Position numbers and translations under genes: made by a program
Shown here: one piece after another, positions 1 to 64,000 of the stretch
How the letters are laid out: every line of letters starts with the position of its first letter
Position numbering within the stretch: the first letter of the stretch is position 1
Notes under the pieces: generated by a model
What the model was told of the DNA's origin: nothing
The model's input: the letters and a program-made list of their open reading frames with translations, nothing else
Database searches by the model: none
Assembly: GCA_002791545.1 (NCBI GenBank)
Contig: PFXG01000008.1
Coordinates: 62,001 to 126,000, forward strand
From: Zetaproteobacteria bacterium CG_4_9_14_3_um_filter_49_83
GTDB lineage: Bacteria; Pseudomonadota; Zetaproteobacteria; Mariprofundales; Mariprofundaceae
Direction of reading: 5' to 3'
DNA: 64,000 nt

Positions 1-485
1 AGCACACAAAGCAGTTCAAACTGATACGACGTCAGGGAGATCATTTCACCATCAAGACTCGCGGCATGCGCCGCTTCATTGATTTCCAGACGACCAAAGC
101 GCAGCGACGGCGATACATCCCCCGGCCGCCCACGCCGCAGTATGGCACGTAACCGGGCCAGCAGTTCGCGCGGGTTATACGGCTTGGGCAAATAATCATC
201 CGCTCCGATTTCCAGGCCGATGATGCGATCCATTTCATCACCACGCGCCGTCAGCATCAACACCGGCAACTGCGAAAAACCCCGAACGGTCCGACAAATG
301 TCAAATCCGTTCATGTCCGGCAATCCAACATCAAGAATCAATGCGTCGAAATTGTCTTTTTTCAGGGCTGCCAGACCATCCCGGCCATTAGCGCAGGCCT
401 CAACATCCAGATGCTCCCCGGACAAGTAGTCAGAGAGCATCGTCGATTGTTGAATGTCATCTTCAATGATCAGAATTTTTGGCAT
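1..485 (-). CDS. OmpR/CpxR-type response regulator, 3' part cut by the window edge
   Basis: About 161 residues are visible and the frame stays open to base 1, so the DNA-binding end is missing. The receiver domain starts MPKILIIEDD, has the phosphoacceptor Asp in LILDVGLPD and the conserved Lys in YLPKPYNP, followed by an Arg-rich linker and the first strand of a winged-helix domain. The protein should bind DNA after phosphorylation by a membrane kinase, which is probably encoded beyond the left edge. It lies 40 bp downstream of the Spy-like gene on the same strand, so both are probably one transcript. The receiver resembles that of the regulator at 55346. Confidence 0.93.
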   Translation of the reverse strand, partial: MPKILIIEDDIQQSTMLSDYLSGEHLDVEACANGRDGLAALKKDNFDALILDVGLPDMNGFDICRTVRGFSQLPVLMLTARGDEMDRIIGLEIGADDYLPKPYNPRELLARLRAILRRGRPGDVSPSLRFGRLEINEAAHAASLDGEMISLTSYQFELLCV

Positions 486-525
486 CGATGCAGCCTATAT
501 GCCTGCAACTTCAATAACCATGGCC

Positions 526-1098
526 TCAGCGCCAATATCCCCGTCTGGATAGACCATCAACCAGCTGCTGACGCTGCTCATAAGATAATACATCCGAAAT
601 ATCGGCAATCATTTGCAACAGCTCACTACTGGCCGCGTCCAGCGTCGCAAGTTCATTCTGGCGAATTTGCCCCATCGGCTGCCGGTCTACTTGTTGCTGT
701 GACAACAGCCTGGCGATGGCATCCCGGTTGTTCAGGTGCTCAGCCTTCAGGCTTTCCAGTCGGGGGGTGTAGTTACGGGCGATGGCTCTGATTTGATCTT
801 CCTGCTGGTCGCTGGCATCCACCTCATCAATCAGCCGGTCAGTCATTCTATCCAGCCGCTCTGTTACGCCGGACTGACTCCAGCCATGGCCAAAATCATG
901 CCAGTCACTGTGATGGTGGTGGCCCAACGCTGCGCCTACAGCCCACACCATGCCAATGATCAGGACCACAAAAAATATACCCCGGCCGAATCGACAACGG
1001 CGATGACCATGGCGATGTTTGCAGCAATGCCGGGACTTGCTGTCTTCAGCTTCCTGATGTGCTGCGTTGTTGTTTTTTCCTTCGATTTGTTCATTCAT
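526..1098 (-). CDS. Membrane-anchored Spy/CpxP/CnrX-like periplasmic metal or stress sensor
   Basis: 190 residues. A short cytoplasmic segment rich in Cys and His (CCKHRHGHRRC, about residues 25-35) precedes one membrane helix (about 41-60). A His-rich patch (HHHHSDWHDFGHGW) follows just outside the membrane, then a long helical region ending in LSYEQRQQLVDG, which resembles the LTXXQ motif of the Spy/CpxP family. The ATG has a GGAGG site 7 bases upstream. Family knowledge: such proteins sense misfolded protein or metal and restrain a partner kinase or anti-sigma factor. The clustered His and Cys residues favour metal sensing (CnrX/ZraP type), but that is inference. It is probably co-transcribed with the downstream response regulator. 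Confidence 0.8.
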   Translation of the reverse strand: MNEQIEGKNNNAAHQEAEDSKSRHCCKHRHGHRRCRFGRGIFFVVLIIGMVWAVGAALGHHHHSDWHDFGHGWSQSGVTERLDRMTDRLIDEVDASDQQEDQIRAIARNYTPRLESLKAEHLNNRDAIARLLSQQQVDRQPMGQIRQNELATLDAASSELLQMIADISDVLSYEQRQQLVDGLSRRGYWR

Positions 1099-1182
1099 GA
1101 TAAAACCTCCATTGTGTTGATTCGCTTCAACGAACTATGGGCAAACTTTAGGTATCATGTGTTTCCGTCAGATTTCCGGGTT

Positions 1183-1197
1183 GTAAAGTTTTGTTAA
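1183..1197. promoter_or_regulatory. CpxR/OmpR-like direct-repeat operator
   Basis: GTAAA, five bases, then GTTAA (9 of 10 to the CpxR consensus GTAAA-N5-GTAAA). It lies in the region between the Spy-like gene on the minus strand and the DUF481 gene on the plus strand, so it could serve either. A similar repeat lies in the other Spy/regulator intergenic region near 55278. Confidence 0.4.
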
Positions 1198-1289
1198 CAG
1201 ATCACAGGACTATTCATTTGCATGATTTTATTCTCTGTTATGATTGCCGCGTTTTTTTTGTGAATCACGATCAGGAGAAGTTCCCTTTT

Positions 1290-2015
1290 ATGAAGCATGT
1301 ATTGAAATCTTTGATCTTTTGTTCCGCCCTATCCGCATTTGCAACACAGGCTATTGCTGAGGATTTGGATATATTCGAAGAGTGGTCATCAAATCTGGAG
1401 TTAGGATTCGTCCAGACTGGCGGCAACACCCAGGTGCGCAGCCTTAGCAGCAAAGGCAAACTCGTCAATGAAAGCACCAGCTTACGCACTTCCATCGAAG
1501 GCGCCGCACTGAACACCACTGACAAGAACAATACTACGGCTGAAAAGTATCATACCTCGCTGCAGGAAGACTGGAAATTCACTGTCCATGATTACATGTT
1601 CGGCCGAATCGGCTTTAATACTGACCGCTTTGGTGGATTTAAACGTCGCATCAGTGAAACGCTCGGTTATGGTCGCGTACTGATAAAGAATGAGGAACTC
1701 CAATGGAATGCCGAACTGGGTGCAGGTGCCCGTCAATCCACTTTCACCACCAACATCAGAAAAAATGAAGTGATCGGTCGTACTTCCACCAATATGGAAT
1801 GGCAAATCAGCGACAGCGCGAAATTCATTCAGCAACTTAAAACCGAAGGCGGCAAAGAAGGCTTTGCCAGCCACTCGCTGACCGCCTTGCAAAATAAAAT
1901 TAATGGCAGCTTATCGAGTAAAATTTCTTACTCGGCGGACCACACCAGTAAAGTACCCGCTGGCACAAGAAAAATGGATACTGAAATTTCTATTGCTCTG
2001 GTCTGGAGCCATTGA
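1290..2015 (+). CDS. DUF481 family outer-membrane protein (YdiY-like)
   Basis: 241 residues starting MKHVLKSL, with AGGAG about 12 bases upstream; a longer reading frame exists upstream but lacks a signal peptide at its N-terminus. A clear Sec signal peptide ends in ATQAIA-E. The mature part is a series of alternating strands (NLELGFVQTGGNT, GFNTDRFGGFKRR, LGYGRVL and so on) and ends in a final strand (ALVWSH), as expected of a DUF481 beta-barrel, a family also called salt-stress-induced outer-membrane protein. The function of the family is not well defined. It is followed by hemJ after 18 bp. Confidence 0.85.
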   Translation: MKHVLKSLIFCSALSAFATQAIAEDLDIFEEWSSNLELGFVQTGGNTQVRSLSSKGKLVNESTSLRTSIEGAALNTTDKNNTTAEKYHTSLQEDWKFTVHDYMFGRIGFNTDRFGGFKRRISETLGYGRVLIKNEELQWNAELGAGARQSTFTTNIRKNEVIGRTSTNMEWQISDSAKFIQQLKTEGGKEGFASHSLTALQNKINGSLSSKISYSADHTSKVPAGTRKMDTEISIALVWSH

Positions 2016-2033
2016 GTCCGTTAGGTTTCTTTT

Positions 2034-2453
2034 ATGGAATGGATTAAAGTTTTTCACATAGTTATGCTTGTATCATGGTTTGCCGGGTTATTTTATTTAC
2101 CCCGCCTGTTTGTTAACCATGCTGAATTCACGGATGGGCCCGTGCATGAACGACTCTGCATAATGGAAAGAAAATTGTACCGCTTTGTTTCGCCGATGAT
2201 GTGGCTGACACTTGTTTCCGGTTCACTGCTGGTCTGGATGGGTTGGGATTATTTTATCCATGAAGGCTGGTTATATGCCAAGCTCAGCGTCTTCAGCTTG
2301 CTGGTCTGGTATCATTTCCACTGCGGACATCTGGTACGCGTGTTTGCTCAGGGGGATAACAGACGGACACATGTTTTTTACCGCTGGTTCAACGAAGCCC
2401 CCGTATTCGGGCTAATCGCCATTGTGATTCTGGTTGTTGTCCGGCCATTCTGA
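2034..2453 (+). CDS. hemJ: HemJ-type protoporphyrinogen IX oxidase
   Basis: 139 residues with four predicted membrane helices, the usual size of the UPF0093/HemJ family. The first helix carries the conserved His (IKVFHIVMLVSWFAGLFYLPRLFV) and the third segment has the Lys and His of YAKLSVFSLLVWYHFHCG. The family oxidises protoporphyrinogen IX to protoporphyrin IX in the membrane, the penultimate step of haem synthesis in bacteria without HemG or HemY. It lies 18 bp after the DUF481 gene, probably on the same transcript. A bidirectional terminator lies downstream at 2653. Confidence 0.9.
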   Translation: MEWIKVFHIVMLVSWFAGLFYLPRLFVNHAEFTDGPVHERLCIMERKLYRFVSPMMWLTLVSGSLLVWMGWDYFIHEGWLYAKLSVFSLLVWYHFHCGHLVRVFAQGDNRRTHVFYRWFNEAPVFGLIAIVILVVVRPF

Positions 2454-2469
2454 TTGCAACTTCCTGACA

Positions 2470-2649
2470 GCTAACCCGAATTATTCATGAATCGTTGTGA
2501 TGATTACGCCGAACGTTTGTTCGCAACGAATTCTGAAGAAGGCGTGCATAGCAGTACATACGGACAACTGATGAAGGACTCGCTGCGGAAAAACTGTATA
2601 CAAAGGGGCAAGCAAGGGCGCACCAGAATTCATGAATAATCCAGGCTAA
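2470..2649. mobile_element. MITE-like element with 13-bp inverted ends and a GCTAA flanking repeat
   Basis: ATTATTCATGAAT at 2480-2492 recurs as its exact reverse complement at 2628-2640, and similarity continues a few bases on both sides. The whole is bounded by the direct pentamer GCTAA at 2470-2474 and 2645-2649, as expected of a target-site duplication. The roughly 170-bp interior has no convincing gene. The end sequence is reminiscent of IS1380-type ends, but that is from memory and uncertain. It most likely is a non-autonomous derivative or a solo remnant of an insertion sequence. Confidence 0.5.
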
Positions 2650-2652
2650 ATT

Positions 2653-2679
2653 AAAAAAGGGGCCGATGGCCCCTTTTTT
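2653..2679. terminator. Bidirectional intrinsic terminator between hemJ and rho
   Basis: A perfect 12-bp stem: AAAAAAGGGGCC at 2653-2664, loop GAT, GGCCCCTTTTTT at 2668-2679. It gives a T-tract on both strands and so can end both hemJ (plus) and rho (minus), whose stop is 5 bp away. Confidence 0.92.
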
Positions 2680-2683
2680 ATTA

Positions 2684-4435
2684 TCACTGATTCATACTAT
2701 CAAAAAAATCCGCGTTGTTCTTGGTCTTGCCCAGTTTGTCGAGCAGGAACTCCATCGCATCCACCGGATGCATCGGTGAAAGAATCTTACGCAGCACCCA
2801 GATTTTTTGCAGATCAGCCGGATTAAGCAACAGCTCTTCTTTACGCGTTCCTGATGGCGCAATATCGATGGCAGGGAACACACGCTTATCAACCAGCTTA
2901 CGGCTGAGGTTAATTTCCATATTACCCGTACCCTTAAACTCTTCGAAAATCACTTCATCCATTTTCGATCCGGTATCAACAAGTGCCGTAGCAATAATGG
3001 TCAAAGAACCGCCACCTTCAACATTTCGCGCCGCGCCGAAAAATCGCTTCGGCCGGTGCAGCGCATTAGCATCCACACCACCGGTTAAAATTTTACCGGA
3101 AGAAGGCACCACGGTATTAAAAGCACGTGCCAGACGGGTGATAGAATCCAGAAGAATCACTACATCTTTGCCGTGCTCCACCAATCGCTTGGCTTTTTCA
3201 ATTACCATTTCAGCCACTTGCACGTGTCTCTGGGCAGGTTCATCAAAGGTAGAGGAAACCACCTCACCTTTCACAGATCTTTTCATATCCGTCACTTCTT
3301 CCGGACGCTCATCAATCAGCAGCACCATCAAGGTGACTTCCGGATGATTACGCTCAATCGAATGGGCAATGGACTGCATCATGACGGTCTTGCCGGTGCG
3401 TGGAGGTGCCACCAATAAGGCACGCTGCCCCTTACCGATAGGAGAAACCAGATCAATGACCCGCCCTGTCCGATCCCTGTATGTCGGGTCGTCCACTTCC
3501 ATCACGATGCGCTCATCTGGATACAAGGGTGTCAGATTATCGAACAGCACCTTGGTTCGCGCCACAGCCGGAGCCTCGCCATTAATACTGTCGACTGTTT
3601 TCAGAGCAAAATATTTCTCGCCTCGGCGGGGCGGGCGAATTTCTCCGGCGATCGTATCACCTTTGCGCAAAAAGAATCGTCTTATTTGATGATTGGATAC
3701 ATAAACGTCATCAGGCCCGGATAGGTAGTTGGCTTCTGCCGAACGTAAAAAACCGAAGCCATCCGGCAATATTTCCAGCACGCCTTCACTGTAAATTGTG
3801 CCTCCGCGTAAGCCGTGTTCGCGCAGAATAGTCGATACCTGCTCCTGCTTGCGCATGCCTGCAACATTTTCAATACCAAGAGAATCACCTTTTTCCAGCA
3901 ATTCCGCTGGTGACATGGCTGATATTTCACCAAGGTGCAGGGTTTCACCGGCCAGCTCATCGGAAAGCTGCTCATCTTCTTCGTGCTTGTTGCGACGACG
4001 ATTGTTTTTATGATCCTGAGTCCTCTTAACATTGCGGTTGCGATTACGCTGCTGACGACTTTCTAATGACTCTGACTCGGAAGCTGTGGCCGAAGCTTCA
4101 TCCCCTTGCTTATCGGACTCTGCCTTCCTGTTTTCCGGCGCTATTGTTTCCATCGGTGAATCCGTGGATTGGCTCGACTTGCTTTGTATACTGGGCTCAT
4201 CTGTTACTGATTTAACTTCTACAGGCTTTTCTTCGGAGAGCTTAACCACCTTCTTGCGCACAACCCGGCGCTTGGCTGGTTCTTTTACTTCCTCACTCAC
4301 CTTTGCCTTAGCAACACGAGGCTTGCGAGTTTTTGGTTTCTCGGCACCTGTGGTATCAGAAACTTTTTTCCCTGATAATTCTTCCTGACTCACCTTTTCT
4401 AAAGGCACTTCGACAACCTGATTGTCTTCCGACAT
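2684..4435 (-). CDS. rho: Transcription termination factor Rho with a long charged N-terminal extension
   Basis: 583 residues from the ATG at 4435, which has GGAG 8 bases upstream; an in-frame start 48 bases further up adds an unlikely hydrophobic stretch. Residues 1 to about 165 form a Lys/Arg/Glu/Ser-rich low-complexity extension. The rest has the usual length of Rho (E. coli 419): the N-terminal helical domain ([16 protein letters not shown]), the OB-fold RNA-binding part (GFGFLRS, DDVYVS), Walker A APPRTGKT and Walker [13 protein letters not shown], then the Q and R loops. Rho is a hexameric ATP-driven RNA translocase that terminates transcription. The extension probably adds RNA affinity, as in other long-tailed Rho proteins. 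It is the last gene before the shared terminator. Confidence 0.97.
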
Positions 4436-4503
4436 ATTTATAACTCCAAAGAAACAAAAAAATGATAGCGCGCCATGCGCCAATGGGATAACTGTTTAAA
4501 AGG

Positions 4504-4532
4504 TTCGATAATTCAACGATTGAACTGTCGAA
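4504..4532. promoter_or_regulatory. Nested inverted repeat in the rho leader
   Basis: TTCGA (4504-4508) and TTCAA (4512-4516) pair with TTGAA (4520-4524) and TCGAA (4528-4532) around a CGA loop, with a 3-base internal mismatch. It lies between coaE and rho. There is no T-run, so it is not a standard terminator. It could be a leader hairpin or an operator. Confidence 0.3.
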
Positions 4533-4549
4533 TGACAGCGTATGACTTT

Positions 4550-5170
4550 CTACCGATCCGCCTGATTACTGTCAACTGAAAAGTGCATCAATAAACGTTT
4601 ATGTAATGCAAGCACGTCTTGTCTCAACAACTCCAGCGAACCCTGATTGTAGATCATATCATCGGCAACCGACATACGGGTAGCATCATTGCACTGCCTC
4701 TTGAGAATTTGCTTTAGCGTGTTTTCATCCTGATAACCTCGATTTAATACACGCTGATAGCGCAGGGCTTCATCCGCCAAAACCACGATCAAATGATCCA
4801 TGCGCTCTGCGGCACCTGACTCGATTAACACCGATGCTTCAATCAATACATACAGTGAATTTTCATGAGCATCAACCCACTGCTGCTCATTCTGCCGAAT
4901 CAGCGGATGCATGACGCCGTTCAGCCGATGCGTTTGTTGCTCGGATTGGAATGCACAAACGGCCAGTTTTTCTCGAACTATCAAACCATCAGAACCCAAA
5001 ATACTCTTTCCGAAATGCGCGACAAGTTTATTGATGACGTCTTCTTGTGTCAGCAAAAACCTTCCCACGGTATCCAGATCGAGAATCGGAATACCCAGCG
5101 TTTCAAACATCGATGCTACTGTGCTTTTTCCACTGCCTATGCCGCCCGTCAGTCCCACACGGAAGGTCAC
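4550..5170 (-). CDS. coaE: Dephospho-CoA kinase
   Basis: 206 residues, normal for the family. The N-terminus VGLTGGIGSGKS is the P-loop, followed by the switch Asp in ILDLDTVGR. The enzyme phosphorylates the 3'-hydroxyl of dephospho-CoA, the last step of coenzyme A synthesis, in the cytoplasm. The start is GTG and overlaps the pilD stop by 4 bp (GTGA), so translation is probably coupled. Placement after a pilin peptidase gene is common in gammaproteobacterial pilBCD-coaE clusters. Confidence 0.96.
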   Translation of the reverse strand: MTFRVGLTGGIGSGKSTVASMFETLGIPILDLDTVGRFLLTQEDVINKLVAHFGKSILGSDGLIVREKLAVCAFQSEQQTHRLNGVMHPLIRQNEQQWVDAHENSLYVLIEASVLIESGAAERMDHLIVVLADEALRYQRVLNRGYQDENTLKQILKRQCNDATRMSVADDMIYNQGSLELLRQDVLALHKRLLMHFSVDSNQADR

Positions 5171-5952
5171 TGCAAATTCACGCCTACGGCATGTAGATAG
5201 TTATATAATATCTGCTCATGCCATACAAACCAGACCATACCGGCTAAAGCCAGAAATGGGCCATAGGGAATGTGCGACTGGCGCTGCTGTTTATTGAGCC
5301 ACAGCCAGGCACCGCCCAGTACCGCACCAATAACTGATGATGCAAACACGATAAAAGGAAGGGCCTGCCAGCCCATGAAAGCTCCCAGCATAGCCAGCAA
5401 CTTGAAATCACCATGTCCCAAACCTTCTTGCCTGGTTACCAGCCAATACCCTTTATTCACCAGCCAGAAAAATGCATATCCCGCCACACAACCGATAACC
5501 CCATCCTGCAAATGGCCAAAGTATGCAGAAAACAATAATCCTGCGACCATTCCGGGGTAAGTCAGCACATCTGGTAATAATCCTGTTTCAAGGTCAATTA
5601 AAGATAATATCCAAAGAAAGCTGACCAGAAACAAAGCCTGCAACAACATCACTGACAGACCAAAGTGCATGGCTAACCCGGCCCAACTCAAGCCGACTAC
5701 GGCTTCCAATACAGGGTATCGAAAAGATATCGGTTGTGCACAATGACGGCATTGCCCTTTTAATATCGACCAGGAGACCAGGGGAATATTATCATACCAG
5801 GCAATCGCATGGTTGCAGGATGGACAGTGGCTACCTGGCGTTACGATCGATTCTCTTCTTGGTATGCGATGAACACATACATTAAAGAAACTACCCATCA
5901 TGAGGCCGACGATACCGGATAATACAATAAGAAACTCAGTTTCATTCATCAT
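5167..5952 (-). CDS. pilD: Type IV prepilin peptidase / N-methyltransferase
   Basis: 261 residues of integral membrane protein. The N-terminal cytoplasmic loop has the two Cys pairs CPSC and CRHC for zinc. The two catalytic aspartates of this aspartic protease family are visible in SLIDLETGLLPD and in the GxGD-type motif GLGHGDFK. It cuts the leader peptide of type IV pilins and pseudopilins and methylates the new N-terminus. Two adjacent ATG codons (5952 and 5949) lie inside the pilR 3' end, giving an 8-11 bp overlap. Confidence 0.96.
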   Translation of the reverse strand: MMNETEFLIVLSGIVGLMMGSFFNVCVHRIPRRESIVTPGSHCPSCNHAIAWYDNIPLVSWSILKGQCRHCAQPISFRYPVLEAVVGLSWAGLAMHFGLSVMLLQALFLVSFLWILSLIDLETGLLPDVLTYPGMVAGLLFSAYFGHLQDGVIGCVAGYAFFWLVNKGYWLVTRQEGLGHGDFKLLAMLGAFMGWQALPFIVFASSVIGAVLGGAWLWLNKQQRQSHIPYGPFLALAGMVWFVWHEQILYNYLHAVGVNLQ

Positions 5953-7339
5953 TACTATCGGCCTTCATATCAAATTTTTGCAAACGATATCGTAGTGATC
6001 GGAAGCTGATACCGAGTAATTTTGCGGCTTGCGTTGCGTTGTCTCCAGCCTCTTCCATGGCTTCACATACCATTTGCCTCTCCATTGCTTCCAGCGCCTG
6101 ATCCAGGCTCATCTGGCTCTTCTGCAAATCCTGTAATGACATGGCCAACTGCTGTTGCGTACCGTGATAAAACTCATCCAGCACTGTTGCATCGAGAGAA
6201 TATCCATCGGACAAAGCAATCATTCGTTGCAGAACATTCTCCAACTCTCTGACATTTCCAACCAGAGGTAACTGCTCCAGCTTTATCATACATTCTGGTG
6301 AAATCACGATATCGGAATTTACACGACGAACCAGAATTTGAACCAGCTCTGCAATATCTTCTCGGCGACTTCTCAGTGGAGGAATATGCACTGGCACCAC
6401 ATTCAGGCGATAAAACAAATCTTCCCGGAACAAACCTTTGCGCACATCTTCCTGCAAATCCCTGTTTGTTGCGGCAACAATCCTGCATCGTGACGGATGT
6501 TCGGTGTTTTCTCCAACGCGTCGAAAGCTTTTCTCCTGCAATACCCTTAGCAATTTCACCTGAATACTGAGTGGCATTTCACCAACTTCATCCAGAAACA
6601 ACGTTCCATCTGCCGCAGACTCTATCAGCCCAACGCGCTGTGAGTCTGCACTGGTAAAGGCTCCCTTGCAGTGTCCAAATAGCTCCGATTCAAATAAACC
6701 TTCCGGAATGGCTCCACAGTGTACGGGTACAAAAGGTCCTTTGTGTTGCTCCGAATGTGCATGAACAAAACGGGCAGCCAGCTCTTTCCCTGTTCCGGAT
6801 TCACCGCTGATCAAGACCGTGAATTCATGACTTGCAGCTCTTTTCAAACGATCTTTAACACGTTGCATGACATTTGACTGTCCGGTCAAAAGAATATTTG
6901 TACCATCTTTTGTTGACTGCGACTTTCCGGAAACCTGTCCGCCACGTGAATTATTTGGTGCTACTTCACCACTGATTGCCAATAACGCACGTTCAACAGC
7001 AGCATTAATTTCATCGCTTGAAACAGGCTTGGTTAAATAATCAAATGCACCTTCCCGCATCGCTTCCACAGCTGTGTCAGCACTGGCATACGCCGTTAAA
7101 AGGATTGTATTCGTGCGAGTCCCTTTCTCTGTAACCATTCGCACTACGTCGATGCCGGCACGTGGATTACCATCCATATTCAAATCAGTAATCACAACAT
7201 CAAAATCTTGCGCTTTCAAGAGCTTCTTTGCTTCATCAGGGCCAGGACAACCGGTCGCCATATGCCCGCCGGACATCAGGTTTAGTATCAGAACCTGTCG
7301 CGCATTGGCTTCATCTTCGACCAACAGAATTCGCGCCAT
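5942..7339 (-). CDS. pilR: Sigma-54-dependent response regulator PilR
   Basis: 465 residues from MARILLVEDE; the open frame extends further upstream but only into pilS. Domain order is receiver (phosphoacceptor Asp in VVITDLNMDG), AAA+ sigma-54 activation domain (Walker A GESGTGKE, Walker B GTLFLDEVGEM) and a Fis-type helix-turn-helix at the C-terminus (NATQAAKLLGISFRSLRYRL). The sigma-54 contact loop reads GAFTSA instead of the usual GAFTGA. In known systems PilR activates pilin gene transcription when phosphorylated by PilS, which is encoded directly upstream (5 bp gap). The pilin target gene is not in this window. Confidence 0.94.
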   Translation of the reverse strand: MARILLVEDEANARQVLILNLMSGGHMATGCPGPDEAKKLLKAQDFDVVITDLNMDGNPRAGIDVVRMVTEKGTRTNTILLTAYASADTAVEAMREGAFDYLTKPVSSDEINAAVERALLAISGEVAPNNSRGGQVSGKSQSTKDGTNILLTGQSNVMQRVKDRLKRAASHEFTVLISGESGTGKELAARFVHAHSEQHKGPFVPVHCGAIPEGLFESELFGHCKGAFTSADSQRVGLIESAADGTLFLDEVGEMPLSIQVKLLRVLQEKSFRRVGENTEHPSRCRIVAATNRDLQEDVRKGLFREDLFYRLNVVPVHIPPLRSRREDIAELVQILVRRVNSDIVISPECMIKLEQLPLVGNVRELENVLQRMIALSDGYSLDATVLDEFYHGTQQQLAMSLQDLQKSQMSLDQALEAMERQMVCEAMEEAGDNATQAAKLLGISFRSLRYRLQKFDMKADSNDE

Positions 7340-7344
7340 GACTT

Positions 7345-8862
7345 TTAATCCTCGCCTGTCACCAGAATTTTTGCACCCCTGGACGTATTCGCAATATCGA
7401 TATCCCATCCATTAGCTCGGCACGCCTGCCACACAGTAGCCATACCTATACCTGTTCCGCCAGGTCTTTTCGTCGCAAACGGCTCAAAAATCTTTTCTCT
7501 GAACTCTTCAGGAATTCCGCCGCCTTCATCTTCTACGATCAATTGCCAATGATGGTCTCCGATTTTCTTCAGTACAACCCTTATAGTGCCCGGCTCTGGA
7601 CTCGCCTGCACAGCGTTGCGCAATAAGTTATCCAGAACCAGTCTGAAGTGATGTCCATCTATCATCATACTTTTCCATTCGACTTTACTTCTAAGTTGAA
7701 GATTCTGCTCCATATCAACTCGCTGAAGTGCAGAATCAACTAAATCCACCATATTTGTCTGTGTCGGCTCTGGCCTAAGCGGCCTGGAAAAATCAAGCAT
7801 ATCACCAACCAGATGATTTAGCCTGGCGATTTCTTCTTTTACGATACGTCGAACTTCCTGAGTTTGCGTTTCATCGACCTTGCCAAATAAATCCACAGCT
7901 TGCGCGATGGTCTGCATGGGATTACGAAACTCGTGTGCCAACATCGCTGCCATTCTCCCCATAAGAGCCAGCTTTTCCTGTTCCAGCAATTGTGATTCAA
8001 GGCTTCTCAACTCACTGATATCAACCAGTGTCAACAGCCAATAAGCAAAACTTTCACCTTCAGGCAACATACGCGCCGAAATCAAATATACATTATCCTG
8101 AATATGCCATTCACTTTTAAAAAACTCATGACTCCCCGATTCAAGAAAATGTACCAGCTGCGGTGAGATTGGCCAAATATCGTGAATCGTCATATCACTC
8201 ACGTTATCTTTAAACTTCAGAATCTGGCGGGCTGCATCATTACTATCCTGTATACTCAAGTCCTTCCCCAGAACCATGACGCCTTCATTCATTGAAGCCA
8301 ATAATCTGGAATGAACTTTTTGCAGTTGGCGATGCTGAAGTACCGCACGCCGACTCTCTTTCTGCAAACCACTCTGATAATTGGAAATTGCGGCCATAAT
8401 ACCGCCAATGAGCATCATCACCGATATTTGCAACAGCAGCGACAGTGTTGAATCAGCCTGAAGCGGCTCCATTTGCCACCAAGCGTATGCGTAGATACAT
8501 GTCAGATATGCAATACAAGCAGAAACAGCAATGGACATCGCGATTAATGCGTTGGCCTGTGTTCCTGCAACCACAATAACCAAACCCAGCAAAAGTATGA
8601 ACGGACTGTGAAACCCCCCCGTTATAAAAATCAGGGTTGAAACCAGCAACACATCAGCAAAGAGCTCCAGAAATAACCTGAAAATCGTGCCTACCCACCT
8701 GTGCAATGCCCACCATTGAAGGAGGATGAAAATAACAAAACCACTGCCAAACATAACCAGAAAGTGATGTTGCACGTTATCAGCCAGTGCAACGTCATAC
8801 CAGAGAGCCAGTGCCAGCGTAAAAACAACCACGATTCCACGCATAAGCATCAGTTTAAACAT
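7345..8862 (-). CDS. pilS: Sensor histidine kinase PilS
   Basis: 505 residues. Several hydrophobic helices occupy about residues 1-160, followed by a PAS-like region ([25 protein letters not shown]), a HisKA domain with the phosphorylated His in [13 protein letters not shown], and a HATPase_c domain with N box (DNLLRNAVQ) and G boxes ([15 protein letters not shown]). It pairs with PilR just downstream and probably controls pilin expression from a membrane signal. The ATG at 8862 has TGGAG at proper distance. A run of seven G/C bases lies in the membrane part. Confidence 0.92.
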
Positions 8863-8961
8863 GCAGACTCCAGCAGACGAAGAACTTGTATGTGCATACG
8901 CAGTGGTATCTCTTGGAAGTAATCAGCATCCATTGACAGGCGCTGGTGATATTTTTGATGA

Positions 8962-10155
8962 TTATACCACCGATGCCATCTTGAAAATTGGCAGGTACAT
9001 CGAAATCACCAGGCCACCAATGACCACACCCAGGAATGCCATGATCAGGGGTTCCATCAGTGCCGTCATACCATCCACTGCGGTATCCACCTCTTGTTCA
9101 TAGAAGTCAGCAATTTTCCCCAGCATTTCTTCCAGCGCACCGGTTTCCTCACCGATTGAAATCATTTGTGTCACCATGATTGGAAATATACCACTTGCCT
9201 CTAAAGGCTCCGTCAGTGTCTGGCCCTGACTTATCGAATCCTTAGCAGATAAAATCACCTGTTCAATCACTACGTTTCCTGATGTTTCCGCCACAGTATC
9301 CAGTGCATCCATGATTGGCACACCCGCTGCCGATAGTGTTGAGAATGTACGGCAAAACCTAGCTACAGCACCTTTGCGTAACACATCACCAAGTACCGGA
9401 ATATTCAGCATCATCTTGTCTAATTGATAATGACCTTGCGGAGTTTTATAGACGGCCTTAATCGCGTATATCAAGCCCATGGGTGCCCCGACAACCACAT
9501 ACCAGTATTCTACAAACGCATCTGAAATAGCCATCGTAATTTTAGTCGGCCCTGGCAAATCCGCACCGAAATCGGCAAACATCTCACCAAAGATGGGGAT
9601 TACAAATATCATCAAAATTGCTGTCACAATAAAGGCAATCGCCATGATTGAAATTGGATAAATCATTGCCGATTTTATTTTTGATTTCAATGCCAGTGAC
9701 TTTTCTTTGTATTCACACAAACGAAGTAAAATCGTATCCAGAATACCACCCTGTTCGCCAGCCTCGACCAGTGAACAAGTTAATTTATCAAATTCCTTTG
9801 GCCTATTGCGCATTGACTCACCCAAGGGCGTGCCAGCCTCCAAACTGCCGCGAACATCCGACAGCAATTTCGTCATCGCCTTTTTATCTGCACCTTTTTC
9901 CGCCATTTCAAATGCTTGCACTAAAGGCAGCCCTGCATTAATCATCGTTGATAACATACGGAAGAAAATTGAGATATCTCTTTCATCAACTTTTTCCGGG
10001 AACAATTCAAGATTCTTAGGCTTATTTTTGACACTGATATCAACCAGCCCCTGTTTACGCAGCTGCCCCATCACCAAATTTTTATTATCAGCTTTGGTCT
10101 CGCCTTTCTTTACCTGACCCTCACGGGTTTTTCCAGTCCAAACAAACTCAGCCAT
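8962..10155 (-). CDS. pilC: Type IV pilus inner-membrane platform protein PilC
   Basis: 397 residues with two repeats of the GspF/PilC fold (for example FFRMLSTMINAGLPLVQAFE and FCRTFSTLSAAGVPIMDALD) and three membrane helices. PilC is the inner-membrane platform on which the motor ATPases PilB and PilT turn to add or remove pilin. The start ATG shares one base with the pilB stop (TGATG), consistent with coupled translation. A gap of about 100 bp separates it from pilS. Confidence 0.96.
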   Translation of the reverse strand: MAEFVWTGKTREGQVKKGETKADNKNLVMGQLRKQGLVDISVKNKPKNLELFPEKVDERDISIFFRMLSTMINAGLPLVQAFEMAEKGADKKAMTKLLSDVRGSLEAGTPLGESMRNRPKEFDKLTCSLVEAGEQGGILDTILLRLCEYKEKSLALKSKIKSAMIYPISIMAIAFIVTAILMIFVIPIFGEMFADFGADLPGPTKITMAISDAFVEYWYVVVGAPMGLIYAIKAVYKTPQGHYQLDKMMLNIPVLGDVLRKGAVARFCRTFSTLSAAGVPIMDALDTVAETSGNVVIEQVILSAKDSISQGQTLTEPLEASGIFPIMVTQMISIGEETGALEEMLGKIADFYEQEVDTAVDGMTALMEPLIMAFLGVVIGGLVISMYLPIFKMASVV

Positions 10156-11852
10156 CAGTCAGCCACCGTTACCCGCAAACATTCTTCCAGAGAGACACTA
10201 CCCTCTTTTACTTTATTCAACGCTGCCATGCGTAATGTTTTTACGCCCAGCCTTACCGCTACAGCATTGATCTCATCCGAATTTTTATCTGCGTACACCG
10301 CCTCTCGAATCTCTTCGTAAACCGGCATTACCTGATAAATACCCACTCGCCCTTTGTAGCCAGTACCATTACACTTTCCACAACCCTTACCTCGCATCGG
10401 TGTAAAGGTGCCGATATCTTCTTCTTTCATGCCTGCATCAATGAGTGCCTCTGGTGGAATTTCAACAGGCTCTGTACAACCTGCACAATTGCGTCTGGCT
10501 AATCGCTGAGCGGTTACCAGATTCACTGCCGAACCCACCAGGAAGCTTTCTATCCCCATATTTATTAACCGGGTCATGGTTGAGGGTGCATCATTCGTAT
10601 GTAATGTCGCCAGTACCAGATGGCCCGTCAGCGCGGCTTTAATACCAATGGCTGCGGTGTCATGGTCACGGATTTCACCGATTAGAATAATATCGGGATC
10701 CTGACGCAAAAAAGATTTTAGCGCGGCAGGGAAATCCATTCCGACTGCCGTGTTCACATTCACCTGGTTGATACCCATAAAGTTAAATTCAACCGGATCC
10801 TCTGCAGTACAAATATTCACACCGGGCTGATTAACCTCTGCCACTGCAGAATACAAACTAACTGTTTTACCTGAACCGGTTGGTCCAGTAACCAACACCA
10901 TGCCATATGGCTGATGCACTTGTTCTTTGAAGTTCTTCAAGTCTCCAGCTTCATAGCCTAACTTTTCCATATCGAGCTGTAGATTCGATGGATCCAACAG
11001 ACGCATCACCACCTTTTCGCCAAAAAGGGTTGGTAAAATTGAAACACGAAAATCGACCGTTTTTGCTTTGGAAAGTCGCAACTTGATACGGCCATCTTGC
11101 GGCACCCTGCGCTCGGAAATATCTAATCTGGATTGAATTTTTATACGCGAAACGATCGCATCACGCATTTTCATTGGTGGCCGCATAATCTCCTGTAACA
11201 CACCATCGATGCGATATCGCACACGAACTATTTTTTCATATGGCTCGATATGGATATCGGAAGCGCCTCGCTTAATGGCATCAAGTAAGATGAGATTTAC
11301 CAGCTTAACAACGGGAGCCTCTTCTGTTGATGCCGTAAGCGAGCGTGCATCCATAGCGGCTTCTTCGGTATCAACGATTTCCATATCGTCAGCACCCAGC
11401 TCACCCATAACATCTTCAAGCTGCTGACCAGCTCCAGTCAATTGATCAAACTTATTCAAAAGTTGTGATTCAAGTACAATGACCACATCAACCTGACATC
11501 CACTTACGAAGCCCATTTCGTCAAGAGCGTTAATGTCATAGGGGTCAACGACCGCAATTGTCAGTGAGTTACCTCGCCGCTTAACCGGAATGGCCATATT
11601 CTTACGCATCATATCAATTGGAATGGTTGTTAATTTCGGATTGATTTCGACAGTTGAGAGGTCAATAACCGGACGTCCGAATGAAGTACTGATGAACTTG
11701 GCCAGTTGCTCTTCAGTAAAAAGATTCTTTTTAATCAGTGTTAGCGGCAACGAATCACCACTCAGTTTCATTTCCCGATAAACATCATCCAGTTGTTCTT
11801 TCGTAATAGCCTGCTTTCGAAGCAGAATATCGCCCAAACGTGACACACTCAT
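10155..11852 (-). CDS. pilB: Type IV pilus extension ATPase PilB
   Basis: 565 residues from MSVSRLGDIL. The N-terminal MshEN-type domain is followed by the secretion ATPase core: Walker A GPTGSGKT, the Asp box around GEIRDHDTAAIG, a His box (LATLHTND) and the tetracysteine zinc motif CAGC...CGKC near residue 465-490. PilB hydrolyses ATP to drive pilus assembly. Its ATG overlaps the aroE stop by 4 bp (ATGA). Confidence 0.96.
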   Translation of the reverse strand: MSVSRLGDILLRKQAITKEQLDDVYREMKLSGDSLPLTLIKKNLFTEEQLAKFISTSFGRPVIDLSTVEINPKLTTIPIDMMRKNMAIPVKRRGNSLTIAVVDPYDINALDEMGFVSGCQVDVVIVLESQLLNKFDQLTGAGQQLEDVMGELGADDMEIVDTEEAAMDARSLTASTEEAPVVKLVNLILLDAIKRGASDIHIEPYEKIVRVRYRIDGVLQEIMRPPMKMRDAIVSRIKIQSRLDISERRVPQDGRIKLRLSKAKTVDFRVSILPTLFGEKVVMRLLDPSNLQLDMEKLGYEAGDLKNFKEQVHQPYGMVLVTGPTGSGKTVSLYSAVAEVNQPGVNICTAEDPVEFNFMGINQVNVNTAVGMDFPAALKSFLRQDPDIILIGEIRDHDTAAIGIKAALTGHLVLATLHTNDAPSTMTRLINMGIESFLVGSAVNLVTAQRLARRNCAGCTEPVEIPPEALIDAGMKEEDIGTFTPMRGKGCGKCNGTGYKGRVGIYQVMPVYEEIREAVYADKNSDEINAVAVRLGVKTLRMAALNKVKEGSVSLEECLRVTVAD

Positions 11853-12739
11853 CCAGCAGCCTCCCAACCTGGCAACAACATTTGACTGCGCCCCAGCTTT
11901 TGTTCAATCCACCTCATAGTAGCTAGTTTATCCGGGGTTTGTCCACCATGCCACCACACGAACGATGCTGCCCCCTGAGCAATTAACATCGGTAGCCCAT
12001 CTGCATACACCCTTCCACATTTATGGGCCTGTTGACAGAATGATGTAAATCCTTTCTTTTCATAAACAATATCAAACGCAAAGCCTTTGCCTTTTATGGC
12101 GAAAGGAAATGGTTCGCCGTGTAATCCGACACTCGTGCAGTTAATGACCAGCGATGCGCTATTAGACGCTTGCTCCACTTCTGTATGTTCCCAGGGTATA
12201 GACGTGAATTTGACTCTCGGATAATTCAATCTGGCATGTGCCAACAATTGATTCAGACGTTCCGTATTTCTATTGCAAATAGAAATTTTAACGGCATTCA
12301 TATTCTCTAACGCATGAATGACTGCTCTAGCGGTTCCTCCCGCACCTATCATTAACACGTCACTATCCTCTAATCCTGTGCCAGCACCTATCCCGATTAA
12401 TGCATCTTTTACGCCAATCCAGTCCGTATTCTTTGCCGTGGTTTGACCATCTTCAAATTTAATTGTATTGATTGCTCCGACCATCGCTGACTCAGCGTCA
12501 GTAATGATATGCCGAAGTGCATCTTCTTTGTATGGTATGGTCACATTAACGCCACGAACACCTAATGCTATTAGCCCACTTAATGCATCTGTTAATGAAT
12601 CACGCTCAACATGAAATGGAACATACACGCCGTTCAGCTGTCCCAACTCTAAAAAATAGTTCTGGAATAGCGGTGAAAGAGAATGTGAAACCGGATTTCC
12701 GATAATGCCGTATACATTGGTTTCGCCATTTATATTCAT
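11849..12739 (-). CDS. aroE: Shikimate dehydrogenase
   Basis: 296 residues, slightly longer than the usual 270-280. The shikimate-binding motif (IGNPVSHSLSP), catalytic Lys-containing motif NVTIPYKE, NTDW motif and the NADP-binding glycine loop GAGGTARA are present. It reduces 3-dehydroshikimate to shikimate with NADPH in the aromatic amino acid pathway. It lies 42 bp after glmU and is translationally coupled to pilB. Confidence 0.96.
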   Translation of the reverse strand: MNINGETNVYGIIGNPVSHSLSPLFQNYFLELGQLNGVYVPFHVERDSLTDALSGLIALGVRGVNVTIPYKEDALRHIITDAESAMVGAINTIKFEDGQTTAKNTDWIGVKDALIGIGAGTGLEDSDVLMIGAGGTARAVIHALENMNAVKISICNRNTERLNQLLAHARLNYPRVKFTSIPWEHTEVEQASNSASLVINCTSVGLHGEPFPFAIKGKGFAFDIVYEKKGFTSFCQQAHKCGRVYADGLPMLIAQGAASFVWWHGGQTPDKLATMRWIEQKLGRSQMLLPGWEAAG

Positions 12740-12781
12740 ATGTGCACCGTAAAAGCAGCCAATTATATTGTCAAAGTATTA

Positions 12782-14167
12782 TCAACCTTTTTTCGGACGC
12801 TGCCATCCCGGTACATGGCGTTGTTCGGGTCTCGCTGATAACGTTAACCCATTCTCATTCACTGTTTTTGTAATGATACTTCCTGCCCCTACTGTTGCAC
12901 CGCTCTTTATTTCTACCGGTGCAATCATCTTCGTATCAGACCCAACGAAAACATTGTCGCCAATTAGCGTCCTGTGCTTATTAGCACCATCATAATTGCA
13001 CGTAATTGAGCCTGCGCCAATATTACAATCTGAACCCATCTGAGTATCACCAATATAGCTCAAATGATTAATTTTACTACCTCTTCCAACAATAGACTTT
13101 TTGATTTCTACAAAGTTTCCAACATGTACTTGCTCGTCCAGCTCAGCCTCCGGACGAAGACGGGCAAAAGGTCCAACTTTAGATTTTGATCCGACGTGTG
13201 CACCTTGAATATGACTGAAGGAAAAAACCTCTACAGCGTCATCTATCCATGAATCTTCAATAACAGAATACGGGCCAATGCAGCAATTATCGCCAATCAT
13301 TGTCGAGCCTAACAGCTGAGTTCCAGCCCTAAGTTCGACATCATTGCCAATTTTCACAGTAGCTTCAATGCGGACTGATTCTGGCTGTTGTACCGTTACG
13401 CCTAGCAATTGCCACTCTTGCACTATTCTCTTTTGTAAGCGCTGCTCAATTTCAGCGAGCTGCACGCGATTATTAATGCCTAGGATCTCATCATCATTTT
13501 CTATACAAACAGTCCCGACTTTCATATTCCTGGCTAGTGCATGAACAATAATGTCCGGCAAGTAATACTCATTCTGATCATTGTCACAAGAGACTTGCTC
13601 TAATAGTTCAAAAAGCGCCACGCGTTTCACGCAAAAGATTCCGGCATTTACTTCATCAATTGAAAGTTGTTCTAAGCTTGCATCTCTATGCTCTACGACC
13701 CCGATAACATTTCCCTCAGTATTTCTGCAGACACGACCATAGCCAAATGGATTCACAACTTTTGCCGTCAGCATTGTAATCACGGCTGATGATTGTTGGT
13801 GGTTCTGCATCAGCTTATGGAGTGTATCAGACTGTAATAGCGGCGTATCACCACAAACAATTAATACGTTGTCAGCACCAACAGAAACACTTTTGCATTG
13901 CATAACAGCGTGACCAGTACCCAATTGTTCATGCTGATTCACCCAATTCATATTGGCAGGGTCACCAATAACTGAACGAATTCTTTCTGCTTCATGACCG
14001 ACCACAACTGACAAGCTCTGTGGCCGCAATCCTTCTACAGTATGCAAAACGTGTCCCAGCATGCTTTTACCCAGAATCTTATGTAAAACTTTTGGCGTAC
14101 TGGATTTCATTCTCGTACCCTGTCCAGCGGCAAGGATAATGATATGAACATTCGGATTCTGAATCAC
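12782..14167 (-). CDS. glmU: Bifunctional UDP-GlcNAc pyrophosphorylase / glucosamine-1-phosphate acetyltransferase
   Basis: 461 residues. The N-terminal uridylyltransferase has LAAGQGTRM with the conserved Lys of TPKVLHKI and the Asp of CGDTPLL. The C-terminal half is a left-handed beta helix of hexapeptide repeats (for example GNDVELRAGTQLLG) with the acetyltransferase site around NCDYDGANKH-type residues (ITCNYDGANKHRT). It makes UDP-GlcNAc for peptidoglycan and lipopolysaccharide. The start is GTG with AGGAG upstream. It follows the atp operon terminator, so it probably has its own promoter or depends on read-through. Confidence 0.97.
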   Translation of the reverse strand: MIQNPNVHIIILAAGQGTRMKSSTPKVLHKILGKSMLGHVLHTVEGLRPQSLSVVVGHEAERIRSVIGDPANMNWVNQHEQLGTGHAVMQCKSVSVGADNVLIVCGDTPLLQSDTLHKLMQNHQQSSAVITMLTAKVVNPFGYGRVCRNTEGNVIGVVEHRDASLEQLSIDEVNAGIFCVKRVALFELLEQVSCDNDQNEYYLPDIIVHALARNMKVGTVCIENDDEILGINNRVQLAEIEQRLQKRIVQEWQLLGVTVQQPESVRIEATVKIGNDVELRAGTQLLGSTMIGDNCCIGPYSVIEDSWIDDAVEVFSFSHIQGAHVGSKSKVGPFARLRPEAELDEQVHVGNFVEIKKSIVGRGSKINHLSYIGDTQMGSDCNIGAGSITCNYDGANKHRTLIGDNVFVGSDTKMIAPVEIKSGATVGAGSIITKTVNENGLTLSARPEQRHVPGWQRPKKG

Positions 14168-14231
14168 TGCGAAACTCCTGTATTATGGCATTGAGTATTA
14201 ACTGTATAATACCGATTACAATTAGCAAACC

Positions 14232-14260
14232 AAAAAAAAAGGCTGCCGAAGCAGCCTTTT
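14232..14260 (-). terminator. Intrinsic terminator of the atp operon
   Basis: In minus-strand direction: AAAAGGCTGC, a TTCG tetraloop, GCAGCCTTTT and a T-tract of about nine. The C(UUCG)G loop makes this a very stable hairpin. It lies 7 bp after the atpC stop and before glmU. Confidence 0.95.
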
Positions 14261-14266
14261 ATTAAA

Positions 14267-14676
14267 CTATTTTTTCTTTCTTCGCAGCCAAGCCAACCGT
14301 GCAGCAGCAATAGCCAGTTCTGATTCAGCCCTGGCATAGTCAATATCACCGGATTGACTAACAGCGACTTCTTGTGCTTTTCTTTCAGCTTCAACGGCCA
14401 GAGCTTCATCCACATCCGATGCTCTTTCTGCTGAATCTGCGAGCACTGTTACTACATTAGGTTGAACCTCGATGAAGCCTCCGGACACAAAAACCTCATC
14501 GATATTTTCACCCAAATGAATCCGTAACTCACCAGGATTTAACGAACTCAACAATGGCGTATGCTTTGGCATAATACCCAACTCACCCGCCGACCCGGGG
14601 GCAGCAAGAAAATCAGCATCACCGCGATATACTTCGCGCTCTGCTGTTGCTACGAGTACTTGAAAGGTGCTAGCCA

Positions 14677-14677
<1 letters not shown>
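14267..14677 (-). CDS. atpC: F1 ATP synthase epsilon subunit
   Basis: 136 residues. The N-terminal beta-sandwich (FQVLVATAEREVYRGDADFLAAPGSAGELGIMPKHTPLL, shown by short motifs such as GELGIMPKHTPLL) is followed by a two-helix C-terminal domain (AESELAIAAARLAWLRRKKK). Epsilon connects the gamma shaft to the c-ring and can inhibit ATP hydrolysis. Start ATG shares one base with the atpD stop (TAATG). Last gene of the operon. Confidence 0.97.
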
Positions 14678-16080
<1,403 letters not shown>

Positions 16081-16102
16081 TCAATCTTTAAAATCTTTAT
16101 TA

Positions 16103-16951
16103 TTATGATGCTGCCGCACCCGAACAAATTTCGGCAATTTCTTGTGTGATTGCTGCCTGTCTGGCCTTGTTGTACGTAATCTTAAGATCCCGTGCAATTT
16201 CTTTGGCATTATCAGTAGCAGCTTTCATTGCAACCATTCTTGCTGAATGTTCGCAGGCTTTATTTTCAAGCAAACCGTGATAAACACGAGCTTCAACAAA
16301 ACGACGCATCAATCCATCCAGCACAATTTTGCTATCGGGCTCATAAATATAATCCCAGCGACCGGCATTTTCTTCCTTCTCAAAGGTAGCAGGTATCAGT
16401 TGTACTGCCGTAGGAGTCTGAGTCATTGTATTAACAAAGTGACTGTAAACAAGATGCAGCTCATCAATTTCGCCGTTCTCAAATCGGTCCATGCCAACCT
16501 TGATTACACCCAGAATATCTTCTACCGAAGGTGAATCGTTAACATCTTCTACAGCAGCAGATATTTTCGAACCAATTCGTTTAGAAAACAGCGTGCCGCG
16601 TCTGCCAATATTGTAAGTCTCTACTTCTGCACCAGAATCTTTCATTACAATCAGAGCTTTTTTCATGGCATTGGTATTCAATCCACCACAAAGACCCTTG
16701 TCTGTAGATACAATCACAACACCAATCCGCTTAACATCACGCTTAATCATAAATGGATGCTGATATTCCGGGTGAGCACGCATCAAATGACGGATGACCT
16801 GTTGAATACCCTCTGCGTAAGGACGTCCGTCAAGAACTCTGTCCTGAGCCTTACGCATTTTAGATGCCGCAACCATTTCCATGGCTTTGGTAATCTTACC
16901 GGTATTTTGTATCGCCTTAATCTGACCGCGTATTTCCTTTGCAGAAGCCAC
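16103..16951 (-). CDS. atpG: F1 ATP synthase gamma subunit
   Basis: 282 residues. The conserved N-terminus (ASAKEIRGQIKAIQNTGKITKAMEMV, for example KITKAMEMVAASKM) and C-terminus (ARQAAITQEIAEICSGAAA) form the coiled-coil rotor shaft. The start is GTG with GGGAG six bases upstream. It follows atpA after 11 bp. Confidence 0.97.
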   Translation of the reverse strand: MASAKEIRGQIKAIQNTGKITKAMEMVAASKMRKAQDRVLDGRPYAEGIQQVIRHLMRAHPEYQHPFMIKRDVKRIGVVIVSTDKGLCGGLNTNAMKKALIVMKDSGAEVETYNIGRRGTLFSKRIGSKISAAVEDVNDSPSVEDILGVIKVGMDRFENGEIDELHLVYSHFVNTMTQTPTAVQLIPATFEKEENAGRWDYIYEPDSKIVLDGLMRRFVEARVYHGLLENKACEHSARMVAMKAATDNAKEIARDLKITYNKARQAAITQEIAEICSGAAAS

Positions 16952-16962
16952 TGGCTACTCCC

Positions 16963-18504
16963 TTACCAAGTACCGGTTGACTTAAACTGAGCGATTGCTT
17001 TATTCAAAGCCTCTACAATCTTATCACTCAACACCGTAGTTTCATTCAGCTCTTTCATGACACCTGAGTGATCATGATTCAGATAGCTAAGAAGTGCTCT
17101 TTCAAACGAACAAACTTTATTTACATCGATATCATCAAGAGCGCCATTAGCCAATGCATGCAGGATTGTTGACATCTCAGCAATACTCTGCGGCTCATTC
17201 TCATTCTGCTTGAGAACTTCCATACCGCGCTTTCCGCGCTCGATCTGCAAACGTGTGGTTTCATCCAAATCAGAAGCAAACTGTGCAAAAGCCGCAAGCT
17301 CACGATATTGAGCCAAATCAAGACGTAAACCGCCACCAACTTTCTTAACTGCTTTTGTCTGAGCTGCACCACCCACACGCGATACTGAAAGACCGACGTT
17401 CACTGCAGGTCGTTGACCTGAGTTGAAAAGTCCAGTTTCAAGGAAAATCTGACCATCTGTAATTGAAATTACATTGGTAGGTACGAATGCTGAAACGTCA
17501 CCTTCCTGAGTTTCAATAATTGGCAAAGCTGTCAGCGAACCGGTTTTACCGGTAACGGCACCATTCGTGAATTTCTCAACGTAATTTTCATCTACCCGTG
17601 AAGCACGCTCCAGCAAGCGAGAATGCAAATAGAACACGTCACCAGGATAAGCTTCACGGCCTGGAGGACGGCGTAAAATCAAAGAAACCTGGCGATATGC
17701 CCATGCTTGTTTGGTCAAATCATCATAAACAATCAAAGCATCTTCACCACGGTCACGGAAATATTCACCCATCGTGCAGCCGGTGTAAGGTGCGATGTAT
17801 TGTAATGCTGCAGACTCAGAAGCCGATGCAGAAACAATAATCGTGTTTTCCAATGCGCCGTGCTCTTTAAGTGTACGGACAACCGTAGCCACTGTTGATG
17901 CCTTCTGACCAATAGCAACGTAAACACAAGTCACACCTGTTTCTTTCTGGTTGATGATAGTATCGATTGCAATCGCCGTTTTACCGGTCTGGCGGTCTCC
18001 AATGATCAACTCACGCTGACCACGCCCTACAGGAATCATCGCATCAATTGATTTGATGCCAGTTTGCAGAGGTTGATCTACAGATTTTCTTTCGATAACA
18101 CCTGGTGCGACCTTTTCAACGACATCTGTTGATGTTGTCTTGATAGGACCCAAACCATCGATTGGCTGACCCAGAGCATTTACAACACGTCCTTTCAATT
18201 CAGGACCTGTTGGCACCTCAAAGATTTTACCTGTTGCCTTAACCTCATCACCTTCACGCAGACGGTCAAACTCACCAAACACAACCGCACCCACGCAATC
18301 TTCCTCAAGGTTCAGCACCATGCCCATTACGCCACCGGGGAATGAGAGCATTTCGCCTGACATCGCGCCAGACAACCCGTGAATGAGAGCAACGCCATCA
18401 GCAACAGAAACAACTTTACCGATATTTGAATCAGCAGCAGCAGCTTCAAAACCCTTAATTTGCTCTTTAATAATCGAACTAATCTCAGCCGTATCAAGCT
18501 TCAT
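16963..18504 (-). CDS. atpA: F1 ATP synthase alpha subunit
   Basis: 513 residues, the usual length. Walker [11 protein letters not shown], the conserved [10 protein letters not shown] segment and the N-terminal helix that contacts delta ([13 protein letters not shown]) are present. Alpha has the non-catalytic nucleotide sites and alternates with beta in the F1 head. An AAGAGG site precedes the ATG. It follows atpH after 14 bp. Confidence 0.98.
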
Positions 18505-18518
18505 CTCTACAACCTCTT

Positions 18519-19046
18519 TTAGCTGGCCAAGGTCTTTCTCAGACCTTCCAACTTACTTTTTAAAGAATAATCTAATTTTCTGTCGCCCATACTAACGATG
18601 AGACCACCAATAATTCCTGCGTCTTCCTGAATGTTCACATTCACCTTCTTTCCTGTTGCCAGCGAAAGCGTGTCGGATAAAGATTTTTTCAGGGTGGCTT
18701 TAGGTTTTACAGCAACTGTTACTTCAACGTCAATTTCACCTTTGAGTCCGGCAACCATATTGTCAAATTGTTCTGCAATTTCAGGCAATAAAATCAGCTT
18801 TCCGCGTTTAGCCAACATACAACAAAGACGAACCACTTCCGCCTTGCCAGCAGCTTTTTCGAGCACTTTTGTAAATACGCCAGCCACGACAGCATCAGGA
18901 CAAGTTGGCGACAACAGAACCAAAGCGGCCTCTTTATCTTCCACCACAGCTTTAGCAATTACCAAAGACTCGGAAAGATTGACGCCCTCCTGATGAAGGT
19001 CAAATACGGCTCTTGCGTATCTGCGGGCTATTGAAGAAGCACTCAT
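18519..19046 (-). CDS. atpH: F1 ATP synthase delta subunit
   Basis: 175 residues. N-terminal six-helix domain beginning [14 protein letters not shown] and the C-terminal conserved segment [22 protein letters not shown]-like (short motif [12 protein letters not shown]) identify OSCP/delta, which joins F1 to the peripheral stalk. Its ATG overlaps the atpF stop by 4 bp (ATGA). Confidence 0.96.
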
Positions 19047-19525
19047 GCGTTACCAAACCCTTGCTGGATAGCATCGTTGATAATTTTCTCATGACGCTTC
19101 GCGTCCAACTCAGCTTCGACAATTCTACCCGCTGCCAACAGTGCCACGTCGACCACTTCTGCACGTAATTGCTGACGAGCCTTTGAAACTTCAGCCGCCA
19201 ACTCTTCCTTGCCAGCCACAACAATTGCATCAGCATCTTTACGCGCTCTTAAAGTTGCTTCTTCAGCCAACTCTGCTGCCCGTTTTTCAGCTGAAACAAC
19301 TATGCTGTGAGCAGTTTGCTTGGCTTCTTCAATCTTGTTTGCAATATCAGCCTGAGCCTTAGCCATAGCTTCCACGCCTGCATCAGCAGCAGCCAATCCG
19401 TCTTCAATTTTTTTGGCACGCGCATCCATAGCTTCATTCAGCGGGCCATACAAAAATTTCCACAACAAACCGACCATGGTCAAGAAAACCACTATCTGCA
19501 ATACAAATGTCAGATCAATACTCAT
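19043..19525 (-). CDS. atpF: F0 ATP synthase b subunit
   Basis: 160 residues: one N-terminal membrane helix (LTFVLQIVVFLTMVGLLWKFLYGPL) followed by a long Ala/Glu/Lys-rich helix, the peripheral stalk that holds F1 against rotation. One b gene only, as in non-photosynthetic bacteria. Lies 36 bp after atpE. Confidence 0.96.
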   Translation of the reverse strand: MSIDLTFVLQIVVFLTMVGLLWKFLYGPLNEAMDARAKKIEDGLAAADAGVEAMAKAQADIANKIEEAKQTAHSIVVSAEKRAAELAEEATLRARKDADAIVVAGKEELAAEVSKARQQLRAEVVDVALLAAGRIVEAELDAKRHEKIINDAIQQGFGNA

Positions 19526-19561
19526 GAGTAATCCTCACTTTAGTGTTTTTTCTTAACCTAC

Positions 19562-19816
19562 TTAGCCCAGGAACGGATTTGCGAACAGGAACCACAATGC
19601 AAATGCCATGATAATGAAAGGAAATGACTCCATCAAACCGGCAAAAATAAACATATTGAACATCAACTGTGGGCGCATTTCTGGCTGACGAGCAATACCT
19701 TCCAATGTCTTGGAACAAATAAGACCCCAACCAATTGCTGAACCCAGACCTGCTGCGGCAAGAATAACACCCACCGAAATAGCTGAAGCTGCTGTAATAA
19801 TTGTTGTTTCATCCAT
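19562..19816 (-). CDS. atpE: F0 ATP synthase c subunit
   Basis: 84 residues, two membrane helices. The polar loop has the conserved ARQPE. The ion-binding carboxylate is Glu in FAGLMESFPF. The first helix reads SAIGWGL where Na-dependent c-rings have a Gln, so proton coupling is more likely (inference). Forms the rotating c-ring. Flanked by short gaps of about 36-40 bp, which is common around this highly expressed gene. Confidence 0.96.
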   Translation of the reverse strand: MDETTIITAASAISVGVILAAAGLGSAIGWGLICSKTLEGIARQPEMRPQLMFNMFIFAGLMESFPFIIMAFALWFLFANPFLG

Positions 19817-19856
19817 TTTTCTACTCCTTAAGTTATACTACTATTTTGTTAAACTA

Positions 19857-20690
19857 TTAATGCTCTACCGGCTGGTGTGCAATTGACAGATACACCACGG
19901 TTAGAATCATGAAAATAAAGGCTTGCAACAGTCCAATGAACAAGTGAAAGAAAGACCACGCCAAGCCAACCAACACGCCTGACGCCGCACCGATAAACGT
20001 ACCACTGCCAAGCAATAAAAAAGAAATCAAAAGAAAGATCACCTCGCCTGCAAACATGTTACCAAAAAGTCGGAAGGAAAGACTTAGCGGTTTAGCAAGC
20101 TCTTCAACCAGCTTCAGGATCAGGTTGATCGGCAATACCACCGGCTTCAGCACTGCAGGAACCAGGTTCGTAAATGGTTCAAACATCAGCTCCTTCACAA
20201 AATGAACAGGCTTTAATTTGAATTCATAGTAGAGAACCATTAAAAATACCGACACAGCCATTGCCGCAGGCAAATTCAAGTCATTTGTTGGAACAGGGCG
20301 GAAGTGCTCAACACCAAACATGTGAGCAACATTTCCAAGCAGGAAAGCCGGAAGCACATCCAATGTATTACACATAAGAATGAAGACAAAAATCGTTAAC
20401 GCCAGCGGTGCGATAAAAGGATTCTTAACAGGGAAGTTGTCGTTTACTGTTGTGTTGACAAACCCTACTATCGTTTCCATAAAGTTTTGCGCCCCAACAG
20501 GCACACCATCAGTCACCCTTCGACCCAACCACATGGAAAATATCACGAGAGAGCTTGCTATCAGAAGCGTCAGCAGCATTGTATCTAAATGAATTTGCAT
20601 AAATGGATTGCTCTCATCAATCACATAGGACCAATAATGAAGATGGCCCGAAATCCCACTCTCATGTGGCTCAGTTGCAGTCAAGTTCAT
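19857..20690 (-). CDS. atpB: F0 ATP synthase a subunit
   Basis: 277 residues with five to six membrane helices. The essential Arg lies in LSLSFRLFGNMFAGE, with the conserved Gln/His-containing helix near the end (FIGLLQAFIFMILTVVYL). It provides the two half-channels for protons beside the c-ring. Start ATG overlaps the atpI stop by 4 bp. Confidence 0.97.
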   Translation of the reverse strand: MNLTATEPHESGISGHLHYWSYVIDESNPFMQIHLDTMLLTLLIASSLVIFSMWLGRRVTDGVPVGAQNFMETIVGFVNTTVNDNFPVKNPFIAPLALTIFVFILMCNTLDVLPAFLLGNVAHMFGVEHFRPVPTNDLNLPAAMAVSVFLMVLYYEFKLKPVHFVKELMFEPFTNLVPAVLKPVVLPINLILKLVEELAKPLSLSFRLFGNMFAGEVIFLLISFLLLGSGTFIGAASGVLVGLAWSFFHLFIGLLQAFIFMILTVVYLSIAHQPVEH

Positions 20691-21085
20691 CCCCTTAACG
20701 TAAATCTTTCACTTAAACTTATTTGAAAACCAAAAATCGCTATCACAAACTGCGCCAGAAAAAAACCTGCAGCAACATACAAAAGATTTAATCCGACCAT
20801 ATAAGCAACAGCCAGCGCCAAAAGAACAACAAGAAATCTTTTTGCTGAACCGGCGATTAAAACCTTTTGCCCATGATCCGGGTCAATCACAGTTGCCTTA
20901 CCCAAGCTGGAGCCGGTCATTTTTCCTGCAAAAAATATAATCACCCCACCACACAACACCGAGGCTGCAGCCACCAACCCGAAGAATACCATCATAATCA
21001 AGCTCACAAGCAGCAAAACAACACCTGACTTGAAATAAACCTTCGAAACAACTTCTTCGAATGCATATTCAGGCTCGGATTTCAT
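20687..21085 (-). CDS. atpI: ATP synthase subunit I (AtpI/UncI)
   Basis: 132 residues from the ATG at 21085, which has GAGG about six bases upstream; a TTG at 21106 with GAGGGG upstream would add seven residues and is also plausible. Four hydrophobic helices. The protein is poorly conserved and is called from its place at the head of the atp operon and its topology; the family helps c-ring assembly and Mg uptake. The operon promoter should lie in 21086-21297, where I see no clear consensus site. Confidence 0.85.
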   Translation of the reverse strand: MKSEPEYAFEEVVSKVYFKSGVVLLLVSLIMMVFFGLVAAASVLCGGVIIFFAGKMTGSSLGKATVIDPDHGQKVLIAGSAKRFLVVLLALAVAYMVGLNLLYVAAGFFLAQFVIAIFGFQISLSERFTLRG

Positions 21086-21297
21086 GACTTCCTCAGAATG
21101 TTTCAAAAGAGACCCCTCTTAAAACGAGGCGATTTCTAACAGACAAGAGCATTAAAGGCAAGCCATTTATGACACCATTTGTGCATTTCACCCAAATCCA
21201 CACGTGAGTTTTCAAGCGTGATTATCGAGGCTCCCCAGCAGTTCCGGACTACCCATTTATTTTGTGACTGGTAGATTTCTACTGAATGCAAACAGCT

Positions 21298-22401
21298 TTA
21301 CTTATTTTTTCGTTGTGTCCTTACAGCAAAGGATAACCCTTCTCCCGGCTCTTCACCGAGACAAAAGACGCAATGCCACACACAGGTTTCAAGATTCTTT
21401 TGCGACATCAGCAACACATCTCCTGCTGCAAGGCAATGGGCATAACCCCGCCCAACAAGATATCCGATAAATGCATCTGATCGATCCAGAACGGCTTCAA
21501 CCAATTCATGATCTGGCTCATCCATGTAATCCGATAACGCTTGACGGTCGGACACAATCGCCAACATTTTTTCCCTATCTTCTGAGTCCGGAAGCACTTT
21601 ATGCAATGCATCCTTATAACGCTCATCATACACAAAAGAAAAAAGCTCATCCATCAGCTTAGGCTTTGATAATGCCAGCCAGAACGTTGAACCGGACATC
21701 TGAGCGTAAACTACTCCGGCATGACCACGCTCCACATCGTGGTGCATTTGCGCACCACCATTCGGGGCATTAAAATAGACAATACGCTCAACAAACTCTG
21801 GTGTGGATTTAAATATTGCCTGCAAATAACCCAGTAACTTTTCGTTTTCTGTAATCGCCCGCGACTCTGGAAAAATCGCATCACACAAAACACCGGCCCA
21901 ATGTTGACGCAGAGGATCAGCAGCCACATCTTCAAAGCCTTCCATACCAAAGGAAAAGCGAAATCGCATACTGGCATCTTCGTCACAAAAGCTTAGCCAG
22001 GAAGCTTTACACCACAATGACTCGGCCAGCACTTCTCCGTCAGATTCCGCATCAAAGTATATCTTCTCAATACCCTGTTTATCATGCTCTTCACCGGATA
22101 CAGAAATAAGCGGCAGGGCTGAAAGTCGCTCTACATAGGGCGAAGCCTCGATAAAATCCACGACCCCCTCGCTCTCCAGCACGCGCTCCATCAATTCATG
22201 CGCCTGTTTGATATCAGCCGAAACAGCAGCCGTATCGACTATGCCGGAAAGCTGGATAGACCTATCATTTTCCCAGGCGTCAATCACTTGATCCATCTCT
22301 GGCAAAGCCTCTTTGCCCCGACATTGAACCCAGCCCAAAGAAAAATCTCGCCGCTGCAAAACGACGCTACCTTCAAATTCTTTTGTGTCGTGTTGAATCA
22401 T
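21298..22401 (-). CDS. Putative JmjC/cupin-like Fe(II)/2-oxoglutarate oxygenase
   Basis: 367 residues from the ATG at 22401 (a TTG five codons upstream also fits). I do not recognise a named family. A candidate iron-binding set is visible: HHD in GGAQMHHDVERGHAG (HxD) and a later His in ETCVWHCVFCLGEEPG, spaced and framed like the distal His of JmjC/cupin_8 proteins, with STFWLALSKPK between them. The N-terminal 150 residues have no clear motif. It lies 15 bp after ubiK on the same strand, just before the atp operon, so a role in quinone or ribosomal protein hydroxylation is possible but unproven. No terminator is seen before atpI. Confidence 0.5.
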   Translation of the reverse strand: MIQHDTKEFEGSVVLQRRDFSLGWVQCRGKEALPEMDQVIDAWENDRSIQLSGIVDTAAVSADIKQAHELMERVLESEGVVDFIEASPYVERLSALPLISVSGEEHDKQGIEKIYFDAESDGEVLAESLWCKASWLSFCDEDASMRFRFSFGMEGFEDVAADPLRQHWAGVLCDAIFPESRAITENEKLLGYLQAIFKSTPEFVERIVYFNAPNGGAQMHHDVERGHAGVVYAQMSGSTFWLALSKPKLMDELFSFVYDERYKDALHKVLPDSEDREKMLAIVSDRQALSDYMDEPDHELVEAVLDRSDAFIGYLVGRGYAHCLAAGDVLLMSQKNLETCVWHCVFCLGEEPGEGLSFAVRTQRKNK

Positions 22402-22416
22402 TCGAGAAACCCGCAA

Positions 22417-22671
22417 TCACTCATGTTTATTTTTTAACTGGTCTTCCAGCGCTCTGATGCGCTCTTCCAGAGCCTTCATATCGGCGCGAGCCTTTTCAAG
22501 CATCGCTTCCTGCACCTGCATTCGTTCATCTGTAACAACATCAAACTGCTGCAATGCTGTTTCTACAATGTTTCGAATCTGACTTTGAGCTTCCTGTTTA
22601 GCACCGCCCAGCAATCGCAAACTACCGGCAATTTTTTCCGCTATATCGTCTAAAACCTGATTTGATGCCAT
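22417..22671 (-). CDS. ubiK: BMFP-domain ubiquinone biosynthesis accessory factor UbiK
   Basis: 84 residues from the ATG at 22671, which has AAGGAG at 9 bases; a GTG three codons upstream is too close to that site. It matches the YqiC/BMFP family: a C-terminal coiled coil (EAMLEKARADMKALEERIRALEDQL, short motif ALEERIRALEDQL) after an amphipathic N-terminal region. In E. coli it works with UbiJ in aerobic ubiquinone synthesis. Neighbouring ubiX supports the call. Confidence 0.88.
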   Translation of the reverse strand: MASNQVLDDIAEKIAGSLRLLGGAKQEAQSQIRNIVETALQQFDVVTDERMQVQEAMLEKARADMKALEERIRALEDQLKNKHE

Positions 22672-22698
22672 CACCTGCACTCCTTACTACCTGTTGTT

Positions 22699-23289
22699 TT
22701 ATTCAGCTTTACTGATATTCCCTTGTATAAACGCAAAAGCGCCCGAAGGCAGCGTCACTTTCAGCCAGCCATCACGACTGACCGTCGACACCTCATAAGA
22801 CAGCCCCGGCATAAACCACCCTACTTGTGAAGCATCAACATCCGGACGCACATAAATTTTCTCATACGATGAGAAATCCAAATACATATCCTGATCCTTC
22901 GCGTTAGCCGCTTGCTCACGCACTGATTCGATAATAGCACGTTCGACCGATCTTTCTCTGGAAACAATATTTGTTCTCACCACTGCACCAAGAGTCGTCA
23001 ATGCCGGGGTTTGCCTGGTTAACTGTATACGCCCATGGAATTTCTTATTGGCAAATGAGACCATATAACCATCATCCATATATTCAATTAAATCAGGTGT
23101 TAATTGCAACGCCGTCAAAGCACGCTGTACTGCAAGCATGGCTGCATTTAAACCAACAGCCAGACTCTCTTCCTCATCCTGAAAAATACTGATCGTACGA
23201 TCTACTGCAGCACCAGAAACCGCAGTTACAGCAGCACAGCCATTGAGCAACAGGCATGCAATCAAAACGAAGCAGATTTTAGTTGTCAC
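22699..23289 (-). CDS. Lipoprotein of unknown function with a C-terminal SH3-like region
   Basis: 196 residues from the GTG at 23289, which has GGAG five bases upstream and overlaps the ubiX stop by 11 bp; a longer frame starts at 23322 but has no better site. A lipoprotein signal ends in LLLNGC. The middle part (LAVGLNAAMLAVQRALTALQL) resembles DUF3568-like lipoproteins, and the end (VGWFMPGLSYEVSTVSRDGWLKVTLPSG, short motif GWLKVTLPSG) resembles a bacterial SH3 domain. Function unknown; position between ubiX and ubiK suggests only co-transcription. Confidence 0.75.
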   Translation of the reverse strand: MTTKICFVLIACLLLNGCAAVTAVSGAAVDRTISIFQDEEESLAVGLNAAMLAVQRALTALQLTPDLIEYMDDGYMVSFANKKFHGRIQLTRQTPALTTLGAVVRTNIVSRERSVERAIIESVREQAANAKDQDMYLDFSSYEKIYVRPDVDASQVGWFMPGLSYEVSTVSRDGWLKVTLPSGAFAFIQGNISKAE

Positions 23290-23914
23290 CGGCACTCCAG
23301 CGGGGGCCAGTATGCGGAACATGCAAATGATCCAATACGCGGTTGACCATAAAATCTACAATCTCGTTCAGGCTCGAGGGCCGATGATAAAACCCGGGCA
23401 TCGCTGGCAATAAATCAACGCCAAGGCGTGACAACTTCAACATATGTTCAAGATGAATCGCCGATAACGGTGTCTCCCGTGGCATGAGAATGAGGTGACG
23501 GCGCTCTTTCAGCACCACATCAGCAGCCCGCTCAATCAGATTGTCCGATATGCCTGTTGCTATGCGCGCAAGTGTGCCCATTGAGCATGGTGCCACTACC
23601 ATCTGATGAATATCACTTGAGCCGGAAGCCGCTGGTGAGAACCAGTCCTTTAAACCATAGTTAACAAACATTTCCGGCGATACATCCAGATGTTTTGCCA
23701 GAGTAAACGGAACCTGAGAAACATCGTCAGGCAGGATTAAATCACACTCCTGTTTCAACACGACTCTGGCCGCATCAGAAAACAGTATATGTTGATGAAA
23801 GCCGGATTGGGCCAGGCGCTGCATCAATCTCAGTCCGTATGCAGCACCGGAAGCGCCAGTCATCGCAACGATAATTTCTCTGTTTTCCGCCATCAACTTA
23901 TCTGCCTTTATCAT
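23279..23914 (-). CDS. ubiX: Flavin prenyltransferase UbiX
   Basis: 211 residues. N-terminal flavin-binding motif MTGASGAAYGLRL, and the conserved segment VVAPCSMGTLARIATGISDNLIERAADV (short motif PCSMGTLA) with RETPLS near residue 145. The enzyme prenylates FMN to make the cofactor of the UbiD decarboxylase in ubiquinone synthesis. Two possible starts: ATG at 23914, 3 bp after the lptB stop, or ATG at 23893. Confidence 0.95.
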   Translation of the reverse strand: MIKADKLMAENREIIVAMTGASGAAYGLRLMQRLAQSGFHQHILFSDAARVVLKQECDLILPDDVSQVPFTLAKHLDVSPEMFVNYGLKDWFSPAASGSSDIHQMVVAPCSMGTLARIATGISDNLIERAADVVLKERRHLILMPRETPLSAIHLEHMLKLSRLGVDLLPAMPGFYHRPSSLNEIVDFMVNRVLDHLHVPHTGPRWSAGDN

Positions 23915-23917
23915 AAA

Positions 23918-24649
23918 CTACATACTAAAGCGTTCACCAAAATATAACCTCCGCGCATCAGGATGGGCTACAATTTCATCCGGTGTACCCTGAACCAGCG
24001 TCTCGCCCGCATTCATCAAATACGCACGATCACAAATCGACAAAGTATCCCGAACATTATGATCGGTAATCAAGACGCCAATGTTTTTTTGCCGTAATTC
24101 GGCAATAATGCTTTGAATATCTTCCACCGCAATGGGGTCTACTCCGGCAAATGGCTCATCCAGCAACAAAAATCTGGGTTTGGTCACAAGGGCTCTGGCA
24201 ATTTCAGTTCGGCGGCGCTGACCTCCGGATAGCGTGTAGGCTTTCTGATGTTGAACACCTTCTATACCCAATTCGACCAGCAAAGCCTCGAGCTCTTCTT
24301 CAACCCTCACCTGCGGCAAATCAAGCGTTTCAAAAATTGCCAGAAGGTTTTCACGCACCGTCAGCTTGCGAAAGATACTTGCCTCCTGAGGCAAATATCC
24401 AATACCCAGCCTTGCGCGCAAATGCATAGGTTTTTTTGTGACATCCGCAGTATCAATACTGACTTGACCCACATCCGATGCAACCAGGCCGCAAACCATA
24501 TAAAAGGTGGTTGTTTTACCTGCCCCGTTGGGCCCGAGCAATCCCACGCATTCACCTGAAAACACATCAAGGCTCACATTATGCACGACAGTTTTATTAC
24601 GGTAGCGTTTACTAAGCCCAACCGCAGACAAATGATGAACAGTACTCAC
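23918..24649 (-). CDS. lptB: LPS export ABC transporter ATPase LptB
   Basis: 243 residues. Walker A GPNGAGKTT, Q loop, signature LSGGQRRRTEIARAL, Walker B FLLLDEPFAGVDP and H-loop ITDHNV are all present, and the sequence fits the LptB subgroup (YLPQEASIFRKL). It powers LPS transport by LptFG to the LptC-LptA bridge. Start GTG overlaps the lptA stop by 4 bp. Confidence 0.97.
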   Translation of the reverse strand: MSTVHHLSAVGLSKRYRNKTVVHNVSLDVFSGECVGLLGPNGAGKTTTFYMVCGLVASDVGQVSIDTADVTKKPMHLRARLGIGYLPQEASIFRKLTVRENLLAIFETLDLPQVRVEEELEALLVELGIEGVQHQKAYTLSGGQRRRTEIARALVTKPRFLLLDEPFAGVDPIAVEDIQSIIAELRQKNIGVLITDHNVRDTLSICDRAYLMNAGETLVQGTPDEIVAHPDARRLYFGERFSM

Positions 24650-25152
24650 GGCGCTGACTCCTCATCAGGGGTTTCGATTTGCATGTTAACCCTTTCACCT
24701 TGTTTACTGTTTAACACCTGTGATTGTTTGGTGTCTAAATGATAGACGACAGTTTCACCGCGAACGGTACTCTTTTGATCTCCAACGCTGGCATGCCCCA
24801 TCAACGTTAAAGACGCCTTATCCGCATGATAGGTAGCATGATCAGCCGCTCCTTTTTTTTCCAGTTGCTGCATAAGTACTTGCCCGAACGCATCTGCGCG
24901 ACTTAAAACATTTTGCTCATAGTGCGCAACCAGACGATCACAGCTCAATTCAAAATCACCGCGCTTCAGTTGAACCTTACCTTTAAACTCAGCCTGACTT
25001 TCCTGATGACTAACGTGCAGCGAATCTGAAGAGATTTCAACCGGCTCAGCCTGAGCCATCGTACCTGCGGTCAATAAATACAGCACCAGAGATAAGCTGA
25101 TGCCGGCCATAAAAATCGGATAGCTGAATACATATCGACAGCAACTCTTCAT
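24646..25152 (-). CDS. lptA: LPS transport periplasmic protein LptA
   Basis: 168 residues with a signal peptide ending around TMAQA-EPVEI. The OstA-type beta-jellyroll repeats are visible (VEISSDSLHVSHQESQAEFKGKVQL-like; short motifs AEFKGKVQL, YHADKASLTLMG). It forms the periplasmic bridge that carries LPS to the outer membrane. Coupled to lptC (ATGA overlap) and lptB (GTGA overlap). Confidence 0.93.
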   Translation of the reverse strand: MKSCCRYVFSYPIFMAGISLSLVLYLLTAGTMAQAEPVEISSDSLHVSHQESQAEFKGKVQLKRGDFELSCDRLVAHYEQNVLSRADAFGQVLMQQLEKKGAADHATYHADKASLTLMGHASVGDQKSTVRGETVVYHLDTKQSQVLNSKQGERVNMQIETPDEESAP

Positions 25153-25733
25153 GGTTGATTCTGCCCTCCAAACTCAATCAGGTTACCTTGCCTGTCATCT
25201 CTGACCCATGCATCATGATCGATAAAAATATCCTGCGTCTGACGATCTGCACGCAAGCCCCGACCTCTGACCTTGGTGTCAGCTGATTGCAAGCGAAATT
25301 CTCCCGGAACCATAACCTGATCCTGTTTACTTCGATATCGAAGACTGGATGAGTACAATACCCAGTCCTGATACTCCGCTTTTACATCACCCTTGAATTC
25401 AATATTTCTTTGTAATGGTTCGAACCACGCTTTGGTTCCCCGAATAAGCACGGCTTCCTGATGCTCTGTAAATAATTCCAGCGTTGGCTCATTCAGAATC
25501 ATCACACCCTCTTCCTGCTTCGCAGATTCAGCTTGCAAGCGCCAGATGATTTTTTCTCCCTTGCGCTCTACCAGCAATGGCTTTTCGACCCGCGTCTGTG
25601 AGCCAGCTGTCCCCTTATTTTCCATATCCGTATCCGGGATTAAGACTTCAGGCTCATGCATCCAAACCATCACACCAGCCAACAGGATGCTGCCGACTGA
25701 AACAGTAAGAAAGAACCACTTTAGATATTGCAC
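25149..25733 (-). CDS. lptC: LPS export system protein LptC
   Basis: 194 residues, start GTG. One N-terminal membrane helix (FFLTVSVGSILLAGVMVW), then a jellyroll with motifs such as VLIRGTKAWFEPLQ, EFKGDVKA and the signature ending in TKVRGRGLRADRQTQDIFI. It passes LPS from LptBFG to LptA. Lies 36 bp after kdsC. Confidence 0.92.
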   Translation of the reverse strand: MQYLKWFFLTVSVGSILLAGVMVWMHEPEVLIPDTDMENKGTAGSQTRVEKPLLVERKGEKIIWRLQAESAKQEEGVMILNEPTLELFTEHQEAVLIRGTKAWFEPLQRNIEFKGDVKAEYQDWVLYSSSLRYRSKQDQVMVPGEFRLQSADTKVRGRGLRADRQTQDIFIDHDAWVRDDRQGNLIEFGGQNQP

Positions 25734-25769
25734 GTTAGTATGTAAAAGCCTTTTCTGCCCAGCAGAGTT

Positions 25770-26345
25770 TCACGCATCATACTGCGGCCAGCCGCATTGT
25801 TCCGGACTTACGCCATAAGGCTTTCGCATCACCTGTTGCCATGTACCAGCAGCAAGAATCAAACCTTCGCAAGCCTGACGAACGGCACCTTCACCGCCAG
25901 CATAGTCGGAAACCCAATCCACCGTCTGTAAAACACCTCGATGCGCATTGGCGGGTGCCATGGTGTAGCCACAATGTGCCATAGCTGGCAAATCCACCAC
26001 ATCATCACCCATAAAAGCACAGCCCGAAAGTGTCATGCCTGCATCATGGCAAAGCACCTGAATGCTCTCGCCTTTATTCAAGCTACCCTGAATCACATGC
26101 CTGATCCCCAGCTCTCTGGCACGAACTTCTACCACGCCGGATGTACGACCCGTAATAATGGCAACTTCAATTCCGGCACGTTGCAACAGTTTGATGCCAT
26201 GTCCATCGCGAACATGAAATGCTTTCATCTGCTCGCCAGAGTCATGTAAAAAAATCTGCCCGGCGGTCAATACTCCGTCCACATCAAGCACCAGCATTCG
26301 AATATGCGCTGCTTTTGAAAAAGGAAAGCGTTGATAAGCATTCAT
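25770..26345 (-). CDS. kdsC: 3-deoxy-D-manno-octulosonate-8-phosphate phosphatase KdsC
   Basis: 191 residues of the HAD family, C0 type without cap. Motif I LDVDGVLT with the two catalytic aspartates, motif II in IITGRTSGVV, and motif IV GDDVVDLPA. It removes phosphate from Kdo-8-P in LPS inner-core synthesis. It sits in the classic kdsD-kdsC-lptC-lptA-lptB cluster and its ATG overlaps the kdsD stop by 4 bp. Confidence 0.96.
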   Translation of the reverse strand: MNAYQRFPFSKAAHIRMLVLDVDGVLTAGQIFLHDSGEQMKAFHVRDGHGIKLLQRAGIEVAIITGRTSGVVEVRARELGIRHVIQGSLNKGESIQVLCHDAGMTLSGCAFMGDDVVDLPAMAHCGYTMAPANAHRGVLQTVDWVSDYAGGEGAVRQACEGLILAAGTWQQVMRKPYGVSPEQCGWPQYDA

Positions 26346-27310
26346 GCGACACCTGCTTTTAGCAAATCATGTAAATGTATTATGCCCACCGGCACATTCC
26401 CCTCGTCTGCAACAAACAACACCGTAACAAGATTAATTTCCATTTCCAATACCGCTTCACTGGCCAGATGTGATGCTGCAATTGTTTTCGGGTTAACGTG
26501 CATCACCGAAGCCACATCGACATTCAAATCAGCCTGACCTGCTTCAAGAATACGCCGCAAATCGCCATCGGTAATACAACCAATCAACTTCTCACCGTCA
26601 ACTACGCCGGTGATACCCATTCGGTGCTGGCTCATAATCATAATCGCTTGTTTTAGTGAATCGGACGATGTTACCAGCGGCAGTTCATTACCTGTATGCA
26701 TCACATCCTTAATCTGCATCAGCTTGCGACCCAGACTGCCAGCCGGGTGAACCCGGGCAAAGTCTTCTTCCTTAAAGCCACGCTGCTTAAGGGTAACCAC
26801 GGCCAAAGCATCACCCAAGGCCAATGTTGCCGTAGTTGAAGCGGTCGGAGCCAAATTCATCGGGCAGGCTTCCCGGGTCACTGGCACTTCAAGGATAATA
26901 TCGGCGTATTGTCCCAGACGAGACTCGGGACGCCCTGTCATGGCAATGAGCTTGGCTCCCAGCCTTTTAATCGTGGGTAGCAACTCACAAACTTCATCAG
27001 TTTCACCACTGTGAGATATTGCCAATACCGCATCAAATTTGGTGATCATCCCCAAATCTCCGTGCCTTGCCTCTGCCGCATGCACAAAGAAGGCTGGAGT
27101 TCCGGTCGAAGCAAATGTTGCCGCAATCTTTCGGGCAATGATGCCGGACTTTCCCATACCAACAACAACAAGGCGACCGGACAGAGCCAGAATAGTTTCC
27201 ACCGCATCAACAAAAGGTTGCCCCAACACATCCCGCTGTTGCTCTAATGCTGCAATCTCGATATCGAAAACCTTCCGCGCCTTATCCAACCAAATATCTT
27301 TTTGAGTCAT
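26342..27310 (-). CDS. kdsD: Arabinose-5-phosphate isomerase KdsD
   Basis: 322 residues. SIS domain with VVVGMGKSGIIARKIAATFASTGTP-type signature (short motif GMGKSGIIARK) and the HSGET motif, followed by two CBS domains (from about residue 205: IKDVMHTGNELPLV, and near 275: VASVMHVNPKTI). It converts ribulose-5-phosphate to arabinose-5-phosphate for Kdo synthesis. Follows the M23 peptidase gene after 7 bp. Confidence 0.96.
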   Translation of the reverse strand: MTQKDIWLDKARKVFDIEIAALEQQRDVLGQPFVDAVETILALSGRLVVVGMGKSGIIARKIAATFASTGTPAFFVHAAEARHGDLGMITKFDAVLAISHSGETDEVCELLPTIKRLGAKLIAMTGRPESRLGQYADIILEVPVTREACPMNLAPTASTTATLALGDALAVVTLKQRGFKEEDFARVHPAGSLGRKLMQIKDVMHTGNELPLVTSSDSLKQAIMIMSQHRMGITGVVDGEKLIGCITDGDLRRILEAGQADLNVDVASVMHVNPKTIAASHLASEAVLEMEINLVTVLFVADEGNVPVGIIHLHDLLKAGVA

Positions 27311-27317
27311 AATTAGT

Positions 27318-28670
27318 TTATTCCCATGCCAACATCATCGGCGATGCATCAAGTTGCCTGACCATCTGCCCTGATATGCTATTAAATGCTTCCATTTTAC
27401 CGGTTGGAACCGGCTCAGCCGGAGTATGTCGCACCGTTAAAGGGTTTACAGCCTGACCACGGACGCGAAATTCAAAGTGCAAATGCGGCCCTGTAGCTAC
27501 ACCCGACATACCGACATAACCAATCGTTTGCCCCTGATGAACGCGTGCACCCTTAGTGATTCCTTTGGCAATTTTCCGCATATGCCCATAACGCGTGGAG
27601 TGCGCATGATTGATATGCTGAATTTCGACCAGTCTGCCATAGCCACCTTTCCAGCCAGCAAATATTATCCGACCTTCACCAATCGTTCGAATTGGGGTTC
27701 CCGATGGTGAGGCGTAATCCACACCGCGATGAGCACGCGTATAGCCCAGAACCGGATGTTTACGTGCTGTGGAAAAACGTGAAGAAATACGCGAATATTT
27801 AACTGGCGACTTCAGATACGTCTTGCGCATACTTTTACCATCCGGAGAAAAATAATCGGCATGATCAGCATCGGCCATAAACCTGATCGCTCTGAAGACT
27901 TTGCCCTGATTGATAAATTCCGCAGCCTGAATGGTTGTACCTACAACCTTCCCCTGTTCATCAAACATTTCATCACAGACAACTTTGAATGAATCACCTT
28001 GGCGCAAATCCCGGGAAAAATCGACATCCCATGAAAAGATATCTACCAGATTCATGGCCGTACGATCATCCAGTCCGGCCTTGGCTGCCGCTAAAAACAA
28101 GCTGTCCTCAATACTGCCGGAAATAATGATTTGTCGCCCGCTCACCGAAGATATCAGCATCTCCGCACGCCACGCTTCATTTTCATTGCGCACAAGATGC
28201 AAACGATGCAATCCGTCCACTGTATAATGAATCTCAACGGAAGATGCGTTGTCTCGCCGTTCAAACATGTGCCCTGCCCGAACATCATGCAATGAGAATA
28301 CTGGCTTGGAGGCATCAACAATAAGTGCAGCTTGCGTCCGGTCAAAGCCCAGTCTTTGCAAAGCGGAAATACTGTTATCACCTTGCTCAAGAATCGTTCT
28401 CTGTGGCGCCAGTGGTGGCAGCGCTGCTGAAACCGGCATCACCGACAACCACTCTTCATGCGGCTTGCCGCTCAGGTATGTCCTGGCATCAGACTCTGAA
28501 CGGAACAGCAGAACAGCAATCAGGCAAAGCATCAATATCCCCGGTAATCCCCATGTTAAAATCTTAAGACGTGTACCACGCGCAAAAGAAGCCATTCCGG
28601 GCATAGCAAGCTTGCTTTGTTTTGATTCGGTGGACTGCGATTGAGTTCGCTGAGCAAAATCCTGATGCAC
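27318..28670 (-). CDS. M23-family peptidoglycan endopeptidase (MepM-like)
   Basis: 450 residues from the GTG at 28670, which has AGGAG five bases upstream; a GTG at 28691 gives a longer but worse start. One membrane helix (GLPGILMLCLIAVLLF) near residue 40-55, an OapA-like linker (NSISALQRLGFD), and a C-terminal LytM domain with zinc ligands in HRGVDYASP and HLHFEFRV. These enzymes cut peptide cross-links in the wall to allow growth. It heads the kds-lpt block and is divergent from the DUF3187 gene; the 147-bp gap should hold both promoters. Confidence 0.93.
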   Translation of the reverse strand: MHQDFAQRTQSQSTESKQSKLAMPGMASFARGTRLKILTWGLPGILMLCLIAVLLFRSESDARTYLSGKPHEEWLSVMPVSAALPPLAPQRTILEQGDNSISALQRLGFDRTQAALIVDASKPVFSLHDVRAGHMFERRDNASSVEIHYTVDGLHRLHLVRNENEAWRAEMLISSVSGRQIIISGSIEDSLFLAAAKAGLDDRTAMNLVDIFSWDVDFSRDLRQGDSFKVVCDEMFDEQGKVVGTTIQAAEFINQGKVFRAIRFMADADHADYFSPDGKSMRKTYLKSPVKYSRISSRFSTARKHPVLGYTRAHRGVDYASPSGTPIRTIGEGRIIFAGWKGGYGRLVEIQHINHAHSTRYGHMRKIAKGITKGARVHQGQTIGYVGMSGVATGPHLHFEFRVRGQAVNPLTVRHTPAEPVPTGKMEAFNSISGQMVRQLDASPMMLAWE

Positions 28671-28817
28671 TGATTCTCCTTTTACAGTCACTAAATCACC
28701 TTTCCAGATGTTCTGACAGTGCCGTTATGCTGATAGGTACTCGCCAATTGTCAAAATTCGCTGACATATCGATGTTTTCCATTGACGGATATATGTACAT
28801 ACATCAAGTATTTGTTC

Positions 28818-29801
28818 ATGTACAAGGTCGCCTTCTCTCTGTTTCTTATCCTTATACTTTCAGGTATAAGCAATTCATTTGCTATGGACGCCTTATATTC
28901 CCCTTTACCCAGTCGTCAAATGAATCCGGCCATGTTACGTTATTTCGATCCTGTACCGAGCACATCACCGGATCAATACAGCGGGCGCGCATCATTATCC
29001 CAGCACTACAGCACTTTTTATCTGGCCGACTCTCTCAAAACACCGAAAAATTACCTTGCCGACATGGAGCTCTATGTCGTCGACATAAATGCTGCTTACC
29101 GCTGGCAGTTTCTCAGCCTGCACATCGATTTACCCCTGATACGACCACTCCCCGGTTCTTTCGATGCTTTATTAAACAACTACCATCAAGCTCTCGGACT
29201 TCCCGATGGCGGACGTAAACTCAGACCCGACAATGTATACGCTTATCAATATACGGGTAACAACAGAAGCTGGAAAAGCACCCCCCAATGGGAGCTTGGC
29301 AATCTTGCCATTCAATGGCGCTACTCACAGCCCTTTGATTCAGGCTCCTGGTCACTGGCCAGTGCCATCAAACTACCCACCGCTTCTCAAAGCAGAGGCT
29401 GGAGCAGTGGTGGCAGCGATATTGCTCTAGGTTTTATCGACGACCAAAAGAAAGAGCGTTTTTATGGGCATGTAGAAATATGGTGGATTCACCCACTGAA
29501 ACGTCATGATATTGGCTCTCAGATTCAGGATTATTATCGCTCAGACATTACGCTCGGCATTGAATCAGACTGGCCCTCCGGTTCATTGTTTATGCTGCAG
29601 CTTCAAGGTGGTTCTTCACCCTATCGCACCAATATTATTTCGCTTGATCAATCACCATGGCTCATTTCTTTTGGCCTGCAGGTTCCGACAAAAACCGACA
29701 ATAAATGGACATTTGGATTTGTCGAAAACATTACTCAAAACAGCACTCAGGACTTCGGGCTGATGCTTGAATATCAGCTTAAGCTACATGCTCCTGAATA
29801 A
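28818..29801 (+). CDS. DUF3187 family outer-membrane protein
   Basis: 327 residues from the ATG at 28818; an upstream TTG frame lacks a proper signal at its N-terminus. Signal peptide (VAFSLFLILILSGISNSFA). The mature protein is strand-rich with regular alternation (LSLHIDLPLIRPLPGSFDALLN, short motif IDLPLIRPLPG; SIQLxWRYS-like LAIQWRYSQPF) typical of DUF3187 barrels of unknown function. Its end overlaps the end of the convergent cNMP-binding gene by 23 bp. Confidence 0.85.
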   Translation: MYKVAFSLFLILILSGISNSFAMDALYSPLPSRQMNPAMLRYFDPVPSTSPDQYSGRASLSQHYSTFYLADSLKTPKNYLADMELYVVDINAAYRWQFLSLHIDLPLIRPLPGSFDALLNNYHQALGLPDGGRKLRPDNVYAYQYTGNNRSWKSTPQWELGNLAIQWRYSQPFDSGSWSLASAIKLPTASQSRGWSSGGSDIALGFIDDQKKERFYGHVEIWWIHPLKRHDIGSQIQDYYRSDITLGIESDWPSGSLFMLQLQGGSSPYRTNIISLDQSPWLISFGLQVPTKTDNKWTFGFVENITQNSTQDFGLMLEYQLKLHAPE

Positions 29802-30267
29802 ATTGATGCGCCTGTGAATTAAAATTGTTCATATGCCGGATTGCTCCGGATAACTGGCGAATCGTTTTCATCATGATGTCGCGTGCCAAATCCCGCTTAA
29901 ACGTCAAAAGATGTATTACGGTATGCCGAGGCATGAAATAAAGCTCACAGTCCTGCTTTGCAACCACGGTCGCACTGGCCCTGGCTCCATCAAATATGGC
30001 CATATCGCCGATTTGTGCTCCCTCTTCAAGTTGCCCGACACACACGGAGTCGCTTTGACTCTGCACATACATGTTCACAATTCCTTTTTTCAGAAAAAAC
30101 AACCCTTGCGGAACATCACCCTGCCCGATGATCATTTCACCAACCGCATATCGACGAACGTCCAGAGATCGTTCCAGCACGCTTTTTTCTCCATAATCCA
30201 ACCGGCGCTGGAAGATCATTTCTTCAACCCATTCGGTATCAATTGCCTGTTCAACTATTTCCAACAT
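29779..30267 (-). CDS. Stand-alone cyclic-nucleotide-binding domain protein
   Basis: 162 residues, almost entirely one cNMP-binding fold. Motifs: IIGQGDVPQGLFFLKKGIVNMYV in the first strands, the phosphate-binding cassette region QIGDMAIFDGARASATVVAK, where the Arg that would hold the cyclic phosphate is in ARASA. There is no helix-turn-helix, so it is not a transcription factor; it may act by protein contact. A CRP-like site lies about 60 bp upstream, suggesting cAMP control of its own expression. Confidence 0.8.
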   Translation of the reverse strand: MLEIVEQAIDTEWVEEMIFQRRLDYGEKSVLERSLDVRRYAVGEMIIGQGDVPQGLFFLKKGIVNMYVQSQSDSVCVGQLEEGAQIGDMAIFDGARASATVVAKQDCELYFMPRHTVIHLLTFKRDLARDIMMKTIRQLSGAIRHMNNFNSQAHQFIQEHVA

Positions 30268-30325
30268 AAGACTTCTCCTGACGCAATCTGGAGGGTCGAT
30301 CTTAGGCAGGGCAACAATCTGCGTA

Positions 30326-30341
30326 TGTGATTGTAGTCACG
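30326..30341. promoter_or_regulatory. CRP-like operator upstream of the cNMP-binding gene
   Basis: TGTGA, six bases (TTGTAG), TCACG: 9 of 10 to the TGTGA-N6-TCACA consensus. It sits just after the ampD stop and about 60 bp upstream of the start at 30267, a position fitting a CRP-activated promoter. Confidence 0.5.
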
Positions 30342-30343
30342 AC

Positions 30344-30880
30344 TTAGCGAAGGCCTTCCAACGGATGACGGATGTGTGCCAGCGCTCGACGAAAACGAGA
30401 CCAGCTCCACTGGCAGCCGGGATCCCATTTGCGCCCCGGCGCTACATCCTGATGACCCACAATGCGCTCTTTTCTAATCAACCCATAACGCTGCATCAGA
30501 GTAAAACAAAGCCTTGCACACTCGCGGTATTGCGCTGAAGTAAACGGCACTTTCTGATCACCTATAAGCTCAATACCTATAGAATAATCATTACATTGCT
30601 CCACCCCCTGCCAAGCCGACACGCCCGCATGCCAGGCTCGATCATCACAAGCCACGTACTGGATAATTTTCCCCTCGCGATCCACCACAAAATGAGCCGA
30701 TAACCTGACCCCATGCAAACTGGAAAAAGCAGGTTCCATGCGTACATCCAGCGTGCCCATAAATAGCTGCTCAACGTTCTTTCCGGAAAAGTCACCTTCC
30801 GGCAAACTGATCGCATGCAGCACAATCAGGTCAACCGGCTTGGGCCGACTATTGAAATGTGGAGAAAATCTGTGTTGCAT
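30344..30880 (-). CDS. ampD: 1,6-anhydro-N-acetylmuramyl-L-alanine amidase AmpD
   Basis: 178 residues. Zinc ligands correspond to His22 (VLHAIS), His143 (VGHQDVAPGRK) and Asp153 (WDPG), with the catalytic Glu104 in IGIELIG. Cytoplasmic enzyme that removes the peptide from anhydro-muropeptides during wall recycling. Divergent from the membrane protein at 30926; only 45 bp separate the starts. Confidence 0.95.
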   Translation of the reverse strand: MQHRFSPHFNSRPKPVDLIVLHAISLPEGDFSGKNVEQLFMGTLDVRMEPAFSSLHGVRLSAHFVVDREGKIIQYVACDDRAWHAGVSAWQGVEQCNDYSIGIELIGDQKVPFTSAQYRECARLCFTLMQRYGLIRKERIVGHQDVAPGRKWDPGCQWSWSRFRRALAHIRHPLEGLR

Positions 30881-30925
30881 AGCTAATCATGTATTGTTTA
30901 CTTTGCTTTTGGCAAGAGGTTGATG

Positions 30926-31516
30926 ATGACTGCCTCGCATAGCTGGATCCTGATCTGGCTCTATGGCCTCGTATTTGGCTTCATCCACAGCGCTTTAGCA
31001 ACAAGTCGCTGCAAGCGTTGGGCCCATCGATATCTGAGCCCTCAACACTACCGCCTTTGCTACAGCGTGCTTGGCGTTGTCATGACATCAGCCTGGATGG
31101 TGTGCATGCATACGCTTCCTGACCAACAGCTCTATCATGCTCACGGTCTATTATTCTGGCTTGCCATATCCATACAGCTCATCGCCCTAGTCTTACTTGC
31201 GCTGAGCTTCAGGAGTTTTGATGGCATGCTGTTCCTTGGCCTGAAAAAACCACCCGCATCTCTCGACAGCTTCCATATTTCCGGATTATATCACCATGTA
31301 CGTCATCCCATGTACAGCGCAGTCATACTGCTGTTGCTGGCAAGTCCTGTCCAAAGCTCAAACAGCCTCAATTTAGCTCTGGTGATCACTCTTTATTTCA
31401 TTGTCGGCTCACGCCTTGAGGAACGGCGAATGCTCCGGCAGTTTCCACAATACGGTGCTTACTGTTTGCAAACACCTGCTTTTATTCCGGCATGGCGAAA
31501 CAGATCCGACTTATGA
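30926..31516 (+). CDS. Isoprenylcysteine carboxyl methyltransferase-like / NnrU-like membrane protein
   Basis: 196 residues from the ATG at 30926, six bases after AGAGG (another ATG at 30923 and a TTG at 30920 are in frame). Five hydrophobic helices and, near the C-terminus, the motif set HHVRHPMYSA ... RLEERRMLRQFPQYGAY (read as HPxY, EER and Y..Y), which is the cofactor-binding pattern of the ICMT/PEMT-like membrane methyltransferases. The substrate is unknown. Its stop overlaps the start of the patatin gene (ATGA). Confidence 0.75.
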   Translation: MTASHSWILIWLYGLVFGFIHSALATSRCKRWAHRYLSPQHYRLCYSVLGVVMTSAWMVCMHTLPDQQLYHAHGLLFWLAISIQLIALVLLALSFRSFDGMLFLGLKKPPASLDSFHISGLYHHVRHPMYSAVILLLLASPVQSSNSLNLALVITLYFIVGSRLEERRMLRQFPQYGAYCLQTPAFIPAWRNRSDL

Positions 31517-32442
31517 ATTCATTACGTGAAACCGGCGTGGTTCTCGCTTTAGGCAGTGGTGGCGCGCGCGGCATGGCTCATGTTGGAGTGCTTGAAGTAT
31601 TAGCTGAAGTCGGCATTCCGATTCGGGCGATTGTCGGCAGCAGTATCGGGGCAGAAATTGGCGCACTTTATGCAGCAGGCATGAATTTACCGGAGATGCG
31701 TCATCTGGTTCAGGATGTCGACTGGAAAGCCACTTTACGCTTCTTTTTGCCTGAACTTGGCAAAGGTGGCGTAGTCACCGACAAACGGATTCGTGCTTTT
31801 CTTGAGCCTTATCTTGCCAACAAAAACATCCAGGACCTTCCCATTTCATTTGCTGCCATCGCCACAGATTTATATCTGGGCGAACAGGTTGTTTTTGACC
31901 ATGGTAATATGCTTGATGCTGTTCGTGCGAGCATCAGCATTCCCGGCCTGTTACCACCAAGCAAGCTGCAAGGAAAAATTCTTGCCGATGGTGCTTTGGT
32001 TAACCCTGTACCATTTGACGTCGCCAGAAATTTGTTTGGTGGCCCTGTCATTGCTGTTGCTGTTCACACCGGTGCGACACCAGCATTCTACCCGATTGTA
32101 CCGACTGACGATTGGAAAGGACGACTTGAAGCGGAATTAAAACAGTCTTTACTTCAACATGTGCCGCAATTGGACCCATGGATCAAGCTTTGGGATCAGA
32201 AAAATCATGCTGAACCATCTTCCGAATGGGGCATCGGCGAAATTTATTCTCGCGCCATGGATGTAAGTCGCGCCGAACTGATGCGTTTGCGGGAACAAAT
32301 TTCACCACCTGACTTTTATATCAAACCTAAAGTCGAACATATCAGTATGCTTGAATTTTATCGCGGCGAAGAGGCCCTGAAAGCTGGCCGGGTTGCAACT
32401 GAAGCGCTTGTAGAAAAGATGCATTCACTCCATCAAATATAG
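31513..32442 (+). CDS. Patatin-like phospholipase (RssA/YchK type)
   Basis: 309 residues from the ATG that overlaps the previous stop by 4 bp; an in-frame ATG at 31492 is possible but lies inside the upstream gene. The glycine-rich oxyanion loop GSGGARG, nucleophile Ser44 in GSSIG and catalytic Asp159 in ADGALVNP form the Ser-Asp dyad. No signal peptide, so a cytoplasmic lipid hydrolase is likely. The natural substrate in bacteria is unknown. Confidence 0.9.
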   Translation: MNSLRETGVVLALGSGGARGMAHVGVLEVLAEVGIPIRAIVGSSIGAEIGALYAAGMNLPEMRHLVQDVDWKATLRFFLPELGKGGVVTDKRIRAFLEPYLANKNIQDLPISFAAIATDLYLGEQVVFDHGNMLDAVRASISIPGLLPPSKLQGKILADGALVNPVPFDVARNLFGGPVIAVAVHTGATPAFYPIVPTDDWKGRLEAELKQSLLQHVPQLDPWIKLWDQKNHAEPSSEWGIGEIYSRAMDVSRAELMRLREQISPPDFYIKPKVEHISMLEFYRGEEALKAGRVATEALVEKMHSLHQI

Positions 32443-32487
32443 CTGATCACTTGCCGTATCGGCCCTGCATAGGTCACAATTGGCATT

Positions 32488-33438
32488 ATGAACGCTACCG
32501 CATCACATCATCAGACCCCCCCCGAAGAAGCCGCCCGCCTGATGCGGCTGGCTACCTACGTCTCGGTTTCAGTTGCTGCAACGCTGATTGTTGCCAAGCT
32601 TATTGCCTGGTTTATGACTGACTCCATTAGTCTTTTAGCCACGCTGGTTGACTCCGTACTTGATGCATTAGCCGCCAGCATCAATTTATTTGCCGTACGT
32701 CATGCCCTCTTACCTGCCGACAAACAACATCGTTTTGGTCACGGCAAGGCCGAAGCGCTGGCCGGACTCGGACAAGCCACGTTCATTGCCGGGTCATCAG
32801 GCTTTTTAATTCTTGAATCGTTTAATCGTTTTATTAACCCCCAGCCGCTCGGTGCAGTTGGCGTTGGTGTTGGAGTGATGATTTTCTCCATCATCGCTAC
32901 GCTTGGCTTGCTGATGGTACAGCGACACGTTATTGAAAAAACGCAATCGACTGCCATCACAGCTGATTCGCTTCATTACAAAACCGACTTGTACGTCAAC
33001 AGCAGCGTCATACTGGCATTAGTCCTTGCCGCTTATGGCGGCTGGTCCGGATTTGATGCGCTGTTCGCTTTGGGCATTGGTACCTATATTCTCTTCAGTG
33101 CCTGGGAAATTATTCAGCATGCCATGCATGATCTGATGGATCATGAACTGTCTGATGACGAGCGACAAAGCATTAAAGCCATTGTGTTATCACACCCTCA
33201 ATCACGCGGAATTCACGACCTGCGTACCCGAAGATCCGGCATTACCGCATTTATTCAATTGCACCTTGAACTGGATGACGAGTTAACATTAACTCAAGCC
33301 CATGATATTTCTGATGAAATAGAAGCCATGCTGCTGAAAAATTTTGCCAGTGCCGAAATCATTATTCACGCCGACCCTGCCAGTCTCAATGAACCTTTGC
33401 CTGAATTTCTGAATCCAACTGAAAGCTCAGCAATTTAA
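32488..33438 (+). CDS. Cation diffusion facilitator metal exporter (FieF-like)
   Basis: 316 residues with six membrane helices and a C-terminal cytoplasmic domain. The metal-binding residues of helix II (SLLATLVDSVLDALA) and helix V (ADSLHYKTDLYVN), and the HRFGHGKAEALAGL motif between helices III and IV, are typical of Fe/Zn exporters of the CDF family. A tract of eight C bases lies at codons 10-13. Downstream, a GCTCAGC / GCTGAGC inverted repeat (33425-33446) spans the stop, without a T-run. Confidence 0.94.
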   Translation: MNATASHHQTPPEEAARLMRLATYVSVSVAATLIVAKLIAWFMTDSISLLATLVDSVLDALAASINLFAVRHALLPADKQHRFGHGKAEALAGLGQATFIAGSSGFLILESFNRFINPQPLGAVGVGVGVMIFSIIATLGLLMVQRHVIEKTQSTAITADSLHYKTDLYVNSSVILALVLAAYGGWSGFDALFALGIGTYILFSAWEIIQHAMHDLMDHELSDDERQSIKAIVLSHPQSRGIHDLRTRRSGITAFIQLHLELDDELTLTQAHDISDEIEAMLLKNFASAEIIIHADPASLNEPLPEFLNPTESSAI

Positions 33439-33456
33439 AGCTGAGCGGACGAACGC

Positions 33457-33795
33457 TTACCGTTTCAGGCGATAATATTGTGCTTTCTGGTTATTCCAGA
33501 ACGTGCGATACTCATCTGCAGTCACTTCACCGTTGCCGTTAGCATCCATCTTGGCAAAGCGCGCCGTCGCCCGCTCGATCACCATGGATTGGAACTCTTC
33601 GAAATCCACACCATCGCTGGCATCAGGATTAAGGTTTAACTTCATAAATTGATCTACAATTTTATCGGTTGCAGTCATCGGGCCATTGCGTTCATCCAGC
33701 GTACCCGCCACATCCAAATCTGTTTGCGGCTCTGCCCATGCCGGAGCAGCCACCATCAAGCCCAATATCAGCACTATGAGTTTACTTGCTTGCAT
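33457..33795 (-). CDS. Secreted EF-hand calcium-binding protein
   Basis: 112 residues from the ATG at 33795, four bases after GGAGG. Sec signal peptide ending in AAPAWA-EP. One good EF-hand loop, DANGNGEVTADE, and a weaker one around NPDASDGVDFEE. Periplasmic calcium-binding proteins of this type have no known reaction. Convergent with the CDF gene and divergent from thyA. Confidence 0.85.
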   Translation of the reverse strand: MQASKLIVLILGLMVAAPAWAEPQTDLDVAGTLDERNGPMTATDKIVDQFMKLNLNPDASDGVDFEEFQSMVIERATARFAKMDANGNGEVTADEYRTFWNNQKAQYYRLKR

Positions 33796-33872
33796 CATTC
33801 CTCCGCGACTTTCCAAGTGCAACATCAGACGGCAGCATAACCGACCGAATCTACCATGGCGAGGAGTGAATC

Positions 33873-34706
33873 ATGCGGACGTATCTGGATTTGATGCAAT
33901 ATGTATTGCATCGGGGAACGCAAAAAGGCGACAGGACCGGCACCGGCACACGTTCCATCTTCGGCTATCAGATGCGTTTTGACCTTGCTCAGGGGTTCCC
34001 TTTAGTCACCACAAAAAAAATTCATCTTAAATCGATTATCCATGAATTACTCTGGTTTCTTAAAGGTGATACCAACACACAATATTTATCGGATCATGGC
34101 GTCAGTATCTGGAATGAATGGGCTACTGAAACTGGCGAATTAGGGCCGGTTTATGGTTATCAATGGCGGAACTGGCCGAGCCCGTCCGGTGAAGCTATTG
34201 ATCAGATTAGCGCATTGATTGAGCAGATAAAAACCCGCCCGAACTCTCGCCGCCTGATTGTTTCGGCCTGGAATGTTGCTGATCTTCCAGACGAATCGGT
34301 CTCTCCACAGAACAATGTACTGCTTGGTAAAATGGCCTTAGCTCCTTGCCATGCCTTTTTCCAGTTTTACGTCGCTGATGGCAAACTTTCTTGCCAGTTG
34401 TATCAACGCAGCGCCGATATATTCCTCGGTGTTCCATTTAATATCGCCTCTTACGCCTTACTGACAATGATGATTGCCCAGGTCTGCAAGCTGGAGGTCG
34501 GCGAATTTATCCACACCTTTGGCGACGCTCATTTGTATTCTAATCATACGGAACAGGTAAACACCCAGCTGGGCCGTGAGCCGTTGCCACTGCCGACAAT
34601 GCATTTAAATCCTGCAATCAGCAGCATTTTTGATTTCACCTATGAAGATTTTACATTGGACAATTATCAGTGTCACCCGGGTATTCGTGCGCCGATTGCC
34701 ATTTAA
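33873..34706 (+). CDS. thyA: Thymidylate synthase
   Basis: 277 residues (E. coli 264). The folate/dUMP enzyme is clear: [16 protein letters not shown], catalytic Cys159 in [14 protein letters not shown], and the terminal [10 protein letters not shown]. It methylates dUMP to dTMP. An insertion of about 13 residues ([13 protein letters not shown]) separates NVADLPD from the catalytic loop, compared with E. coli. The ATG has GAGGAG upstream. Confidence 0.97.
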
Positions 34707-34816
34707 TCTTCAAACAGGATTTCAATTTAAAACATAGAACAGCAAACAGCTTGTGTGTTCCAGATCACATTTTCTTTGTCGTTTATTCCTAAAATTCTGC
34801 GCTGCTGGGGTGGGTA

Positions 34817-35176
34817 ATGCTAACGGTTATTGGCCATAACAATTCAATGAATAAACTTTTGGTTCTGCTGGCTGAAAAGCTCGGCAGAAGAGCCGTTGGA
34901 TTCGAAAGCATGCAACACCTTGAAGTTGAAAATATCTGGACGTCTATAAAAACCATCATCTTCGACTGCCATGCAAATGATCCGCTGGACTTTGAAAAAC
35001 TTCTCTCTCTGGTTGAACTGCACCCGAACATCCACGTTATTGCATATACGGACAAGAAATCATCTTTCCGTAATGTTTATACTGACAAAAATGCTCGCAT
35101 TGCTTATATCCAGAGGTTCTCAGATCTGATGACTTTCATGCAGCCTTTTCACCTGAGAGCTCAACAAAACTTCTGA
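34817..35176 (+). CDS. Small orphan protein resembling a degenerate receiver domain
   Basis: 119 residues, not a family I can name. The pattern of hydrophobic strands (MLTVIGHN, KTIIFDCHA, NIHVIAYTD, ARIAYIQ) alternating with helices resembles a receiver fold such as the N-terminus of CsgD-type LuxR regulators, but there is no helix-turn-helix. The Asp in IIFDCHANDP lies where a phosphoacceptor would be. GGGG precedes the ATG. It stands alone between thyA and the convergent tatC. Confidence 0.55.
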   Translation: MLTVIGHNNSMNKLLVLLAEKLGRRAVGFESMQHLEVENIWTSIKTIIFDCHANDPLDFEKLLSLVELHPNIHVIAYTDKKSSFRNVYTDKNARIAYIQRFSDLMTFMQPFHLRAQQNF

Positions 35177-35200
35177 ACAGCACTTTCAAAATTGAAACAA

Positions 35201-35920
35201 TCAACGGCGTGATTTAGCCAGCAACAAGCCTACTTCGTAAAGTAAAAGCATGGGAATTGCTAACAGAATTTGTGAAATAATATCCGGCGGTGTCAAAATT
35301 GCAGCCAGGATAAATGCCCATACAATCACATAGCGTCGCTTTTCCGACAGGCTTTGCGTGGTGACCAAATCCATACGCACCAGCAGCATAATGATAATGG
35401 GTATCTGGAAACACACACCAAAAGCAAATAGCAACTTCAACACCAGCGTCAGGTATTCCTTCACGGCCGGCATTGCCTGAATGTGTTCGCTGGAAAATCC
35501 CAGAAAGAATTCAAATATTAAGGGGAAAACAACAAAGTACGCAAAACAGGCTCCCATCAAAAGCAACAGTAAGCTGCTGAAGAAGTACCCCAGAAACGCT
35601 TTCTTCTCATTCTGATATAAACCGGGCGCGACAAATGCCCATGCCTGATAAAATGTAATCGGCGCTGTGGCAAACAGGCTGAGTACCAGTGCAATTTTCA
35701 GATAGGTAAAAAACACATCAGGAGCGTTCAGGAATATCAGAGGTGTATCCGGCGGAAGCGCCATCCGCAACGGCAACGATATAAACTCAAACACCACATC
35801 CGACACCCCCATCAACGCCATCACGCCAACGACATACACCACGACGATAATGGTTAATCGGCGCTTTAACTCCTGCAAATGACTGAGAACAGATGGGCTT
35901 TCAGGTGAAGTTTCGTTCAC
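35201..35920 (-). CDS. tatC: Sec-independent protein translocase TatC
   Basis: 239 residues, six membrane helices. Conserved features: N-terminal LSHLQELKRRL, FLNAPDVFFTYLK, and APGLYQNEKK (the E of this loop contacts signal peptides). It is the twin-arginine receptor. GTG start overlaps tatB stop (GTGA). Confidence 0.97.
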   Translation of the reverse strand: MNETSPESPSVLSHLQELKRRLTIIVVVYVVGVMALMGVSDVVFEFISLPLRMALPPDTPLIFLNAPDVFFTYLKIALVLSLFATAPITFYQAWAFVAPGLYQNEKKAFLGYFFSSLLLLLMGACFAYFVVFPLIFEFFLGFSSEHIQAMPAVKEYLTLVLKLLFAFGVCFQIPIIIMLLVRMDLVTTQSLSEKRRYVIVWAFILAAILTPPDIISQILLAIPMLLLYEVGLLLAKSRR

Positions 35921-36249
35921 GATGATGCTTGGTCGGAAGCCTTCACGCTCGTTTGATCTGACCTTTGATCGACAGCTTTCACTTCAGTTGCCACCGTTTT
36001 TATATCCTTTGCTAATTCTGTCGAAAACGAACTGATGCCTTCACTCAATGCATCTTTACTCTGTTGTAACGGTTGTTGTAAATCACGTGCTTCCAGATCG
36101 ACTTGCCTTTTTACATTGGCAACCCACTCGCGAACACTACGCAGCATGGTTGAAACTTGCCGCATAAATTCCGGCAAGCGTTCAGGCCCAAGCACCAGAA
36201 ACGCAACAATACCAATCAGGATAAGTTCGATGAGTCCGATGTCGGGCAT
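35917..36249 (-). CDS. tatB: Sec-independent protein translocase TatB
   Basis: 110 residues: one N-terminal helix (IGLIELILIGIVAFLVLGPERLPE) with the GPERLP hinge that marks TatB, then an amphipathic and charged tail. It binds TatC to receive folded substrates. Lies 22 bp after tatA. Confidence 0.95.
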   Translation of the reverse strand: MPDIGLIELILIGIVAFLVLGPERLPEFMRQVSTMLRSVREWVANVKRQVDLEARDLQQPLQQSKDALSEGISSFSTELAKDIKTVATEVKAVDQRSDQTSVKASDQASS

Positions 36250-36271
36250 GGTGGCTTAGGTTTGGCGCTGC

Positions 36272-36472
36272 TTAATGTACTTTCGGATTGGAATCATCAC
36301 TACTGGCTTTGGTTGACCCGTCAGTTGGGCTTACTTCATCTTTGATATTGCTGCGGAAACCTTTAATGCCTTTGGCCAGGCCCTCGCCGAGCATAGGCAA
36401 CTTTTTCGCACCAAACAATACGATCACAATAACCAGAATCAGCAGCAGTTCCGTTGTTCCCAAACCAAACAT
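36272..36472 (-). CDS. tatA: Sec-independent protein translocase TatA
   Basis: 66 residues: short helix (TTELLLILVIVIVLFGAKKLP) with the FGxKKLP hinge typical of TatA, then an amphipathic helix and polar tail. Forms the translocation pore. GGAGG lies seven bases before the ATG. First gene of tatABC. Confidence 0.96.
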   Translation of the reverse strand: MFGLGTTELLLILVIVIVLFGAKKLPMLGEGLAKGIKGFRSNIKDEVSPTDGSTKASSDDSNPKVH

Positions 36473-36562
36473 ATTTCAACCTCCAGGCAGCAATTTGACC
36501 ATCCAGCTTCAGGCAGAACAACATGCCTGCATTTGAACGTCAAGCACCGCCCCGTTTTATAT

Positions 36563-37321
36563 TCATTCGCTTACAGCCGACTTTCGCAAGCCCAGCAAAA
36601 ACTCAACATTCCCTTTCGGTCCATGAATCGGCGATTCGGTGACACCGACGATCTCAGCGCCATCGAGTTGCTCAGCCGCCATACAGCAAATTTTATCCAC
36701 CGCCCATTGCCTTACCTCAGGCTCACGAACCACACCTTTACTCAGCAATTTAGGCCCCACTTCAAACTGTGGCTTAATCAACGCAACTGTCCAGCCACCG
36801 GGTTTCAGAAAAGGCCAGGCAGCAGGCAACACCCGTTCCAGCGATATAAATGACGTATCAATGACAAGCGCATCCACTTTTTCCGGCACCTGCTCATCTG
36901 TTAAACGGCAAACATGATGCTTTTCAAGGTTGATTACCCGCTCATCCTGCTGCATGCGATAGTGCAGCTGCCCGTGCCCGACATCCACCGCATACACTTT
37001 GCTTGCCCCATGTTGCAGCAGGCAATCGGTAAATCCACCAGTCGAAGCCCCGACATCCAGAGCCACGATACCCTCTGCTGAAAACGGAAATGCCTGCATG
37101 GCACCTTCCAGCTTCAAGCCGCCCCGTGAGACATAACGCAGTGTTTCCCGAACATCCAGCTCGCCATCTGTACGCACCTGCATGCCCGGCTTGTCAGCTT
37201 TTTGTCCGTTGACATAGACCAGCCCCGCCATAATCAGCGCTTGTGCCTGAGAAGTTGACTCGGCGTGACCTTGTTCAGCCACCCATTTGTCTAATCTGAT
37301 TTTTTTTGCCACTGATCGCAT
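36563..37321 (-). CDS. tlyA: TlyA-type rRNA 2'-O-methyltransferase
   Basis: 252 residues. N-terminal S4 RNA-binding domain (IRLDKWVAEQGHAESTSQAQALI-like; short motif RLDKWVAEQG) followed by an FtsJ-like Rossmann methyltransferase with SAM motif ALDVGASTGGFTDCLLQ. Catalytic tetrad candidates lie in KVDALVIDTSF and ALIKPQFEVG. Family members methylate cytidines of 16S and/or 23S rRNA; some are annotated as haemolysins. It follows dxs after 9 bp, an order found in several proteobacteria. Confidence 0.93.
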   Translation of the reverse strand: MRSVAKKIRLDKWVAEQGHAESTSQAQALIMAGLVYVNGQKADKPGMQVRTDGELDVRETLRYVSRGGLKLEGAMQAFPFSAEGIVALDVGASTGGFTDCLLQHGASKVYAVDVGHGQLHYRMQQDERVINLEKHHVCRLTDEQVPEKVDALVIDTSFISLERVLPAAWPFLKPGGWTVALIKPQFEVGPKLLSKGVVREPEVRQWAVDKICCMAAEQLDGAEIVGVTESPIHGPKGNVEFLLGLRKSAVSE

Positions 37322-37330
37322 GTCGTAAAA

Positions 37331-39193
37331 TCAATCTTTGCATGCTTGATCCAGACGGGCAAAAATTGCTGCTTCATCCAGTTCAATATCTGCCAATACT
37401 TCAGCCTGTGTACCTTGCTCCACGTAGATATCCGGCATACCCATATGAATAAATTTACCCTGCCATCCAGCGCCAAGCGCCAGCGCAGCAATTTGTTCTC
37501 CGATACCACCCTGCTGACAACCTTCTTCGATTACAGCCAGCATTTTTCCGGGTTTTATGTGCGCGAGAATAAGAGCTTCATCCAAAGGCTTAACAAAGCG
37601 CAAATTGATCAGCGTCAATAATTTTCCGGTTTCCCGAATGCGCCTGACAGCCTGTTGAACATCGGCAAATCGCGTACCCACACTGATAACCAAACCATGT
37701 TCACCTTCATGGATCAGTTCACCATGCCCGACTTCCAGTGCTTTGGGTTCACATAGTTCAACACCCAGACCATTAGCACGTGGATAACGAATCGCAACCG
37801 GTCCATTGCAAGCCAGAGCAGTACAAAGCATATCCCTGAGCTCCTGCTCATCTTTGGGAGCCATGATAATCAGGCCCGGGATACAGCGTAAAAATGCCAG
37901 ATCATAAGCACCGGTATGCGTTGCCCCGTCCGCACCCACCACACCCGCCCGATCAAGGCAGAACACCACCGGCAAATGCTGAATGCATACATCATGAATA
38001 ATCTGATCATAAGCACGTTGAATAAACGTTGAATAAATCGCCAGCACTGGTTTCAAGCCCTGACACGCCAAGCCTGCTGCAAATGTCGCTGCATGTTGTT
38101 CTGCAATACCCACATCGAAACAACGCTCAGGGTGCCGCTTGGCAAAGCGCGTCAGCCCTGTCCCGCCGGGCATAGCCGCCGTAATCGCCACAATACGCGG
38201 GTCCTTATCCGCAAAGTCGGCCAGCGTATCACCAAACACCTGCGTGTAAGTCGGCATTGGATTCGAACTGCTTAATGGCTTACCTGTCTCCAGTGAATAT
38301 GGGCCCAGCCCATGCCATGTTTCCGGATCTTCTTCTGCCGGAGAAAAACCGAGGCCTTTTTTAGTCAATACATGCAACAAAATCGGCCCCTGCAACTTTC
38401 TGCAATTATCCAGCGTTGGCAGCAACGCATCAAAATCGTGACCATTGATAGGCCCGATATAACGGAATCCCATCTCTTCGAATAGTGTCCCCGGCGTAAT
38501 CATACCTTTCACATGCCCTTCGACGCGCTTAGCCGCATCCAGTGCGCCGGGCAATTTTTCCAGCACCCGTTTGGCTGCGTCTTTGGCTGTTGTGTACGGT
38601 TTACCCGTAATGATTCGTGCCAGATAAGAAGACATCGCTCCCACATTCGGCGCAATCGACATTTCATTGTCATTCAAAATTACCAGCAGGTTTCGCTTTT
38701 CTCCACCGGCATGGTTCAGCGCCTCAAAGGCCATACCGCCTGTCAACGCACCATCGCCAATCACGGCTACTTCATGGCTTGTGCCACCCAATAAATCACG
38801 GCCTACAGCCATTCCCAAGGCGGCTGAAATCGATGTGGAAGCATGCCCTGCTCCGAATGGATCGTGCTCTGACTCGCTGCGTTTGGTGAAACCGGACAGC
38901 CCGCCCTTCTGCCGGATGTTCTGCATCCCCTGCAAACGACCTGTCAGCATTTTATGCGGATAAGCCTGATGCCCGACATCCCAGATAAAATGGTCTTTTG
39001 GAGATTCAAACACGTAATGCATGGCAATGGTCAGCTCGACCACACCCAAACCTGCGCCCAAATGACCGCCGATTGGCGCCAGCGTCTTGATCATATAATC
39101 GCGCATCTCTTCAGCCAGTTGCGGCAATTGTGACATACACAGCGCTTTCAGATCCGACACATCATGCATGCGATTCAATAGCGGATAACTCAT
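37331..39193 (-). CDS. dxs: 1-deoxy-D-xylulose-5-phosphate synthase
   Basis: 620 residues, usual length. Thiamine-diphosphate motif GDGALTGGMAFEALNHAG (GDG...N), catalytic His region WDVGHQAYPHK, and the transketolase-like C-terminal domain with the Glu of GIAEQHAATFAAG. First step of the non-mevalonate isoprenoid route. ATG overlaps the ispA stop by 4 bp. Confidence 0.97.
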   Translation of the reverse strand: MSYPLLNRMHDVSDLKALCMSQLPQLAEEMRDYMIKTLAPIGGHLGAGLGVVELTIAMHYVFESPKDHFIWDVGHQAYPHKMLTGRLQGMQNIRQKGGLSGFTKRSESEHDPFGAGHASTSISAALGMAVGRDLLGGTSHEVAVIGDGALTGGMAFEALNHAGGEKRNLLVILNDNEMSIAPNVGAMSSYLARIITGKPYTTAKDAAKRVLEKLPGALDAAKRVEGHVKGMITPGTLFEEMGFRYIGPINGHDFDALLPTLDNCRKLQGPILLHVLTKKGLGFSPAEEDPETWHGLGPYSLETGKPLSSSNPMPTYTQVFGDTLADFADKDPRIVAITAAMPGGTGLTRFAKRHPERCFDVGIAEQHAATFAAGLACQGLKPVLAIYSTFIQRAYDQIIHDVCIQHLPVVFCLDRAGVVGADGATHTGAYDLAFLRCIPGLIIMAPKDEQELRDMLCTALACNGPVAIRYPRANGLGVELCEPKALEVGHGELIHEGEHGLVISVGTRFADVQQAVRRIRETGKLLTLINLRFVKPLDEALILAHIKPGKMLAVIEEGCQQGGIGEQIAALALGAGWQGKFIHMGMPDIYVEQGTQAEVLADIELDEAAIFARLDQACKD

Positions 39194-40074
39194 TTGCCAC
39201 GCTCCAAAATATAATGTGCCAAAGATTTTAATGCTTCGCCGCGTTCACCCAGCGGTTCACAGGCTTCAATAGCAAGATCTCGCATTTCCACTGCCAGCTC
39301 ACGGGCGCGGGGCAGCCCCAGCACGGAAACGTAAGTCGCCTTTTGCTGAGCTTCATCCTTGCCTGCACTTTTGCCCAACGTCACTGTGTCTGCCGTAGCA
39401 TCCAGAATATCATCGGCAATTTGAAATAACAGTCCCACCGCTTTGCCATAGCGACTACATGCAGCCAAAGCCTGTTCCGATGCCCCCGCCAGAATCGCTC
39501 CGGCTTCACAACACCAGCATATCAGGGCACCGGTCTTGCGAATATGAATCTGCTCGACGCGTAAAATATCGATATCCGGCATGTGCTCACTTTGCATGTC
39601 CATGACCTGACCGGCGACCATACCTTGTCCGCCCGCTGCCACAGCCAAACGATGGATTAAATCGACTTTAATCGCAGCATCCACATCCAGCTCGGTTAAT
39701 AATTCAAAGCTAAGCCCCTGCAAAGCATCCCCGGCAAGCACTGCGGTTGCTTCATCAAATTTCACATGGCAGGTCGGCTGCCCCCGGCGCAGCGCATCAT
39801 CATCCATGCACGGCAAATCATCATGAATCAGCGAATAGGTGTGTACACATTCAATTGCTGCAGCGGCCAGCAGAGATTTCTCCAATTCACCACCACAGGC
39901 CAGACAGGATTCGATCAACAATGCGGGCCGAACACGCTTGCCTCCAACCATCAGAGCATATTGCATGGCTTCCCACAAACGATCGGGCACAACAGACTGG
40001 CGCTTATGTAAAGCCCGCTCCAGCGCTTGTTCAGCTTGTGACGCGTACAGCGTCAAAAATTCTGGTGGCATCAT
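39190..40074 (-). CDS. ispA: Farnesyl diphosphate synthase / (2E,6E)-type polyprenyl synthase
   Basis: 294 residues. First Asp-rich motif DDLPCMDDD, second DDILDATAD, and GGKRVRP near residue 45 mark a short-chain trans-prenyltransferase. It sits in the common xseB-ispA-dxs order, feeding undecaprenol and ubiquinone. Two adjacent ATG codons; starts 1 bp after xseB. Confidence 0.96.
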   Translation of the reverse strand: MMPPEFLTLYASQAEQALERALHKRQSVVPDRLWEAMQYALMVGGKRVRPALLIESCLACGGELEKSLLAAAAIECVHTYSLIHDDLPCMDDDALRRGQPTCHVKFDEATAVLAGDALQGLSFELLTELDVDAAIKVDLIHRLAVAAGGQGMVAGQVMDMQSEHMPDIDILRVEQIHIRKTGALICWCCEAGAILAGASEQALAACSRYGKAVGLLFQIADDILDATADTVTLGKSAGKDEAQQKATYVSVLGLPRARELAVEMRDLAIEACEPLGERGEALKSLAHYILERGK

Positions 40075-40075
40075 A

Positions 40076-40318
40076 TCAGCGATCGTTTTGATCCTGATTT
40101 AACACCTGCAACCTTTGCTCCGCCTGATCCAGCAAGGCATCACAGCGACGGGATAATTTCACACCTTGCTCAAAAGCAGCAACGCTTTCTTCAAGTGGCA
40201 ACTCACCGGACTCGAGTTTCTCCACCAGTGCATTAAGCTGATGCAATGCTTGCTCGAAACTTATCGATTCAATGGCTGTAGATTCCTGAACTTCGGAGAC
40301 CTTTGACTTGGACACCAC
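40076..40318 (-). CDS. xseB: Exodeoxyribonuclease VII small subunit
   Basis: 80 residues from the GTG at 40318, with GGGAG five bases upstream; the open frame runs much further up but into non-coding sequence. The conserved core [32 protein letters not shown]-type (short motif [18 protein letters not shown]) is a helical hairpin found only in XseB. Works with XseA (not in the window) to degrade single-stranded DNA. Confidence 0.94.
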
Positions 40319-40459
40319 GCATTCTCCCTTACTGCTGAACTTAGGACACTCTGAATAAACACAGAATACCTTAACAGTCGCCGATTGTATGAGAAACAGG
40401 CTTTTGGGTAAATGCCCATGTCTCTTCCATGTTCCCGGCGGCTTGATTAGCCTGAGCCA

Positions 40460-41080
40460 ATGAACCCATGGCGTTTTATTCAGCACCAGCAACAGACTTA
40501 TCCTGACTCACTGGCTGAGCAGGAGAATGTCGTTGCCGATATCCTTGCAGGCAAGCAGGGCAACACCATCATTTTCACCGGGCATCCGCCGATTTACACC
40601 CTGGGCACTTCCGCTCGCGAAGAAGATATCCTCAATCGCAATGTCGATGGTGAATTGATCTCTGTCTTTGCCAGCGGACGCGGTGGTGAAATCACCTATC
40701 ATGGCCCCGGCCAGCTCATCTGTTACGTCCTGCGTGATTTAAGAGAGCATCAGGATCTGCATCGGCATGTACAGCAACTGGAGGAGCTGATCATCAGAAC
40801 GCTGGCGCATTTCAGCATTACTGCGTCACGCAATCCGCGCGGCATCGGTGTATGGGCCGGAGATGAAAAGATTGCGGCTGTTGGCGTGCGCTGTCGGAAG
40901 TGGGTCACCTTTCACGGTATTGCTCTGAACATCCATCCGAACCTGAAACATTTTTCCGGCATCGTGCCCTGCGGTATGCGGGACGCTCCTGTTACTTCGA
41001 TGCATGAGCTGGGCGTAAAAGCCTCACGCGAAGAGGTCGAGTCATTCGTCCGCCGCATCGCTGCCGCTATTTTTTCTTAA
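40460..41080 (+). CDS. lipB: Octanoyltransferase LipB
   Basis: 206 residues. Motifs [16 protein letters not shown], the catalytic Lys in [10 protein letters not shown] and catalytic Cys in IVPCGM are present. It moves octanoyl from acyl-carrier protein to lipoyl domains. Divergent from xseB across 141 bp, which should hold two promoters. lipA is not in the window. Confidence 0.96.
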
Positions 41081-41089
41081 GCGCCGGAA

Positions 41090-42220
41090 TTACTTCCGCT
41101 TATCGGGTAGTGGCGCATGCCAGCCTTCGAGATTTTCCAGACCATGCTGCTTCACCCATTCTTCAAAATCACTGTAGGCTATTATCAGTGAAGAAAACAC
41201 CTGCCTGGGAATACAGCAAATAATGCAGCGATTTTCGACCTCAAAATAAACACCCTCAGGCACTGTCAAATAACGGTACACATCACCCAGCATATGTTTG
41301 GAAGGAAAAGTAACCGAATATCGTTCGTCATCGCTGTCGCGCCAACTCAGCATCTCGCCATGCAGCACAATGCAACAATGTGTGCGGAACATTTCGGTGT
41401 GTTCAACAGGACCCTGCCTGAGTACCAGTACGCGCGATCGCTGACCAATCCAGCGACGGTCTTCGACAATCACATGAGCAAAAGCAGGATGCGCATATGT
41501 CATCGATTCGACCAGACGTTGCTGAATAATCTGCATCAAACGTTCACCGGCAAACGTTGAATGCTTAGCCAGTTTCTTGATATGATGACTGGTAAATTCA
41601 AGTAACAACGAAGGTGCGCATGCCGATACAGTGGCTGTTCTCGGCAACTTATAAATACAGGCAAACTCGCCAAAAAAGTTGCCTGCCTTGAGATTGGTGA
41701 CCACAACATTCTGTCCACGATTGTTGGTAACACTCACATCAACCGTACCTTCGAGAATCAGATAAAACGTCTGGCCTATCTCACCCTGACGAATGATATC
41801 TTCACCCGATGCAATTGTTTTCAGATTACCCTGACGAATAAAGTCCATCGCCTCGCCATCTGAAAGTCGCGCTATCAATGAAAATGTTCGATCCAGCTCA
41901 GGCAGCGATCCGCTTTCTTCGGTCAGCAATGCCACCGCCATCAATGATTCCAGCTCATCTTTTTCGGGGTGATCCAGTTGTTTGCAAATTTGCAGAAATC
42001 CCATGGCATCCGATGCCGCGCCACGCGCCAGTAAATTCCGCGCCATTTGCATCGCAACCTGTTGCGCCATGGCCTGATTTTGATTTTCCCGGTACATCTG
42101 AATCAACGGACGCACAATATGCACATCATCCGGGAATGCGCGCCACAGCATTTCATATATATTTTGCAATTGACCCTGATCGTCTGCCATTGCCTGATCA
42201 TAACGTCGCCTATTCGCCAT
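41090..42220 (-). CDS. Large cyclic-nucleotide-binding protein with a helical N-terminal part
   Basis: 376 residues. Residues 1 to about 105 look like helical TPR-type repeats (MYRENQNQAMAQQVAMQMARNLL). Residues about 115-240 form a cNMP-binding domain (IIRQGEIGQTFYLILEGTVDV, GNFFGEFACIYKLPRTATV, where the Arg of PRTA would bind the cyclic phosphate). The C-terminal 130 residues look like a second, degenerate sensor domain (CIVLHGEMLSWRDSDD, MLGDVYRYL). No DNA-binding motif. It ends 9 bp from the lipB stop (convergent). Confidence 0.72.
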   Translation of the reverse strand: MANRRRYDQAMADDQGQLQNIYEMLWRAFPDDVHIVRPLIQMYRENQNQAMAQQVAMQMARNLLARGAASDAMGFLQICKQLDHPEKDELESLMAVALLTEESGSLPELDRTFSLIARLSDGEAMDFIRQGNLKTIASGEDIIRQGEIGQTFYLILEGTVDVSVTNNRGQNVVVTNLKAGNFFGEFACIYKLPRTATVSACAPSLLLEFTSHHIKKLAKHSTFAGERLMQIIQQRLVESMTYAHPAFAHVIVEDRRWIGQRSRVLVLRQGPVEHTEMFRTHCCIVLHGEMLSWRDSDDERYSVTFPSKHMLGDVYRYLTVPEGVYFEVENRCIICCIPRQVFSSLIIAYSDFEEWVKQHGLENLEGWHAPLPDKRK

Positions 42221-42318
42221 GTCACCCGTCTAAACTCAAAAGCAGCGCCCGATGTTAAAAGTTAGTAAAAGTGTTCGCAAAAGTAGATTTCACCGCCAGG
42301 CAGTGCCATACTCACTTC

Positions 42319-43035
42319 ATGATTCATATACATACTTCCAGCAGCGTTCCCGAAGGCCATCATGTGCGTGTCAACCGGCTCATGCCTGTGCCCGGCTTAC
42401 GCAATTTCGACCCGTTTGTGCTGTGGGATCATTTCGACATCAGCAGTGGCGGATTCCCTGCTCACCCGCATCGCGGCTTTGAAGCTATCACCTACATGTT
42501 TGCCGGTGGCATGCAACACAAGGACAATCTGGGCAATGAAGGCACCGTCCACGCCGGTGGTGCGCAGCGCTTCACCGCCGGGCGCGACATCGAACATTCC
42601 GAGATGCCGGACCAACACGCTGAGGGCATTCAGCTGTGGATTAATCTGCCGCAGCGGCAGAAACTCATCGCACCTTCATATCAGCAAGTCGAAAAAGCTG
42701 ACATTATCGAAACATCCGAAAATGGCATACGCACCAGTCACATTGTGGGCAAGCAGGGTGCCATTCAACTGCAAACAGACGTCGAATATCTGGATATTCA
42801 CATGCAGACAGGCAGCTCCCTGCAACGTGAGATTCCCTCAGGCATGCGTGGTTTTATTTATGTGCTGCAAGGCGAGTTGTCATTAAGCCAGCATCGTTTG
42901 TCGATAAATCAGGCCGCTCTCATTGAACTTGAAACATCATTAGTGATCAAAGCTCACTGCGAAGTGCATTTGATGTGGTGTTTTGGCCAGCCTCTGCATC
43001 AACCGATTTTCCAGCACGGACCATTTGTCGACTAG
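42319..43035 (+). CDS. Pirin family cupin protein
   Basis: 238 residues from MIHIHTSSSVPEG; the frame opens earlier but the pirin fold starts here. Metal ligands in HPHRGFEAITYMF (HxH), His in AGRDIEHSEMP and Glu follow the bicupin pattern of pirin/quercetinase YhhW. The in-vivo role of bacterial pirins is mostly unknown; some are quercetin dioxygenases. It ends 9 bp before the haemoglobin gene, so both are probably co-transcribed. Confidence 0.92.
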   Translation: MIHIHTSSSVPEGHHVRVNRLMPVPGLRNFDPFVLWDHFDISSGGFPAHPHRGFEAITYMFAGGMQHKDNLGNEGTVHAGGAQRFTAGRDIEHSEMPDQHAEGIQLWINLPQRQKLIAPSYQQVEKADIIETSENGIRTSHIVGKQGAIQLQTDVEYLDIHMQTGSSLQREIPSGMRGFIYVLQGELSLSQHRLSINQAALIELETSLVIKAHCEVHLMWCFGQPLHQPIFQHGPFVD

Positions 43036-43044
43036 GAGCAACAC

Positions 43045-43482
43045 ATGAACAGTAAACCCACCCTGTTTGAACAACTAGGCGGACTCTCGACACTGGAACG
43101 CGTTCACAAACGATTTTATGACGCCATTTACGCCCACCCATGGCTGGGCCGCTTCTTTGAAAGTCACACTCAGCAAGCCATTGAGCTGCGCCAGAGCCAA
43201 TTTATGGCGGAGAAGTTCGGTGCCGACATCCGATATCCCGGCATGGCACTGGAACTGGCTCACCGCAGGATGTTTATCCCCGAAGAATTACTGCAATTGC
43301 GCCAGTCAATCCTGCGAAATGCCTTGCAAGAAGAGCGCATCCCGGAGGCACTAATTCGTCGCTGGCTGAAAATTGATCACGCGTTCTGGAAGCAGATTCG
43401 CAACGACTCACCGGATCAGTTCAATAGCATCGACCTAAAGTATGAACGCCCTTTCATTGTCGAGAATCCGGAGAACATTTAA
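43045..43482 (+). CDS. Truncated haemoglobin-like protein
   Basis: 145 residues. Globin-like pattern: FEQLGGLSTLERVHKRFYDAIYAHPWLGRFFE at the start, proximal His73 in LELAHRRMF, and a final helix FWKQIRN. The spacing fits group I/II truncated haemoglobins (YjbI-like), which bind O2 or NO. AGGAG precedes the ATG. Neighbour of pirin and of the GC-rich pump gene. Confidence 0.85.
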   Translation: MNSKPTLFEQLGGLSTLERVHKRFYDAIYAHPWLGRFFESHTQQAIELRQSQFMAEKFGADIRYPGMALELAHRRMFIPEELLQLRQSILRNALQEERIPEALIRRWLKIDHAFWKQIRNDSPDQFNSIDLKYERPFIVENPENI

Positions 43483-43549
43483 GCGATTTATTATCTATGC
43501 TCGGTAGCGCACAGACAGGCAGCAAGTAGCCTCTACCATGGAGGTTAAC

Positions 43550-46300
43550 ATGAATGACGACCGGGAAATTTTACCGCAAGATGTGTTAACACATATTCAT
43601 CAGCTACCGCTGGATGAGGTACTGACACGACTGTCGACCTCAGCTGCAGGGCTGGATAATACTGAGGTGCGGGTGCGGCGGAAGGCGTATGGCATCAATC
43701 AGTTGACGCAGAAGCATGAAAAACCGCTTATTGTGCAGTTTCTGCTGCAATTCCATAATCTCTTCTCCTATCTGCTGCTCACTGGCGCGGCGCTCTCCTT
43801 TACCAGTGAGCTGCTGGTGCGTGATGCGGGTTCGCTGTTTGTCGCCTGGGCACTGCTTGGCGTTACTGTGCTCAATGCCGCCTTTACCTTTTTTCAGGAG
43901 TATCGCGCCAAGAAGGCGATGAAATCCTTTGCCAACCTGATGACCTCACAGGTGGTGGTGTTGCGCAATGGCGAAAAGTTGCAGGTGGATTCGAAACGGC
44001 TGGTGCCGGGCGACATCATGCTGCTTAGCGAAGGGGACAAGGTGACCGCCGATGCGCGGCTGATTGAGCAGAATATGCTCAAGGTGGATCACTCGGCGCT
44101 GACCGGCGAGAGCGAGCCGCAGCTACGCAGTCTGGAGGCGACCAGCGGCAATGTGCTGCGCAGTCGCAATATGGTCTTCAGCGGCACCCATGTGCAGTCG
44201 GGGTTGGGCACAGCGGTGGTGGTGGCCACCGGCGATGTCACCCAGATCGGCCATATCGCCCGCGAAACAAGCGCGGTGAGCTCGCAAACGTCCCACCTGC
44301 AGGGGCAGATCAGCCACTTCATCCGCATCATCTCCTACATCGCCATCGCCCTCGGTGTCAGCTTCTTTCTCCTCGGTGTCGTGGTCACGCAGAGCCCTCT
44401 GTGGATCAATCTGGTGTTTGCCATCGGCATCATCGTTGCCAATGTGCCGGAGGGGCTGCTGCCAACGGTAACACTCACCCTCTCCATCGCCGCCCAGCGT
44501 ATGGCCAAACTTAATGTGCTGGTAAAAAATATCGATGCCATTGAGACCCTCGGTAGCATCACCGTTATCTGCTCGGACAAGACCGGAACACTCACTGAAA
44601 ACCATCTCAACGTGCACTGCATCTGCCTCGGCGGTCACTGCTATGCGTTTGATCGCGAAGCCAAACGACTCAATATGGATGGTCGCCATGTCCACCTGCG
44701 CACCATCCCCGGCATGCAGGATTTCAACGACATCCTGCTGCTGTGCAACAACAGCACCCTCACCGCCGAACGCAGCTTCGGCGATGCCACCGAGCTCTGC
44801 CTGAAGCGCTTCGTCGGTGCCTTCGCCAATATCGGCTACATCGAATCCAACCAGCCACGCCTGCATGAGCTCCCCTTCTCCTCGGAGAGTCGCTACATGG
44901 TGACCGTGAACCGATTTCACTCGCCCAACGCCCGCGCCTACATGAAGGGGGCGACGGTGGTGGTGTTGGAGCATTGCAGCCACTACTTTGAACAGGGGGA
45001 GCAGCTTGAGCTGACTGATACGGTGCGCCAGCGCATCATCGCGCAGAACAGCGGCTACGCGGCGCAGGGTTTCCGTGTGCTCGGCTGCGCGTTGAAATCT
45101 GTCGAGCCGGAGCACGCGGCCATTGAGGATGGCTTCTGTTTCTATGGTCTGGTGGTGATGCAGGATCCACCACGCCCCGAGGTGGCGGCATCGGTACATA
45201 CCTGCCGTCAGGCAGGCATCCGGGTGATGGTGATCTCCGGCGATCACGGCTCCACCGTGCTGAGCATCGCCCGCCAGACCGGCATTGTGCAGGGTGATAA
45301 CCCGACGGTGATTAGCGGCGACGATCTGCATCAGTATGACGATGCGACGTTAAAGGAGGCGCTGACCGCACCGGAGGTGCTTTTTGCGCGTGCGTTACCA
45401 CGCGACAAGCTGCGCATTGTTACTATGCTCAAGGAGATGGGCGAAGTGGTGGCGGTTACCGGCGACGGGGTGAATGATGCGCCGGCGTTGCGCCGCGCCG
45501 ATGTCGGTATCGCCATGGGAAAATCGGGCACCGAGGTGGCCAAGGAGGCGGCCGATATTGTGCTGCTGGATGATAACTTCGCCTCCATCGTCAACGCCAT
45601 CCGCGCCGGGCGCACCGCCTACGACAACATCAAGGGGTTCATCACCTACATCCTGACCAGCAACACGCCGGAGATTGTGCCGTTCCTGCTCTTTATTCTG
45701 CTCGGCTGGCCACTGGCCCTGCCGGTGCTGCTCATTCTGGCCATCGACCTCGGCACCGACATGCTGCCAGCCATCGGCCTCGGCACCGAAAGCCCGGAGG
45801 ATGACATCATGTGCCGCAAGCCGCGCTCGCCCGCAGCAAAACTGCTCAACTGGCGCATGATCGCCCGCTCCTACGGCTTCATCGGTCCACTACAAACCGC
45901 CTTCGCTTATATCATCTTCTTCGATATTCTGTTCGATGGCGGCTGGAACTGGGGCGTGGCGCTGGCAATCAGCTCCCCGCTCTACATGCAGGCGATCACC
46001 GGCTTCTTCGCCACGGTGATTATCACCCAGATCTTCAACGTCTTCGCCTGCCGCACCAGCAAACTATCGATGTTCAGCAAGGGGCTGTTCAGCAACCCTT
46101 TGATCCTGATCGGCATCGCCAGCGAACTGGCCCTGCTGGCAGCCATCGCCCTCACCCCACTTGGCAACGTCATCTTCGGCACCGCCCCCTTCGATGCAGG
46201 CTACCTGCCGCTGATGCTGCTGTTCGGTGCCATCATCCTCGCCTGTGAAGAGGCCCGCAAATATCTCTACCGCAGCCGTGGAATCTTCGGCCTGGAGTAG
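43550..46300 (+). CDS. P2-type cation-transporting ATPase of the Na,K-ATPase-like (P2C) group
   Basis: 916 residues from the ATG at 43550, with GGAGG (43540-43544) five bases before it. Motifs in order: TGES (about 185), PEGLLPTVTLT in helix M4, phosphorylated Asp343 in CSDKTGT, and GDGVNDAPAL. The M5-M6 region (SNTPEIVPFLLF, LAIDLGTDMLPAIGLGTE) is close to Na,K- and H,K-ATPase alpha subunits rather than Ca or Mg pumps. The ion is unknown; no beta subunit is seen. The gene is much richer in GC than its neighbours (many GCC/CTG/CGC codons), suggesting recent transfer. Confidence 0.92.
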   Translation: MNDDREILPQDVLTHIHQLPLDEVLTRLSTSAAGLDNTEVRVRRKAYGINQLTQKHEKPLIVQFLLQFHNLFSYLLLTGAALSFTSELLVRDAGSLFVAWALLGVTVLNAAFTFFQEYRAKKAMKSFANLMTSQVVVLRNGEKLQVDSKRLVPGDIMLLSEGDKVTADARLIEQNMLKVDHSALTGESEPQLRSLEATSGNVLRSRNMVFSGTHVQSGLGTAVVVATGDVTQIGHIARETSAVSSQTSHLQGQISHFIRIISYIAIALGVSFFLLGVVVTQSPLWINLVFAIGIIVANVPEGLLPTVTLTLSIAAQRMAKLNVLVKNIDAIETLGSITVICSDKTGTLTENHLNVHCICLGGHCYAFDREAKRLNMDGRHVHLRTIPGMQDFNDILLLCNNSTLTAERSFGDATELCLKRFVGAFANIGYIESNQPRLHELPFSSESRYMVTVNRFHSPNARAYMKGATVVVLEHCSHYFEQGEQLELTDTVRQRIIAQNSGYAAQGFRVLGCALKSVEPEHAAIEDGFCFYGLVVMQDPPRPEVAASVHTCRQAGIRVMVISGDHGSTVLSIARQTGIVQGDNPTVISGDDLHQYDDATLKEALTAPEVLFARALPRDKLRIVTMLKEMGEVVAVTGDGVNDAPALRRADVGIAMGKSGTEVAKEAADIVLLDDNFASIVNAIRAGRTAYDNIKGFITYILTSNTPEIVPFLLFILLGWPLALPVLLILAIDLGTDMLPAIGLGTESPEDDIMCRKPRSPAAKLLNWRMIARSYGFIGPLQTAFAYIIFFDILFDGGWNWGVALAISSPLYMQAITGFFATVIITQIFNVFACRTSKLSMFSKGLFSNPLILIGIASELALLAAIALTPLGNVIFGTAPFDAGYLPLMLLFGAIILACEEARKYLYRSRGIFGLE

Positions 46301-46339
46301 ACGATGGGAAACCGGCAAGCGATCTCTGCATCCTGCCAA

Positions 46340-46813
46340 CTATTGGCGATACGTAGCATGGCAACTTACGCAGTAATTCATTGTTGTATGCAGTGCTTGT
46401 AAGGATTGTTTGAGGTTCCCTGTTTTCAACGCATCACCTAAATCATCGCCACTTTTATGAAATGCCAGCCCTAGCTTTTTGAAATCCTCGTTGGCGAACA
46501 TATTGCACATCTTCAGCATTTCTGGCGTTGCCCCCAGCTTGCTATATGCGACAGCTGATGCTTCAACATATTTATCTTCCGTCAGCAGGCCGATAATGGA
46601 TTGTACTGCTTCCAAATGTGAACGCATGTTTGATAACTGATGTTGTTTCATTGCCGGAGGCAAATGAAGGGAAGTGCGCTCAACCTGAGGTGCAGACATC
46701 TGGTTTTGTTGCATCATCATCTCATGCATTGCCTGATGATTCGCCTCAGCACAGGCATTCATGGAAAAGCCAAGCAGTATTATTGTGGCGGTAGCCAGCA
46801 TCGTTTTTTTCAT
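46340..46813 (-). CDS. Periplasmic class II-type cytochrome c
   Basis: 157 residues from the second ATG (46813), seven bases after GGAG; the first ATG at 46819 is too close to that site. Signal peptide (MLATATIILLGFSMNACA), then helices and a single haem motif CVSCH at the very C-terminus, as in cytochrome c' and cytochrome c-556 type four-helix proteins. Family proteins transfer electrons or bind NO. An FNR-like palindrome lies about 115 bp upstream, beside the Crp/Fnr gene. It starts the cluster held between the two pump fragments. Confidence 0.85.
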   Translation of the reverse strand: MKKTMLATATIILLGFSMNACAEANHQAMHEMMMQQNQMSAPQVERTSLHLPPAMKQHQLSNMRSHLEAVQSIIGLLTEDKYVEASAVAYSKLGATPEMLKMCNMFANEDFKKLGLAFHKSGDDLGDALKTGNLKQSLQALHTTMNYCVSCHATYRQ

Positions 46814-46920
46814 TTTCATGCTCCTTGTTCGTACATCGTCGTATATGGATTCCTATGAACCTGGACTTTATCGGCAGCCAGTAGGGGAGCGCGATACTGA
46901 CAGTTCAACATCCGGAGCCG

Positions 46921-46936
46921 TATGATTTGAATCATA
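46921..46936. promoter_or_regulatory. FNR-like palindrome upstream of the cytochrome c gene
   Basis: TATGATT, TG, AATCATA: perfect 7-bp arms. Its core ATGAT-N4-ATCAT differs from the FNR/DNR consensus TTGAT-N4-ATCAA only at the outer base of each half. It overlaps the stop codon of the Crp/Fnr gene and lies upstream of the cytochrome gene on the same strand. Confidence 0.55.
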
Positions 46937-47528
46937 CCGATTGGATTAATTGAATGGACGATACCTTTCTTATGATTTTCCCTTCTTTCTCAAGGCATTT
47001 TAAATTGCGGTAAAAAGTTTCATGCGCCAGGCCAAGCTGATAAGCCATATCTTTGTGTGTTAATTGCAGATGAACCTCATGTTTGGCATTGGCTTCAAGT
47101 TGGAAGTAGCTATACATGCGCTGTTTGGCTGAGCGAATATTTTTGATTTCAAGGAACGCACGCAACTTGCGTATTCTGTGGGCAAACAACGCGACTATCT
47201 CCATCATTATATCAGGGTCGCCCTTGAGGGCTGCAAGCAGGCTATTCCTGTCAAAGCAGGATAACTCCGCAGTTTGACTGTGTACGACTGCTGAACAGTG
47301 GTACATATCCGAGAACAGTGAGGCTTCTGCAAGAATATCGTTCTGAACAGCAACCTGTAAAACGATATCATCACCATCGATGCTATGACGAATCAACTTC
47401 ACCATTCCCTGGCACACGACATGAATATTCTCAACATGATCACCCTGACGAAACAGATGATCGCCCTTATGAAGGCGACGTTTTTTGTTCGGCATAAGGC
47501 GCTGGAGAATGGCTTCCGAATCATTCAT
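46932..47528 (-). CDS. Crp/Fnr family transcription regulator
   Basis: 198 residues. N-terminal cNMP-fold sensor (FRQGDHVENIHVVCQGMVKLI) with no FNR-type N-terminal Cys cluster, a dimer helix, and a helix-turn-helix around residues 156-180 (LTHKDMAYQLGLAHETFYRNL). Glu170 and Arg174 match the residues by which CRP and FNR contact the TGA core of their sites. Low-conserved phosphate cassette, so the signal may be NO, redox or haem rather than cAMP. Only 30 bp separate its start from the pump fragment. Probable partner of the adjacent cytochrome. Confidence 0.9.
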   Translation of the reverse strand: MNDSEAILQRLMPNKKRRLHKGDHLFRQGDHVENIHVVCQGMVKLIRHSIDGDDIVLQVAVQNDILAEASLFSDMYHCSAVVHSQTAELSCFDRNSLLAALKGDPDIMMEIVALFAHRIRKLRAFLEIKNIRSAKQRMYSYFQLEANAKHEVHLQLTHKDMAYQLGLAHETFYRNLKCLEKEGKIIRKVSSIQLIQSV

Positions 47529-47558
47529 GTATCAACAACCTCCAAAGGCAGACCTGCA

Positions 47559-47774
47559 CTCTTCAGCAACCCCTTGATCCTGATCGGCATCGCCAGCGAA
47601 CTGGCCCTGCTGGCAGCCATCGCCCTCACCCCGCTCGGCCATGCCATCTTCGGCACCGCCCCCTTCGATGCGGGCTACCTGCCGCTGATGCTGCTGTTCG
47701 GTGCCATCATCCTCGCCTGTGAAGAGGGCCGCAAATACCTCTACCGCAGTCGCGGCATCTTCAGCCTGGAGTGA
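47559..47774 (+). pseudogene. 3' fragment of a second P2C-type ATPase gene
   Basis: 216 bp aligning to 46085-46300 of the intact pump with a constant offset of 1474 and no gaps; I count 16 differences (about 93% identity). Nine codons differ silently and four change the residue; the stops differ (TAG and TGA). It starts in mid-gene, so it cannot make a pump. It forms a direct repeat with the 3' end of the intact gene and encloses the cytochrome and Crp/Fnr genes. Confidence 0.9.
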
Positions 47775-47836
47775 TGGGGGGGCGATCAAACTGCACATTT
47801 CGACAGTAATTTACGCGTGCTCGATTTTTCGCTGAT

Positions 47837-50137
47837 TCAGCAAATAATCTTCTCAACCGCAGCCAATAGCCTGTCCGGGGTATAGGGTTTCTCGATAAAG
47901 CCTTCGTATTTTTGCAATTCGAGCGGATGATCAAGCGATGCTTTGGAATAACCGGAAGCGATAAGTACCGGCAAGCGGGGAAACATCTTCCTGATATGGT
48001 GCAACGCTTCCTCTCCGCCCATCACAGGCATAGCCAGGTCCATGATAACCAGATCAATGCGCTGCAAATCGTGAGCAAGAAAATCTAGCGCCTCTTTTCC
48101 ATTACTGGCAGTAAACACCGTGTAGCCGCAAATTTTCAACATCTCAGCGCCAATCTCGCGAAGCTGTTGCTCATCATCCACCAGCAGCACATGGGTTACG
48201 GCAGCGCATGCGTCAGCTGCCTTATCCGTCAGCTCCCGCTGCACCAAACCACGTGTATCCATGTGCCGTTCTTGCGCATTAGTCGGTGCAGGCAGATAGA
48301 TGTGGAACGTCGTGCCTTTTCCCTGCTCACTATCCAGCCATAAAAAACCATCATGCTCTTTGATAATTCCGTAGACTGTAGCCAGTCCCAACCCAGTCCC
48401 TTTACCTACCTCTTTCGTGGTGAAAAACGGGTCAAAGATATTATCAATGATCGAAAGCGGAATGCCGCAACCATTATCAACAATGTCGATGTTGATGTAT
48501 TTCCCTTCTATAGCATCGGGATGCTTTTGCAGAAACGCACTGTCAATCAGGCGATTTTGTGCGCAGATAGTAATTTCAGCGTTTGCTGATTGCATCACAG
48601 CATCACGCGCATTAACCAGCAGATTAATCAGAACCTGATGTATCTGAGAATGATTCCCCAACACCTGCCATAAATCCTGATCTGTTCGCGTGTGAATAGT
48701 AATGCTGCGATCAAAGGTTTCCCTCAGCAGCCCTTCCACTTCTTTCACCAGAGCGATGATATTGATTGTCTCAATATGACCCTTTCCCTTGCGCGCAAAA
48801 CCCAACAGGTTCCGGGTCAGGTCTGCAGCCCGCTCACCCGCATTGATAATCGTATCAAACCGGCCAATTGAAAATGAATCGGATTCGGCCTGGCTCTTAC
48901 CCAGATGCGCTGATGAAAGAATGGCGGTCAGCAAGTTATTAAAATCGTGCGCGATACCGCCAGCAAGTGTGCCGATGGCCTCCATTTTCTGGGAATGCAG
49001 CAATTGATCCTCAAGACGGCGAATATCGGTAATGTCCTGAATGATACCCTCGAAACCGATAGGCTCGCCATGATCATCAAAGCGAACCCTTGACGTGAGC
49101 AGGGCCGTAATCGGTGTGCCATCGAGCTTGACGTAGTCAATCTCGCGCTCCTTAACCTCAACCTTTTGCAGCAGCTCATCGATCATCTGACAACGTTGTT
49201 CCGCCTCCCTGTACAAGATGCTTCCCTGCTCAATCATGGCCTCACGACTGCTATAACCGAACAGTTCGACCATGGCATCGTTACAATCGATGAGCTTACC
49301 ATCGAGGTTGTTGATATAAAGGGGTTGCGCAATATTCTCGAACAATTCCCTGAACTTACGCTCTGATCGCTCCAGTTCGATAGTTTTGTTGCTGATTTCC
49401 ACATTCTGCCGCCGCAACGATGCGGCCATAGCGTTAAAGTTTGTTGCCAGTTGCTCGATCTCATCGTGCGATTGCACCTCTATAGAAAAATCCAGATCGC
49501 CGGCACCAATCCTGATAGCACCCTGAGAAAGGGCCCGAATCGGCCTTGTCATGCGTCGTATCGGGAAATACAACAATAGGCAGGCGATTATAATCATCAG
49601 CGGGGTTACCCACAGCGTGGTAGTGAGGGAGCGTTGCCACTGCCTGGTAATATCGCTGGTGGAAAGACCCATGCGCAAATATCCCGCAATTTCGTGATTA
49701 TCCAACAATACAGGAGCCAGAAATTCCTGATAGGCCTCGCCGTCTTTAGCGTAGGAAACTTCACCGCCCGGCATAAAACCCTGCCGGGCAGCCGATAAAT
49801 CGCTATCGGAAAGTTGCTTGCGCTTACGATCACCGGACTGAAACAAGACGCTGCCGTTCTCCAGATAAACGTCGATAAAAAGAACATGCGGAAGGTTCTG
49901 TATACCCGAACAAACCTGCTCGACAAAATGCGCGTCTTCCAGAACCACGCCAAGACGCGCGCCATTACTGAGTCCTTCGGCCAGTGAACGAGCCTGTTCA
50001 GTCAGTGCATCATGCAACGCCCGGTTCTGGCTGATCAGAAAATAAGTTGCGGCACTTGCCATAATGGCAGCCACTAGCAGTGCAACCAGCAGAAAGATTC
50101 TGCTGCCGAAAGCGTTTAATGAAAGCACTGAAGGCAT
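47837..50137 (-). CDS. Hybrid sensor histidine kinase with HAMP, PAS and C-terminal receiver
   Basis: 766 residues from ATG 50137, six bases after AGGTG (GTG at 50146 is adjacent to the previous stop). Order: membrane helix (about 10-32), periplasmic sensor to about 170, second helix, HAMP, PAS ([20 protein letters not shown]), HisKA with the phospho-His in [15 protein letters not shown], HATPase (NGCGIP, GTGLGLA) and a receiver with Asp in [12 protein letters not shown]. No output-domain regulator is beside it. Likely senses the ligand bound by the upstream binding protein (inference from the operon). Confidence 0.93.
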
Positions 50138-50146
50138 CCCAGGCAC

Positions 50147-51073
50147 CTAATAAACATGCTTTGCCGCTTGCAGCAGCTCTCCGGGTACCTGAATACCCAA
50201 GGCCTTCGCCACCTTCATGTTGATGGAAAAATCGACATCACGTGCCATTTCAATTGGGATACTGCCGGGCTTTACCCCATTCATTATGCGATTGGACAGC
50301 TCACCGGCCTGACGTCCCAGCGAGCGGTTCTGGACCGTAAAGGCAAACAGTGCTCCGGCCCGCACATATTTATCAGAGAGGCCAATCAGCGCCTTATTGT
50401 TCTCTTGTGAAGCAAAAAAAAGATAACGAACCAGATCTTTGGAACGCATAAAATGATCGGGCACCATCCAGTAGGCCTGATTACGATCCATGACCATTTC
50501 AAGATAATGCTCTGCCTCTTTTTCTGATAACGCCGACTGCGCATCCATCTCAATATTGTGCTTCGTTAATGCTGCTTCACCCAGTTTAATCAGACTACCG
50601 CTTTCTTCCGGGGCGTAGACCACCCCTACATGCCTGACGCTCGGCATCAGGGAGTCCAATGTTTTCATCTGCCGTTCCGGTGACACATTCATCGCCACGC
50701 CGGTCAGATTCTCATAATGTTGCTTGAGCTTGTCATGGGGGCTGAGCACCATACTGAACAGAATCGGGATATCAGTAATTTTTCCTGCCAATGCTGCAAG
50801 CGCTTCGCCACCAATGACCAGAATCTGATCCGGTCGCCGTGCACGAATACCAGGAATAAGCGCCTGCTCGTCAGAGATGTCACCATCTTCCCGGCGCTCG
50901 AAAACCTTAATACTGGCATCGGATGCTTCCTTGAAACCGGCCAGCGCCTCAACATAAGGGCGAATGTTAGGGTCGAGTAAAACCACAACTTCCTTAGCTT
51001 CAATTTCACCTGTGCCGCCAAGATATAAGGCAACCAGCAACATGCCACAGACAGTCCTGCACCACATACTCAT
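50147..51073 (-). CDS. ABC-type substrate-binding protein (PF04392-like) without its transporter
   Basis: 308 residues, signal peptide (VCGMLLVALYLGGTGEIEA), then a two-lobe periplasmic-binding fold: DPNIRPYVEALAGF, LVIGGEALAALAG, LMPSVRHVGVVYAP, KALIGLSDKYVRAGALFAF. It fits the ABC_sub_bind family (PF04392). No permease or ATPase gene lies anywhere near. Its ATG overlaps the TonB-receptor stop (ATGA) and it abuts the kinase gene, so all three are one operon. The ligand is unknown. Confidence 0.88.
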   Translation of the reverse strand: MSMWCRTVCGMLLVALYLGGTGEIEAKEVVVLLDPNIRPYVEALAGFKEASDASIKVFERREDGDISDEQALIPGIRARRPDQILVIGGEALAALAGKITDIPILFSMVLSPHDKLKQHYENLTGVAMNVSPERQMKTLDSLMPSVRHVGVVYAPEESGSLIKLGEAALTKHNIEMDAQSALSEKEAEHYLEMVMDRNQAYWMVPDHFMRSKDLVRYLFFASQENNKALIGLSDKYVRAGALFAFTVQNRSLGRQAGELSNRIMNGVKPGSIPIEMARDVDFSINMKVAKALGIQVPGELLQAAKHVY

Positions 51074-53070
51074 TTAAGCGAATAGCTCGCTTCAGCCATT
51101 ATAGTTCGACCAGGACGCGGATAACCGGCAGGAATACCAGCCGCAACAACGGTCGGATCGCTCACGTTGGCATCGAACAGGTTATGCGCTTTCAAGGAAA
51201 GTTCGAGGTTACGGACAAGCTTTGTAGAACTAACAGTAAAATCGACCAGCGTTGTCGAAGCCGCCGGAGCGCGGGTATCACCAACAGCTCTTGGCCGCTG
51301 CCCATCCCAACGCAATCCGGTATTGATGTTAATTAAATCATCAAAGCAACCGGCGTTGATACCGGCTTTGAAACGTTGGCGAGGAACATCCGGCAGCACC
51401 GATTGAGTCAGTTTGTCACGTGAGTGATACCAGGCGTAATTAAGATAACCGTAGAGATGTTCGCGCCAGTCGCTTTTGAGTTCTGTCTCAACACCCCAGA
51501 TGGTTGCGCCGCTCTTATTTATGCTTAACGGAGACCCCTGGACGATTTGATCCCGAAATAAGTTGTGGAACAGATTGCTGCTGAGCTGGTAGTTGGGATT
51601 AATTTTCCAGGTGATACCAGCCTCAATGGTCTGCATTTTCTCCGGCTTGAGATTAGGGTTACCAACCGCTGAAGGGTTATTGATTTCATACATCTCCAGG
51701 AAACTTGGCGCACGGAATGCACTGCCGAAAAGCAACTTGATGTCCACCATATCGCTGGCAGTCCACACCACCGCAAATCTGGGGTTGAGCGTATTACCAA
51801 GGTCATTGTAATGGTCATAACGAATTCCGGCAGTAACAGACAGCGCGTTGAAGGCGGTCCACTCATCCTGCAAATAAGTGGCAAACACCTTACGTTTGGC
51901 CGACTGGTTGTGATTGAAGGCGGATGTGACATCAACACCGTTAACAGTGTGTACAACATCATATTGACGTTGAAAATCCTGCACAACTCCGACCGTCATA
52001 TCATGGTGTTCAAACGGAGAAAAACGCGCCTTCACCTCACCCGACCAGGTTTGGTTTTTCAGTAGCGGATGGCCGGTGGTGAAGCCGGGAAAGCCGATGT
52101 ACCAGTTAGCATCCCACCAGAACTGATCTAGCGCGATGTTCGTCTCAACATCCACGCCGCCTATGCGATCCTTATAGGTCAGGCTGCCGTAAGCCTGTTT
52201 GTTATGGGTGCGCGTAGTACCGGGATCAATGAAATTTGTAATCGCCAGGGGTGTGCCACGTTGTTTGTCCAGGTAAAGTCCCGAAAAGCTGAACTTGCCA
52301 TATTCGCCATTGAGATAGGCAGTATCGGTGGTGCGCCAGAAGTTGGTGTAGCCTCTGGCACCGGCTGCATCAGCAGGCACAAATCGACGGCTGCCATTGG
52401 TATCAAGGCGATCATAGGAAAGCACCATGCCAGCCCCGTTGTCGCCCAATGCACCCAGCAGATTGGCATGGCTGCGCTGATTGTTACCGCCACCACCTTT
52501 GAGGGTTACGCCTTCAACATCACCGATTTTTTTCATGATAATATTGATAACACCAACAAATGCGTTGGCCCCATAAAGAGCTGAACCAGGCCCACGAATT
52601 ACTTCGATACGCTTGATTTGCTCGATCGGAAATTCATCATAAAGATGATTAAAGCTACCGAAAAACGGACTGTTGACGCGGTGACCATCAATCATCAACA
52701 GCACCTTCTCCATGCGGGATTTAATACCACGCACCTCGATGTCCGATTCGGTGGAAATATTATTGAGGTAGCTGTAACCGAAGCCGGGAATGGTCACCAG
52801 AGCATCGAAAATGTTGCGAGCACCCATCTCTCTAAGCTGTTTATCACTAATAACGGTGGCGATAGCCGGGGCCTTGCCAAGCGTCTGTGTCGACTGCGAG
52901 GCAGAAATAAACAACTCCTCTTCGGAGAACAGCAATGCCAGATCATTGCCAGCCTGACCGCCCGATGTCGCCAGAAGCAGTTCATCCTGCGCCAAAACGT
53001 CATTGGGCAGCAAAGCGCAACAGCTGAAAAGAGTCATAAAAACAGCAATATTACCGCAGCCTTTTCTCAC
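51070..53070 (-). CDS. TonB-dependent outer-membrane receptor
   Basis: 666 residues, start GTG. Signal peptide ending around NDVLA-QDE. A plug domain is clear (APAIATVISDKQLREMGARNIFDALVTIPGFG-like; short motifs ATVISDKQL, VEVIRGPGSALYGANAFVGVINI read as RGPGSALYG), followed by a 22-strand barrel ending in an aromatic-poor final strand (AEASYSLK). It imports a ligand too large for porins, driven by TonB. The ligand cannot be read from sequence. First gene of the operon; promoter at 53210. Confidence 0.95.
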   Translation of the reverse strand: MRKGCGNIAVFMTLFSCCALLPNDVLAQDELLLATSGGQAGNDLALLFSEEELFISASQSTQTLGKAPAIATVISDKQLREMGARNIFDALVTIPGFGYSYLNNISTESDIEVRGIKSRMEKVLLMIDGHRVNSPFFGSFNHLYDEFPIEQIKRIEVIRGPGSALYGANAFVGVINIIMKKIGDVEGVTLKGGGGNNQRSHANLLGALGDNGAGMVLSYDRLDTNGSRRFVPADAAGARGYTNFWRTTDTAYLNGEYGKFSFSGLYLDKQRGTPLAITNFIDPGTTRTHNKQAYGSLTYKDRIGGVDVETNIALDQFWWDANWYIGFPGFTTGHPLLKNQTWSGEVKARFSPFEHHDMTVGVVQDFQRQYDVVHTVNGVDVTSAFNHNQSAKRKVFATYLQDEWTAFNALSVTAGIRYDHYNDLGNTLNPRFAVVWTASDMVDIKLLFGSAFRAPSFLEMYEINNPSAVGNPNLKPEKMQTIEAGITWKINPNYQLSSNLFHNLFRDQIVQGSPLSINKSGATIWGVETELKSDWREHLYGYLNYAWYHSRDKLTQSVLPDVPRQRFKAGINAGCFDDLININTGLRWDGQRPRAVGDTRAPAASTTLVDFTVSSTKLVRNLELSLKAHNLFDANVSDPTVVAAGIPAGYPRPGRTIMAEASYSLK

Positions 53071-53178
53071 CAGCTCCCCCTCGAGTTCTTATTCATCAGA
53101 CGGATGCAACGCTTTTGCACACCCGCCAACCGCCTTGCCGTTGCTCGGACATCATACAATCAACGCGGACTTTGTCCA

Positions 53179-53207
53179 TGAAACAGCTATGCTTTTGCAT
53201 TGTTTCA
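53179..53207. promoter_or_regulatory. Inverted repeat at the transcription start of the TonB operon
   Basis: TGAAACA (53179-53185), then ATGC-TTTT-GCAT (53189-53200) and TGTTTCA (53201-53207): two nested arms with a 3-base bulge. It directly follows the -10 box of the predicted minus-strand promoter. It could be a repressor operator or a hairpin at the mRNA 5' end. Confidence 0.45.
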
Positions 53208-53209
53208 GC

Positions 53210-53238
53210 ATCATATTTACAAGTCACAGCCGGGACAA
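53210..53238 (-). promoter_or_regulatory. Sigma-70 promoter of the TonB receptor operon
   Basis: On the minus strand: -35 TTGTCC (53238-53233, 4 of 6), 17-bp spacer, -10 TATGAT (53215-53210, 5 of 6). Located 140 bp upstream of the receptor start, giving a leader of about 130 nt. Confidence 0.6.
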
Positions 53239-53301
53239 TAAAAGTAGTTGAACGCTTCTTTCACAACTTGACCGGGATCAACCCGGGGTTTCAGCAGTAC
53301 G

Positions 53302-53628
53302 TTAAAACATATCCGTTTTCAAAGGCAATTGTTTGCCTAACCATATCGCATAATCATCGTGATCACGCTGATCATCACCGGAAACAGGATGCACCAGCAC
53401 ACTCAAGCCGCTTCGACATTTGGCCAGCCATGGCACCAGCTCACAAAATTCAATGGCAGAAAAAGACAACTGGCAACTCCACTCGGGGTGTGGGCCAATG
53501 GCTTTCCGGTGCATGTGACCGACAGAAATTTTGAAGCGTTGATCAGCCCGTTCACACAGCGCTCTGGCCTGCTCGAAAGTATCCGCGTTGAAATAAATAT
53601 GGGCGTGGTAAACCGGGAATACCGGCAC
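53302..53628 (-). CDS. DOPA 4,5-dioxygenase family protein
   Basis: 108 residues, GTG start three nt after the rpoH stop with an AGGAAGAG stretch upstream. Conserved His motifs YHAHIYF, GPHPEWS and LVHPVSGDDQRDHDDYAIWLG (short motif HPVSGDD) match PF08883, extradiol-type dioxygenase-like proteins known from fungal betalain or bacterial unknown pathways. No catechol pathway genes are nearby, so the substrate is unknown. Tight coupling to rpoH suggests heat-shock co-expression. Confidence 0.85.
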   Translation of the reverse strand: MPVFPVYHAHIYFNADTFEQARALCERADQRFKISVGHMHRKAIGPHPEWSCQLSFSAIEFCELVPWLAKCRSGLSVLVHPVSGDDQRDHDDYAIWLGKQLPLKTDMF

Positions 53629-53629
53629 T

Positions 53630-54568
53630 TCAAGTCTCTTCCTGCAAATGGCTCAGGGCCGTTTTCAGCTTCTTCATGGCCCGCGCTTCCAATTGACGCA
53701 CGCGTTCAATGGACACCCCAAGCTCCTCGGCCAGATCTTTCAGGGTTTCTGGCTCTTCATTAAGCCTGCGACGTTCAATAATCAATCGATCACGATCCGA
53801 CAACTGACGCAGCGCGCCGTGTAATGCATCCATTTGATGCTGTTCCCAATTTGCATCCACCACTTGCTGTTCCGGTGAAGCTCCCGGCGCGGGCAACGCC
53901 ATCGCCATCGTGGAACCATCTTCAGTTTCGGCATCAAGCGACAAGTCCGGTTGCAGAAATGCCTGCGCCACCCCCTGGAATTCACTGCTGGTGATGCCGT
54001 ATTCCTTGGCAATTTCATCATCCAGACGCCCTTCAATCGCGGCAATGGCGTGCTTGGCTTTTTGCAGACCGGCAAAGACACGTCGCTGCAATTTATTGGT
54101 GCCCATTTTGACTATGCTCCATGAGCGTAAAATATAGTCGTGAATCGACGCACGCACCCACCATGAAGCATAAGTCATCAAACGAAAGCCACGCTCGGGA
54201 TCAAAACGTTTAATCGCCTGCATCAGGCCAAGCGTACCTTCCTGAATCAGATCCATTTCTGACAAACCAAAATGCCGATACTCGCGCGCAATGGCAGCCA
54301 CACCATGCAGATTACTCATCACCAGTTGCTGCGCGGCTGTGAAATCTTTGTCGTCGATCCATTTGCGGATCAACTCCATTTCTTCTTCTCGACTTAATTT
54401 CGGAATACGACGCAGTTCGCGATACCACAAATCCAGACTGGATAGCTCACCACGCTGATACGGAACAAGGCTGGTGCTCTCCGTGAATGAGGGTTCAATA
54501 ATGATGTCGGGTTGATCGGGCTGCTTGTCATCCTGCATGGACTGATCATAGGGTTCGTCACCGGCCAT
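53630..54568 (-). CDS. rpoH: Heat-shock sigma factor RpoH (sigma-32)
   Basis: 312 residues (E. coli 284). Region 2 is clear (EYRHFGLSEMDLIQEGTLGLMQAIKRFDPERGFRLMTYASWW, short motifs DLIQEGTLGLM, FRLMTYASWWV), as is region 4 helix-turn-helix (TLKDLAEELGVSIERVRQLE). The RpoH-specific segment between 2 and 3 (ILRSWSIVKMGTNKLQRRVF) with KLQR is present. It directs RNA polymerase to heat-shock promoters. About 40 extra acidic residues precede region 1.2. Confidence 0.95.
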   Translation of the reverse strand: MAGDEPYDQSMQDDKQPDQPDIIIEPSFTESTSLVPYQRGELSSLDLWYRELRRIPKLSREEEMELIRKWIDDKDFTAAQQLVMSNLHGVAAIAREYRHFGLSEMDLIQEGTLGLMQAIKRFDPERGFRLMTYASWWVRASIHDYILRSWSIVKMGTNKLQRRVFAGLQKAKHAIAAIEGRLDDEIAKEYGITSSEFQGVAQAFLQPDLSLDAETEDGSTMAMALPAPGASPEQQVVDANWEQHQMDALHGALRQLSDRDRLIIERRRLNEEPETLKDLAEELGVSIERVRQLEARAMKKLKTALSHLQEET

Positions 54569-54646
54569 TACAAGGGTATCAGCCGCTTATGTCAGAACGC
54601 CCCCTACAAAAATCGTTACGCACAAACGTTCTGACCCTAAACAACA

Positions 54647-54670
54647 CGACCCCGCCAAAAGGCAGGGTCG
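54647..54670 (-). terminator. Weak hairpin terminator after the second Spy-like gene
   Basis: Ten-base arms CGACCCCGCC / GGCAGGGTCG around AAAA; on the minus strand the only imperfect pair is a G-T wobble. There is no long T-tract, so it may need Rho. It lies 28 bp after the Spy-like stop. Confidence 0.5.
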
Positions 54671-54697
54671 CAAGCAATCGCAAATAGAAAGTGTTAT

Positions 54698-55162
54698 TTA
54701 AAAACGCGGGCCCTGTTCACGTTTGGAGGATTTACGATCACGACGCTCCTGAGCCAGCTGATGGGCTTTTTCTCGTTGTTCAGGCGTCAGAATCGCATCG
54801 GTCTGCGCTCTGGTTTTTGCATGCTGCCTGATTGATGCCGCCACCAGTTTGCCTTGCTCATCGGCAAGTTTTGCTACGGCCTGATCATAACCATTATCCG
54901 CAGGATTCAGCTGGCGAATAGCTTCATGATTTTCTTTCATAGCATCACGATTTTTTTTCATTTCCGGTTTAGCTTCACTGTGAATTTTTTTGAACTGCTC
55001 TTTTTGCTCCTGACTCAAATTCAGTTCCGTGGCCATGCGTTCGAAACCTTTAGCACCACACTCAGCGGCTTTGCCCTGATCACCGGCAATAGCAATGCCG
55101 GAAATCGTCAGACCCAGTGCCGCCATAAGTGGTAGATAAAATATTTTTGCTGTTACGTTCAT
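54698..55162 (-). CDS. Spy/CpxP family periplasmic protein (LTXXQ)
   Basis: 154 residues from ATG 55162, seven bases after AAGGAG; the longer frame upstream has no signal. Signal peptide (IFYLPLMAALGLTISGIAIA-G). Two LTXXQ-type motifs, LNLSQEQKEQF and ILTPEQREKAH, in an all-helical protein. Family: Spy is a chaperone for unfolded periplasmic proteins; CpxP binds the kinase CpxA and keeps it silent. It is divergent from a CpxR-type regulator, the same arrangement as cpxP-cpxRA in E. coli. Confidence 0.9.
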   Translation of the reverse strand: MNVTAKIFYLPLMAALGLTISGIAIAGDQGKAAECGAKGFERMATELNLSQEQKEQFKKIHSEAKPEMKKNRDAMKENHEAIRQLNPADNGYDQAVAKLADEQGKLVAASIRQHAKTRAQTDAILTPEQREKAHQLAQERRDRKSSKREQGPRF

Positions 55163-55245
55163 ATTGAACTCCTTTTTTCCTGAATACCTGCGTGCCCAAT
55201 TGGCCGTCGCGGTATGGCCAATGCTGATGTGAGGATTGTTAATGT

Positions 55246-55264
55246 GCTGACAATCAATGTCAGC
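55246..55264. promoter_or_regulatory. Perfect inverted repeat in the Spy/CpxR-like intergenic region
   Basis: GCTGACA (55246-55252), ATCAA, TGTCAGC (55258-55264): seven-base perfect arms. It lies between the divergent starts at 55162 and 55346. Could be an operator for a dimeric repressor. Confidence 0.35.
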
Positions 55265-55277
55265 AAAACGCAAAAAA

Positions 55278-55295
55278 GTGTTAAGATTGTGTAAA
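55278..55295. promoter_or_regulatory. OmpR/CpxR-like direct repeat
   Basis: GTGTTAA (55278-55284) and GTGTAAA (55289-55295) repeat with an 11-bp period, a spacing used by OmpR-family regulators. It resembles the repeat at 1183-1197 in the first Spy locus, and likely binds the regulator encoded next to it. Confidence 0.45.
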
Positions 55296-55345
55296 ACTCA
55301 CCACTTTTGGCTTTCAGCGCACTTATTTCATGGCATGATCACGAC

Positions 55346-56062
55346 ATGAATATTCTGATGATTGATGATGACATGGAGTTGTGCGAACTGTTACAACGCT
55401 TTCTTGCCGGTGAAGGTTTCTCTGTGCAATGTATCCATCATGGTGCGCAGGGACTGGCGCTGGCTTTGGCTCAATCCTTCGACATGATTTTACTGGATGT
55501 CATGATGCCCGGCAAAAACGGCATGGACGTGTTGCGTGAATTGCGCGAGCACAGTCAGGTGCCGGTGATGATGCTAACCGCTCGCGGCGAGGAGATGGAT
55601 CGTATCATCGGCCTTGAACTCGGCGCTGACGATTACCTGCCCAAACCATTTAACCCGCGCGAACTGGCTGCAAGAATGCGGGCTATTCTCAGACGTCAGC
55701 CGCAAGCGGTCGAAGAAGCTGAACCGACAGGCGATATTCGTGTGGGAAGCTTACGATGGCTGCTGAAATCAAGGCGAGTGATGACAGTTCACGGCGAAGG
55801 GCAAACATTCGAGCTGACACTCACAACAACGGAATATGCCCTGCTGACCTGCCTGATACAGCAAGCTGATGCTGTCGTAAGCAAGCAACAGGCAGGCAAT
55901 GCGGCGTTAGGCCGCAATCCCGGTCCGTTTGATCGATCTCTGGATGTACATATCGCCAGCTTGCGCAAAAAACTCCGTGATGCGTCGTGTGCATCCGGTG
56001 TTGAAGCACCGTCGATTCAAACCATCCGTGGTGTGGGCTGGATGCTGGTCAGTGGCCGCTAA
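55346..56062 (+). CDS. CpxR-like response regulator
   Basis: 238 residues from ATG 55346. Receiver with acidic DDDMEL, phosphoacceptor Asp in MILLDVMMPG, and Lys of YLPKPFNP; winged-helix output domain with the recognition helix around RSLDVHIASLRKKLRD. OmpR/PhoB family. Pairs with the kinase gene 11 bp downstream. The receiver resembles that of the truncated regulator at the left end of the window. Confidence 0.93.
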   Translation: MNILMIDDDMELCELLQRFLAGEGFSVQCIHHGAQGLALALAQSFDMILLDVMMPGKNGMDVLRELREHSQVPVMMLTARGEEMDRIIGLELGADDYLPKPFNPRELAARMRAILRRQPQAVEEAEPTGDIRVGSLRWLLKSRRVMTVHGEGQTFELTLTTTEYALLTCLIQQADAVVSKQQAGNAALGRNPGPFDRSLDVHIASLRKKLRDASCASGVEAPSIQTIRGVGWMLVSGR

Positions 56063-56073
56063 GGTGCGCTAAA

Positions 56074-57438
56074 ATGCGATTATTCTGGAAAGTATTTCTA
56101 ACCCTGCTGGCAGTGCTGCTGCTCACCGCTCTGGCCTCACTGTGGCTGGCTCAACACTGGCAGCTGGAACAACGCGTGCTGGATGAAAAAGTCGAAGTGC
56201 TGCGCCATCAGGGCGAAACAGCTGTTGATATATTCACCTCTCAACAGCCAAAGGAGTTTCATCGCTGGTTGAAACAGAGCAGCCGCAGACATCAGGTCAT
56301 GGGGGCTTTATTCAGCGCCGATGGCATGCCGGTAGTGTCACGGCCATGGCCACATGAATGGAAACCTTTACTGGAACGCCTACAACGGGGGGAAACGTCG
56401 ATTCGTCTGCTGCAAGCGCCGATGCTCATCTGGGCCGGACGCTTGACGGCCGAAGATGGCAGCAGCTGGCTCTGGATCGCCAGCACACCTCTGCCGCCAT
56501 CGCTGATCAAGCAATCCCGTCAACAACGGTTGCTGCTGTTTGTGCTGACGGCATTGCTGGCCATGGTGATTGCCAGCCTGCTGGTCGGGCGCATCATGAC
56601 GCGTCCGATCGCCCAATTACGCCATATCACCAATCAACTGGGGCATGGGCATCTGGATGCCCGCGTCCCGGCCAGTCTCGCCGGACGAGGCGACGAGCTG
56701 GGCGAACTGGCGAGAGACTTTGATTCGATGGCAGAAAAAATTGCAGCCTTGTTGAGCGCGCATAAACAATTACTCAGAGATATTTCGCATGAACTGCGCT
56801 CGCCCTTGGCGCGCATTCAAATCGCACTGGAACTGGCCAGAGGTCAGGGCGATGCCGGCAATGAGGATGAACTTCAACGCATCAATAAAGAAGCCGACAG
56901 AATCAATGAGTTGATTGAAGAAGTGTTAACCCTGTCCCGATTTGACCAGGGGATGATGCCTCTGGAGAAGCAAACATTGTCGCTTGAAGCGTTGCTGCAA
57001 AGCGTCTGTGAAGACCTGCAATTTGAAGCAACCCGGCAGGAGTGCCACATCGAATATTTTTCGACCGCCAGCCTGAGCATCGCGGGCGATGAACGCTGGA
57101 TCTTGCGGGCAATTGAGAATATTGCACGCAATGCCTTGCGCCACTCGCCACAGGGTTCAAGCATTACTGTCAGCTTATCGCAACAGCAGGAACTCAGCAT
57201 AGCTTATGCCTGCATCCGAATTGCCGATGAAGGGCCGGGCATTGATCAGGACAAACTGGTGCATGTGTTTGAGCCCTTTTACCGGGCCGCTGAGGGGCGC
57301 GAGCGCAGCAGTGGCGGATATGGTTTGGGACTGGCCATTGCCAGGCAGGTGGTGCTTGCCCACGGCGGTTCAATTGCGGCCCGCAATCGCACAAATCAGG
57401 GACTGGAGCTTACCCTGCTATTACCCCTACCTGCGTGA
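56074..57438 (+). CDS. CpxA-like sensor histidine kinase
   Basis: 454 residues: helix (VFLTLLAVLLLTALASLWLA), periplasmic sensor to about 150, second helix (LLLFVLTALLAMVIASLLVG), HAMP, HisKA with phospho-His in LRDISHELRSPLARIQ, and HATPase_c (ENIARNALRHSP, DEGPGID, GYGLGLAIARQ). Partner of the preceding regulator. The Spy-like protein encoded divergently is its likely periplasmic modulator (by analogy with CpxP). Confidence 0.93.
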   Translation: MRLFWKVFLTLLAVLLLTALASLWLAQHWQLEQRVLDEKVEVLRHQGETAVDIFTSQQPKEFHRWLKQSSRRHQVMGALFSADGMPVVSRPWPHEWKPLLERLQRGETSIRLLQAPMLIWAGRLTAEDGSSWLWIASTPLPPSLIKQSRQQRLLLFVLTALLAMVIASLLVGRIMTRPIAQLRHITNQLGHGHLDARVPASLAGRGDELGELARDFDSMAEKIAALLSAHKQLLRDISHELRSPLARIQIALELARGQGDAGNEDELQRINKEADRINELIEEVLTLSRFDQGMMPLEKQTLSLEALLQSVCEDLQFEATRQECHIEYFSTASLSIAGDERWILRAIENIARNALRHSPQGSSITVSLSQQQELSIAYACIRIADEGPGIDQDKLVHVFEPFYRAAEGRERSSGGYGLGLAIARQVVLAHGGSIAARNRTNQGLELTLLLPLPA

Positions 57439-57539
57439 TCATTGCAGGATTCCAACATGATCCGTCCGTTTTATCCCGTGCTTTAAACTGATTGCCAGCG
57501 CAATGGAAAAGCCCATGGACACCCTTCGTGTGAGCCTTT

Positions 57540-59033
57540 ATGGTAACCCGACTATCAACACATCATTTGGGGGCCAAGATCAAAAGAATCCATACTATTC
57601 CCCGTTTTCCTATACGCTGGCGCTGGTTTTTACTCGTTGGTGTGGTGGTGCTTGCTGCCGTGCTGTTATTATCGCTGATCACGCTTGATTTGGAGCGCAA
57701 TGCCTGGCTGAAAAGCCAGGACAAACATGCTTTAGCACAGGTCGCACGTTTGGGTGAAGCGCTGAAGCTGCCGATGCTCAGCGGTTCTCAGGCCGAGGTG
57801 GATGTGCTGGTCACCGGCATGCTGAAGTCATCACCGGATATCATCGGCGTGCTGGTGAATGATGCCAAAAACAAACAGAAGTTATTCGGCTCGCTGGATG
57901 CGCCAACAGTGGCTGAAGAGTTTGAGTTTAACCCGGCGACCCACGATGGTCAGACCACTCGTCTTGATCTGGAAGCGCTGTGGTATGTGCAACAGGTTCG
58001 CTACGCAGAAACATCGCTGGGATTTATTGCCGTTCGTTATTCAGAAGCCGCATGGTCCGATCTGGCGCGGCAATTGTGGGTGCGTATGCTGCTGACGGCA
58101 CTGGGCGTAATACTGGTGTCAGGGGCACTGGTGTACTGGATTGCCGGTCGAATGAGTCATCCGCTGGAACGACTGGCCGAGGCCGCCGAGCAGGTGGCAG
58201 CGGGCAACCTGAATGTGAAGTTGCTGGAAAAAGGTAACGATGAAATCACCGATGCCATGCATCAGTTCAACATCATGGTACGCGAACTCAAGCATAAAGA
58301 GGAGTTACGGGAATCCGTCGGCAAATACCTGAATCCCAAGCTGGTTGATGAAATGTTCAAGGGCGGCGTGGTAATGCGCAACAACCATAAACAGCAAGTC
58401 ACCGTTCTGTTTGCCGATATGGTCAGTTTCACTTCATTTTCTGAAAAAAACTCCCCGGAAGCCGTGGTGGACATTCTGAATCAGTACTTCGAAGTGTTTA
58501 ACAGCATCATTCATTATTTCGGCGGGCATGTGGATAAATACATCGGCGATGCAGTGATGGCGGTATTCAACCATCCGAATGAAAGCCCGAAACACACCCA
58601 TTACGCCACACTTGCCGGCCTAGCCATGACCATGGCATGTGCCCGTCTGGGCCTGTTGCGTGATAACGGAGAAGCCATTGCCTTCCGTGTCGGACTCAAT
58701 CGCGGCGAAGTCATCGTGGGCCATATCGGTTCGCATGAGCGTCTGGAATATACTGTCATTGGCGATGCGGTAAATGTAGCTTCGCGCATGGGTGGCTTGG
58801 GTCAGGGTGGTGAAGTGGTCATGCCATTCAAAACCTTTGAAACCTGTGAAACGGGGCTGGAATTTGAAGACATGGGTAATATCAATGTGAAGGGTGTAAA
58901 GTTCCCGATTCGTGTCGGTAAAGCAGTGGCTGAATCGGATGACGTCCAGCAGGAACTGGAAACAGCGATTGCACTGGCATTCGATATCACCTTGCCTTCG
59001 GTGATACGTCAGCAGTTAAAAGAGGTTGAATAA
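57540..59033 (+). CDS. Membrane class III adenylate cyclase with HAMP domain
   Basis: 497 residues. Membrane helix (about 29-48), periplasmic sensor, second helix (about 180-200), HAMP, then a cyclase domain. Metal-binding Asp293 in FADMVSFT and Asp337 in KYIGDAVMA, the adenine-contacting Lys333 and Asp409, and catalytic Asn412 and Arg416 in GDAVNVASR, indicate ATP rather than GTP as substrate. It makes cAMP at the membrane. Stop overlaps the next gene (TAATG). It may serve the cNMP-binding proteins elsewhere in the window. Confidence 0.9.
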   Translation: MVTRLSTHHLGAKIKRIHTIPRFPIRWRWFLLVGVVVLAAVLLLSLITLDLERNAWLKSQDKHALAQVARLGEALKLPMLSGSQAEVDVLVTGMLKSSPDIIGVLVNDAKNKQKLFGSLDAPTVAEEFEFNPATHDGQTTRLDLEALWYVQQVRYAETSLGFIAVRYSEAAWSDLARQLWVRMLLTALGVILVSGALVYWIAGRMSHPLERLAEAAEQVAAGNLNVKLLEKGNDEITDAMHQFNIMVRELKHKEELRESVGKYLNPKLVDEMFKGGVVMRNNHKQQVTVLFADMVSFTSFSEKNSPEAVVDILNQYFEVFNSIIHYFGGHVDKYIGDAVMAVFNHPNESPKHTHYATLAGLAMTMACARLGLLRDNGEAIAFRVGLNRGEVIVGHIGSHERLEYTVIGDAVNVASRMGGLGQGGEVVMPFKTFETCETGLEFEDMGNINVKGVKFPIRVGKAVAESDDVQQELETAIALAFDITLPSVIRQQLKEVE

Positions 59034-60121
59034 TGAAGTTTTTGTTCGTATTGATCGTACTTGTGACACTTGGCGGTTGCGCCAGTGGTGGTGGTTCATT
59101 CAAGAGTAATGCCCTTTCATTCCTGAATACATATGACGAAGCAAAAAACAAATATGAACGTGGTGAAATCATGGAAGCGCGCGCAACGGTGCTGGCCATC
59201 GAAAAAGAGCATGAGGATTACGCCAGAGCCCAGGCTTTGCTGAAAAACACTATTGAACCGGCGCGACTGCGCTTATTGTCCCACTACAAAGCAAAAGCTC
59301 AGGCGGCAGAACGCGCCCGCCAATGGGATGAAGCTGAAGCCCGATACCGGCAGACTGCTGAAATTTCGATCAAGCCCGAGCTTTTCATCAAACAAGCCGA
59401 GGCGATGAACCTGAATCTCCGTCAGTTGCGTCTGGAAAGCTTACTCAAACAACGTCGTGAAGAAGATGCGCAATGGCTCAAATGGTCTGAGAGCTATACC
59501 CCGCCAGCCGGACTAAACAAAGATGATGAAGCTTATCATCGCATGCAGGAATATGTTCAGGAAGATCTCGAAAGTCGTAACCGCCGCTCGTTGCGCGAAG
59601 GCTGGCGATACCTCAAGCGTGGCATGGTTGGCGTAGCTTATATCGAAGCGGTTTCTGTGCTGCATCTTGAGCCGGAGTCGGAGCGGGCTCAGGTGCTGAT
59701 GCGGGATATCAAGAAGAACTGGCCGACAGGGCTGACGATTCCACAAGTGAGCAAGCAAAAAACTTCCGTGCAGGCAAAACGCAAAACACGTCAACTGGTT
59801 AGCGAAGAACAAGTTCAGGAATTGATCAGGCAAGGTCAATGGCTGAAAGCCCGTAATCAGGCGGAAGCGTATCAACGTCAGGGTGGTAAACATGCCGATG
59901 CACTGCTTGAAAAAGCCAATGCCGGAGCGCAAAAACAGGCAGCCGCTGATTTCAGTAAAGGTATGGCGGCCTTCCGCAAGGAAGACATTGCCGGTGCGGT
60001 GCAGCTTTGGCAGCAGGCCGTGACCCTGCAACCAGACAGCGATGAATATATCGATGCGCTGCGCAGGGCTTCACAGTTACAGGAGCGCTTACAACTGCTA
60101 CGTGACGGAAAAGGAAATTAA
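59033..60121 (+). CDS. TPR-like outer-membrane lipoprotein
   Basis: 362 residues with a lipoprotein signal (LVTLGGC, acylated Cys16). The rest is helical with TPR-type repeats (ERGEIMEARATVLAIEKEH; FRKEDIAGAVQLWQQAVTLQP) and a charged middle. Function unknown; the tight coupling with the cyclase gene suggests that it works with it or only shares its promoter. Ends 1 bp before ispG. Confidence 0.82.
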   Translation: MKFLFVLIVLVTLGGCASGGGSFKSNALSFLNTYDEAKNKYERGEIMEARATVLAIEKEHEDYARAQALLKNTIEPARLRLLSHYKAKAQAAERARQWDEAEARYRQTAEISIKPELFIKQAEAMNLNLRQLRLESLLKQRREEDAQWLKWSESYTPPAGLNKDDEAYHRMQEYVQEDLESRNRRSLREGWRYLKRGMVGVAYIEAVSVLHLEPESERAQVLMRDIKKNWPTGLTIPQVSKQKTSVQAKRKTRQLVSEEQVQELIRQGQWLKARNQAEAYQRQGGKHADALLEKANAGAQKQAAADFSKGMAAFRKEDIAGAVQLWQQAVTLQPDSDEYIDALRRASQLQERLQLLRDGKGN

Positions 60122-60122
60122 C

Positions 60123-61226
60123 ATGCGTGATGCTATCGTAAAAAACCGCAGGAAAACCCGCTCCGTTCAGGTTGGCCGGGTTCAGGTGGGTGGTGATGCA
60201 CCGATTGCCGTGCAGTCGATGACCAACACCAAAACCACAGATATTGATGCCACTGTAGCGCAGGTTCAGCGCCTGCAACAAGCCGGTGCGGATATTGTGC
60301 GCATTTCCGTACCCGACCCTGAATCGGCTGCGGCGATGCCGGAGATTCTACGGCAAACCGATGTCCCCATTATTGCCGACATCCATTTCAGCTACAAAAT
60401 GGCGCTGCTGTCACTGGAAGCGGGTGTGCATGGGCTGCGTTTGAATCCGGGCAATATCGGTACCCGTGACCGCGTCGAGCGGGTGGTGAAAGCGGCTAAA
60501 GAGCGCGGCGTTTCGATTCGCATCGGTGTGAATGCCGGTTCGCTGGAAAAAGAATTCGAAGAAAAATATGGCGAGCCCTGTGCTGATGCGATGGTGGATT
60601 CTGCCCTGAGTCATATCCGTATTCTCGAAGAGATGGATTTCTTTGACATCAAGGTTTCGCTCAAAGCCAGTAATATTCCTATGACGGTCAGTGCCTACCG
60701 TAAACTGGCGGAAAAAGTTGATTATCCGCTGCACCTCGGCATTACTGAATCGGGCAGCAAATTTGGCGGTACGGTCAAATCGTCGATGGGGCTGGCTCTG
60801 ATGCTGGTTGATGGCATTGGCGATACCATTCGCGTGTCACTGGCGGCTGAACCGGAAGAGGAAATCAAAGTCGGTTTTGAAATCCTGAAGGGGCTGGGTT
60901 TACGCCATCGCGGCGTTAATCTGATTGCCTGCCCCAGCTGTGCGCGACAGAAATTTAACGTGATTCAAATCGTCAATGAACTTGAGGAGCGACTGGCGCA
61001 TATTCAGGAAAGTATCGACGTCGCGGTAATCGGATGTGTGGTGAATGGGCCGGGCGAGGCCAAAGAGGCGCAACTTGGCGTAACCGGTGGTTATCCGGTG
61101 CACATGATGTATCAGGATGGTGAAAAATCCGGCAAACTTCGTTCGGATAACATGCTTGAGCAACTGGTAGAACAGGTCGAAGCACGGGCAAAAGTGATTC
61201 GTGCTCAAAAAGAGGCCGAACAATGA
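60123..61226 (+). CDS. ispG: 4-hydroxy-3-methylbut-2-en-1-yl diphosphate synthase IspG
   Basis: 367 residues from MRDAIVKNRRKTR, with AAGGAAA upstream. TIM-barrel signature (VQSMTNTKTTD, DIHFSYKMAL) and the Fe-S ligands in CPSCARQ and GCVVNGPGEA are present. It converts MEcPP to HMBPP in the isoprenoid route begun by dxs. The tie to hisS two genes later is the usual gammaproteobacterial order. Confidence 0.96.
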   Translation: MRDAIVKNRRKTRSVQVGRVQVGGDAPIAVQSMTNTKTTDIDATVAQVQRLQQAGADIVRISVPDPESAAAMPEILRQTDVPIIADIHFSYKMALLSLEAGVHGLRLNPGNIGTRDRVERVVKAAKERGVSIRIGVNAGSLEKEFEEKYGEPCADAMVDSALSHIRILEEMDFFDIKVSLKASNIPMTVSAYRKLAEKVDYPLHLGITESGSKFGGTVKSSMGLALMLVDGIGDTIRVSLAAEPEEEIKVGFEILKGLGLRHRGVNLIACPSCARQKFNVIQIVNELEERLAHIQESIDVAVIGCVVNGPGEAKEAQLGVTGGYPVHMMYQDGEKSGKLRSDNMLEQLVEQVEARAKVIRAQKEAEQ

Positions 61227-61474
61227 CATATCTGCCACGCTCCATACGAGTGCTGTTAACACTGGCATTACTGCTGCTTTCCGGCTGTGCGTCGGTGCAG
61301 TTCAGTACGCCAGGCGGCGCGGTAACAGTTGGTTCGCTGACTGTCGATTCACTGACTGCCGATTCACTGACTGCCGATTCACTGACTGCCGATTCACTGA
61401 CTGTCGATTCGCCATCTGCCAGCCTTCGGACAACGCCAAACGGTGTTGTATCAACAATCGGAAAAGCAGGTTGA
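61223..61474 (+). CDS. Small lipoprotein with a 5-residue tandem repeat
   Basis: 83 residues, lipoprotein signal LLLSGC, then ASVQFSTPGGAVTVG and five to six repeats of SLT[VA]D encoded by a 15-bp DNA repeat. Its ATG overlaps the ispG stop (ATGA). The start of the mature part is similar to the next gene (10 of 16 residues identical), so the two are tandem paralogues. Function unknown. Confidence 0.65.
   Translation: MTYLPRSIRVLLTLALLLLSGCASVQFSTPGGAVTVGSLTVDSLTADSLTADSLTADSLTVDSPSASLRTTPNGVVSTIGKAG
61331..61420. repeat. 15-bp tandem repeat inside the small lipoprotein gene
   Basis: Six 15-base units (61331, 61346, 61361, 61376, 61391, 61406); the three central units are identical (GATTCACTGACTGCC) and the outer ones differ by 1-5 bases. 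Because the period is a multiple of three, gain or loss of a unit changes protein length and not frame. Confidence 0.9.
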
Positions 61475-61514
61475 TCAAGGGGCACTGCACATTCCCTTAT
61501 TCGGTATTGTGCCC

Positions 61515-61772
61515 ATGAACTTTTGGATAAAGCGTTTATTCTTAGCCTCATTGGTGGTGCTTACAACCAATGCCTGTGCATTTGTGCACGTCAGCACACC
61601 CATCGGCCCGGTACGTGTTGGTGGCGTGGTGACCCCGGATGGTCGCGTAGGCGTCAGTGCCGGAACACGCGTGGGTAATGTGGTGATTGGCGGCAGCAGC
61701 AAGCCGGTGAAAGTGGGCGAGCGAAAGCAGCATAACGATATAAATCAAAACAATGAAGGCGAAAACGACTGA
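61515..61772 (+). CDS. Small exported lipoprotein-like protein, paralogue of the preceding gene
   Basis: 85 residues from MNFWIKRLFL; the longer frame upstream is not supported. Signal sequence with a possible lipobox (VLTTNAC), then AFVHVSTPIGPVRVGG, matching the preceding protein, and a glycine-rich tail. Its stop shares a base with the hisS start (TGATG). Function unknown. Confidence 0.65.
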   Translation: MNFWIKRLFLASLVVLTTNACAFVHVSTPIGPVRVGGVVTPDGRVGVSAGTRVGNVVIGGSSKPVKVGERKQHNDINQNNEGEND

Positions 61773-63019
61773 TGGCAAAACAATTACAAAGTATACGCGG
61801 CATTCATGACGGACTACCGGGTGAAGTGGCAAACTGGCAATTTATTGAGCGTCAATTCGAGCAGGTATTCAGGCAATATGCCTTTGCCGAAGTGCGTCTG
61901 CCGGTGCTTGAACCCACAGAACTGTTTGTGCGCTCTATCGGAGAAGAAACCGATATTGTATCCAAGGAAATGTATGCCTTTGAAGATCAGGGTGGTGACC
62001 ATCTCTGCCTGCGTCCGGAAGGTACGGCCGGTGCTGTACGCGCCTATCTGCAAGCAGGTTTAACCCGTTCGGGCGGCCAGCGCTGGTATTATAAAGGGCC
62101 GATGTTCCGCCGTGAGCGTCCGCAGAAAGGTCGCCTCAGACAATTTCAGCAAATCGGTGCCGAATGGTTCGGTGCCAGCGGGCCAGCCGAAGACATCGAT
62201 ATGCTGGCCATGGCCTGGCAACTGATCCAGTCCATTCAGTTGCAACATGTACATATGGAAATCAATTCTCTGGGTTGCCCTGATTGCCGACCTGCCTACC
62301 GCGACACTTTGCAAGCTTACTTGACAGACAAGCAACAACATCTTTGTGAAACCTGCCACCAGCGTATGCATAGCAATCCGATGCGCGTACTCGATTGCAA
62401 GGTTCAAAGCTGTCAGCAGCAGTTGACCGATGCGCCGGAAATGGTCGCTCACTTGTGTGAACCGTGCACATCACATTTTGATACCTTAAAAACCGGACTT
62501 GCAGCACTGGCCATACCCTTTGTTGTTAATGCACGCATTGTACGGGGGCTGGATTATTACAATCGAACGGCTTTTGAAATCATCACTGACCAGCTCGGCG
62601 CACAGGGCACGGTGCTGGCCGGTGGTCGTTATGACGGGTTAGTGAGTGAACTCGGTGGCCCCGCCACACCGGCAATCGGCTTCGCCGCAGGCCTGGAGCG
62701 ACTCGGTTTATTGCTTGAAGCATCTGCCGTATCTGTATCATCCGCCGGCGTGGATGTGGCTGTGGCAGCTCTGGGTGATGCGACCCTGAGCTATTCTCTA
62801 CAGGTGGCGCAACAACTGCGGCAGCATGGCTTAACTGTGTTGCACTGCGGTGGCGGCAACGCCAAACGTCAGTTTAAAGTTGCCGATCGGGAATCCGCTC
62901 GCTTCGTCGCGGTGCTTGGTGAAGATGAAATGCAGGCGCAGTCATTAACACTGAAAAACCTCGCCAGCGGTGAACAGATCACTTGCGATATTACCGAGGC
63001 GATACAACACATCAAATAG
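61772..63019 (+). CDS. hisS: Histidyl-tRNA synthetase
   Basis: 415 residues. Class II motifs: motif 1 near ALRPEGTAGAVRAYL (read as LRPEGTAG), motif 2 FRRERPQKGRLRQFQQIG, histidine-binding RGLDYYNRTAFE, and motif 3 GFAAGLERLGLLL. The C-terminal anticodon domain is typical. It charges tRNA-His. Downstream 63020-63243 holds no gene that I can support. Confidence 0.97.
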   Translation: MAKQLQSIRGIHDGLPGEVANWQFIERQFEQVFRQYAFAEVRLPVLEPTELFVRSIGEETDIVSKEMYAFEDQGGDHLCLRPEGTAGAVRAYLQAGLTRSGGQRWYYKGPMFRRERPQKGRLRQFQQIGAEWFGASGPAEDIDMLAMAWQLIQSIQLQHVHMEINSLGCPDCRPAYRDTLQAYLTDKQQHLCETCHQRMHSNPMRVLDCKVQSCQQQLTDAPEMVAHLCEPCTSHFDTLKTGLAALAIPFVVNARIVRGLDYYNRTAFEIITDQLGAQGTVLAGGRYDGLVSELGGPATPAIGFAAGLERLGLLLEASAVSVSSAGVDVAVAALGDATLSYSLQVAQQLRQHGLTVLHCGGGNAKRQFKVADRESARFVAVLGEDEMQAQSLTLKNLASGEQITCDITEAIQHIK

Positions 63020-63243
63020 CAGCGCTACAGAACCGAATGACACTCACCTGAGCACCTTTTCTGTTGAGCTCCAAACGGCTAACCACCTCTATGTCGCCCC
63101 TCAGATCAACCAACAATGCCTCTTAATTTCATTGCGGTTGTAATGCTTGCGGGCGGTCCATATATGTCACCGTAATGCGACCATATTACTTTCGACAAAC
63201 CTCACCGTGCGTGCCCACGTTGACGGGGATAATTTCTTTGTCC

Positions 63244-63488
63244 TCAAGCAGAAATCCGCTGCGCCTCCGCCGATTCGCGGATGGCATCACCATTGACCAG
63301 ATCACGTCTGGCTTCAAGCAGAGCAGCCTCCAACTCCATTTCGCGCAGAAAATGGTATGCTCGATACACATCACAACGTATTGCTCTTTACCACGCACAG
63401 TAATGACTGCCTCGGGTTCGCTTTGCAAGCCCTCTTCCAGAACCGACACGCCTCTTTTTTTCAAACCATTGGCAACAATCGCATGCAT
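63244..63488 (-). pseudogene. Frameshifted Phd/YefM-type antitoxin remnant
   Basis: ATG at 63488 has AAGGGGG six bases upstream. The first 44 residues read as an antitoxin N-terminus (GVSVLEEGL, AVITVRGKEQYVVM). After IEH, around base 63356, the homologous part (FLREMELEAALLEARRDLVNG, then AIRESAEA) continues in another frame to the stop at 63244, so one base seems lost. No partner toxin is seen upstream or downstream within the gap. Either a dead antitoxin or a sequencing error. Confidence 0.65.
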
Positions 63489-63674
63489 AACAACCCCCTT
63501 AATAGTGTTGTTTATAGTGCGATTTATAATTCTCTTATATCAAGAAATGGAATCGTTTTCCACGGCTTCCCCTTTAATCCACATGCAGCAGCGCGCCACC
63601 CGAAAGTTGAGTGAGCAGATCACCAGCGATAGTGCCGGAGCATTACTGCAAATCAAATAATTACTTAAGCCGAA

Positions 63675-64000
63675 TCATGATGCGTTGACGATGGCTTCCA
63701 GCCGCGTCAACGCAAGCAGTAAGCGTAAGTGCTGCGATTCACCTTCACGACGATCCGCTTTCTGCGAGACTATGAACCTGTCGATATCAGGCCAGAAGTG
63801 ATGACAGTGCCACAACTCTTTTGCCGCCTGCTCCGCTGAAAGATGCCCGGCTTCGAGCACTTGCTGTGCGGCCCTGCACTTGAGCAGTGTCAGCCGCTGC
63901 AACCATTCGCGGCGCAGATTATGCGCATCTTCACCACCCCATGATGCAGAACGGAGTTGCTCTTCCATCAGCGGGATCGGCAACTGCTGCAAACAGCTTT
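63675..64000 (-). CDS. C-terminal part of an unidentified protein, cut by the window edge
   Basis: About 108 residues are visible; the frame stays open past the edge (Lys-Ala-Val before the first in-frame candidate codon), so the true start lies outside. Helical, with Trp- and Arg-rich stretches (LRREWLQRLTLL, LWHCHHFWPDID) and no motif that I recognise. No function offered. Confidence 0.5.
   Translation of the reverse strand, partial: SCLQQLPIPLMEEQLRSASWGGEDAHNLRREWLQRLTLLKCRAAQQVLEAGHLSAEQAAKELWHCHHFWPDIDRFIVSQKADRREGESQHLRLLLALTRLEAIVNAS

Follow-up and report, generated by a model that had tools for sequence, protein, structure and literature searches.

NspS-MbaA, LuxP-LuxQ, TorT-TorS and XylFII-LytS are SBP-activated receptors, in which a solute-binding protein (SBP) acts on a membrane receptor, and to our knowledge a TonB receptor is not a conserved operon member in any of them. 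The action of SBPs on membrane receptors has been described as a widespread concept (PMC9602780), and a second type of periplasmic adaptor is found in YfiR, which represses YfiN and is itself sequestered by the outer-membrane protein YfiB (PMC4887326, PMC3375315), the outputs of YfiN-type receptors alternating between GGDEF domains and kinases (PMC3375315). SBP-activated receptors and YfiR-type adaptors are, then, already known. Nevertheless, the adjacency of an SBP and a kinase is no proof of interaction, because a study of neighbouring pairs in P. aeruginosa saw no AgtS binding in vitro, while its AruS domain proved insoluble (PMC11113362).

The operon described here lies in a window of 64,000 nucleotides, the whole stretch of DNA that was analysed, from a genome of the Mariprofundaceae (2.68 Mb, 99.4% complete). 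Read 5′ to 3′ on the minus strand, its open reading frames and their Pfam matches correspond to a TonB-dependent receptor, an SBP of the family PF04392 and a HAMP-PAS hybrid kinase (Table 1). The tight packing of these genes claimed in an earlier note on this DNA holds, since the receptor stop and the SBP start share the 4-base overlap ATGA, and the GTG of the kinase abuts the SBP stop with a gap of 0. Moreover, the order is beyond chance, as it recurs in most of the SBP-bearing Mariprofundaceae genomes and in other families. We propose that the SBP probably serves as a periplasmic signalling adaptor on the single-Cache domain of the kinase, within a sensory operon of three layers.

Table 1. 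Features of the operon and of the DNA upstream of it (positions 47837-53070 and beyond; position 1 is the first letter of the window).
Feature	Position	Strand	Basis
TonB-dependent outer-membrane receptor	51070..53070	(-)	Pfam Plug 74.2 bits, TonB_dep_Rec_b-barrel 144.5 bits
Orphan PF04392 SBP, apparent signal peptide, predicted two-lobe periplasmic-binding fold	50147..51073	(-)	Pfam ABC_sub_bind, AF2
Membrane hybrid histidine kinase, 769 aa	47837..50146	(-)	Pfam HAMP-PAS-HisKA-HATPase-REC
Predicted periplasmic single-Cache domain of the kinase, about residues 34-175	49622..50047	(-)	AF2 fold, weak Pfam, profile match
HAMP, residues 196-245	49412..49561	(-)	Pfam 57.5 bits
PAS, residues 264-376	49019..49357	(-)	Pfam PAS_9 49.9 bits
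Phospho-acceptor His400, HDFN motif in HisKA	48947..48949	(-)	Invariant in alignment
Receiver phospho-acceptor Asp703	48038..48040	(-)	Invariant in alignment
C-terminal receiver, residues 653-765	47852..48190	(-)	Pfam 74.4 bits
Candidate sigma-70 promoter TGGACA-N16-TATGAT	53151..53178	(-)	10/12 consensus match; about 80 nt upstream of receptor start
Inverted repeat TGAAACA-N15-TGTTTCA, possible operator	53179..53207	(-)	Immediately upstream of -35

The SBP belongs to PF04392 (ABC_sub_bind), scoring 110.5 bits where the cut-off is 25.9, and it is the only protein of this family in the host genome; on the NCBIfam TrpX equivalog model NF041285 its 89.3 bits fall far under the cut-off of 390, so that it is not assigned to TrpX. 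Its AF2 model (pLDDT 92.4) has as nearest PDB folds 3lft (TrpX with L-Trp), 3lkv and CD0873. In the kinase, a periplasmic domain flanked by two hydrophobic segments is followed by HAMP, PAS, HisKA, HATPase and the C-terminal receiver, and both phospho-acceptors are unchanged in an alignment of 19 homologues. The periplasmic domain is predicted to adopt a single-Cache fold, for its AF2 model (pLDDT 81) is closest to the solved folds of WalK, CitA and KinD, its profile matches the histidine-kinase sensor domain 5o7j, and weak Pfam matches point to sCache_3_2, sCache_4 and CHASE8 (the last with 14.9 bits, under the cut-off of 27).

Within the Mariprofundaceae the arrangement is conserved, given that a hybrid kinase lies next to the SBP in 21 of 22 loci, the remaining one ending at a contig edge, and that a search of 74 family genomes with the periplasmic domain of the kinase gave 16 matches, 14 adjoining an SBP and two at contig ends. 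In these 74 genomes the domain was not found apart from the SBP, as the two contig-end cases would have cut the SBP off. In other words, the SBP gene is conserved next to a receptor with a periplasmic domain, which is one of the features that define an SBP-activated receptor; a fused SBP-kinase polypeptide, sought as proof of contact, was not seen among the loci examined. Among the kinase domains it is the sensor whose distances are tracked best by those of the SBP (r 0.967 versus 0.905-0.938, n = 15), a preference that constitutes weak evidence because the modules share one tree, all the r values are high and n is 15. The earlier note, which had suggested that the kinase may receive its ligand from the SBP, had named two findings that would refute this: permease and ATPase genes beside the SBPs of close relatives, and a kinase not conserved with them. 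Neither is the case, since none of those SBPs adjoin such genes and the kinase is kept with the SBP; the partner permease PF02653 matched in 0 of 74 Mariprofundaceae genomes, where 12 of 14 control genomes did match, an absence that depends, as others here do, on the Pfam models and on genomes of which some are incomplete. For this reason, ligand presentation by the SBP, which would involve a physical contact between the two proteins, is the best-supported reading.

The nature of the sensors points in the same direction. Genes of the DUF4154/YfiR family (PF13689) are present in 37 of 150 relatives, and the window's own genome has no PF13689 match, so that its adaptor is not a YfiR. Wherever YfiR loci were examined a kinase stood beside YfiR (20/20), generally with a TonB receptor too (18/20), which means that the same three-layer layout exists in the Mariprofundaceae with YfiR in the middle position. 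CHASE8 is found in all 19 YfiR-linked kinases scanned versus 3 of 29 SBP-linked receptors, there as weak matches; sCache_4 is found in 12 and sCache_3_2 in four of those 29. Therefore, the kind of periplasmic protein tracks the kind of sensor, as would be expected if both touch. A point against the adaptor reading is that a Cache model is not matched by every SBP-linked receptor. The TonB receptors of the SBP modules and of the YfiR modules occupy different parts of the receptor tree, and thus the likeness is one of architecture, with no recent swap; a simple exchange of SBP and YfiR inside one module finds no support in these positions. On the output side the SBP-linked receptors vary, including hybrid kinases (HK-REC), GGDEF, HK-Hpt-GGDEF-EAL and SpoIIE phosphatase forms, and a related input with a variable output fits a sensory adaptor, and would not be predicted for a transport protein.

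The shared layout, together with the precedent of YfiR held by YfiB, gives some room to a ligand-free version of the adaptor, in which the SBP would hold the kinase off or on and would be titrated by the periplasmic face of the TonB receptor, this in turn sensing the state of transport or of the membrane. We regard this version as unlikely, because the SBP appears from its model to have kept a complete two-lobe binding fold, suggesting that a ligand matters, and because a direct contact of SBP and receptor is undocumented here.

The kinase could also sense directly, its Cache domain binding the ligand and the SBP doing no more than buffering or carrying that molecule in the periplasm. The predicted single-Cache fold is close to that of CitA, itself a citrate binder, and four close relatives have three more genes between the receptor and the SBP, of which two are citryl-CoA-lyase-like and the third codes for a BbmA-like ThDP enzyme. 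However, the sensor and the SBP were never found apart in the Mariprofundaceae genomes searched, and the subtype of the sensor follows the periplasmic protein that accompanies it, both of which make direct sensing decidedly unlikely. Deducing a ligand from the neighbouring enzymes was considered and dropped, and we claim none on that basis, because the first citryl-CoA-lyase-like protein has Glu at the position of the His in the HGG motif of 6hxp and because the citryl-CoA-lyase-like and ThDP genes are absent from the window.

The possibility of ordinary uptake, where the SBP would hand its ligand to an inner-membrane transporter that is non-canonical or encoded elsewhere, the kinase being no more than a regulator of the uptake operon, has in its favor that TonB receptors serve import and that ABC-linked PF04392 proteins are common. 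A profile search of 399 Pseudomonadota genomes matched 108, and the neighbourhoods read amounted to 101 loci, or 103 SBP rows with a few duplicates: 37 rows with permease and ATPase, 26 with kinase and TonB receptor, 19 with kinase, two with GGDEF, three with the TonB receptor only and 16 with none of these, which brings the kinase-linked total to 45 of the 103. Nevertheless, a permease together with a same-strand kinase within 4 kb occurred in 0 of the 103 rows, and no kinase-linked SBP adjoins a permease. The pump-linked SBPs cluster on the SBP tree (SH-aLRT 96), on which the label of pump or signal requires two changes, although the fine placements are unsure because several signalling rows are long branches. 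In the alignment, the residues invariant in the pump clade (T89, P90, D111, E157, N159 and N207) are lost in the Mariprofundaceae SBPs, which have invariants of their own (G88, A91, W202, M203, G231, K235 and R238). Pump-linked and signalling-linked PF04392 proteins are, then, separate parts of the tree with different invariant residues; the SBP-kinase pair also occurs in one Acidobacteriota genome.

With respect to the pump itself, the statement in the earlier note that no permease or ATPase gene lies in the window stands for the importer permease and its cognate ATPase, but not for ABC ATPases in general, since LptB (355 bits, cut-off 240) is encoded at 23918-24649, next to LptA, and belongs to LPS export. 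A Pfam search of the host genome gave no PF02653, so that a PF04392 ABC importer was not recognized in it. The sensor may be uptake-linked, as the earlier note suggested, though of uptake the operon encodes just the outer-membrane step, and some relatives have a porin-like protein in place of the TonB receptor. The lack of the permease throughout the family and the position of the SBP outside the pump clade, deprived of the residues of that clade, make ordinary uptake very unlikely. Because there is no pump for it in the genome and because it sits between the receptor and the kinase, the most likely role of the SBP is to inform the kinase of a molecule and not to import that molecule.

The TonB receptor has a signal peptide, a plug and a barrel, and in the Pfam search plug and barrel were the only models that matched, with no STN transducer domain. 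Surface signalling of the Fec type, through an N-terminal domain of the receptor and an ECF sigma factor, recalls this operon in that TonB receptor and regulator are united in it, but its chances are negligible where the receptor has no STN, the operon no FecR or FecI, and the partner is a kinase. In two loci (L051 and L052) a gene of 484-489 aa replaces the TonB receptor, Porin_O_P-like in L051, where the kinase sensor has a weak CHASE4-like match. Upstream of the receptor, the promoter that had been called good does exist as one sigma-70-like match, but two sites versus 0.7 ± 0.9 in shuffled sequences leave it suggestive. The inverted repeat beside it was absent upstream of the receptors of relatives, where a conserved operator was looked for. 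Control by Fur was rejected, as neither the window nor 14 relatives showed, in the DNA ahead of the receptor gene, a Fur-box-like site above the level of shuffled sequence.

On the route out of the kinase, the suggestion that the signal passes on by phosphotransfer found no support, since the sole detectable Hpt of the genome is inside a CheA-like protein of 839 aa and the ChpT-type HPTransfase (PF10090) is absent from the genome by Pfam. A His-Asp-His-Asp relay via Hpt was rejected because the genome gave no free Hpt, and given that no Hpt is known for the receiver, the direct phosphorylation of an unlinked regulator is favored, the receiver acting as a brake. As for the response regulator encoded at 55307-56062, it already has a kinase of its own, at 56074-57438.

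If the SBP is an adaptor as we propose, the course of the signal could have the following form. The TonB receptor would take a scarce molecule into the periplasm, where the PF04392 protein would bind it through its two-lobe fold with no ABC transporter involved; the SBP would then act on the single-Cache domain and shift the state of the kinase across the membrane, in a polarity that we can so far only infer, by analogy with YfiR on YfiN and NspS on MbaA. His400 would then autophosphorylate, Asp703 of the fused receiver would probably tune or drain the signal, and the likely output would be an unlinked response regulator. The TonB receptor would thus couple the signal to active outer-membrane import, and therefore the ligand of the receptor could be sought through the kinase, and that of the kinase through the receptor. 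Mariprofundus-type bacteria are iron oxidisers, and the operon would be a candidate path by which an imported molecule reaches gene control in iron-oxidising Zetaproteobacteria.

More tentatively, and as a possibility we hold with less than even confidence, PF04392 SBPs and YfiR could be parallel adaptors of one three-layer architecture, composed of a TonB receptor or porin, an adaptor and a receptor with any output, in which the outer-membrane receptor would gate signalling through hand-over of the ligand or titration of the adaptor, and in which a lineage of ABC subunits would have turned into a dedicated signalling family. PF04392 joined with a TonB receptor and a kinase was not found in the literature searched, and so what appears to be new is a pump-less PF04392 lineage whose partners are a TonB receptor and single-Cache receptors, recurrent across Pseudomonadota. 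If so, a large and mostly unstudied family to which annotation pipelines give the label "ABC transporter" would, within a separate lineage, be engaged in signalling, and the annotation of many proteins would be wrong.

In comparison with known systems, the operon resembles FecA-FecR-FecI in tying a TonB receptor to signalling, but it lacks STN, FecR and FecI, and its output is a kinase. With the ABC uptake systems of TrpX and PF04392 (3lft, CD0873) the SBP shares Pfam family and fold, and it departs from them in having no permease or ATPase, in belonging to another clade and in its invariant residues. NspS-MbaA, LuxP-LuxQ, TorT-TorS and XylFII-LytS agree with it in placing a solute-binding protein on a membrane receptor, although their SBPs are of other families. 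Finally, as in YfiR-YfiN (YfiBNR / TpbB), which has its counterpart in the Mariprofundaceae in operons of TonB receptor, YfiR and hybrid kinase, a soluble periplasmic protein would control a membrane receptor whose Cache/PAS domain lies in the periplasm, in the company of an outer-membrane partner; here, however, the adaptor is a PF04392 SBP and not DUF4154, the sensor appears to be sCache-like where theirs is CHASE8, and a TonB receptor takes the place of YfiB in the outer membrane.

At one locus from another genome (L114:3426-6004) the TonB receptor and the PF04392 binding protein (SBP) are followed by a HAMP-SpoIIE phosphatase, which is a further output type with the input unchanged. In four Mariprofundus-type genomes (L033-L036) extra genes lie between receptor and SBP: a pair of divergent citryl-CoA-lyase-like paralogues, together with a ThDP enzyme. 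Among solved relatives of the ThDP enzyme, BbmA scores best (456 bits, versus 261 bits for an acetolactate synthase); the first paralogue has no other occurrence among the 74 family genomes, and these inserted enzymes could possibly be the makers or users of the sensed molecule.

A third PF04392 clade (L055, L064, L065, L129, L140, L142, L147) comes mainly from a single genus whose genomes are large and hold many copies. No pump and no kinase lies near the members of this clade, and one of them, L065, lies directly downstream of a dCache-HAMP-adenylate cyclase.

Around the operon itself, an LTXXQ (CpxP/Spy-like) gene is divergent from an OmpR-type regulator and the kinase of that regulator (54698-57438); this is a Cpx-like stress system, adjoining the operon and having its own kinase. 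For the inverted repeat at the candidate receptor promoter, conservation was looked for in relatives and none was found. Downstream of the hybrid kinase sits a second copy of the final ~72 codons of a P-type ATPase gene (43538-46300), and the two copies, which flank a cytochrome c'-like gene and an FNR/CRP-like gene, look like the product of an insertion or a partial duplication.

Features near the operon, in window coordinates
Feature	Position	Strand	Remark
Second copy of P-type ATPase end	47560-47774	+	end of the gene itself at 46086-46300 (+)
Inverted repeat TGAAACA-N15-TGTTTCA	53179-53207	-	nested ATGC/GCAT; abuts -35 of receptor promoter
HAMP-linked class III adenylate/guanylate cyclase	57540-59033	+	downstream of Cpx-like pair

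Finally, operons of TonB receptor, YfiR (DUF4154) and hybrid kinase (L177-L196) occur widely, both in Mariprofundaceae and elsewhere in Pseudomonadota, with CHASE8 domains in every one of their kinases scanned.
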